From positions 1 to 33,343 of the forward strand of contig JAFWFT010000098.1 of assembly GCA_017515505.1 (NCBI GenBank): a stretch of DNA of 33,343 bases, written 5' to 3'. Source of the stretch: Solobacterium sp. (GTDB lineage Bacteria; Bacillota_I; Bacilli_A; Erysipelotrichales; Erysipelotrichaceae). How positions within the stretch are numbered: the first letter of the stretch is position 1; every line of letters starts with the position of its first letter. Both the position numbers and the translations under genes were made by a program. Below the pieces are notes generated by a model. The model was not told where the DNA came from and searched no databases. It worked only from the letters and a program-made list of their open reading frames with translations. Positions 1 to 33,343 of this stretch are shown in pieces.

Positions 1-71
1 AGTGGTGTAATTCTTACTCCCATTGAAGTTGGTGAAGCAATCCCATACTGATACTTTTTCTTTAATCGCAT
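1..71 (-). CDS. N-terminal fragment, possible PfkB-type sugar (KDG) kinase
   Basis: Only the first 23 codons lie in the window. They read MRLKKKYQYGIASPTSMGVR and then ITP. The ATG at 71-69 follows a good ribosome binding site (AGAAGGAG, about 79-86), and the uxaC stop codon lies only 12 bases upstream, so this is the next gene of the same operon. The 'ASPTSMGVRITP' stretch reminds me of the N-terminus of PfkB-family 2-dehydro-3-deoxygluconokinases of Firmicutes, and such a kinase would fit directly after UxaC in uronate breakdown. That identification rests on memory of a short motif plus context, so it is tentative. The presence of a translated gene is more secure than its function. Confidence 0.45.
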   Translation of the reverse strand, partial: MRLKKKYQYGIASPTSMGVRITP

Positions 72-83
72 AATCTTCTCCTT

Positions 84-1472
84 CTAGAATCCAAAATATT
101 CTTTCGCATTATTATAAGAAACATCTTCTACAATTTTTCTTAGTTTATTTTCATCATTTGGGTATCTGCCTTGGTTTACTAAATCCGCTAAGAAAACACA
201 TAATACGCGTCTGAAGTATTCATGTCTTGCGTAACTTGTAAAACTTCTAGAATCCGTCAACATTCCCACAAAGCCAGCTAAATATCCTTGGGCCGCTAAA
301 CTTTGTAGTTGAGCGTACATCCCATCATAATTATCATTAAACCACCAAGCACTACCATGTTGGAGTTTTGATTTCGTTGGACCTTCTTGGAAACAACCCA
401 TCACCGTATCAATTGCGGTATTATCATTTGGGTTTAAAGAGTAGAGGATTGTTTTAGGTAAGAAACCTTCTTGATCACATAGATTTAAGAAATCCGCCAA
501 TTGATCAATACTTCCACTATCCCCAATACTATCGCCTCCTGCATCAACACCATAATAACGTAGTAAATGTATACGATTATCACGTTTCACACCATAGTGT
601 AGTTGTGATACCCAATCGTTTGTGTGATACCATTTATGGAGTTCTTTTAAGAGTGCAGTTTTAAATTGTTCAATTTCATTCAAAGATAGTGTATCTTCAT
701 TGAAACGTTTCCGAACAATACTCTTTATCTCTTCTTCTGTATATGGAACACATGGAACATGTGCGATACCATGATCTGCGACACGACATTCATTTCCTTT
801 AAAGAATTCAAAGCGACGATGTAGTGCTTCTAATAATGTTTCATAAGAAGTAATTGGCATATTCGATACATCTTCTAAACGTTTGATATAATCCATCCAA
901 TCTTTCTTTTCGATATTTAAGACTTTATCTGGACGCCAAGCAGGTAAAACTTTAAAACCTAAATCTTGTGTACGCATGAGACGATGATATTCTAAATCAT
1001 CAATTGGATCATCGGTTGTACAAATGATTTTTACATTGGATTCTCGTATGAGTTTTTGGGCAGATAGATCTTTAATTTTATTATTTGCGATTTGCCATAC
1101 TTCTTCTGCTGTTGTTTCATCTAAAATACCTTCATATCCAAAATAATTCTTTAGTTCCATATGGCACCATTCATATAGTGGATTTCCAATCGCTAACGAT
1201 AAAGCTTTCGCCCACATCAAGAACTTTTCTTTATCATCTTTATTACCTGTAATATACGCTTCATCAATTCCATAAGAACGCATTAAACGCCATTTATAAT
1301 GATCTCCTTTTAACCAAATCTCTGTAATATTATTGAATTTAATATCTTCATAGATTTCTTTCGGAGATAAATGACAATGATAATCAATAATTGGCATTTC
1401 TTTCGCATACTGAAATAACCGTTTTGAAACAGCGTCATTTAATAAATAATCATCTTTTATAAATACATCCAT
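84..1472 (-). CDS. uxaC: Glucuronate (uronate) isomerase
   Basis: The 462-residue protein isomerises D-glucuronate to D-fructuronate (and galacturonate to tagaturonate), the first cytosolic step of the Ashwell uronate pathway. It has the full usual length of the UxaC family, a divergent member of the amidohydrolase fold. The early DYHCH motif (H32, H34) is the usual start of the metal site, and the later RADHGIAHVP-like and GGDSIGDSGS segments are in family order. The ATG at 1472 has a strong ribosome binding site (AAGGAGG, 1481-1487) that overlaps the stop codon of the upstream hydrolase, which implies translational coupling. It is part of the minus-strand operon that begins near 9228. Function is confident; which uronate is used in vivo is not visible. 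Confidence 0.95.
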   Translation of the reverse strand: MDVFIKDDYLLNDAVSKRLFQYAKEMPIIDYHCHLSPKEIYEDIKFNNITEIWLKGDHYKWRLMRSYGIDEAYITGNKDDKEKFLMWAKALSLAIGNPLYEWCHMELKNYFGYEGILDETTAEEVWQIANNKIKDLSAQKLIRESNVKIICTTDDPIDDLEYHRLMRTQDLGFKVLPAWRPDKVLNIEKKDWMDYIKRLEDVSNMPITSYETLLEALHRRFEFFKGNECRVADHGIAHVPCVPYTEEEIKSIVRKRFNEDTLSLNEIEQFKTALLKELHKWYHTNDWVSQLHYGVKRDNRIHLLRYYGVDAGGDSIGDSGSIDQLADFLNLCDQEGFLPKTILYSLNPNDNTAIDTVMGCFQEGPTKSKLQHGSAWWFNDNYDGMYAQLQSLAAQGYLAGFVGMLTDSRSFTSYARHEYFRRVLCVFLADLVNQGRYPNDENKLRKIVEDVSYNNAKEYFGF

Positions 1473-1485
1473 TGTTTATACCTCC

Positions 1486-2460
1486 TTACTTTAATAAAGC
1501 TTTGAGTTTTTGATCCATTTCCTCTTGGGTTGGCGTTTGTACAATACCCCATTGATAAACACGTTGTAGTGGCACACTGCGAATATGACTATCAGTTTTC
1601 GCACGGAATGCGATATCTGGTAAATACTCTTCTATAAGTGTCCAAGCTTCTTCATGATACATCAAAGCGCCAATTCGACTTCGAATACTTAATTCCTTTA
1701 AATCTTCTTCAATATCACCTAACAATAAAGATGTGTCTCTTCCTATGTGATTGATGAAGGAAATCGCATGTGGTAACCACGTTGCGTAATCCTTATTCAC
1801 AACACCACTTTCCTTCGTTCCTAAAGATAATCCATGATCTCCCGTTACATAAACATGAAGTTCATATGGAACTTTCTTTTCTGCATATGCTTTTGCTAAC
1901 TCTAAGGATTCCATAGAAGGTACTGTACTATCCCCTTGGCAAAGGAACAGAAATGCAGGTGGAGTATCTTCTGTAATCGCATGGATTAGATTTCTTTGTT
2001 CAATACCTAAATGGCGCATTGTTTCTTCACGATATACGCCATAACCTAAAATGAAACAATATGGTTTCACTCCACCGACTACATAACTTGAAAACGCTAA
2101 GTTTGCACCTGCACTAAATCCAACAAGTCCTATTTGATCTTTTCGAATATGAAGTTCTTCTCCATGTTCTTGTAGATATGCAAAAGCATCTTGCACATCT
2201 ATGATTGCATGTTCATAAACATGTTCAACATCTACTTTTGGAGATCCAAATAAACCATCGATTGTACTGTATTCCAAAACAAAGGTTTGAAAACCTTCTT
2301 CAAAAAAAGCTTTCGCAACAGGCTCTCCTTCTCCCGGGGCGCAATAACGATATGCGCCCCCAGGAAGAATTAGAATTGCATTTCTTTCCTTTTCATCTTC
2401 ATGAAGATAGGATGTTAATGTTGCTTCATGAGAAGATAACGACATCTTAGTGATTATCAT
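1486..2460 (-). CDS. Alpha/beta hydrolase (esterase/lipase-like) with C-terminal extension
   Basis: This 324-residue protein has the alpha/beta-hydrolase fold of the bacterial acetyl-xylan-esterase/BD-FAE type. The oxyanion-hole segment LPGGAY is at 33-38, the nucleophile motif GFSAG has S116, and the probable acid and base are D177 (QGDSTVP) and H209 (GDHGLSLG). There is no signal peptide, so it acts in the cytoplasm. About 85 extra residues after position 240 lie beyond the hydrolase core and form a charged, mostly helical tail that I do not recognise. It starts 2 bases after the GH3 stop codon and its stop overlaps the uxaC ribosome binding site. A role in removing acetyl or other ester groups from the imported uronate sugar is inference from the operon. 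No clear Shine-Dalgarno is seen, so translation may depend on coupling to the GH3 gene. Confidence 0.82.
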   Translation of the reverse strand: MIITKMSLSSHEATLTSYLHEDEKERNAILILPGGAYRYCAPGEGEPVAKAFFEEGFQTFVLEYSTIDGLFGSPKVDVEHVYEHAIIDVQDAFAYLQEHGEELHIRKDQIGLVGFSAGANLAFSSYVVGGVKPYCFILGYGVYREETMRHLGIEQRNLIHAITEDTPPAFLFLCQGDSTVPSMESLELAKAYAEKKVPYELHVYVTGDHGLSLGTKESGVVNKDYATWLPHAISFINHIGRDTSLLLGDIEEDLKELSIRSRIGALMYHEEAWTLIEEYLPDIAFRAKTDSHIRSVPLQRVYQWGIVQTPTQEEMDQKLKALLK

Positions 2461-2462
2461 AA

Positions 2463-4193
2463 CTATAATTTAGTTTCCCAACGACCACACCATACAAGAT
2501 CATTTGCATGACCTTTAAATTCAGATTGTCCAATCATCTTTTCAACACTAGCACGAATATATTCTCTTTCAGAACAATATGCATTTATAAATGTTTTTAG
2601 TTGTGGAACATCATATAAGTGATTGGTGTAATTTAAGGAAATGCCAATGGTTGGAACTTCATGAATATACCAAGGAATTTCATTGGAATGTGCAATTGTC
2701 CATTTCAAACGCACATTATTCTCTTGCGCATATCCAACCATATTTATTACAAGTAATACTATATCATATCTATTCTTGAAATCTTCAGCAGATTCCTTCT
2801 CTTCTAAGACAGACCATAAGTCTACAGTTCCAGCACTTTCTCTTTCGACTTCATAGAAATTCTTATAGAGATCAACTTCAAATCCTACTTTTTCAAGTTC
2901 TTCTACCATGATTTTCTTAGCCTTATCAGTAGGAGCCTTAATGGAAGCAGGCGCAGATTCAATGAAATATAAGCGCACGCGTTTCTTTTCTTTTGGATTT
3001 AATGGTAATAAATGTTGAGTGTCTTTTACGAGTGTAATGGATTCATTTGCGCTTTCATATGCCATTTCATGGTGCTTTTCACAACCAACTACATCCAATC
3101 CGCTTTCATCTGGGAATTGTAAATGATTAAGTCCAAGTTTTGCTTTTAAACCAAGAATACGATGTAACGCATCATCTAATCGTTCTTGTGTGATTAAACC
3201 ACTTCGAATTCCTTCTCTCATATATTCGAAATCTTCATCCGCATCATTGTAGTAAAGATACATATCACATCCAGCAGCGATAGCCGCAGGTACTTGATAT
3301 GATCTAGGAGCCATACAAGACATTCCTCCCATATGAGATGCATCGGTAGTAATAAGACCATTAAAACCTAATTCTCCACGTAAAACATCTGTCAGTAATG
3401 TTTTTGACATGGTTGCGGGCATGATCTCTTCATCTTTAATATCTGGATTGTATTTTCTCTCTAAAGCAGGTTGACATATATGTCCTATCATCATAGATTC
3501 AACACCTTCATCAATGAGTTCTTTATAAACTCGACCAAATGTGTTTTCCCATTCTTCAACGCTTAAGTCATTACAACCTAAGTTTAAATGTTGATCTCTT
3601 TCTTCAGAACCATCACCTGGAAAGTGTTTCGCACAACATGCTAATCCAATTCTCTTCATTTCATCCATATAGGCTTTTGAATTCATGATGACATTATCTG
3701 GATCATCTCCAAATGCACGGTTATTCACAATGGTATTACGCCAATTGGATACAATATCGCAGATTGGTGCAAAGGTCCAATTACAACCAACAGCCTTCGC
3801 TTCTGTACCACCTGCTCTTGCCATATTACGTACTGGAATGTCATTAGGTGCTGCTCCACAAGCATGTTCTGGAGCAATTGTTGTACCACCAATGATGGAC
3901 TTTCCTGCACCATTTTCAATGTTTGCAGCAATTAATAATGGTACTTTTGAATATTGTTGGAATAAACGATTCTGATTCCAAGTTTGATGTGTATTTGCTC
4001 CTTGCCATCTAAGCCCACCTGGATGATATTTTTCAACAATATTCTTAATACGCTCTTCGTTATCTCTATGAATATTCATCACAATAAACAATTGTCCTAT
4101 TTTTTCATCTTCACTCATAGAAGCAATTGTGTCTTCTACCCATTTAATTTGTTCTTCATTCAAATAGAATGGCTTTTTTGTTAAATCAACCAT
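2463..4193 (-). CDS. Glycoside hydrolase family 3 protein (beta-glycosidase / NagZ-like)
   Basis: The 576-residue protein has the GH3 N-terminal TIM barrel (about 10-350) followed by an alpha/beta C-terminal domain. The NagZ-like loop KHFPGDG (189-195) with D200 and H202 matches the family's KHFPGHG...DSH motif, including the His used as general acid/base. The nucleophile is probably D284 in TTDASHMGG. There is no signal peptide, so it would cleave a substrate already imported by the ABC transporter upstream. Ribosome binding site AAAGGAG lies 8 bases before the ATG. The NagZ-like loop suggests a beta-N-acetylhexosaminidase ancestry, but the uronate operon context argues for another specificity, such as releasing a uronic acid from a glycoside. 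Exact substrate is unknown. Confidence 0.85.
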   Translation of the reverse strand: MVDLTKKPFYLNEEQIKWVEDTIASMSEDEKIGQLFIVMNIHRDNEERIKNIVEKYHPGGLRWQGANTHQTWNQNRLFQQYSKVPLLIAANIENGAGKSIIGGTTIAPEHACGAAPNDIPVRNMARAGGTEAKAVGCNWTFAPICDIVSNWRNTIVNNRAFGDDPDNVIMNSKAYMDEMKRIGLACCAKHFPGDGSEERDQHLNLGCNDLSVEEWENTFGRVYKELIDEGVESMMIGHICQPALERKYNPDIKDEEIMPATMSKTLLTDVLRGELGFNGLITTDASHMGGMSCMAPRSYQVPAAIAAGCDMYLYYNDADEDFEYMREGIRSGLITQERLDDALHRILGLKAKLGLNHLQFPDESGLDVVGCEKHHEMAYESANESITLVKDTQHLLPLNPKEKKRVRLYFIESAPASIKAPTDKAKKIMVEELEKVGFEVDLYKNFYEVERESAGTVDLWSVLEEKESAEDFKNRYDIVLLVINMVGYAQENNVRLKWTIAHSNEIPWYIHEVPTIGISLNYTNHLYDVPQLKTFINAYCSEREYIRASVEKMIGQSEFKGHANDLVWCGRWETKL

Positions 4194-4220
4194 ATCGATT
4201 ACTCCTTTTCTTTCATTATA

Positions 4221-4247
4221 AAATAGCCGCCTAAATGACGGCTATTT
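4221..4247 (-). terminator. Intra-operon hairpin between second permease and GH3 gene
   Basis: A 9-bp perfect stem, AAATAGCCG (4221-4229) pairing with CGGCTATTT (4239-4247), has a 9-base loop and is followed on the minus strand by the weak T-tract TTTTATAAT. It sits just after the stop codon of the second permease and before the GH3 ribosome binding site. It may act as a partial terminator or 3'-end stabiliser that separates transporter from enzyme expression. Confidence 0.6.
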
Positions 4248-4256
4248 CAATTCATT

Positions 4257-5279
4257 TTAAGCAACTGCTTCAGCGGGTGAATTCTTCTTCATTTGATGAG
4301 CTAATTCAATCCGAGCTTTTTCAGCTGCACGATTCTTAGCAAAGTGTTCATTTGCTAGGAATACTAAGAAGCCCACAAACAATAACATATTGAATACACT
4401 TGTGTTTGCTTCTGATAGTTCTAATTGTGTTAAACCATAAGAGAAGATTTTAATTGTTAATGCTGCAACTATGATACCGATTGCAGAATTGCTCTTACGA
4501 CCAATATAATTACCAAGAATCATAGAGAACATATTTGCAGCAACTACACCATTACTTGTTAAACCAAGTGATGCAGCCATTTGTGTTGTATAAGAGACAT
4601 CAATAACGCCTGCGATACATACAAGTGCACCCGCAAATGTATAACATAATACTGTATTCTTAAAGATATTAATTCCACTATTTTGCGCAATCAATTGTGA
4701 TCCTTGAATCGCTTTTAATTCATAACCAAATCTGGTTTTATTCATTAAGAGTGTCACAATTATTCCAACAATTACTACAACCCCAATAATGAATGCTGTA
4801 TCACTTAGAATTGCCATTCCATTTTTACCAAATAAGTTTAATCCTTTTCCGCCAGAAACTACATATGGGAACACTTCCCAAATAAGCCCCATACCAATAC
4901 CTAATACCATTGGCGGAACACGTAACCAAATAAACATGATTCCAGTTAAGAACCCAAATAGTAAACCAAAGGCAATCGCAAAGATTAATAACCATATACC
5001 AGAAAGGTTAAGATTTAAAGCAATAACACCACCAATAATTGTACCTGCTAAACGTTGTGCACCTAAGGATAAATCAAAACGACCACTTGTTAAGTTGAAT
5101 GATAATGCAAATGCAATCATTGCAGATACACCAGCATTACGAATTAATGTCTTAACATCTAACATTGAATTTAATACATGCTTTTGTACAAGTGCCATCG
5201 TGATGATTTCCATAATCAGATACATACCTATTGGAAAGGCGATGGTGAATAATATGTTTTTTAGTCTCTCATTTTTCAT
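4257..5279 (-). CDS. Sugar ABC transporter permease (RbsC-like, second copy)
   Basis: This is an integral membrane permease of the BPD_transp_2 (ribose/xylose/galactose) family, about 340 residues and rich in hydrophobic helices. Family-typical segments include SGRFDLSLGAQ near the second helix and GNYIGRKSNSAIG late in the protein. The start is better placed at the ATG at 5279 than at 5285: the sequence GGGAG lies 6 bases from the former and directly against the latter. It pairs with the other permease at 6683-7669, giving a heterodimeric channel, as expected for an importer with two different permeases. It lies after the binding-protein gene, separated by a strong hairpin. Substrate specificity cannot be read from sequence. 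Confidence 0.88.
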   Translation of the reverse strand: MKNERLKNILFTIAFPIGMYLIMEIITMALVQKHVLNSMLDVKTLIRNAGVSAMIAFALSFNLTSGRFDLSLGAQRLAGTIIGGVIALNLNLSGIWLLIFAIAFGLLFGFLTGIMFIWLRVPPMVLGIGMGLIWEVFPYVVSGGKGLNLFGKNGMAILSDTAFIIGVVVIVGIIVTLLMNKTRFGYELKAIQGSQLIAQNSGINIFKNTVLCYTFAGALVCIAGVIDVSYTTQMAASLGLTSNGVVAANMFSMILGNYIGRKSNSAIGIIVAALTIKIFSYGLTQLELSEANTSVFNMLLFVGFLVFLANEHFAKNRAAEKARIELAHQMKKNSPAEAVA

Positions 5280-5311
5280 ATTCATCTCCCATGGAGTTTT
5301 TACTACCTAAT

Positions 5312-5334
5312 GAGAGGGCGAAAGTCGCCCTCTC
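5312..5334 (-). other. GC-rich hairpin after substrate-binding protein gene
   Basis: GAGAGGGCGA (5312-5321) pairs perfectly with TCGCCCTCTC (5325-5334) around a 3-base loop. It lies in the 70-base gap after the binding-protein stop codon. On the minus strand it is not followed by a T-run, so it is unlikely to be a full intrinsic terminator. It is more likely an mRNA-stabilising element protecting the binding-protein transcript from 3' decay. Confidence 0.7.
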
Positions 5335-5355
5335 GCATATTTGTTTATAAAGTTA

Positions 5356-6636
5356 TTATTTTACTTTCTTACTAATAACTGCGTTTACATCAGAAACTTC
5401 TTTTAATAAGTTTGCTAAATCGCTTGAACTGATTGAACCGATATATTTATCAAGATCATCAGAGTTGATAACATATGTATCATGACCAGTATCTAATTTA
5501 CCAATGCCAGCATATGTTTCAGCATTCATACAAGCCCATGGAGAAACACCTAATAATACAGCATTCCCACCATCTTTAACAGTTTCGCCATTGCCAGCTA
5601 AACCTTGATAAATTTCAATTGCATTAACTGCATTTGCAACGTTTAATGGGTTGATAATTGCAGCATTTAAAATTGAATTTCCAAAGCTATCTTTTGTGTT
5701 GAAACCTGTTTCTGTTTGCGCTTCGATACTAGCTGTACCAATAATACGTACATCTTTATTGAGAGATTTTTCAACTTCATCAATTGCAGTTGTGAATGCA
5801 GCATAGCTGAACACAGCTGCGAATGTATCATAGTTACCAGTTTGTAATTGCGCTTGGATTGTAGGTAATGCAGCACTTGGATCACGTCCTGGATAGATGT
5901 AGATATTTACATCATCACGGCCAGTAGCAACTGGTCCTGGATCTTGTGTATTGATGATTTCATCAATTGATTTTTCGAACTTAAGATCATATGTTTCTTC
6001 AAATGCTTTTAACATGCCTTCTACAGAATAGTAGTGAGAAGCAGCACCTTGTCCGATTGCACCACCAACAGCAGCACCAGAGAAGATAACGATTGAATGA
6101 GGTTCACCATCACCAATTAAATCTTTTAAAGCTGTCTTATATGCTTCACCAAATTCTAATGCACCAGCACCACAGTGACCTAAGTTATGACTGAGAGCTT
6201 TTACATCATCATTTAGAGCAGAGTTTTGTGTTGTAAACCACATACCCCATTCTTCTGCTTTACGAGCACCTTGTGCAACTGCATCATTTTGTGTAACTAA
6301 GTTAATTAAGCCAACACATCCTGCAGCATATGCTTGATCCATAAAGTCAACAAGACCATTAGCATCTGATAATTTTTCAGAGAACATGAATTCCATATTT
6401 AATTTTGGTCCAAGTTCTTCCGTGAAATATTTCTTTTGAATTTCCCAAGTTTCACCTTCGTGAACGGTTGCTACACCAATTTTTCTTGGCGCTTCATTAG
6501 AAGCAGGAGCCGCTTCTGATGTTTCTGTTGCACTTCCAGTATTGGATTCAGTAGCTGTACTTGTAGCATTTTGTCCACACGCAACTAATGAACCAACTAG
6601 GAATAACGCAACGAATGATTTAAATAGTTTTTTCAT
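5356..6636 (-). CDS. Sugar ABC transporter substrate-binding lipoprotein
   Basis: The 426-residue protein begins with a lipoprotein signal peptide: KK at 2-3, a hydrophobic stretch, and lipobox LVAC with the lipidated Cys at position 20. A low-complexity Ser/Thr/Ala/Glu linker (about 21-50) follows, typical of Gram-positive lipoproteins. The rest looks like the periplasmic binding protein fold of sugar transporters (type 1, ribose-like), for example IGVATVHEGETW near the start of the mature domain. It is longer than the usual ribose-type proteins (about 300-350). Ribosome binding site AGGAGG is close to the ATG. It lies between the two permease genes, as the receptor that captures the substrate outside the membrane. 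Ligand unknown; a uronate-containing sugar is inferred from context. Confidence 0.9.
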   Translation of the reverse strand: MKKLFKSFVALFLVGSLVACGQNATSTATESNTGSATETSEAAPASNEAPRKIGVATVHEGETWEIQKKYFTEELGPKLNMEFMFSEKLSDANGLVDFMDQAYAAGCVGLINLVTQNDAVAQGARKAEEWGMWFTTQNSALNDDVKALSHNLGHCGAGALEFGEAYKTALKDLIGDGEPHSIVIFSGAAVGGAIGQGAASHYYSVEGMLKAFEETYDLKFEKSIDEIINTQDPGPVATGRDDVNIYIYPGRDPSAALPTIQAQLQTGNYDTFAAVFSYAAFTTAIDEVEKSLNKDVRIIGTASIEAQTETGFNTKDSFGNSILNAAIINPLNVANAVNAIEIYQGLAGNGETVKDGGNAVLLGVSPWACMNAETYAGIGKLDTGHDTYVINSDDLDKYIGSISSSDLANLLKEVSDVNAVISKKVK

Positions 6637-6682
6637 TTTTCCCTCCTATATTTCTAGATAAATGAATGATATGGTTTACGGC

Positions 6683-7669
6683 TTATCCTTCCGGAGCCGG
6701 TAATCCCTTAGGACGTTGTTGAGCAGTCATGATTAGAATTAAGAAGATAATTCCACGTACTGCTTGGATGATGGTACTATCAACCCCAATCATTAATAAC
6801 CCTTGGTTTAATACACAAACAGTAAGGGCACCGATAATACCTGTATATGCGAAACTCTTAGAGCCTCCAAAGATACTCATACCGCCTAATACAATCGCCA
6901 ACATGACATCTGTATTTAATGTGGATAAGGTTTGTGTTCCTACAGAGCCACCACGCACAATCACTAGTAATGCTCCAATACCACTGCCGATTCCCGCTAT
7001 GATAAACGCGATTAAGATGTATTTACTCTTTTGAATACCGGTTTGTTCAGCACAGAGATTGTTTGTCCCAATCATTTTTAGTGAACGTCCAATCGCTGTA
7101 AAGTGGAACAAGATAATTGCCAAGATGAAGAATAGTACAAACGCAATGACTGAGAAATTATTACGTGTTAATGAATCAATCAGTTCAAATGGCAACGATA
7201 CAGTAGATCCACCTAGAATAGATTCTTGAATCGCTTTTAGTAATGTCATCATAACGATGGTGACATACATAACACGAACATTGAACAATGTGGATAAGAG
7301 TGCAGATAACGCCATAATGATGACACCCAATAAGATTGAAGATACCACCATTAATACGAATGAATTTGTCGCATTATAGACCATGCCTGCTAGTGTTGCG
7401 ACTAATACAGTTGTCGCACCCATTGCCAAGTTAACGTTTCCTGAAGCAAAGATGAAACTTGCGCCTGTCGCTACTGTTGCGACAATTAGTGCTTGTTCAA
7501 ATATCATCTTTAGAATAGAAGGCGTTGCGAATCTTCCTCCTGTTTGACTTGTAAAGAAGAGTACAAGAAGAACTAAGAAGATAATAGGTAATGTATGCAC
7601 AAACCATCTTTGTTCTGCTAGACGCTTAACTTTTGTCAAAAATGACTTCTCTTGTTTACTTTCTGACAT
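6683..7669 (-). CDS. Sugar ABC transporter permease (RbsC-like, first copy)
   Basis: This 328-residue polytopic membrane protein of the BPD_transp_2 family has the typical segments SGNVNLAMGA (early), the loop AEQTGIQKSKY (coupling to the ATPase) and GGMSIFGGSKS near the end. The ATG at 7669 has ribosome binding site AGGAGG, which overlaps the TAG stop codon (7678-7680) of the upstream ATPase fragment, so the two are translationally coupled. It is probably the partner of the permease at 4257-5279. The protein appears complete. Its substrate cannot be told from sequence. Confidence 0.9.
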   Translation of the reverse strand: MSESKQEKSFLTKVKRLAEQRWFVHTLPIIFLVLLVLFFTSQTGGRFATPSILKMIFEQALIVATVATGASFIFASGNVNLAMGATTVLVATLAGMVYNATNSFVLMVVSSILLGVIIMALSALLSTLFNVRVMYVTIVMMTLLKAIQESILGGSTVSLPFELIDSLTRNNFSVIAFVLFFILAIILFHFTAIGRSLKMIGTNNLCAEQTGIQKSKYILIAFIIAGIGSGIGALLVIVRGGSVGTQTLSTLNTDVMLAIVLGGMSIFGGSKSFAYTGIIGALTVCVLNQGLLMIGVDSTIIQAVRGIIFLILIMTAQQRPKGLPAPEG

Positions 7670-7677
7670 AAGGCCTC

Positions 7678-8244
7678 CTAAATCATGTAGTTGATCAAAT
7701 CTTGCTCGGATAAGCCGTTGACGCGTAATCTCTCCGCTGTCACCTTGCCATCTTTCATCATAAGAATTCGATCACACATTCCAATTAATTCTGTTAATTC
7801 TTCTGAAATTAGAAGTATTGATTTCCCCGATTTCTTCATTTCATTCATCAATTGATACATCGCTGCTTTAACACCAACATCAATACCACGTGTTGGGCAG
7901 TCTAGAATCAATATCTGTGCATCTGATGCAATCCATTTGCCAAATACAACCTTTTGTTTATTACCACCAGATAAGGTATTAACTTTATAGTTCTTGCCTG
8001 CGCATTTAATCGATAATTCACGTATTTGTTCATCAACATAAGCTGCTTCTTTTTTGAAAGAGATGATACCTTTAAATAATTCATTTGCTTTATAACCCGT
8101 ACTCGCAATATTCTCTGCGATGGTTGCGGATAAACCTAACGATTCAGTATCACGATTCTTAGAAACATAACCCATACGTTTCGCTATTGCTGTCTTTGGA
8201 TTATTGATAACTGTTCCATCTGCAACAGTTACTTTTCCATCCAC
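7678..8244 (-). CDS. Sugar ABC transporter ATPase, C-terminal fragment (frameshifted RbsA-like)
   Basis: This reading frame (188 residues from a GTG at 8244-8242) encodes only the second half of the second nucleotide-binding domain of an RbsA/MglA-type ATPase. It has the signature LSGGN (91-95) and a Walker B-like LDCPTRG (114-120). The usual catalytic Glu is Cys (C116), and the switch-His position is Ser in LLISEEL. The domain's Walker A region is in the preceding reading frame. The GTG shares one base with the TAG stop of that frame (TAGTG), so reinitiation is conceivable. Adding one A to the AAAA run at 8248-8251 would fuse both frames with family-typical spacing (...FGVEK-VVDGKV...). It is therefore best read as part of one gene, 7678-9179, broken by a frameshift. 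Confidence 0.85.
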   Translation of the reverse strand: MDGKVTVADGTVINNPKTAIAKRMGYVSKNRDTESLGLSATIAENIASTGYKANELFKGIISFKKEAAYVDEQIRELSIKCAGKNYKVNTLSGGNKQKVVFGKWIASDAQILILDCPTRGIDVGVKAAMYQLMNEMKKSGKSILLISEELTELIGMCDRILMMKDGKVTAERLRVNGLSEQDLINYMI

Positions 8245-9179
8245 TACTTTTCAACGCCAAAGAGTGCTCTACCTAATGTGTGCATACCACAGTGTGATAA
8301 TCCACCAATTCCAAGTATTTCACCTTTATGTAGTTCTAAATCAAAACACAATAGATCTTCCATCGTTGTGATACAGTCTGCACGAAGTACAACTTCATCA
8401 CTATAACCTTCCATATCACTACGATAGTAATCGCCTTCTAATTCTCTACCAACCATCATCTTGCGGATTGTGTTTGGTTCGTAATCTTTTTTATCTAACG
8501 TTCCGATGATGACTCCATCACGTAAGACAGTTAACTTATCGCAATGTTGCATCATTTCATCTAAGTCATGTGAAATAAATAGAACAACTTTATTCTCTTC
8601 TTTCATCTTTTTTAAAACACGATATAAGAATTCACGTCCTTCAAAAGATAATGCTGTAGATGTTTCATCTACAATCAACAAATCCGGTTTCCAATATAAA
8701 CACTTCGCAATTTCAACGATCTTACGCGCTTGCATATCAAGTGTTGAAACTCTTTGATTTGCTTTAAACATATCTAGGTTTAATTCATCTAATAAATCCT
8801 GTGCAGCTTTTTCCATCTTCCCTTTATCAACAAATAAACCTTTTTGAAATAAATTCTCATGTCCTAAGAAGATATTTTCTGCGACAGTAATATTTGGAAT
8901 TGTACCTGCTTCTTGTACAATCATTCCAATTCCATGTTCTTGTGCTTCTAGCATGCTTGAAGGTTTCCAAGGTTGTCCTAGATAAGTCATCTCACCTTTT
9001 GTTGCCGGTTGCATACCCGCAATAATGGAACTTACCGTTGATTTACCACTACCATTTTCACCAATCAATCCATAGACGTTCCCTCTTTCAAGAGAAAATG
9101 ACACATCGTTTAACGCAACTGTAACACCGAAGTTTTTATCCATATGTTTTACTTCGAGTATTGTATTTTGGTCTGTCAT
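8244..9179 (-). CDS. Sugar ABC transporter ATPase, N-terminal fragment (frameshifted RbsA-like)
   Basis: This frame encodes the complete first nucleotide-binding domain and the start of the second of an RbsA/MglA-type importer ATPase. Walker A is GENGSGKST (40-48), Q-loop Gln is Q89, Walker B is LLIVDE (167-172), and the switch His is H204. The signature is degenerate: STLDMQ at 145-150 where LSxGQ is expected. The second domain starts near 262 and has the family's degenerate Walker A (GLSHCGMHTL). The frame ends at a TAG (8244-8246) in the middle of that domain. I choose the ATG at 9179 (MTDQNTILEV) because AAAGGAG lies 7-8 bases upstream. The longer frame, starting at 9230, would run through a cre site and has no ribosome binding site. 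It is the first gene of the operon. Confidence 0.87.
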   Translation of the reverse strand: MTDQNTILEVKHMDKNFGVTVALNDVSFSLERGNVYGLIGENGSGKSTVSSIIAGMQPATKGEMTYLGQPWKPSSMLEAQEHGIGMIVQEAGTIPNITVAENIFLGHENLFQKGLFVDKGKMEKAAQDLLDELNLDMFKANQRVSTLDMQARKIVEIAKCLYWKPDLLIVDETSTALSFEGREFLYRVLKKMKEENKVVLFISHDLDEMMQHCDKLTVLRDGVIIGTLDKKDYEPNTIRKMMVGRELEGDYYRSDMEGYSDEVVLRADCITTMEDLLCFDLELHKGEILGIGGLSHCGMHTLGRALFGVEK

Positions 9180-9207
9180 GTCATCACTCCTTTCTTCTCG
9201 AAAATTA

Positions 9208-9221
9208 TGAAAGCGTTTTCT
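9208..9221. promoter_or_regulatory. CcpA cre site (perfect consensus match)
   Basis: TGAAAGCGTTTTCT matches the catabolite-responsive element consensus TGWAANCGNTNWCW at all positions. It lies between the predicted transcription start (about 9228) and the first ATG (9179) of the minus-strand operon, a usual position for CcpA-HPr(Ser-P) roadblock repression. It implies that the uronate transport operon is shut off when preferred sugars are present. Confidence 0.85.
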
Positions 9222-9234
9222 TTTTTTCAACCTA

Positions 9235-9263
9235 AATATAACAGTGAGTAAAAAACATGTCTA
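9235..9263 (-). promoter_or_regulatory. Promoter of the sugar-acid ABC/uxaC operon
   Basis: On the minus strand a -35 box TAGACA (9263-9258, 5/6 match) and a -10 box TATATT (9240-9235, 5/6 match) are separated by exactly 17 bases. This predicts a transcription start near 9228 and a leader of about 49 bases. The -35 overlaps the first TATTGCAAT repeat, the placement expected for activation by an AraC-family protein. Confidence 0.7.
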
Positions 9264-9401
9264 TTGCAATGCTTTTAATGTTATATTGCAATTCTTGTAC
9301 TCTATTAAAATGGATTATTCGACTTCTTGTTGAACTATATTCTTCTAAATATTGCTTTTTATTTATATGATATTGCAATTCTTATATTGTTATATTGCAT
9401 T
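9262..9401 (+). repeat. Direct-repeat operator array (TATTGCAAT), probable AraC-family binding sites
   Basis: Five same-orientation copies of TATTGCAAT or close variants start at 9262, 9284, 9350 (TATTGCTTT), 9371 and 9393 (TATTGCATT). Spacing is 22, 66, 21 and 22 bases, about two helical turns or a multiple. Copies at 9284 and 9371 share the longer ATATTGCAATTCTT. The pair at 9262/9284 abuts the -35 of the minus-strand operon and the triplet lies over the araC-family gene's own promoter region. This is the layout expected for an activator that also autoregulates. Confidence 0.7.
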
Positions 9402-9421
9402 TTTTCTATTATGATGAATAT

Positions 9422-10213
9422 ATGGAATTTGATGTACGTTCAGGTAACTATACATTTAAACATTCGTTAACCCCAATCCCAGATATGGATGAAACGCGGT
9501 TTAAGGAACATTATCATACGATGTATGAATTGTTGTATTTCATTAAGGGAGATGCTTCTTTTCGTGTTAAAGATACAACCTATTCGTTAAAGTCAGGAGA
9601 TCTATTAGTTGTACAACCTGGAGAACATCATAATTTAATTCTTCGTTCGCAAAGTCCATACGAAAGAATGGTATTACGTTTTGATCCTGTGGATGTCAAT
9701 CCTGCTTTAAGACGTTACTTACCAAGTTTAGATAGTGTCTATTTCATTCAGAATACACCACTTAGTGCAGAGTTTTCTCATTTAGATTCTCATTATTCAT
9801 CAGTTCGAAAAGATATGATCCTATCAACCTTTATTTCTTCTTTAAACATTATCTTAGCTTACTTAGTGTCTTCGGATGAGCTCATCCAACAAGCAGATCT
9901 TGTTAATAAGGACATTAAACCGATTATAGATTATATTTCAAATCACTTAGCGGATATTCAATCCATTGATGATTTATCAAATGCTCTACATTTATCAAAA
10001 TCATCCATCTATAAAATCTTTCATAAACAATTTGATACACCAATCATGTCTTATATTCGTACACAGAAGATTATGTTAGCACGTACAATGTTAAATGAAG
10101 GTACACCTGCTACTGAGGTCGCAATCCGTTTAGGTTTTAATCACTATTCTTCCTTCTATCGTGATTACTATAAAGTATTCAAAGAAACCCCAAGTGGCAA
10201 AAACAAAGACTAA
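9422..10213 (+). CDS. AraC-family transcriptional regulator
   Basis: The protein (263 residues from the ATG at 9422) has an N-terminal cupin sensor domain. Its EHYHTMYELLYFIKG segment and the SGDLLVVQPGEHH turn are typical of AraC proteins that bind a sugar ligand. A C-terminal AraC/XylS DNA-binding domain with two helix-turn-helix motifs follows (about 165-263), including IQSIDDLSNALHLSKSSIYK and the signature GFNHYSSFYRDYYKVF. A TTG at 9395 could extend it by nine codons but lies inside the operator array. Neither start has a clear Shine-Dalgarno. The gene is divergent from the uronate transport operon, so it is probably its activator. The ligand is likely the imported sugar or a pathway intermediate, which is inference. 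Confidence 0.9.
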   Translation: MEFDVRSGNYTFKHSLTPIPDMDETRFKEHYHTMYELLYFIKGDASFRVKDTTYSLKSGDLLVVQPGEHHNLILRSQSPYERMVLRFDPVDVNPALRRYLPSLDSVYFIQNTPLSAEFSHLDSHYSSVRKDMILSTFISSLNIILAYLVSSDELIQQADLVNKDIKPIIDYISNHLADIQSIDDLSNALHLSKSSIYKIFHKQFDTPIMSYIRTQKIMLARTMLNEGTPATEVAIRLGFNHYSSFYRDYYKVFKETPSGKNKD

Positions 10214-10220
10214 AAGATTT

Positions 10221-10249
10221 CCTTGAATCTAAATTTCAAGGTTTTTTTT
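10221..10249 (+). terminator. Rho-independent terminator of the araC-family gene
   Basis: A 7-bp stem CCTTGAA (10221-10227) / TTCAAGG (10235-10241) with a 7-base loop is followed by eight T residues. It lies 8 bases after the stop codon. Confidence 0.85.
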
Positions 10250-10318
10250 ACAAAATTCCTATTATTAATATATATTTCTTTTATTTAATAGAAGAAATAC
10301 AAACAAATCAAATTTATC

Positions 10319-10345
10319 TTGCATTTTTTCCAAAAGTGTTATATT
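10319..10345 (+). promoter_or_regulatory. Possible promoter of the HAD gene
   Basis: TTGCAT (10319-10324) and TATATT (10340-10345) resemble -35 and -10 boxes, but the spacer is only 15 bases. The alternative -10 CATAAT (10346) has too long a spacer. The predicted start would fall just before the cre-like palindrome at 10354. The rest of the gap 10250-10318 is A+T-rich with nothing recognisable. Confidence 0.35.
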
Positions 10346-10353
10346 CATAATTA

Positions 10354-10367
10354 TGTAAGCACTTACA
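10354..10367. promoter_or_regulatory. Cre-like palindrome upstream of the HAD gene
   Basis: TGTAAG-CA-CTTACA has perfect 6-base arms. Compared with the CcpA cre consensus TGWAANCGNTNWCW it differs only at the central G (CA instead of CG). It lies between the putative -10 and the ribosome binding site, so it may be a repressor operator for CcpA or another LacI-family protein. Confidence 0.45.
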
Positions 10368-10379
10368 AGGAGACATTTT

Positions 10380-11228
10380 ATGGACTATTCATTAAATAAT
10401 TTCGAAAGAAAACACGATAAAGTTATTTGTATTGATTCAGATGGCACAATGATTGATGCGATGAATGTAAAACATGATAAATGTCATGGGGATAGTTTTA
10501 TTTATACATGGGGATTAGAAGATCACGCAAAAGAGATTCATGAAATATGGGATTCCATTAACCTATATGAAAAATCACGTGGTGTTAATCGCTTTATCGC
10601 TCTTGCGGAAATGATTCGTCGCATTAACGGAAAATATATTACTGTTAACGAAGACGATTTCAAAAAGTTCTGTGATTGGGTAGAAGTAGGAAATCTATCG
10701 AATGCAGCTCTTGAAGAAGAATTAGAAAAGAATAAAACTCCTCTACTCGAAAAAATACATGATTGGTCACTTGATTTAAATAAACGTATCGCAAGTTTAA
10801 CTCCACAAGATAAACCTCCATTTGAAAACGGTAAAGAAGCTCTGGAGTATGCGTTTGGAAAAGCAGATATCGCAATCATTAGTAGTTCCAATATGGCTGC
10901 GATTGTTGAAGAATGGAAAGCACATGATTTATTACAATATGTGAATGTGATTACTTCCCAGGAAATAGGTACCAAAGGTGAATGCTTAAAAGAAATGTTG
11001 ACGAAAGGATACAGCAAAGAAGATGTCTTAATGATTGGAGATGCATACCCAGATGTGGATGCAGCAAATGAAAATGGCGTGTATTATTATCCAATACTTA
11101 CACGTCATGAAAGTGAAAGCTGGAAAGATTTCATCAACCTTTATTTCGATGCATTCTTGAATGGTGAATACGGCAAATACCAAGAAGAGTTATTAGTTAA
11201 ATTTGAAAAGAATTTTGTTCAAAAATAA
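10380..11228 (+). CDS. HAD-superfamily hydrolase (phosphatase-like)
   Basis: The 282-residue protein has the haloacid-dehalogenase fold. Motif I is DSDGT (D19, D21), with D19 the expected nucleophile that forms the aspartyl-phosphate. Motif II is IISSSN, and motif IV, MIGDAYPDVDAA, carries the Mg-binding acidic residues. A large mostly helical cap domain (about 28-150) sits between motifs I and II (C1-type cap), which sets substrate range. Ribosome binding site AAGGAG is 7-8 bases before the ATG. The gene is alone between two terminators and is preceded by a cre-like site. A sugar-phosphate phosphatase or phosphoglycolate-phosphatase-like role is possible but not demonstrable. Confidence 0.85.
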   Translation: MDYSLNNFERKHDKVICIDSDGTMIDAMNVKHDKCHGDSFIYTWGLEDHAKEIHEIWDSINLYEKSRGVNRFIALAEMIRRINGKYITVNEDDFKKFCDWVEVGNLSNAALEEELEKNKTPLLEKIHDWSLDLNKRIASLTPQDKPPFENGKEALEYAFGKADIAIISSSNMAAIVEEWKAHDLLQYVNVITSQEIGTKGECLKEMLTKGYSKEDVLMIGDAYPDVDAANENGVYYYPILTRHESESWKDFINLYFDAFLNGEYGKYQEELLVKFEKNFVQK

Positions 11229-11232
11229 AGAT

Positions 11233-11289
11233 AAAAAAGTAGATACAGAAATTAGTCATATAAGACTTAAAACTGAAGTCTACTTTTTT
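11233..11289. terminator. Probable bidirectional terminator between convergent genes
   Basis: AAAAAAGTAGA (11233-11243) pairs with TCTACTTTTTT (11279-11289), giving an 11-bp stem with a T-run on both strands. The 35-base loop is long and contains a small AGTC/GACT inner pairing. It separates the HAD gene (plus) from the zinc-ribbon gene (minus). Confidence 0.6.
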
Positions 11290-11306
11290 CTTACGAGTTC
11301 TATTTC

Positions 11307-11657
11307 TTAATTCAGTTTTTCTCCACAATTTGGACAATATTTCATTGTTTTATCAATCATCTTATGACAATTTTTACATTCCTTTTCTTGATTTGGTTTT
11401 GAAACTGGTAAAGCCATCATATCGCTTCGAATTCGAATATCTACTTTCACATCTTGATTCGGCATGATGAAAGAATAATACCCTTTATCTTTTTCATCGA
11501 CTTTTTCAAATGTTATTTTAACTTGTTCGGAAGTCACCTTACAGGATGCATCTCTTGGTTGCATAACTGTAAAAGAAACAATCTCACCCTCTTCAAATAA
11601 ATCCTTTTTTAAATCATGAATCTTATTATCGTTTCCTATTTGAACTTTATGTTTCAT
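11307..11657 (-). CDS. Small protein with beta-rich repeat-like domain and C-terminal zinc ribbon
   Basis: The 116-residue protein ends in a zinc ribbon, CKNCHKMIDKTMKYCPNCGE, with two CxxC pairs. The N-terminal part (about 1-78) resembles one unit of the divergent InlB B-repeat/'bacterial repeat' beta domain, notably YYSFIMPNQDVKVDIRI, similar to the YTFTMPxxDVTV endings of that family. There is no signal peptide or membrane segment. I choose the ATG at 11657, preceded by AGAGGAAG, over an upstream in-frame ATG at 11684 that has no ribosome binding site. Its function is unknown. The combination of a usually extracellular repeat fold with an intracellular-type zinc ribbon is unusual. It is monocistronic. 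Confidence 0.72.
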   Translation of the reverse strand: MKHKVQIGNDNKIHDLKKDLFEEGEIVSFTVMQPRDASCKVTSEQVKITFEKVDEKDKGYYSFIMPNQDVKVDIRIRSDMMALPVSKPNQEKECKNCHKMIDKTMKYCPNCGEKLN

Positions 11658-11732
11658 ATGTACTTCCTCTCTTACGTTCATCATACCATAGTTTATTTGT
11701 GGATATTATAAAGGAAAGAAGGATATAAAAGA

Positions 11733-11752
11733 GTTCTCACAATTGTGAGAAC
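11733..11752 (-). terminator. Probable terminator of the gltS-rraA operon
   Basis: GTTCTCACAATTGTGAGAAC is a perfect 20-base palindrome located 8 bases downstream of the RraA-like stop codon. On the minus strand it is followed by TCTTTTATA, a weak T-tract. Confidence 0.6.
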
Positions 11753-11759
11753 CCTCTAC

Positions 11760-12401
11760 TTATTTCGTTAACTCTTCTACAAGTTTATCAAATCCATAGA
11801 TAGACATTGTACTTTCACCATTTAAAATTCTTTGAAGTATGTCTTTTTCACTTTCATACTTTTGAAGTGCTTTTTTGATTACTTCTTCTTCATCTTCTGG
11901 ATGAATAATAACGACTCCATCTCCATCCCCAAAGAGTAAGTCTCCTGGTTGAATTGTGATTTCATCAATGGTTACAGGCACATTGATTTTTGCGAGTGCG
12001 TGTTTAATGGTGTGTGCTGGATTAAAGGCTTTAACATAAACCGGGAAACCTAAGTCTTTGATATCTTGTGCGTCTCGACAACTACCATTGATAATGACTC
12101 CCGCAATTCCTTTTACTTTACATGCATTCGCCATCATATCCCCAAAGTGTCCACCATCTTTAAATCCCTTACAATCAAAGACAAGTACATCCCCTGCTTT
12201 GGCAGCTTCAATTCCTTGATGTAATGCTAGATTATCACCAGGTGCACAATCCACCGTGCATGCTCGTCCAATCATATGTAATGTTGGGTCAATCGGTTTG
12301 ATTTCATATCCTAGAACACTACCATTTGGATTACTATCTGCGACATTCCCTGTTGGAAGGAATGCTAGTTTTTCTAATAGTTCTTTTGTAAGTTCCATCA
12401 T
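11760..12401 (-). CDS. RraA-family aldolase/decarboxylase-like protein
   Basis: The 213-residue protein belongs to the RraA-like / class II pyruvate-aldolase family, which includes 4-hydroxy-4-methyl-2-oxoglutarate (HMG) aldolase and oxaloacetate decarboxylase activities. The family motif D-X20-R-D is present exactly: D88 (HFGDMM), then 20 residues, then R109-D110 (GSCRD). The second acidic segment GDLLFGDGDGVV (about 152-163) is also conserved. The presence of the catalytic motif favours an enzyme rather than the RNase E regulator RraA, which lacks it. Ribosome binding site GGGAGG is present. The gene follows the GltS-like permease by 10 bases, so its substrate is probably an imported oxo- or hydroxy-dicarboxylate. 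That link is inference. Confidence 0.85.
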   Translation of the reverse strand: MMELTKELLEKLAFLPTGNVADSNPNGSVLGYEIKPIDPTLHMIGRACTVDCAPGDNLALHQGIEAAKAGDVLVFDCKGFKDGGHFGDMMANACKVKGIAGVIINGSCRDAQDIKDLGFPVYVKAFNPAHTIKHALAKINVPVTIDEITIQPGDLLFGDGDGVVIIHPEDEEEVIKKALQKYESEKDILQRILNGESTMSIYGFDKLVEELTK

Positions 12402-12411
12402 GAACCTCCCA

Positions 12412-13587
12412 TTATTTGAATAAGTTAATGAAGAATGTAATGATGATTGGATTCATGATATTAATGAAGATAACAGTTACAACTGGTAATACAAACCAAG
12501 CTGTTGGAGCTGGTCCATTACGATCAATAATCGCTGCCATATTTGCGACTGCGTTTGGTGTTTGGCCTAAACCAACACCACAGTGTCCTGCTGCCATAAC
12601 CGCTGCATCATAATCTTTTCCAGTTGTACGGAATGTGACAAAATAAGCCCATAACATCATCACAACTGCTTGTGTTAATAAGATCACAATCATTGGAATC
12701 GCTAGGTCGATTAGCTTCATGATGTTTAATGACATCAATGCCATGGATAAGAATAAGTTTAAAGACACATTTGAGATTACATCAATTTCATACATCCGTA
12801 AGTCTTTCTTACGTGCATCTGCGATATTGCGAATCAGTGCACCACCAAATAGACAACCTACATAATATGGGAAACTTAATCCAGTTAGTTTTAATAATGC
12901 AGAAATATAAGAACCAATGAAGGCCGCTAATAAGACAAGTAATACACTATTGAAGAATGTGCTTTGTACAAGTGGATGTGTTTCTTTTTCTTCTTTTCCT
13001 GTATCTGTAGCGCTACTTTTTAAGTTATATTTCTTAATTAAACGTTCCGCAACCGGTCCCCCTGTAATACTGCCAAGAAGTAAACCAAATGTCGCTGCTG
13101 CTACACCGATGGTGGTTCCTCCATCTGCGCCTAGTGCTTCTAAAGTTGGTCCAAATGATGCACCAGATCCGACACCACCAGACATCGAAATAGAACCCAT
13201 TGCGATACCTAATAATGGATTAATTCCAAATACTTTACTAAGACCTACACCAACTAGGTTTTGAACAACTAAGAATACAACTGCACCAACTGCTAATTTT
13301 GCTCCAAGCTTTCCACTTTTCTTTAATACTGCGAAACTACAAGTAAATCCTGTTCCAGTAAAAAAGATATTCATAAAGAAGTCTTGAAGTGTATTGGTCA
13401 TTTCAATGGTAAATAAATTTGTTTTTGCACCAATGAAGATTAATACACTACAGATTAATCCACCAATAACAGGTGCTGGAATAAAATACTTTTGGAATAA
13501 TTCCACTTTTGATTTGATCCATCTTCCTAACATGAAGACGAGAACGGCTAATCCTACGGTTTGAATTAAGTCTAATTGAATTGTCAT
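12412..13587 (-). CDS. GltS-family sodium:carboxylate (glutamate) symporter
   Basis: The 391-residue integral membrane protein has the GltS (ESS) family layout. The two hallmark inverted-repeat pore loops are rich in Gly/Ser/Ala: SISMSGGVGSGASFG in the first half and AAGHCGVGLGQTPNAVANM in the second. Full length is near the family norm of about 400. It imports glutamate or a related dicarboxylate with sodium. It is the first gene of a two-gene operon with the RraA-like aldolase, and it is divergent from a LysR regulator, so the true substrate may be a dicarboxylate fed to that enzyme rather than glutamate. Ribosome binding site AAAGGG lies before the ATG. Confidence 0.9.
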   Translation of the reverse strand: MTIQLDLIQTVGLAVLVFMLGRWIKSKVELFQKYFIPAPVIGGLICSVLIFIGAKTNLFTIEMTNTLQDFFMNIFFTGTGFTCSFAVLKKSGKLGAKLAVGAVVFLVVQNLVGVGLSKVFGINPLLGIAMGSISMSGGVGSGASFGPTLEALGADGGTTIGVAAATFGLLLGSITGGPVAERLIKKYNLKSSATDTGKEEKETHPLVQSTFFNSVLLVLLAAFIGSYISALLKLTGLSFPYYVGCLFGGALIRNIADARKKDLRMYEIDVISNVSLNLFLSMALMSLNIMKLIDLAIPMIVILLTQAVVMMLWAYFVTFRTTGKDYDAAVMAAGHCGVGLGQTPNAVANMAAIIDRNGPAPTAWFVLPVVTVIFINIMNPIIITFFINLFK

Positions 13588-13601
13588 ATAGAACCCTTTC
13601 C

Positions 13602-13619
13602 AGTGATCCCCTAATCACT
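13602..13619. promoter_or_regulatory. Inverted repeat in the gltS leader
   Basis: AGTGAT (13602-13607) and ATCACT (13614-13619) form 6-base inverted arms around CCCCTA, just upstream of the gltS-like ribosome binding site. It could be an operator or an RNA hairpin in the leader. No ligand or regulator can be assigned. Confidence 0.3.
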
Positions 13620-13676
13620 TTTGACAATTCCAAACTAACAGATTGATAAATAATCATAAAACGGTTATTTTTAATA

Positions 13677-13699
13677 TATAATATCGAAGATTTCGATAT
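13677..13699 (+). promoter_or_regulatory. LysR-type operator overlapping a -10 box
   Basis: ATATCGAA (13681-13688) and TTCGATAT (13692-13699) are perfect 8-base arms around GAT, the dyad form expected of a LysR-family recognition site. TATAAT (13677-13682) overlaps its left edge, and the lysR-family ribosome binding site begins immediately after it. This position fits negative autoregulation, while the divergent gltS-rraA operon would be the activated target. Confidence 0.55.
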
Positions 13700-13712
13700 T
13701 TAGGAGAAGCTT

Positions 13713-14630
13713 ATGAATTATGAACAAATTGTCACTTTCTTAACAGTCGCAGCTTATCGAAATATTACGGCAGCAGCCAATTATCTTTATTTATCACAAT
13801 CAACTGTTTCCAATCGTATTCAATCATTAGAAGAAGAATTAGGAACACCATTATTGATACGTCATAAAGGAATACGTAATGTTGAATTAACAAGTTATGG
13901 AAATGCGTTCATTGCGATTGCGGAACAATGGGCATCTCTTTATAAAGATACTCAAGCTTTAAAACACCAAGAAAACATTCATACATTAACGATTGCGGCT
14001 GTCGATGCGGTAAATGCGTATACTTTTGTGGATCTCTATAATCAATTAGTTCAAAAGAATTCAACACTTAAACTAAAGATCCATACCCATCACTCTAATG
14101 AAATTCATGGACTTGTTGAAAGTCGTGTAGCGGATATTGGGTTTACCTTTAGTCGTGTTAATTATCCGAATGTTATTTCAAAACCTGTCTTTCGTGAATT
14201 GATGTATTTAATCTGTCATAAAGATAGTGACTATCATAATAATGTACGTTGTGAAGAATTATCTGTTGATAATGAAGTGTATTTGAATTGGGGTCCTGAT
14301 TACTACCAATGGCATATTCAACATTGGACTGAAGAAAAATATCCACTTATTACCGTTAATACAGGTAACTTACTTCAACACTATCTTCATAAAAAGAATC
14401 GTTGGGCAATCGCACCAATGTCCGTTATTCAAGCTCTTAAGGGAAGTGATATTGTGCACTATTCGATGAAAGATGCACCACCTCCTCGTATCTGTTATGA
14501 ATTAACGAACCGTTATCCAAACTTTTCACATGTAGAGGCAATTAACCTATTTAATGAAGAATTATTTAAGCACATCAAAAAGAATAAGAGTATTTGTGAA
14601 TTTGAAGATTGGATGTTAGAAAACAATTAA
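13713..14630 (+). CDS. LysR-family transcriptional regulator
   Basis: The 305-residue protein has the LysR winged helix-turn-helix at residues 1-60 (MNYEQIVTFLTVAAYRNITA, then SQSTVSNRIQSLEEELGTPL) and a periplasmic-binding-like effector domain (about 88-290). Full family length. Ribosome binding site AGGAGA lies just before the ATG. The gene is divergent from the gltS-like/rraA-like operon across 125 bases containing a clear dyad, so it most likely controls that operon in response to the transported acid. The sodium:amino-acid symporter 60 bases downstream may also be under its control or be cotranscribed, since no terminator is seen between them. Confidence 0.92.
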   Translation: MNYEQIVTFLTVAAYRNITAAANYLYLSQSTVSNRIQSLEEELGTPLLIRHKGIRNVELTSYGNAFIAIAEQWASLYKDTQALKHQENIHTLTIAAVDAVNAYTFVDLYNQLVQKNSTLKLKIHTHHSNEIHGLVESRVADIGFTFSRVNYPNVISKPVFRELMYLICHKDSDYHNNVRCEELSVDNEVYLNWGPDYYQWHIQHWTEEKYPLITVNTGNLLQHYLHKKNRWAIAPMSVIQALKGSDIVHYSMKDAPPPRICYELTNRYPNFSHVEAINLFNEELFKHIKKNKSICEFEDWMLENN

Positions 14631-14690
14631 TCCCATTCTTCTCTTAATCTATTTTATAATTATTATATTATCGTTTAAGGAGATAAGAAT

Positions 14691-16085
14691 ATGGGACAAT
14701 TTTCAGAATGGGTTTCAAAAATAGATAGTTTTGTGTGGGGACCTGCCACATTAATCTTATTAGTTGGGACAGGTTTATACCTAACTGTTTATTTAAACTT
14801 TTTACCATGGCGTAATTTAGTTTATTCATTTAAAGAAACTTTTAGTAAAGAAGCCCGCAAAAAAGCCGGTAAAGGAGATATCAGTGCTTTTTCTTCATTA
14901 ATGGCTGCTTCTGCAGCTACCATTGGGACAGGAAATATCGTCGGTGTCACGACTGCAATGTATGCGGGTGGTCCAGGTGCTCTTGTGTGGATGTTGATTA
15001 GTGCTTGTTTTGGATTAACTACGAAGTTTGCGGAATGTATGTTATCGATTAAATATCGTGAAGTAAATGAGAATGGTGAAATTGCAGGTGGACCAATGTA
15101 TGTTATGAAGAATGCATTCAAGAATAAAACCTTTGGTAAGATTCTCGCCTTCTTCTTTGCAGTATTTACTGCTCTTGCTACATTTGGCATCGGTAATATG
15201 ACGCAAGCGAATTCCGTATCAAGTGCGGTTGAAGTAGCCTTTGGTGTTGATACACGTATTACTGGTTTAATGATTACAGTATTAACCTTCATCATTATCA
15301 TTGGTGGAATTAAATCTATTTCTAAGGCAAGTGATTTCTTAGTTCCAATCATGGCAGTAATCTATATGTTGGGTGGTCTTATTGTCATTATCGGAAACAT
15401 ATCGAATGTCCCACAAGGCATTTCACAGATTCTAACGATGGCATTTAATCCAAAAGCAGTTGGTGGTGGTGTATTAGGTACCATCACTGTATCGTTTGCG
15501 AATGCTGTCCGTTATGGAATTGCACGTGGTTGTTTCTCAAATGAAGCAGGTTTAGGTTCTGCGGCCATTACTGCGCCAAGTGGATCCAGTGAAGATCCTG
15601 TAAAACACGGCTACATCTTCATGATGGATGTCTTTTTTGATACTATCATCATTTGTACCATCACTGGATTAGTTCTAGCTTCCAGTGGTGTCTTAGGCAC
15701 AACTGACGCAAATGGTGTCGCGCTTGAAGGCATCCCATTAATCACAGCTGCGTTTTCTACTGTCTTAGGGTCTTTTGGTAAATATGCTGTATCGATTGGG
15801 ATTATCTTATTTGCTTTTTCAACTATCATTGGATGGGAATATCATGGCGAAAAAGCAGTTGAGTATTTATTTCGAAAGAATGTCGGTAAGAGCGTTCTCA
15901 TTTATCGCTTTATCTTCTCATTAATTGTTTATGTGGGTGCCACAACAACACTACAACTTGTATGGAATATATCCGATATCATGAATGCATTAATGGCAAT
16001 CCCTAACTTAATTTCTTTACTTGTATTAAGCAAAGAAATAAAAAACGAAGTTCTTCGCTTTCAATCAACCATTGAATCAAACTAA
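14691..16085 (+). CDS. AGCS-family sodium:alanine/amino-acid symporter
   Basis: The 464-residue membrane protein belongs to the alanine or glycine:cation symporter family (AlsT/DagA-like). Family segments include AASAATIGTGNIVGV, GGPGALVWM, the GGPMYVMKNAF loop, ARGCFSNEAGLGSA and a final segment starting IGWEYHGEKAVEY. Length and order are normal. It imports alanine, glycine or a related small neutral amino acid with sodium at the cell membrane. Ribosome binding site AAGGAG is 7 bases before the ATG, and TATAAT (14655) in the gap to the lysR gene may be part of a promoter, though no good -35 is seen. The exact substrate is unknown. Confidence 0.93.
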   Translation: MGQFSEWVSKIDSFVWGPATLILLVGTGLYLTVYLNFLPWRNLVYSFKETFSKEARKKAGKGDISAFSSLMAASAATIGTGNIVGVTTAMYAGGPGALVWMLISACFGLTTKFAECMLSIKYREVNENGEIAGGPMYVMKNAFKNKTFGKILAFFFAVFTALATFGIGNMTQANSVSSAVEVAFGVDTRITGLMITVLTFIIIIGGIKSISKASDFLVPIMAVIYMLGGLIVIIGNISNVPQGISQILTMAFNPKAVGGGVLGTITVSFANAVRYGIARGCFSNEAGLGSAAITAPSGSSEDPVKHGYIFMMDVFFDTIIICTITGLVLASSGVLGTTDANGVALEGIPLITAAFSTVLGSFGKYAVSIGIILFAFSTIIGWEYHGEKAVEYLFRKNVGKSVLIYRFIFSLIVYVGATTTLQLVWNISDIMNALMAIPNLISLLVLSKEIKNEVLRFQSTIESN

Positions 16086-16086
16086 A

Positions 16087-16112
16087 AAAGGATAATAGAT
16101 GCATTATCCTTT
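16087..16112. terminator. Bidirectional terminator overlapping the YfhO stop codon
   Basis: AAAGGATAAT (16087-16096) pairs with ATTATCCTTT (16103-16112) around a 6-base loop. On the minus strand it is followed by TTTTTT, and on the plus strand by a weaker CTT continuation. The right arm contains the TAA stop (16104-16106) of the YfhO-like gene, so the last codons and terminator share bases. It separates the converging symporter and yfhO-like genes. Confidence 0.8.
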
Positions 16113-18278
16113 CTTATCGTTTTTTCTCTCTACCCATACGATTCCAATAAATAGTACAATTCCGATTAAACTTCCAAGTACTCCAGCTTTTAATCCTGGC
16201 GTCATATAATTCATTTCTATTTGATGGTATCCCTCTTCTAGAGGAATCCCAATAAATCCACCATTTACGGAAATCGGTTCAATTTGTTGATTATCAACAC
16301 GTATTGTCCATCCTTTATTATTTGGGATTGCGATATATAAAATATTTGGTTTCGTTAAAGTAATTTCCCCTAATAAATAGTTTGTTGCTTTTGCTAGGAT
16401 ATTTAATGCTTGACTTTCCCCACCTTGATAATGCGAATAATCAAATGAATCTACATCTATAAATAATGTATCGAGTAATTGCTTTGAATTGTTTAAATGA
16501 TTAAACGAGTCTAGTTTTGATAAACAATATCCAAAACCATGATATGCTTCATTCTTATATGCATTTAAATCAGATAAATTCGTAAAATAAGAAAATGGCA
16601 ATTCACTTGGTAGATCTTTTTCATCGGTTACCAACCAGTACTTCGTTCCAAGCGCAGTTAATGCGTATGGATCATTAATATCTAAACGTATTTCTTCCGT
16701 TTTAATAAAATCTAAGAAAGGAAGAATATTTGTATCCGATGTTGATTCATATGTTTTAGCAGAAAGAAATTGATACTGTAAAGAAATATTGAGATTCAGT
16801 CCTGCTGGAACAATATCTTTCATATAGATATGATATCGGTATAAACGATCTTCATCCGTATCTTGAAGATACTTCATCATCGATTCATTGATGCGCCATT
16901 CAAAATCTGGAATTTCAATATACCATGTATGAACCATCAAAGATGCATACAGAATTATTTCAACAACTCCTACTAACAGCCCTTTTTTAAGTGGTAGTTG
17001 AATACATATCAATCCTAGTATTAAACAAACACAAATTGAACCATAATGAATCCAAAAAACAGAAACAGGAAGTTTAAGAATTGGCAGTAGTAATACAAGC
17101 ACTATGCACAATCCTAAATACCCATATCCAAGTTTCTTCACATTTAATGATTCATTATCTTCTAAATAACGACCTGCTAGATAAAGAATTAACAATTCAA
17201 TGACAAAATTCCAACGCATGGATGGATCTGAGAATGCATGCATAAGAGAGGAAAATGGCAAAAACAATACACCAATCATCAAGCCTATTAATAAGATTCC
17301 CCAAGAACGATGTTTCTTCACGAAACCAAAAGCACTTAAAAATGGAATCACGGTTACAAATTGTGAATACAAATATCCATATCCACTATCATTTATTTGA
17401 AATATATTTGGATATACAGAACGGACTGGAAATGGAGCTGTCACAAAACTAATCACATATCCAATCATCACTTTAATAGGCCAGAAAAACGCAAATTCAC
17501 GTACATGTCCAATACGTGGATTCGAAGCAATATACAGGAGTGCTGGAATTGCCAGAAAAGAAGCTATTAAAAAACCTACTACATAATAGCCTAGTAAGTG
17601 TACTGTATCATGTAAGAATTCCTTTGTTGAATGCTTCCATTCGATTTCTCTTTCAATACAGTAGAAAAGAAGAAACAAAGATAAAGGCCACATAAAATAG
17701 AAACAATGATAGAAAAGAATCGCAACCGATAAGATAAATGGCCAACCTTTACGATGTTGATGATAGTATTCAACCCCATAAAACAAGAATGGAATAAACG
17801 CAAAAAAGCGATGAAACATATATTGACCAATAAATAGAGTCCCCCATCCACCAAAACAATATATAAGACTCAAATAAAGTAAAATCCACTGCTTCTTAAT
17901 TCCAACTTTTTGCAAGAAGAAATACATAGCAAAAGCACTAATATATAAACAAATGATTGTTTCAATGAATAAGAATAACTGCACATCTTTCACTAAGAAA
18001 TAGAGTGGCATAAAGATATCACCCGTTGTATAAAATGCCATGGCAGCATAGAAATCATTTCCTAAAAAAGTATTCCAGGAATATAACGGTAGGCCCTTGC
18101 CTTGAAAGAAACCCTCAATTAGATGTATCCATTCTTTAAAAAGCACATTGTATTCAAAAACCTGATCATTGTTGATTGTAAATGGTCTATCTGCAAAGAG
18201 GTACATCGTAAAGATAATTGCGATTCCAATTGTGACACAAAAAAATAATTCTAATAAAGGGTGTAACTTCTTTTTCAT
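16104..18278 (-). CDS. YfhO-family membrane protein (GT-C type glycosyltransferase)
   Basis: The 724-residue protein has many hydrophobic helices, a first extracellular loop with the acidic motif INNDQVFEY (about 35-43, the position of the catalytic acid in GT-C enzymes), and a C-terminal soluble part before one last helix and a basic tail (WVERKNDKKG). This is the organisation of YfhO, which in Bacillus and Listeria glycosylates lipoteichoic acid on the outer face using undecaprenyl-phosphate sugar. It is divergent from a GtrB-like GT2 that could make that donor. No Shine-Dalgarno precedes the ATG, and an extended -10 (TGATATACT) lies 10 bases upstream, so the mRNA may be leaderless. Acceptor and sugar are unknown. 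Confidence 0.85.
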   Translation of the reverse strand: MKKKLHPLLELFFCVTIGIAIIFTMYLFADRPFTINNDQVFEYNVLFKEWIHLIEGFFQGKGLPLYSWNTFLGNDFYAAMAFYTTGDIFMPLYFLVKDVQLFLFIETIICLYISAFAMYFFLQKVGIKKQWILLYLSLIYCFGGWGTLFIGQYMFHRFFAFIPFLFYGVEYYHQHRKGWPFILSVAILFYHCFYFMWPLSLFLLFYCIEREIEWKHSTKEFLHDTVHLLGYYVVGFLIASFLAIPALLYIASNPRIGHVREFAFFWPIKVMIGYVISFVTAPFPVRSVYPNIFQINDSGYGYLYSQFVTVIPFLSAFGFVKKHRSWGILLIGLMIGVLFLPFSSLMHAFSDPSMRWNFVIELLILYLAGRYLEDNESLNVKKLGYGYLGLCIVLVLLLPILKLPVSVFWIHYGSICVCLILGLICIQLPLKKGLLVGVVEIILYASLMVHTWYIEIPDFEWRINESMMKYLQDTDEDRLYRYHIYMKDIVPAGLNLNISLQYQFLSAKTYESTSDTNILPFLDFIKTEEIRLDINDPYALTALGTKYWLVTDEKDLPSELPFSYFTNLSDLNAYKNEAYHGFGYCLSKLDSFNHLNNSKQLLDTLFIDVDSFDYSHYQGGESQALNILAKATNYLLGEITLTKPNILYIAIPNNKGWTIRVDNQQIEPISVNGGFIGIPLEEGYHQIEMNYMTPGLKAGVLGSLIGIVLFIGIVWVERKNDKKG

Positions 18279-18288
18279 TGCATTATAT

Positions 18289-18297
18289 AGTATATCA
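18289..18297 (-). promoter_or_regulatory. Extended -10 promoter of the yfhO-like gene
   Basis: On the minus strand TGATATACT supplies the TGN extension and a 5/6-match -10 box (TATACT, 18294-18289). The predicted start lies about 3 bases before the ATG at 18278. No good -35 is present at 17 bases. Confidence 0.45.
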
Positions 18298-18314
18298 AAT
18301 AATTATGAATGCAG

Positions 18315-18343
18315 ATGACACAATTCGTTTTTTCAAGTAGAAT
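18315..18343 (+). promoter_or_regulatory. Promoter of the GT2-DegT-FdtA operon
   Basis: ATGACA (18315-18320, 5/6 of TTGACA) and TAGAAT (18338-18343, 5/6 of TATAAT) are separated by 17 bases. The predicted start is near 18350, giving a leader of about 17 bases before the ATG at 18367. Confidence 0.6.
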
Positions 18344-18366
18344 GAAGATTGTTAAGGTTTATAAAA

Positions 18367-19320
18367 ATGGCAAAAGTTTCAATCGTTATACCTTGCTATT
18401 ATAATGGCATGAATATTCAAGAAACATATTCAACTATTGTAAAAGATGTTTTCGAAAAGCGTCCTGATCTTGATTTTGAAATTGTTTTTGTTGATGATGA
18501 CTCAGGTGATAATACATTCGCTGAACTCTTACGTGTTCATGAGCTAGATGCACGTGTAAAAGTGGTTAAACTATCACGTAATTTTGGTGAATTCCGCGCT
18601 ATTGTTGCAGGTATGTCGCAAGCCAGTGGTGATGCGATTGCTGTCATGAGTGCCGATTTACAAGATCCACCTTCCTTAATCCCAGAAATGATTCAATCTT
18701 GGGAAAAAGGTAATCTTGTTAATTTAGCAGTTCGTGCAAAACGCGAAGAATCTGCATTAAAAAATTGGTTTGCAGACACCTATTACAAATTAGTACGTAA
18801 ATTGGTTCAACCAGATTATCCAAAACGTGGATTTGATTTCTTCTTAATAGATAAAACAGTTGCTGAAAAACTCGTTCTTATGCAAGAAAAGAACTCTAGT
18901 ATCTATGTGCAACTGATCTGGTTAGGATATAAACCTACCATGATTGAATATACTCGGCGCGATCGTAAAAAAGGGAAATCCATGTGGAGTTATAAAAAAC
19001 GCATCGATTTATTTATCGATACCTTTATTGTATTCTCCCATAAACCAATCCGCTTTATGACTTTACTTGGTTTATTATTTAGTTTTATTGGTCTAATGAT
19101 AGCTATTTATTTTATTGCTGATTATTTTATGAATAATATCATACCTGGATGGACCTCTTTAATTGTTGCGCTATTACTATTATCAGGTTTCCAAATGGTA
19201 ATGCTTGGAATCATTGGTGAATATGTTTGGCGTAATCTAGATGAATCACGCAAACGACCATTATATGTAATTGAAAGCGTAATTGGTGAGGATTTAAATC
19301 ATGAAAATACTCGCAAATAA
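18367..19320 (+). CDS. Family 2 glycosyltransferase, GtrB/DPM1-like, membrane anchored
   Basis: The 317-residue protein (ATG at 18367, preceded by TAAGG; an upstream TTG at 18349 is less likely) has a GT-A domain at about 1-225. It carries VIPCYYN, the nucleotide-binding acidic motif VDDDSGD, MSADLQDPP (metal-binding DxD equivalent) and the RKKGKSMWS loop. Two membrane helices follow (about 230-255 and 265-292). This is the arrangement of GtrB, Bactoprenol glucosyltransferase and dolichol-phosphate-mannose synthase-like enzymes, which transfer a sugar from NDP-sugar to undecaprenyl phosphate at the inner face. It overlaps the next gene (aminotransferase) by 20 bases and is divergent from yfhO, a probable user of its product. 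Confidence 0.92.
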   Translation: MAKVSIVIPCYYNGMNIQETYSTIVKDVFEKRPDLDFEIVFVDDDSGDNTFAELLRVHELDARVKVVKLSRNFGEFRAIVAGMSQASGDAIAVMSADLQDPPSLIPEMIQSWEKGNLVNLAVRAKREESALKNWFADTYYKLVRKLVQPDYPKRGFDFFLIDKTVAEKLVLMQEKNSSIYVQLIWLGYKPTMIEYTRRDRKKGKSMWSYKKRIDLFIDTFIVFSHKPIRFMTLLGLLFSFIGLMIAIYFIADYFMNNIIPGWTSLIVALLLLSGFQMVMLGIIGEYVWRNLDESRKRPLYVIESVIGEDLNHENTRK

Positions 19321-20020
19321 TTTAAAAAGACAATATGACCTTTTTGCGCAAGAATATGAAGATAAAGCCATAGAGGTTTTACGTTCTGGTTGGTATGTCC
19401 TTGGTCAAGAAGTCACAGAATTCGAAAAAGAATTTGCTGCTTATACAGGTTCAAAGTACTGCATTGGATTAGCTAGTGGCCTTGACGCTTTATGGATTGG
19501 TTTAAAAGCCATGGGCGTTCACGAAAATGACGAAGTCATTGTATGCGCCAATGCATATATCGCTTGTGTCATGGGAATCACCATCAATGGTGCTACTCCT
19601 ATTTTTGTTGAACCAGATGAATATGATAATTTAGATGCTTCAAAGATAGAAGAAAAGATTACACCAAATACAGAAGCAATCATGCCTGTTCATTTATATG
19701 GACAAAGTTGTGATATGACTGCGATTATGGATATCGCAAAAAAATATAATCTTCAAGTCATTGAAGACTGCGCGCAAGCACATGGAACACTTTGGCAAAA
19801 CAAAATGTGTGGAACATTCGGACAAGTTGGATGCTTCAGTTTCTATCCGACAAAAGGCCTTGGTGGCTTTGGGGATGGTGGTGCAATTGTTACCGATGAT
19901 GCATCCATCGCAGATTTTGTTCGCATGTATCGTAATTATGGAAGTAAAGTGCGATATCAAAATGAAGTCGTTGGCGCAAACAGCCGTCTTGAGAAATGCA
20001 AGCAGGATTACTACGTGTAA
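19301..20020 (+). CDS. DegT/DnrJ/EryC1/StrS aminotransferase, N-terminal fragment (frameshifted)
   Basis: This frame encodes the first 239 residues of a PLP-dependent NDP-sugar aminotransferase that converts a keto-sugar to an amino-sugar. The PLP-phosphate/ring contacts include D156 (EDCAQAHG), and the Schiff-base lysine is K185 in FYPTKGLGGFGDGGA. The frame is family-like until GANSRLEK and then runs into CKQDYYV and a stop. Inserting one A in the AAA run at 19994-19996 continues as ...SRLEK-MQAGLLRVKL..., the conserved family sequence found in the next frame. The fused gene would cover 19301-20394 (about 365 residues, normal length). It overlaps the GT2 gene by 20 bases, with GAGG as ribosome binding site. 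Confidence 0.87.
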   Translation: MKILANNLKRQYDLFAQEYEDKAIEVLRSGWYVLGQEVTEFEKEFAAYTGSKYCIGLASGLDALWIGLKAMGVHENDEVIVCANAYIACVMGITINGATPIFVEPDEYDNLDASKIEEKITPNTEAIMPVHLYGQSCDMTAIMDIAKKYNLQVIEDCAQAHGTLWQNKMCGTFGQVGCFSFYPTKGLGGFGDGGAIVTDDASIADFVRMYRNYGSKVRYQNEVVGANSRLEKCKQDYYV

Positions 20021-20394
20021 AACTAAAACACCTTGATGAACTTAATGAAGAACGGAATCGTCTTGCTTCCTACTATAACGAACACATCCACAACCCTTTG
20101 ATTCACATACTTCAAACACGACCAGGTTGTTACAATACTTGGCATCAATATGAAATTCATTGTTCAAAGCGAGACATCTTAATAGAATACTTAAAAGAAA
20201 AAGAAATTGGTACGATTATTCATTATCCAATTCCCCCACATTTATCAAATGCATATTCTTATTTAGGTTATCATAAGGGTGATTTTCCAATTACTGAAAA
20301 ATATGCAGAAGAGATTCTATCCATCCCAATGTATAACGGAATGACACAGGAAGAACAAGACTTCGTCATCGAAGCAATCAATAATTTCAAATAG
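19996..20394 (+). CDS. DegT/DnrJ/EryC1/StrS aminotransferase, C-terminal fragment (frameshifted)
   Basis: This frame (132 residues) holds the C-terminal domain of the same aminotransferase. It begins MQAGLLRVKLKHLDELNEER, the conserved helix after the 'SRL' motif, and includes the later YNTWHQYEI strand and the HYPIPPH substrate-side motif, ending at a normal family C-terminus. It has no ribosome binding site of its own, and alone it lacks the PLP site. It therefore represents the 3' part of the gene at 19301, joined by a one-base frame change rather than an independent gene. The FdtA-like gene follows after 9 bases. Confidence 0.85.
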   Translation: MQAGLLRVKLKHLDELNEERNRLASYYNEHIHNPLIHILQTRPGCYNTWHQYEIHCSKRDILIEYLKEKEIGTIIHYPIPPHLSNAYSYLGYHKGDFPITEKYAEEILSIPMYNGMTQEEQDFVIEAINNFK

Positions 20395-20403
20395 GAGGTA
20401 ATC

Positions 20404-20811
20404 ATGAATGAGCTTTATCGCTTAATATATTTTAAAGAACTGGGAGATGAGCGCGGAAACCTCATCGCAATTGAGGGAAATCGTGATATCCCATTTGAGA
20501 TAAAACGAATCTTCTATATGTATGGAACAGATAGTACGATGGTGCGCGGGCAACATGCGAATCGCAATTCCCAATTTGTGCTTGTTAATGTTAGTGGCTC
20601 AAGTACAATCTATATTTCAGATGGCTTAGGCAATGAAGCAGAAGTTGTCTTAGATAAACCTCGCATGGGTATCTTTATTCCACGTATGATTTGGAAGGAA
20701 ATGAAAAATTTCTCTTCCGATTCCGTCATCCTATGTTTAACCGATACCTACTATGATGACAATGAATACATTCGAAACTACGATGACTACATTCGTGAAA
20801 TGGAAAAGTGA
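20404..20811 (+). CDS. FdtA/QdtA-like cupin (NDP-4-keto-6-deoxyhexose ketoisomerase-like, WxcM C-terminal family)
   Basis: The 135-residue single-domain cupin belongs to the WxcM-like/FdtA family. The start DERGNLIAIEGNRDIPFEIKR and the strand pair RGQHANRNSQFVLVNVSGS are diagnostic. FdtA and QdtA turn dTDP-4-keto-6-deoxyglucose into its 3-keto isomer, the substrate for a DegT aminotransferase that yields 3-amino-3,6-dideoxy sugars. Here the characterised HAH pair is HAN (H51, N53): the second active-site His is Asn, so activity or specificity may differ. Ribosome binding site AGGAGG is close to the ATG. It is the last gene of the GT2-DegT operon and is followed by a terminator. Context strongly supports an amino-sugar pathway, although no RmlA/RmlB homologue is in the window. 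Confidence 0.85.
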   Translation: MNELYRLIYFKELGDERGNLIAIEGNRDIPFEIKRIFYMYGTDSTMVRGQHANRNSQFVLVNVSGSSTIYISDGLGNEAEVVLDKPRMGIFIPRMIWKEMKNFSSDSVILCLTDTYYDDNEYIRNYDDYIREMEK

Positions 20812-20815
20812 GATG

Positions 20816-20848
20816 AAGCATAGTTCACAAACTATGCTTTTCTTTTTT
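20816..20848 (+). terminator. Terminator of the GT2-DegT-FdtA operon
   Basis: AAGCATAGTT (20816-20825) and AACTATGCTT (20830-20839) form a 10-bp perfect stem with a CACA loop, followed by TTCTTTTTT. It begins 5 bases after the FdtA-like stop codon. Confidence 0.9.
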
Positions 20849-20886
20849 GAAGTATGTTACACTTTGTGTAGAAATGGAGAATACAT

Positions 20887-22335
20887 ATGTATAGAACTGA
20901 AAACTTTAAACCAGATAATTTTGTTCCAGCGCGTTTTGAATCAAAAGGTAGCATTTCTTTAAAAGGAAAGAAAATTCCTTATCACACAGTCAGTGAAGAT
21001 AATGTCTTCTACAACAATGAAGGAAAACCAATCGCTTCCATCTTTTCTTATTCTTATTTTAGAAGTGATGTAAAAGACACCAAGAATCGTCCTGTTATCT
21101 TTGCGTATAATGGTGGTCCAGGTAGTTCTTCCATGTATGTGCATGCAGGTTTTTTAGGAACACGCCGTATTACCTATGGCGAACCAGACCGTCCTACTTC
21201 CTTCGGACCATATGAAGTCATTAATAATCCTGATTGCTTAATCGATGTTGCAGATCTTGTTTTAATTGATCCAGTTGGAACTGGTTATGGTGTATTACTG
21301 GATGAAGAAGAAGGAAAAAACTTCTTAGGAATTGAAGAAGATGCAGAAGCATTACTCAATTTTATTGAAGGATGGTTAAGAAGATACAACCGAATGTTAT
21401 CTCCTAAGTATTTAGTTGGCGAAAGCTATGGATGTACACGTTCCGCAATTGCCGCAGGGATTGCTGCAACAGGTGGAAAAGAACGTTCATATGCGGTTGC
21501 ATTTGATGGAATTGTGATGATTGGAAATACCGTTACCGTCGGTAAATACTTCGGAGAAAACCTACCCGTAGAATCTTCTGTCTTAGGTTTTCCAACCTAC
21601 GCAGCAGTGAACTGGTTCCACAATCACCCTTCGAAAAAAACGGTTGAACAATTCGTGAAAGAAGCTAAGGCTTTTGCGGATCATGATTATTTGTTGGCGT
21701 TATACCAAGGTGATAAACTATCCGCAAAAGATAGAAAAGAAATCATAGAAAGAGTTTCCTACTATACAGGTGTTTCTAAGGAATACTTAGAAAAGAATGG
21801 ATTAAAGATTGATGATAACACCTATCGTCAAGAAGTATTAAAAGCCAAAGGAAAAGCTGTTTCTCGTTATGATGGGCGTATGACGAGACCTCTTCTTGAA
21901 CCGGAAGTTGTCGAAGAAAAAGATGGCTTATGGGATGATGCGACTGCAGATCGTTATGATCCATATTTCTATTCTGCTTTAACAGGTGATTTATTACCTC
22001 ACCTCAACGTAAAACTCAATCGTAATTATGTAAATATGATTCACTACTATAAAACTTGGAATAAAAGTGAAACGATGGGAACAACTGGCGAACAATTACG
22101 CAATGCAATGACTCGTCGTCCTGGTATGCGCACATTCTTCGCAAACGGATGGTTTGATTTATGCACAGAAACAGGTTATGTCTATCACACATTAGATCAT
22201 GCAGGTTTACCAAAAGATCGCGTTTACTTCAAAGGATATGATTCTGGTCATATGATTTATATTGGTGAAGAAAATGTCCATGCATTATGCACAGACATTC
22301 GTAAATTCATTTTAGGAAAAGATCCTACTAAGTAA
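20887..22335 (+). CDS. Peptidase S10 family (serine carboxypeptidase-like) protein
   Basis: The 482-residue protein has the alpha/beta-hydrolase fold of family S10. The oxyanion segment YNGGPGSSS is at 74-82, the nucleophile S180 is in VGESYG, the acid is probably D424 (NGWFDLCT) and the base H455 (YDSGHMIY). Unlike secreted yeast or plant carboxypeptidases it has no signal peptide, so it appears cytoplasmic, as in several Firmicute relatives. It could release C-terminal residues from peptides, which is family knowledge rather than evidence here. Ribosome binding site GGAG lies 7 bases before the ATG. The gene is flanked by terminators and so monocistronic. Confidence 0.88.
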   Translation: MYRTENFKPDNFVPARFESKGSISLKGKKIPYHTVSEDNVFYNNEGKPIASIFSYSYFRSDVKDTKNRPVIFAYNGGPGSSSMYVHAGFLGTRRITYGEPDRPTSFGPYEVINNPDCLIDVADLVLIDPVGTGYGVLLDEEEGKNFLGIEEDAEALLNFIEGWLRRYNRMLSPKYLVGESYGCTRSAIAAGIAATGGKERSYAVAFDGIVMIGNTVTVGKYFGENLPVESSVLGFPTYAAVNWFHNHPSKKTVEQFVKEAKAFADHDYLLALYQGDKLSAKDRKEIIERVSYYTGVSKEYLEKNGLKIDDNTYRQEVLKAKGKAVSRYDGRMTRPLLEPEVVEEKDGLWDDATADRYDPYFYSALTGDLLPHLNVKLNRNYVNMIHYYKTWNKSETMGTTGEQLRNAMTRRPGMRTFFANGWFDLCTETGYVYHTLDHAGLPKDRVYFKGYDSGHMIYIGEENVHALCTDIRKFILGKDPTK

Positions 22336-22344
22336 GTAATAGAA

Positions 22345-22379
22345 AAAAGCACTTGTTCATTCATTCAACAAGTGCTTTT
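22345..22379. terminator. Bidirectional terminator between S10 peptidase and transketolase
   Basis: AAAAGCACTTGTT (22345-22357) and AACAAGTGCTTTT (22367-22379) form a 13-bp perfect stem with a 9-base loop. The minus strand continues into TTTTTT, and the plus strand has TTTT in the arm. It ends transcripts of both converging genes. Confidence 0.9.
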
Positions 22380-22386
22380 CATTTGC

Positions 22387-23307
22387 TTATAATGATTTTT
22401 CAATCTTTTCTGCAACACCCTCTGCATCCAGCTTATATTTCTTCATAAGTTCTTTTGCAGGGCCACTTTCTGCATAGCGATCTTCAACACCAATACGCAC
22501 AACTTTGCGTGGGCACTTTTCACTTGCGATTTCAGAGATAAGTCCTCCTAGGCCACCAATGATATTATGCTTTTCTGCAGTGAAGATAATTTCATGGTTT
22601 CCTAATACTTTTAGGATACCTTCTTCATCGCATGGTTTAATCGCACATACATCAACAACTGTTAAATCGATTCCTTTATCTTTTAATAATTCAGCAGCCT
22701 TTAATGCTTCTTGAACCATCACTCCACATGCGAATACAGCTGCTGTTTTTCCTTCTCTTAGAACATGCACTTTTGTGACATCCACATCTTTACTATCATA
22801 CACATCTTCAACGGCAGCTCTACCCAATCTTACATAACATGGTTTTGAAGTACCTGCTACATGATCAATAACAGCTTTTGTTTGATTTTCATCACATGGG
22901 ACATAAACTTCCATTCCCGGAATAACGCGCATGAGTGCAATATCTTCAATCGCTTGGTGAGATACACCATCTTCACCTACAGTAATACCCGCATGGGTTG
23001 CGCAAACCTTAACATTTAAATGTGGATACGCAACTGAATTGCGGATTTGTTCCCAAGCTCTTCCTGCCGCAAACATTGCGAAGGTGGATGCAAATGGAAT
23101 ATATCCACTTGCTGCAAATCCTGCAGCATGTCCAATCATATCGCTTTCCGCAATACCGAAATCAAAAAATCTTTCTGGACATGCTTTCTTTGCATCTGCT
23201 GTCTTTGTTGCACCAGCTAAGTCTGCATCTAATACAACAATCTTTTCATTTTCAACAACGAGTTTTGCTAACTCTTCACCATATGCTTCTCTTGTCGCCT
23301 TTGCCAT
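22387..23307 (-). CDS. Transketolase, C-terminal subunit
   Basis: The 306-residue protein carries the pyrimidine-binding and C-terminal domains of transketolase. FDFGIAESDMIGHAAGFAA contains the catalytic Glu that activates the thiamine ring, and the late AVFACGVMVQEALKAAELL belongs to the C-terminal domain. Many anaerobic Firmicutes encode transketolase as two proteins, so this is a normal split rather than damage. It starts 2 bases downstream of the N-subunit stop codon (TAA-T-ATG), with GGAGG as ribosome binding site inside the end of that gene. It moves two-carbon units in the non-oxidative pentose phosphate pathway. A more specialised donor is possible. Confidence 0.93.
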   Translation of the reverse strand: MAKATREAYGEELAKLVVENEKIVVLDADLAGATKTADAKKACPERFFDFGIAESDMIGHAAGFAASGYIPFASTFAMFAAGRAWEQIRNSVAYPHLNVKVCATHAGITVGEDGVSHQAIEDIALMRVIPGMEVYVPCDENQTKAVIDHVAGTSKPCYVRLGRAAVEDVYDSKDVDVTKVHVLREGKTAAVFACGVMVQEALKAAELLKDKGIDLTVVDVCAIKPCDEEGILKVLGNHEIIFTAEKHNIIGGLGGLISEIASEKCPRKVVRIGVEDRYAESGPAKELMKKYKLDAEGVAEKIEKSL

Positions 23308-23308
23308 A

Positions 23309-24124
23309 TTATTCAGCCTCCAATTCTGCTAGTGCTTGTTCTAATTGTTCTGCATTAGGTGCTTTCCCATGCCAACTAGCTTGGTTTTCCATAAAGGATA
23401 CACCTTTTCCTTTAATTGTCTTTGCGATAATCGCAGTTGGTTTTCCTTTTACGGTTTTAGCTTCTTCTAATGCATTTCGAATTTCTTCTAAGTTATGTCC
23501 ATCGATTGTGATGACATTCCAACCAAATGCTTTGAATTTTTCATCAAGTGGTTCTGGATTCATAACATCTTTTGTGAATCCATCAATTTGTAATCCATTC
23601 TCATCAATGATGGCACATAAGTTATCACTCTTATAATGTGCAGCAGCCATTGCAGCTTCCCAAATTTCACCTTCTTCACTTTCACCGTCACCTACCAACG
23701 CATATACACGATGATTATTTCCAGAAAGTTTATTTGCGATAGCCATCCCATTTGCAGCTGCCAAACCTTGTCCTAAAGAACCTGTGGACATATCCACACC
23801 ATCCACATAATTCATATTTGGATGTCCTTGCAAGTTAGAATCAATCTTACGGAATGTCATTAGTTCTTTTTCATCTAATAATCCTTTTTCTGCTAATACT
23901 GCATAGAGTAATGGAGAAGTATGACCTTTACTTAATACAAAACGATCACGGTCAATCCCTTTCACATTCTCTTTATTAACATCCATTACTTCTAAATAAA
24001 GAACCGTTAATAAATCTGCAGCACCTAATGATCCTCCAGTATGACCCGAATTCGCATTCGCAATCATTTTGAGGATATTCTTTCGAACATTTTTTGCATG
24101 TTCTCTAAGTTCTTGAATCTCCAT
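23309..24124 (-). CDS. Transketolase, N-terminal subunit
   Basis: The 271-residue protein holds the diphosphate-binding domain of transketolase. It has the substrate-phosphate/TPP histidine region ANSGHTGGSLGAADLL (about 23-38), LSKGHTSPLLYA, and the thiamine diphosphate motif beginning GDGESEEGEIWEA and ending near IIDENG. It is complete and pairs with the C-terminal subunit encoded immediately downstream. Ribosome binding site GGAGGG is 7 bases before the ATG, and an extended -10 promoter (TGGTATAAT) lies about 46 bases upstream. It acts in the cytoplasm as part of a heteromeric enzyme. Confidence 0.94.
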   Translation of the reverse strand: MEIQELREHAKNVRKNILKMIANANSGHTGGSLGAADLLTVLYLEVMDVNKENVKGIDRDRFVLSKGHTSPLLYAVLAEKGLLDEKELMTFRKIDSNLQGHPNMNYVDGVDMSTGSLGQGLAAANGMAIANKLSGNNHRVYALVGDGESEEGEIWEAAMAAAHYKSDNLCAIIDENGLQIDGFTKDVMNPEPLDEKFKAFGWNVITIDGHNLEEIRNALEEAKTVKGKPTAIIAKTIKGKGVSFMENQASWHGKAPNAEQLEQALAELEAE

Positions 24125-24169
24125 AATTGTGCCCTCCGTCTACTAGAATTTCTATAAAACACTACCCCC

Positions 24170-24178
24170 ATTATACCA
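24170..24178 (-). promoter_or_regulatory. Extended -10 promoter of the transketolase operon
   Basis: On the minus strand TGGTATAAT gives a perfect -10 (24175-24170) with the TGN extension. The -35 at 17 bases is poor (CATTTA), which is usual for extended -10 promoters. The predicted start near 24163 leaves a leader of about 40 bases before the ATG at 24124. Confidence 0.65.
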
Positions 24179-24217
24179 TAGATAAAACCATCTAAATGTC
24201 TTCCTAATGGATGAAAA

Positions 24218-24248
24218 AGGAAACACATCTTGTAAGGATATGTTTCCT
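24218..24248 (-). terminator. Terminator of the mutS-uvrA-PPOX operon
   Basis: On the minus strand AGGAAACATAT (24248-24238) pairs with ACACATCCTTT-side arm AGGAAACACAT (24218-24228, read on plus), an 11-bp near-perfect stem with a short loop, followed by TTTTTC. It lies just downstream of the flavoprotein stop codon. Confidence 0.75.
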
Positions 24249-24253
24249 ATCTT

Positions 24254-24658
24254 TTAATCCATTTTGATTACTTCTGGCTCTTTAACAAAGGAAGAAAATA
24301 CAGCAGTTGCATCTTGGAAATACAATACTTGTGTATTATCATCCTCCGCTTTATACATTTCACCAAGTTCTGGATATGCATCCAGCATACTTTGTTTGGC
24401 TTCTAAGCGATCGTCATTAACGAGTGTTCCAGATACGCGCAACCATTCTCCATCTTTACATGCACAGATTTCAACTTTAGGATTCTTTCCAATTTGCTTG
24501 GAAACCTCTTTCACTTTACCTGTTTGGATATACAGTTTTCCTTCAAAAATATGTGCTGTTCCAAATGGTCGAACATGTGGTTGATCACCATCTACGGTTG
24601 CTAGATAATACGTTTTACAATCTTTTAGAAATTCGCATACTTTTTCTACACTGCTCAT
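24254..24658 (-). CDS. Pyridoxamine 5'-phosphate oxidase-like flavin-binding protein
   Basis: The 134-residue protein has the FMN-binding split beta-barrel of the PPOX-like family. The N-terminal helix is followed by YYLATVDGDQPHVRPFG (the usual flavin-contact strand), then GKLYIQTGKVKEVSKQI and PKVEICA. Size and order match small single-domain members of Firmicutes, whose real reactions are often unknown (flavin-dependent reductase or storage roles). Ribosome binding site AGGAGG is present. The gene follows uvrA by 12 bases without a terminator, so it is the end of the mutS-uvrA transcript. True pyridoxine biosynthesis activity should not be assumed. Confidence 0.85.
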   Translation of the reverse strand: MSSVEKVCEFLKDCKTYYLATVDGDQPHVRPFGTAHIFEGKLYIQTGKVKEVSKQIGKNPKVEICACKDGEWLRVSGTLVNDDRLEAKQSMLDAYPELGEMYKAEDDNTQVLYFQDATAVFSSFVKEPEVIKMD

Positions 24659-24670
24659 AAATGCCCCCTC

Positions 24671-27529
24671 CTATTTTTTCTTATGCTTCTTTTCTTTTTC
24701 TTTTGTCCAAGTGAGTGCTTTCTTTAAGTATTGTCCTGTCCAAGATTTTGAATTTTCTGCTACTTCTTCTGGTGTCCCTGAGGCAATTAATTCTCCTCCA
24801 TTGTCTCCACCTTCTGGACCTAAATCAATAATCCAGTCTGCACTCTTAATCACATCTAAGTTATGTTCAATAACGATTACAGTATTTCCAGAATCGACAA
24901 TTCTTTGTAAGACCGCAATGAGTCTTTTCACATCATCTGTATGAAGGCCCGTTGTTGGTTCATCTAGAATATATACAGTTTTACCAGTTGGTTTCTTTTG
25001 GAGTTCTGATGCAAGTTTTACACGCTGTGCTTCGCCACCAGATAAAGTGACAGACGATTGTCCAAGTTTTAAGTAACCAAGTCCTACATCATATAGCGTT
25101 TGAAGTTTATTCTTAATCTTTGGATGATTCGTGAAGAGTGTTAATGATTCTTCAATCGTCATCTCTAAGACTTCATAAATATTCTTTCCTTTGAATGTAC
25201 ATTGTAAGGTTTCTTCATTGTAACGTTTCCCATGACACACTTCACATGGCACATAAACATCTGGCAAGAAGTTCATGGAGATTGTTTTAATTCCATCTCC
25301 TTGACAAGCTTCACATCGTCCACCTTTCACATTAAACGAAAATCTACCTTTATCATATCCACGAAGTTTTGCTTCTGGTGTATTCGCAAATACGGTACGA
25401 ATATCATCAAAGACAGATGTATATGTCGCAGGATTTGAACGAGGAGAACGTCCAATCGGGTCTTGATCAATTTGAACAAGTTTACCAAGATTATCAACAC
25501 CTTTAATCTTTTCAAACCTACCTGGCTTCACTCTCTTCATTCTACCTAAGTGTAATTGAACTGCCTTCATGAAAATTTCATTTACGAGTGTTGACTTTCC
25601 ACTACCCGATACACCTGTCACCACAACAAATTTACCTAACGGGAATTTTACTTTTATCTTCTTTAAGTTATGTTCACTTGCTCCAATAATTTCAACACTC
25701 TTTCCGTTTCCTTTTCTTCTTGTTTCAGGAACTTCAATGCGTGTTCTTCCAGATAAGTATTGTCCAGTGATGGACTCTTTTGAATTCATAATATCTTTTG
25801 GAGTTCCTTGCGCAACCAGTTCTCCACCATGAATTCCTGCTCCTGGACCAATATCCACAATCCAATCCGCTTCCATCATGGTTTCTTCATCATGTTCAAC
25901 AACGATTAATGTATTTCCTAAATCGCGCATGTTCTTAAGTGTTTGAATAAGTTTGGCGTTATCTCTTTGGTGTAAACCAATGCTTGGTTCATCTAATACA
26001 TATAAAACACCAGAAAGTCTTGAGCCAATCTGTGTCGCTAAACGAATCCGTTGTGCTTCGCCACCAGATAAAGTTCCCGCAAGACGATCTAATGTAAGAT
26101 ATTCCAAACCAACATCTTTTAAAAAACTTAGTCGATTATCAATCTCCTTTAATACTAAATCCGCTATCTTCTCTTGATTCTTAGTTAACTTTAATCCTCG
26201 AATCCAATCAATCGCTTTAACAACCGATTGTTCCGTGAATTCAATAATATTCTTTTCTCCAACACGAACGGATAGAGCTTGTTCATTTAAACGTTTCCCT
26301 TTACATATTGGACAGATGGATTCAAACATGAATGAATGATACCAATCTTTATTCCAAGAAGATGTTGTTTCTACATATCTTCTTTCAATTAAAGATTTCA
26401 CACCTTCAATGTAGTCATAGCGTTCATATTTATTTCCGCTACTCGATGTATAGGAATACTTAACCGGTTTATCACTTCCGTATAATACAATTTCCATCTC
26501 TTTCTTCGTAAACTTTGAAAGAGGTTTATCCATATCAATATGATATTTATTACAAAGGATTTCAAAGGTTTGCCACTCAATGTTTTCTGAACCTGCGATT
26601 CCTTTATAGTAACGAATGCCACCTTCATTGACGGATAAAGAATCATCTGGAATTAATAAATCAAGATCCACTTCTTCTGTAAAACCCAATCCATTACAGT
26701 TCGAACAAGCACCAATTGGTGCGTTAAATGAAAATAGACGTGGTTCTAAAGAAGGAATGGAGAATCCACAAATCTTACAAGCGTAATTACTAGAGAAAAT
26801 CACTTCTTTATCATCGATTAAGACATTTGCTTTTCCATCTGTTAAACCTAAAGCTGTCTCTAACGAATCATGAATTCGACTTCTGGAATCTTCTTTCTTC
26901 ACAATTCGATCAACAACCACATCAATGTCATGTCTCTTATTCTTTTCTAAATCAATCTCATCTTCTAATAATTTAATTTCACCATCTACACGAACACGTA
27001 CATATCCTTCTTTTAATAGTTTTTCAAAGGTATCTTTAAAAGTTCCTTTACGATTGGAAACCATAGGTGCTAGAATGGTTAATTTTGATCCTTCTTTACT
27101 AGCCATCACTTGATCAACCATCTCCGTAATAGTTTGACCTGTGATGGGAATATTATGATTTGGACAATAGGGGGTCCCTACTCTAGCGTATAGTAAACGT
27201 AAGTAATCATATATTTCTGTGACTGTTCCTACGGTAGAACGTGGGTTATTAGAAGTTGTTTTTTGATCAATGGAAATCGATGGAGATAAACCTTCAATGG
27301 ATTCTACATTCGGTTTTTCAACCCCACCTAAAAACATTCTTGCGTACGCACTTAAAGATTCGACATATCTTCTTTGTCCTTCTGCATAGATGGTATCAAA
27401 GGCAAGTGACGTCTTCCCGCTTCCCGATAATCCAGTCATCACAACTAATTTATTACGAGGAATTTCCAAAGATATATTCTTTAAGTTATTCTCCTTGGCG
27501 CCGCGTATAATAATCTTATTCTGTTCCAT
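24671..27529 (-). CDS. uvrA: Excinuclease ABC subunit A
   Basis: The 952-residue protein is full-length UvrA, the DNA-damage sensor ATPase of nucleotide excision repair. It has two ABC ATPase modules: Walker A GLSGSGKTS (33-41) and a second GVSGSGKST, two LSGGEAQR signatures, and two DEP-type Walker B motifs. The zinc motifs are CKICGFSIP...CSNCNGLG, an insertion ESICPICKGKR, and CEACQGDG...CEVCHGKR. The C-terminus is lysine-rich. The ATG is one base after the mutS TAA (TAA-G-ATG), implying translational coupling. It acts with UvrB and UvrC, which are not in the window. Confidence 0.98.
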   Translation of the reverse strand: MEQNKIIIRGAKENNLKNISLEIPRNKLVVMTGLSGSGKTSLAFDTIYAEGQRRYVESLSAYARMFLGGVEKPNVESIEGLSPSISIDQKTTSNNPRSTVGTVTEIYDYLRLLYARVGTPYCPNHNIPITGQTITEMVDQVMASKEGSKLTILAPMVSNRKGTFKDTFEKLLKEGYVRVRVDGEIKLLEDEIDLEKNKRHDIDVVVDRIVKKEDSRSRIHDSLETALGLTDGKANVLIDDKEVIFSSNYACKICGFSIPSLEPRLFSFNAPIGACSNCNGLGFTEEVDLDLLIPDDSLSVNEGGIRYYKGIAGSENIEWQTFEILCNKYHIDMDKPLSKFTKKEMEIVLYGSDKPVKYSYTSSSGNKYERYDYIEGVKSLIERRYVETTSSWNKDWYHSFMFESICPICKGKRLNEQALSVRVGEKNIIEFTEQSVVKAIDWIRGLKLTKNQEKIADLVLKEIDNRLSFLKDVGLEYLTLDRLAGTLSGGEAQRIRLATQIGSRLSGVLYVLDEPSIGLHQRDNAKLIQTLKNMRDLGNTLIVVEHDEETMMEADWIVDIGPGAGIHGGELVAQGTPKDIMNSKESITGQYLSGRTRIEVPETRRKGNGKSVEIIGASEHNLKKIKVKFPLGKFVVVTGVSGSGKSTLVNEIFMKAVQLHLGRMKRVKPGRFEKIKGVDNLGKLVQIDQDPIGRSPRSNPATYTSVFDDIRTVFANTPEAKLRGYDKGRFSFNVKGGRCEACQGDGIKTISMNFLPDVYVPCEVCHGKRYNEETLQCTFKGKNIYEVLEMTIEESLTLFTNHPKIKNKLQTLYDVGLGYLKLGQSSVTLSGGEAQRVKLASELQKKPTGKTVYILDEPTTGLHTDDVKRLIAVLQRIVDSGNTVIVIEHNLDVIKSADWIIDLGPEGGDNGGELIASGTPEEVAENSKSWTGQYLKKALTWTKEKEKKHKKK

Positions 27530-27530
27530 C

Positions 27531-30056
27531 TTATTTCACCTTCTCACTCAAATCCGCCAACATTTGCCATGCTTCACGAGGTGATAAATCATCCACATTT
27601 GTTTCTTTTAAGTGATCTATGATTTCTTTTGCTGTTGGATCTTCTTTTGTCATTTCAACAAGTTGGAAATTTTGTTGAACAACCCGTTTCTTGGATTCTA
27701 ATTCTTTTTGTAATTCTTTTGCACGTGATAGTACCGTTTCAGGCAAACCCGCTAAACGTGCCACATTAATACCATATGAACGATCTGCACTACCTTCTTT
27801 AATCTTGTATAAGAAAGTCACTTTGTCATCTTCTTCTTTGACAACTACATGTACATTTTGAATCACTGGAATGGAATCCGATAACGTTGTTAGTTCATGA
27901 TAGTGTGTGCTAAACAATGTCTTCGCATGTACACAAGTTGCGATATATTCAATCATTGCTTGCGCTAATGCCATCCCATCATATGTAGACGTTCCTCTTC
28001 CTATTTCATCAAATAGTATTAAGGATTTTTCGGTTGCGTTACTAAGAGCTAAATTTGCTTCATTCATTTCAACCATGAATGTTGATTGTCCACTTAAGAT
28101 ATCATCAGAGGCACCAATTCGTGTAAAGATCTTATCAAACAAAGGCATATGACATTCTTTTGCAGGAACATAACATCCCATCTGTGCCATGATGACACAT
28201 AAGGCAATCTGTCTCATATAAGTTGATTTACCGCCCATATTTGGACCTGTAATTAATAAGATGCTTTTTTCTTGATTCATCGAAATACTATTTGCGACAT
28301 ATTTGGGATCTTTCATCATCGCATCGAGTATTGGATGTTTTCCATTCACGATATTGAATTCATCTTCTGTAAAAGATGGCCGAATATATCCGTGTTTCGC
28401 ACTCATCTCAGCTAATGCACTATAACAATCAATCTCTGCTAGTGCGACTGCCAACTTCTGAAGAGAAGGTAATTCTTTGCGTATCTCTTCTAGTAATTCA
28501 TGGAATAATTGTTTTTCAATACGAATCGCATTTTCTTCTGCATGTAAAATCGCATCTTCTTTTTCTTTTAACTCAGAAGAAATAAAACGTTCATTATTGA
28601 CAAGCGTTTGTTTACGAACATATCCCCATTCTTCTTTGACTTCTTGAGCAGCCGCTTTAGAAATCTCAATATAGTATCCAAAGACCTTATTATAGCCAAT
28701 CTTTAACGTTTTAATTCCCGTTCTTTCTTTTTCTTTCGCTTCCATTTCTGCGATAAAAGATCGCCCACTTCTTTGAATGGTTCTTGCTTCATCTAATTCT
28801 TTGTTATAACCGTCTCTAAAGATTCCACCCTCCGACATTTGTGCTGGAGGATTTTCGACAATCGCATCTTTTAAACGATCACTCAATACTTGTAGAGGAT
28901 TTATTGATTGATAAACCGCAAACTCTTCACATTGTATTTGATCGAAGATGAATGGAACTTCAATAAGTGTTTTACTAAGTCTTAAACAGTCAATCGCATT
29001 TGCACTATTCATTGCGCAACGCGCAATCAATCTTTCTAAATCATAGATACCACCAAGATGGTCTCTTAATGTTTGCCGATTCATGAAATTCGTCATTAAG
29101 TATTCAAGACGATCATATCTTTTTTCAATATCCTCTTTTTGAACTAAAGGTTTCTCAATCCATTTTTTTAATAATCTTGAACCCATCGCAGACTTACATG
29201 CGTCTAAGAATGTCCAAAGCGTTTCGGTTTTACTTTGTGTATGTAGCGGAACAATCAGTTCTAGATTCTGTTGCGTATTATAATCCATATATAGGATTTC
29301 ATCTTCTTTAAAAACTGTTGTCACTTGAAGATGTCCTAATATATGTTTTTGGGTTTCTTCTAAATAATGAAGCATGCGTCCATAAGTCTTTTGTTCATAG
29401 TCCTTTTTCAAAGCATCTACTAAAGGTTGATATACCTCTTTAATGCTTTCTTCATCACAATAAGAAATAATGATTCCTGTTTCTCTTAATTGTGTAATCA
29501 CTTTACGATCAAAGGAATGACTAACCACAATTTCTTTAACATTATTTTTAAGAAGTGTTTGAAGAAGAATCGTTGTTTGATGTTCAATATTTTGAACATA
29601 ATTTTCACCCGTACTAACTTCTACAATCGCTAAAGAATACCCATATCCATAATCCTCAATTGAGCATAGGTAGACGCTTTCCTTTTCATCACTAATTTCT
29701 TCCATAAGTGTTCCAGGAGTAATAACACGTATCACATCTCTTTCTACAATTCCTACTGCTTCTTTTGGGTCTTGCATCTGTTCAACAATCGCAACTTTAT
29801 ATCCTCGTAAGACTAAACGTTGAATATAACTTGAAACCGCATGATGTGGAACCCCACACATTGGAATCTTATCTTTTACTCCTGCACTTTTGCCAGTTAA
29901 GACTAAATCAAGCTCTTTACTTGCCATTTTTGCGTCCTCAAAGAACATTTCATAAAAGTCTCCAACGCGATAAAAAACAAGTGTATCTGGATATTGTTCT
30001 TTTACACTTAAATACTGTTCAATCATTGGCGTATAAGTCTGTTTTTTCTCACTCAT
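27531..30056 (-). CDS. mutS: DNA mismatch repair protein MutS
   Basis: The 841-residue protein is MutS1-type. The mismatch-reading motif GDFYEMF has F34 and E36, followed by the connector, core/clamp and ATPase domains. Walker A is GPNMGGKST (604-612), Walker B LILFDE (D683, E684), and the final helix-rich dimer segment ends LSPREAWQMLADL. It recognises mispairs at the start of repair. Unusually, mutL is not adjacent; uvrA is the next gene with a one-base gap. No Shine-Dalgarno is seen before the ATG, and an extended -10 (TGATATAAT) lies 9 bases upstream. Confidence 0.97.
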   Translation of the reverse strand: MSEKKQTYTPMIEQYLSVKEQYPDTLVFYRVGDFYEMFFEDAKMASKELDLVLTGKSAGVKDKIPMCGVPHHAVSSYIQRLVLRGYKVAIVEQMQDPKEAVGIVERDVIRVITPGTLMEEISDEKESVYLCSIEDYGYGYSLAIVEVSTGENYVQNIEHQTTILLQTLLKNNVKEIVVSHSFDRKVITQLRETGIIISYCDEESIKEVYQPLVDALKKDYEQKTYGRMLHYLEETQKHILGHLQVTTVFKEDEILYMDYNTQQNLELIVPLHTQSKTETLWTFLDACKSAMGSRLLKKWIEKPLVQKEDIEKRYDRLEYLMTNFMNRQTLRDHLGGIYDLERLIARCAMNSANAIDCLRLSKTLIEVPFIFDQIQCEEFAVYQSINPLQVLSDRLKDAIVENPPAQMSEGGIFRDGYNKELDEARTIQRSGRSFIAEMEAKEKERTGIKTLKIGYNKVFGYYIEISKAAAQEVKEEWGYVRKQTLVNNERFISSELKEKEDAILHAEENAIRIEKQLFHELLEEIRKELPSLQKLAVALAEIDCYSALAEMSAKHGYIRPSFTEDEFNIVNGKHPILDAMMKDPKYVANSISMNQEKSILLITGPNMGGKSTYMRQIALCVIMAQMGCYVPAKECHMPLFDKIFTRIGASDDILSGQSTFMVEMNEANLALSNATEKSLILFDEIGRGTSTYDGMALAQAMIEYIATCVHAKTLFSTHYHELTTLSDSIPVIQNVHVVVKEEDDKVTFLYKIKEGSADRSYGINVARLAGLPETVLSRAKELQKELESKKRVVQQNFQLVEMTKEDPTAKEIIDHLKETNVDDLSPREAWQMLADLSEKVK

Positions 30057-30065
30057 AGCCCATTT

Positions 30066-30074
30066 ATTATATCA
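30066..30074 (-). promoter_or_regulatory. Extended -10 promoter of mutS
   Basis: On the minus strand TGATATAAT gives a perfect -10 (30071-30066) and a TGN extension. The expected start of transcription is within about 4 bases of the mutS ATG at 30056. A poor -35 is seen. Confidence 0.5.
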
Positions 30075-30100
30075 TGTCTGCTTTTTTTATAATCTAGCTA

Positions 30101-30526
30101 TTAATCTAATCTTAATATAAATACCAATAATTCAATCCCCACAAAAACAAACAATAATGAAATCCCTATCCCTAAGAAAATCAGCCCAACTAATCCTAAG
30201 ATATTAATATCATATTCTTTAACTATAAATGATGAAGAATCTAGGGCATCATATAGCACATGTACTTTTGCTCCAACAGGGTAATTTTTGGTTAAGAATA
30301 AAGACTTTGATATCATAGAATTACCTACAATCTCTCTTCCTTGATCATCCATAAAACAAACCTTTAATGCATAGGTCGTTCCATCATCCCCACGTCTTTC
30401 TTCAAGTCCAATCACAACCCCTTCTGTTAAGATTGTATGTTCTTGTTTAATCTTATTTCCTAATCGATATAGGAAAAAACCTACTCCTGAAAATATAATT
30501 CCTAATAATGCTACTATCCAAATCAT
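30101..30526 (-). CDS. DUF3592-like membrane protein
   Basis: The 141-residue protein starts with a membrane helix (about 1-20), has a soluble beta-rich middle (about 36-105: TILTEGVVIGLEERRGD, YALKVCFMDDQGREI, YPVGAKVHVLYDALDSSS) and ends with one or two membrane helices (about 110-138). The middle is typical of DUF3592 proteins, whose function is unknown. The ATG (30526) shares one base with the TAA of the upstream MATE gene (TAATG), and AGGAG lies about 10 bases upstream. A start at 30607 would read inside the MATE gene and is less likely. Coupled expression suggests a link to the exporter, but nothing more can be said. Confidence 0.75.
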   Translation of the reverse strand: MIWIVALLGIIFSGVGFFLYRLGNKIKQEHTILTEGVVIGLEERRGDDGTTYALKVCFMDDQGREIVGNSMISKSLFLTKNYPVGAKVHVLYDALDSSSFIVKEYDINILGLVGLIFLGIGISLLFVFVGIELLVFILRLD

Positions 30527-31953
30527 TATGCTATATCTCCTATCGTGTTTCCTTTTAACCAGTTTTCTCTTTTTAGCCGAATTAAAAATAAGACACCACG
30601 AATACATATTTCAATTGCCATCGCATACCACGCACCTGGTAAACCCATTGTCTTTGTCAAGAAATAAGAGAGTGGAATACGGACGCCCCAAATACTTATT
30701 AAATTTAAAATCCCTGGAATAAAGGTATCTCCTGCTCCTCGTAAAGCTCCTGTACTAACAATAGAAGCCGCAAAGAGAGGTTCTGCGAACAATTCAATTC
30801 TCAAAATGGTAACGCCAAGTTTTTGAACTTCTTCAACCGGTGTTAAGAATTGAAAGACATAGGGGCATAGGAAATACATTAAAATTGCGGTTAAGGTCAT
30901 AACGGTGATTCCAAAGAAAGTTGCCACCCACGCAAAACTTTTCGCTAAATCAAGTCGTTTGGCGCCAATGCTTTGTCCAACAAGCGTTGTCGCAGCTGCA
31001 CCCGTACCAAATCCTGGCATATAACAAATGGACTCTGCTGTGATTGCAAATGAATGTGCGGCAATCGCAATAGTTCCTAATGGCGCAATAATTCTTGTGG
31101 ATACGATCTGTGCCAAAGTTAAGGCAGCTTGTTCAAGACCCATTGGTACCGCAATACGCACCGCTTTTTCAATCACTTCACTTTCAGGAATCCAACGCCC
31201 TTTACTCATTAATAATGATAACTTGTCTGATTTAATGACTGTAAAGTAAAACAATCCAAGCATGTTCACTAAGATTGATAAAGAGGTCCCAAGTTGTGCA
31301 CCTAGCACTCCCAATCCTGCTCCATATACAGTCAATGATGTACCAAACAAATGAATGACTCTGGTTGGAAAGATTAAGAAGAAGTTAAAGATAACATCTA
31401 AGAAACAAGAAACAGCAATTAAGATACTTGGTGTTTTCATATCACCGGAGCATTGAAGCATCCCTTGGAATAAACTCGAAAACTGTCTAACAGGAATAAA
31501 GAGGCAGAACAACATAAAGTATCCAGTCGCATCTTTCCATAATGTTTGATCAGCCTTTAACCACATTGGTAAATGTGGAGCTATAATCGTCCCGATGAAT
31601 AAATAAATAAGTGACATAACAAGGCAACTGACAATGCTTTGACGAAAGATTGCCTTGGCCTTCGTATAATCCCCTGCCCCTATCGCATGTGCAACTTGAA
31701 CGGAGTAACCTATAGAGCAAGCAGAAATGAGTCCAAAGAATAGCCAAGTCGTACTCGCCACTAAACCAATGGAAGCAGAAGCTGTCGCACCTAGCACCCC
31801 GACCATTGCCGCATCAATATATTGCATGACTATTTCAGAAATCTGTGCCAAGATTCCTGGTAAACTTAAATGAAAAACGACATTTACTTTTTCATCTAAA
31901 CGGATTTCATCTGTTTTATTTAGTAAAAGCTCTAATTCGTTTTTCTGTTCCAT
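30526..31953 (-). CDS. MATE-family multidrug/toxin exporter
   Basis: The protein (about 475 residues) has twelve hydrophobic segments and the two homologous MatE domains. Segments include LSLPGILAQISEIVMQYIDAAMVG near the start and GFGTGAAATTLVGQSIGA at the start of the second half, both family-typical. It exports organic cations or drugs using a sodium or proton gradient. Possible starts are a TTG at 31974, ATG at 31962 and ATG at 31953. None has a Shine-Dalgarno, and a TATAAT lies only 7 bases upstream of the 31953 ATG, so I prefer that one. It overlaps the DUF3592-like gene by one base. Transported substrate is unknown. Confidence 0.9.
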   Translation of the reverse strand: MEQKNELELLLNKTDEIRLDEKVNVVFHLSLPGILAQISEIVMQYIDAAMVGVLGATASASIGLVASTTWLFFGLISACSIGYSVQVAHAIGAGDYTKAKAIFRQSIVSCLVMSLIYLFIGTIIAPHLPMWLKADQTLWKDATGYFMLFCLFIPVRQFSSLFQGMLQCSGDMKTPSILIAVSCFLDVIFNFFLIFPTRVIHLFGTSLTVYGAGLGVLGAQLGTSLSILVNMLGLFYFTVIKSDKLSLLMSKGRWIPESEVIEKAVRIAVPMGLEQAALTLAQIVSTRIIAPLGTIAIAAHSFAITAESICYMPGFGTGAAATTLVGQSIGAKRLDLAKSFAWVATFFGITVMTLTAILMYFLCPYVFQFLTPVEEVQKLGVTILRIELFAEPLFAASIVSTGALRGAGDTFIPGILNLISIWGVRIPLSYFLTKTMGLPGAWYAMAIEICIRGVLFLIRLKRENWLKGNTIGDIA

Positions 31954-31960
31954 AAAAATC

Positions 31961-31966
31961 ATTATA
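31961..31966 (-). promoter_or_regulatory. -10 box close to the MATE start codon
   Basis: On the minus strand TATAAT ends 7 bases before the ATG at 31953. No ribosome binding site and no good -35 are visible. If used, the RNA would begin at or next to the start codon. Confidence 0.35.
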
Positions 31967-32044
31967 CAAAACAATTAATTCTTCGTGTTCTCAAAAACAG
32001 ATTGGATTATCTTCCACGATTAAAAAAGAAATATGTAATTCATC

Positions 32045-32070
32045 TTATACAATGTCAGACATTTGTATAA
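32045..32070. repeat. Near-perfect inverted repeat in the MATE-csp intergenic region
   Basis: TTATACAATGTC (32045-32056) and GACATTTGTATAA (32058-32070) are inverted arms differing only by one extra A in the right arm, around a single A. No T-run follows on the plus strand, so it is more like an operator or an RNA stem than a terminator. Its role is unknown. Confidence 0.55.
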
Positions 32071-32080
32071 AAAAAGAAAT

Positions 32081-32106
32081 AAAAGGGCTAATTAAAGCCC
32101 TTTTTT
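32081..32106. terminator. Strong terminator hairpin between divergent MATE and csp genes
   Basis: AAAAGGGCT (32081-32089) pairs with AGCCCTTTT (32096-32104) around a 6-base loop and continues into T residues to 32106 on the plus strand. The minus strand also has a T-rich tail (TTTTATTTCTTTTTTT). Neither flanking gene reads toward it, so it probably stops antisense transcription from ispE through csp or ends a short plus-strand RNA. Confidence 0.75.
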
Positions 32107-32119
32107 GAAGTTTTTTTTC

Positions 32120-32148
32120 TTGTAAGAGGGATGCTGAAATGGTAAAGT
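32120..32148 (+). promoter_or_regulatory. Promoter of the cold-shock gene
   Basis: TTGTAA (32120-32125), 17 bases, TAAAGT (32143-32148), with a TGG extension directly before the -10. The predicted start near 32155 coincides with the beginning of the palindrome TATTCACA-T-TGTGAATA. Confidence 0.6.
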
Positions 32149-32153
32149 TTATG

Positions 32154-32170
32154 TATTCACATTGTGAATA
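32154..32170 (+). promoter_or_regulatory. Palindrome at the start of the csp leader
   Basis: TATTCACA (32154-32161) and TGTGAATA (32163-32170) are perfect 8-base inverted arms around one T. It lies at or just after the predicted start, 10 bases before the ribosome binding site. It could be a repressor operator or, in RNA, a 5' stem that affects stability or cold translation. Confidence 0.5.
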
Positions 32171-32193
32171 TATAGATAAGGAGAATTATTTAA

Positions 32194-32394
32194 ATGGCAA
32201 CTGGCAAAGTTAAATGGTTCAATGCTGAAAAGGGGTATGGATTCATCACAACCGAAGACGGTACAGATGTATTTGTACACTATTCTGCCATCCAAAGTGA
32301 GGGTTACAAGACACTTGACGACGGTCAAGAAGTATCTTTCGACATCACCGAGAGTGATCGTGGACCACAAGCATCAAACGTCGTTAAGCTTTAA
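32194..32394 (+). CDS. Cold-shock protein (CspA/CspB family)
   Basis: This 66-residue single OB-fold protein has RNP1-like KGYGFI and RNP2-like VFVHY, the two nucleic-acid-binding motifs of the family, in the usual frame [12 protein letters not shown] ... DVFVHYSAI. It binds single-stranded RNA and DNA as an RNA chaperone. The strong ribosome binding site AAGGAG lies about 9 bases before the ATG, and the leader (about 40 bases) is short compared with the long cold-responsive leaders of some cspA genes. It is monocistronic and followed by a perfect terminator. The family is certain; whether it is cold-induced here is unknown. Confidence 0.97.
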
Positions 32395-32421
32395 TAGAAG
32401 TTTCAATGTACGATTCAAGTA

Positions 32422-32446
32422 GACTGTGATTCTCACAGTCTTTTTT
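32422..32446 (+). terminator. Terminator of the cold-shock gene
   Basis: GACTGTGA (32422-32429) pairs with TCACAGTC (32433-32440) around a 3-base loop, followed by TTTTTT. It has no T-run on the minus strand, so it would not stop ispE transcription. Confidence 0.9.
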
Positions 32447-32501
32447 ATAAGAAATAATCCTTATGGCTTATTCTTTTGAATATGTTTTCTTCTTTTTCAT
32501 A

Positions 32502-33343
32502 CTACCATTTTAAAATCTGTGTCTTTCTAACAAAATATCTCTTTTTGCGTAAAATAGACGTCGCTTCTTCAAGAAGTTCTTTATTACGAGTAATCCCAAA
32601 TACTGTAGATCCACTTCCAGACATAAGCACACCATCGAATCCTAGATTCTCTAATTCTTTTTTAACTTCCCCTATTTCTCTCACCAATTGAATGCTCACC
32701 TCTTCTAAACTATTTCCAAGATTATTAAGAACTCCTCCATAGTCATTATTGGCGAGCGCAGTACGCATAGCTTCACAATCTGGATGAACAATTGTATCAA
32801 AGTTAATTCCTTCAAATGCTTTTGCGGTAGATACTCCACGATATGGTTTTACCAACAACAGTTCAAAGGCACAATCCACTTGAAATGGTGTTAATACTTC
32901 TCCAATCCCTTCTACAATTGAAGGTTGGTTAAAAATACAGAATGGAACATCTGCACCTACTTCTTTTCCAATTTCAATAAGTTCTTCTCTAGTGAGATTT
33001 AATCCTTCCATATAATCAATTGCACGAATCACTGCAGCAGCATCCGCACTTCCTCCAGCTAAACCAGCTTGTGTAGGAATGTGTTTCATCAACGTACATT
33101 TATATTCTTGATTAATTTGATAACGCTCTTGAAGAATCCGAATGGCTTTAATGACTGTATTCTTTTCATTCACTGGCAAGAAGGAACGATTGATTGTTAA
33201 AGAAGTTTTATCTGATGGAACTACATCTAAAACATCATAAAAATCAACAGGTACCATCACCATCTTTAAATCATGGTATCCGTTTTCTCTTCTTCTTATT
33301 ACATTTAAACATAGATTTATTTTTGCATAAGCTCTTTCTTTCA
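32502..33343 (-). CDS. ispE: 4-diphosphocytidyl-2-C-methyl-D-erythritol kinase (5' end cut by window edge)
   Basis: The frame runs to the edge of the window. Reading upstream of the first internal ATG (33263) gives KERAYAKINLCLNVIRRREN then GYHDLK, which is the typical IspE N-terminus, and the bases TG at 33343-33342 are the end of its ATG, one base outside the window. The full protein is about 280 residues, the normal length. The GHMP-kinase motif PTQAGLAGGSADAAA (ATP binding) and GVLMSGSGSTVFG late in the protein confirm the family. It phosphorylates CDP-methylerythritol in the methylerythritol phosphate route to isoprenoids. No clear terminator is seen downstream before csp. Confidence 0.96.
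   Translation of the reverse strand, partial: KERAYAKINLCLNVIRRRENGYHDLKMVMVPVDFYDVLDVVPSDKTSLTINRSFLPVNEKNTVIKAIRILQERYQINQEYKCTLMKHIPTQAGLAGGSADAAAVIRAIDYMEGLNLTREELIEIGKEVGADVPFCIFNQPSIVEGIGEVLTPFQVDCAFELLLVKPYRGVSTAKAFEGINFDTIVHPDCEAMRTALANNDYGGVLNNLGNSLEEVSIQLVREIGEVKKELENLGFDGVLMSGSGSTVFGITRNKELLEEATSILRKKRYFVRKTQILKW

Follow-up and report, generated by a model that had tools for sequence, protein, structure and literature searches.

The direct repeats that lie between an AraC-type gene and a sugar-use operon in a Solobacterium-type bacterium are very probably the operators of that adjacent regulator, which would activate the operon for glucuronate use and probably lower the expression of its own gene. 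The stretch of DNA analyzed, called here the window, comprises 33,343 nucleotides. The repeats, their spacing, their offset from the promoters, their orientation and their conservation can be read directly in the window and in the related genomes.

Genes of the Window and the Regulator Protein

A closely spaced run of genes occupies the minus strand of the window, from a sugar ABC transporter ATPase (7678..9230, likely ATG at 9179) through an ABC transporter permease (6683..7669), the probable substrate-binding lipoprotein of the transporter (5356..6636), another permease (4257..5285), a GH3 glycoside hydrolase (2463..4193) and an esterase-like alpha/beta hydrolase (1486..2460) to the glucuronate isomerase UxaC (84..1472), and the AraC-type regulator gene (9422..10213, 263 aa) lies on the plus strand. 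Both permeases, the GH3 enzyme, the hydrolase, UxaC and the regulator were assigned by domain profiles, and the lipoprotein by its position and conservation in the operon and a weak lipoprotein match. The ATPase gene is split at position 8244 into frames of 328 and 188 aa, and its orthologues are intact, with about 500 aa; this frameshift, located at a short A-run, may be a genuine mutation or an error of the assembly.

The regulator had been described from the sequence as AraC-type, and the domain searches agree, with an N-terminal AraC-type cupin ligand domain (AraC_binding, PF02311, E 3.6e-14) and a C-terminal pair of helix-turn-helix motifs (HTH_18, PF12833, E 9.7e-17, score over the curated cut-off). 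A Foldseek search with a model of the protein, of moderate confidence (mean pLDDT 69), matched AraC (2arc) and BgaR. The protein thus belongs to the cupin-bearing, sugar-responsive subgroup of the AraC/XylS family. Orthologues, taken as proteins with 50% identity or more, were found in 6 of the 272 genomes of the family, all of them of one genus, and none further among the 315 genomes of the order. The start MEFDVR is invariant in all six orthologues, which supports the ATG at 9422.

Five Repeats in the Intergenic Region

As had been claimed for five copies in the same orientation, TATTGC repeats on one strand start at window positions 9262, 9284, 9350, 9371 and 9393, and all coordinates and successive spacings (22, 66, 21 and 22) proved correct. 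Three of the five (9262, 9284 and 9371) carry the exact 9-mer TATTGCAAT, from which the repeat at 9393 (TATTGCATT) differs by one mismatch and that at 9350 (TATTGCTTT) by two. A 38-nt block shows 84% identity between 9262-9299 and 9371-9408. It is the clustering and the lag, not the count of the 9-mer, that set the repeats apart: TATTGCAAT with one mismatch is not enriched over the whole window (22 observed vs 25.6 expected), and the 22-bp self-similarity of the intergenic region was matched by 0.1% of dinucleotide shuffles, or by 0.75% if any lag from 18 to 26 was allowed.

The 33-kb window was also scanned for pairs at 21 or 22 bp with a matrix built from 12 sites, none of them from the window or from its nearest relative, G034. 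The three best pairs were 9369-9408, 9260-9299 and 9348-9386, with scores of 22.4, 21.7 and 17.9; the first two exceed the maximum of 60 Markov surrogates (20.3), and the third lies below it. In the window's own genome, where the regulon was sought through a pattern search of an assembly of 1.26 Mb (71% complete), the extended word gave a single other match, within a coding gene.

Conservation and Extent of the Regulon

The conservation of the repeats beside orthologous operons, a point raised in the earlier note, was found: six genomes (that of the window, G034, G004, G025, G031 and G024) have a 22-bp pair in front of the orthologous ABC operon. Pairs at 22 bp also precede uxuA-uxuB-sulfatase in G004, G025 and G031 and araC in the window, G034 and G021, and a 21-bp pair precedes an amidohydrolase gene in G024. 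A 22-bp pair accompanies every regulator orthologue, next to either araC or the ABC operon; this link between motif and regulator is backed by only six regulator genes, three of them (G004, G025 and G031) from close relatives. The sites are present in G024, in whose 70%-complete assembly the regulator was not found.

In G034, three genes separate araC from the ABC operon, and both promoters retain their pair, about 3.8 kb apart. The intervening genes (L066, 7078-11667) encode a sulfatase, an anaerobic sulfatase maturase and an amidohydrolase, and a sulfatase gene also follows uxuA-uxuB in G004 and G025; together these genes give a hint that a sulfated uronide could be the substrate. A pair before uxaC in G034 (score 13.9) was too weak to count, and searches of G000, G034 and G024 gave no uxuA.

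The pattern TTGCAATNTA-N12-TTGCAATNTA with at most one mismatch has five matches in the 272 genomes of the family, all in the regulon, and its backward control has none in the same genomes. With two mismatches, 14 of the 20 matches in the genus fall in the regulon, some of the matches counting one site on both strands. As the pattern was derived from the regulon sites themselves, the informative part is its absence elsewhere. No pair was found at the unrelated uxuA loci of G021, and the motif is absent from the paralogous transporter loci of G008, G017, G039 and G057 (L111-L114), with about 30% identity in the binding protein. In G008, G039 and G057, the contig with the paralogous transporter also carries, close by, a longer AraC-type gene of about 520 aa.

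Geometry of the Target Promoters

The operator pair of the ABC/uxaC operon (9260..9299, minus strand; starts 9262 and 9284, 22 bp apart) overlaps with its inner copy a predicted weak -35 box, TAGACA (9258..9263, minus strand), and the predicted -10 box is TATATT (9235..9240, minus strand; promoter prediction). In all ten target promoters of the window and its relatives, the final T of TGCAAT is also the first base of a poor -35 hexamer (TAGACA, TAGACT, TGTACA, TGTACT, TGTAAT, TGTGAT, TTTGAT, TATGAG or TACTCT), and a -10 box with five of the six consensus bases is also found in 10/10, with a spacer of 17 at the ABC promoters and of 16 at the uxuA and amidohydrolase promoters. No other two neighboring offsets together account for all ten. 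A pair touching the -35 box of the uronate operon had been described in the earlier note as the layout of a class II activator, and both statements hold: the inner repeat abuts or overlaps TAGACA, the offset is the same in the ten promoters, and the -10 box lies 16-17 bp further in. With two half-sites 21-22 bp apart, the inner one at -35 in 10/10, the layout is, as judged from sequence, that of a class II activator.

The same data bear on whether the repeats arose by chance in AT-rich promoter DNA, which the lack of enrichment of the one-mismatch 9-mer across the window and the moderate shuffle significance for the window alone might suggest. Against this, the pair is kept at six ABC operons and three uxuA promoters, the promoter offset is fixed in ten of ten cases, and the window's pairs are picked out by a matrix built on other genomes. 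Chance was discarded on the basis of the conservation and the fixed offset, and its probability is negligible; the repeats are real and, judging by their conservation, functional.

A cre-type (CcpA) box, ATGAAAGCGTTTTCT, lies in the leader of the operon (9207..9221, plus strand), downstream of the predicted transcription start, and matches the CcpA cre consensus perfectly. The same box is found in G034, G004, G031 and G024 and a variant in G025, so that it is kept in 5/6 ABC operons. The operon is thus probably under the control of CcpA, with glucose repression through this box.

Anatomy and Phasing of the Sites

In the sense of the target operons the motif reads RNANNNWTTGCAATRTA. GCAAT is present in 27/27 sites, with a variable mirror arm (T 20/27, A 18/27); the search word contained TGCAAT, and the invariance of GCAAT is partly by construction, which does not apply to the freedom of the mirror arm. 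The invariant core is ATTGC(A), flanked by TAY...TNY. Read in the operon sense, additional conserved columns precede TGCA (-8 R, -6 A), positions +10 to +14 carry little information, and the asymmetric flanking columns are weak, with less than 1 bit each. The near-palindromic 9-mer TATTGCAAT proposed in the earlier note as the unit is therefore not the invariant one: the actual unit is asymmetric, with one constant and one varying arm. Because the site is asymmetric, the copies are true direct repeats, spaced 22 bp throughout except for two pairs at 21 bp.

The 8-mer ATTGCAAT equals its own reverse complement, and each copy could in principle be the palindromic site of another dimeric regulator and not of the AraC protein. 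This reading is very unlikely, as the GCAAT arm is constant in 27/27 sites while the mirror arm varies (a contrast partly due to the bias of the search word), and the pair accompanies the regulator gene and retains its direct-repeat spacing of 21/22 bp.

The steps of 21-22 bp inside the pair and inside the triplet correspond to about two turns, and there the even period on one DNA face that had been suggested stands. It does not extend from pair to triplet, because these distances (66, 87 and 109 bp) amount to 6.3, 8.3 and 10.4 turns at 10.5 bp per turn. The lattice of 3 x 22 read into the 66-bp gap was discarded, since no copy of the repeat occupies the intermediate positions; with its 6.3 turns, the distance appears incidental.

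The araO2-araI arrangement is the case of DNA looping in the AraC system, and five sites in one strand orientation within one intergenic region might point to something similar, with the araC triplet as a distal operator looping to the operon pair 109 bp away. However, this distance of 10.4 turns puts the sites out of phase, a single pair is found there in G004, G025 and G031, and in G034 the pairs lie about 3.8 kb apart. Looping was discarded because the sites are out of helical phase at all three distances (10.4, 8.3 and 6.3 turns) and the arrangement is absent in the relatives, and we regard it as improbable.

The araC Promoter

The operator triplet (9348..9408, minus strand; starts 9350, 9371 and 9393) lies over the araC promoter, where G034 and G021 have kept a pair. 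The candidate -35 box TTGTTA (9387..9392, plus strand) is located between two repeats, and the candidate -10 box TATGAT (9410..9415, plus strand) 6 nt before the ATG. The window, G034 and G021 show a -10-like box 6-7 nt before the araC ATG, with no visible ribosome-binding site, and the remaining orthologues may share it. This proximity suggests that the araC mRNA may be leaderless, a trait that would be conserved among the orthologues.

When scored with a matrix trained on the target promoters, each of the seven sites at araC promoters runs in the opposite sense, relative to its gene, to the sites at target promoters; the margin between orientations is large for six of them and small for one G021 site (14.4 vs 13.9). 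In the window and G034 the sites cover the -35/-10 region, with the innermost repeat within the spacer between the candidate boxes. As the araC sites are reversed and, in these two genomes, lie over -35/-10, the sequences make autorepression of araC likelier than autoactivation. It would not be universal, since G004, G025 and G031 have no second pair over the araC promoter. The autoregulation proposed in the earlier note thus keeps its basis, the triplet covering the araC promoter, and loses the activation it implied there, which reversed sites over the core promoter fit less well than repression.

That the regulator also activates its own gene is unlikely, although the -35 boxes of araC are weak and, in G021, the araC start is 8 bp more distant from the repeat, whose only overlap with the promoter is at the -35 region, so that activation would be possible there. 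Opposed to it are the seven araC-promoter sites, which all read opposite to those at the activated promoters, and the inner repeat inside the -35/-10 spacer in the window and G034.

Discussion

The mechanism we propose, with autorepression as the preferred reading at araC, would proceed as follows. A dimer of the regulator (9422-10213) would bind a pair of direct repeats with a 22-bp period, and its cupin domain, when bound, would presumably carry a ligand, either a uronide or a sugar. From the inner repeat at the weak -35 box, the dimer would recruit RNA polymerase in the class II manner and switch on the operon for the ABC transporter, GH3 enzyme, esterase and UxaC. The same sites turned round over the -35/-10 region of araC would probably limit its expression upon binding, and CcpA would probably add glucose repression through the leader cre box. 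The identity of the binding protein, the activation, the repression and the ligand are in this scheme what we infer from the sequences. Its boldest form, which we put forward tentatively and with some doubt, is that one AraC-type protein uses one asymmetric site in two orientations, forward by the -35 box to activate catabolic operons and reversed over the core promoter to repress its own leaderless gene.

Comparable layouts have been described. XylS at the Pm promoter of the Pseudomonas TOL plasmid binds two direct repeats with TGCA-N6-GGTA boxes (PMC5481539), and its 21-bp period follows from a TGCA-N6-GGNTA-N6 layout (PMC4514859). The common ground is a pair of TGCA-containing direct repeats next to -35, as the site of a dimer; the second box differs, and here the TGCA core is promoter-proximal, the period is 22 bp and a second array lies over the regulator's own promoter. 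The XylS-like order, with TGCA distal and the second box proximal to -35, was not found: the extra conserved positions lie away from the promoter relative to TGCA, so that the box order may be reversed with respect to XylS, and each HTH may contact either box.

MtlR at PmtlE of Pseudomonas fluorescens uses a 22-bp direct repeat, AGTGC-N5-AGTAT-N7, upstream of -35 (PMC4514859); it is likewise an AraC/XylS-type sugar regulator with 22-bp repeats, but with another motif, and it serves mannitol genes, whereas uronate genes are concerned here. In the Firmicute Caldicellulosiruptor bescii, PecR, PecR2, HemR and others, inferred to be activators, have tandem-repeat sites upstream of promoter elements, in a search that used 21- or 32-bp periodicity (PMC8579813), and resemble the present case as local AraC-type carbohydrate regulators with tandem repeats. 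E. coli AraC (araBAD/araC) is likewise encoded divergently from its operon and has a cupin ligand domain, and it combines the class II activation and the autorepression that are proposed here, but here the motif is another one, no sign of in-phase looping was seen, and the local relatives have a single pair.

The earlier note had not recognized the motif as that of a described regulator, and likewise no description of the motif or the regulon was found in the open-access literature searched. The type of control is well known from XylS, MtlR and AraC, and the general knowledge of AraC-type regulation is unchanged by these sites; the motif and its regulon appear undescribed. If the two-orientation arrangement is true, it would be a compact activator/autorepressor made from a single repeated word. 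In G034, each promoter kept its operators even though regulator gene and operon had moved apart. For uncultured gut Solobacterium-type bacteria, in which few regulons have been defined, the sites provide an operator motif and a small regulon for uronate/uronide use, which comprises the ABC transporter, GH3, uxaC, uxuA-uxuB, sulfatase and amidohydrolase genes.
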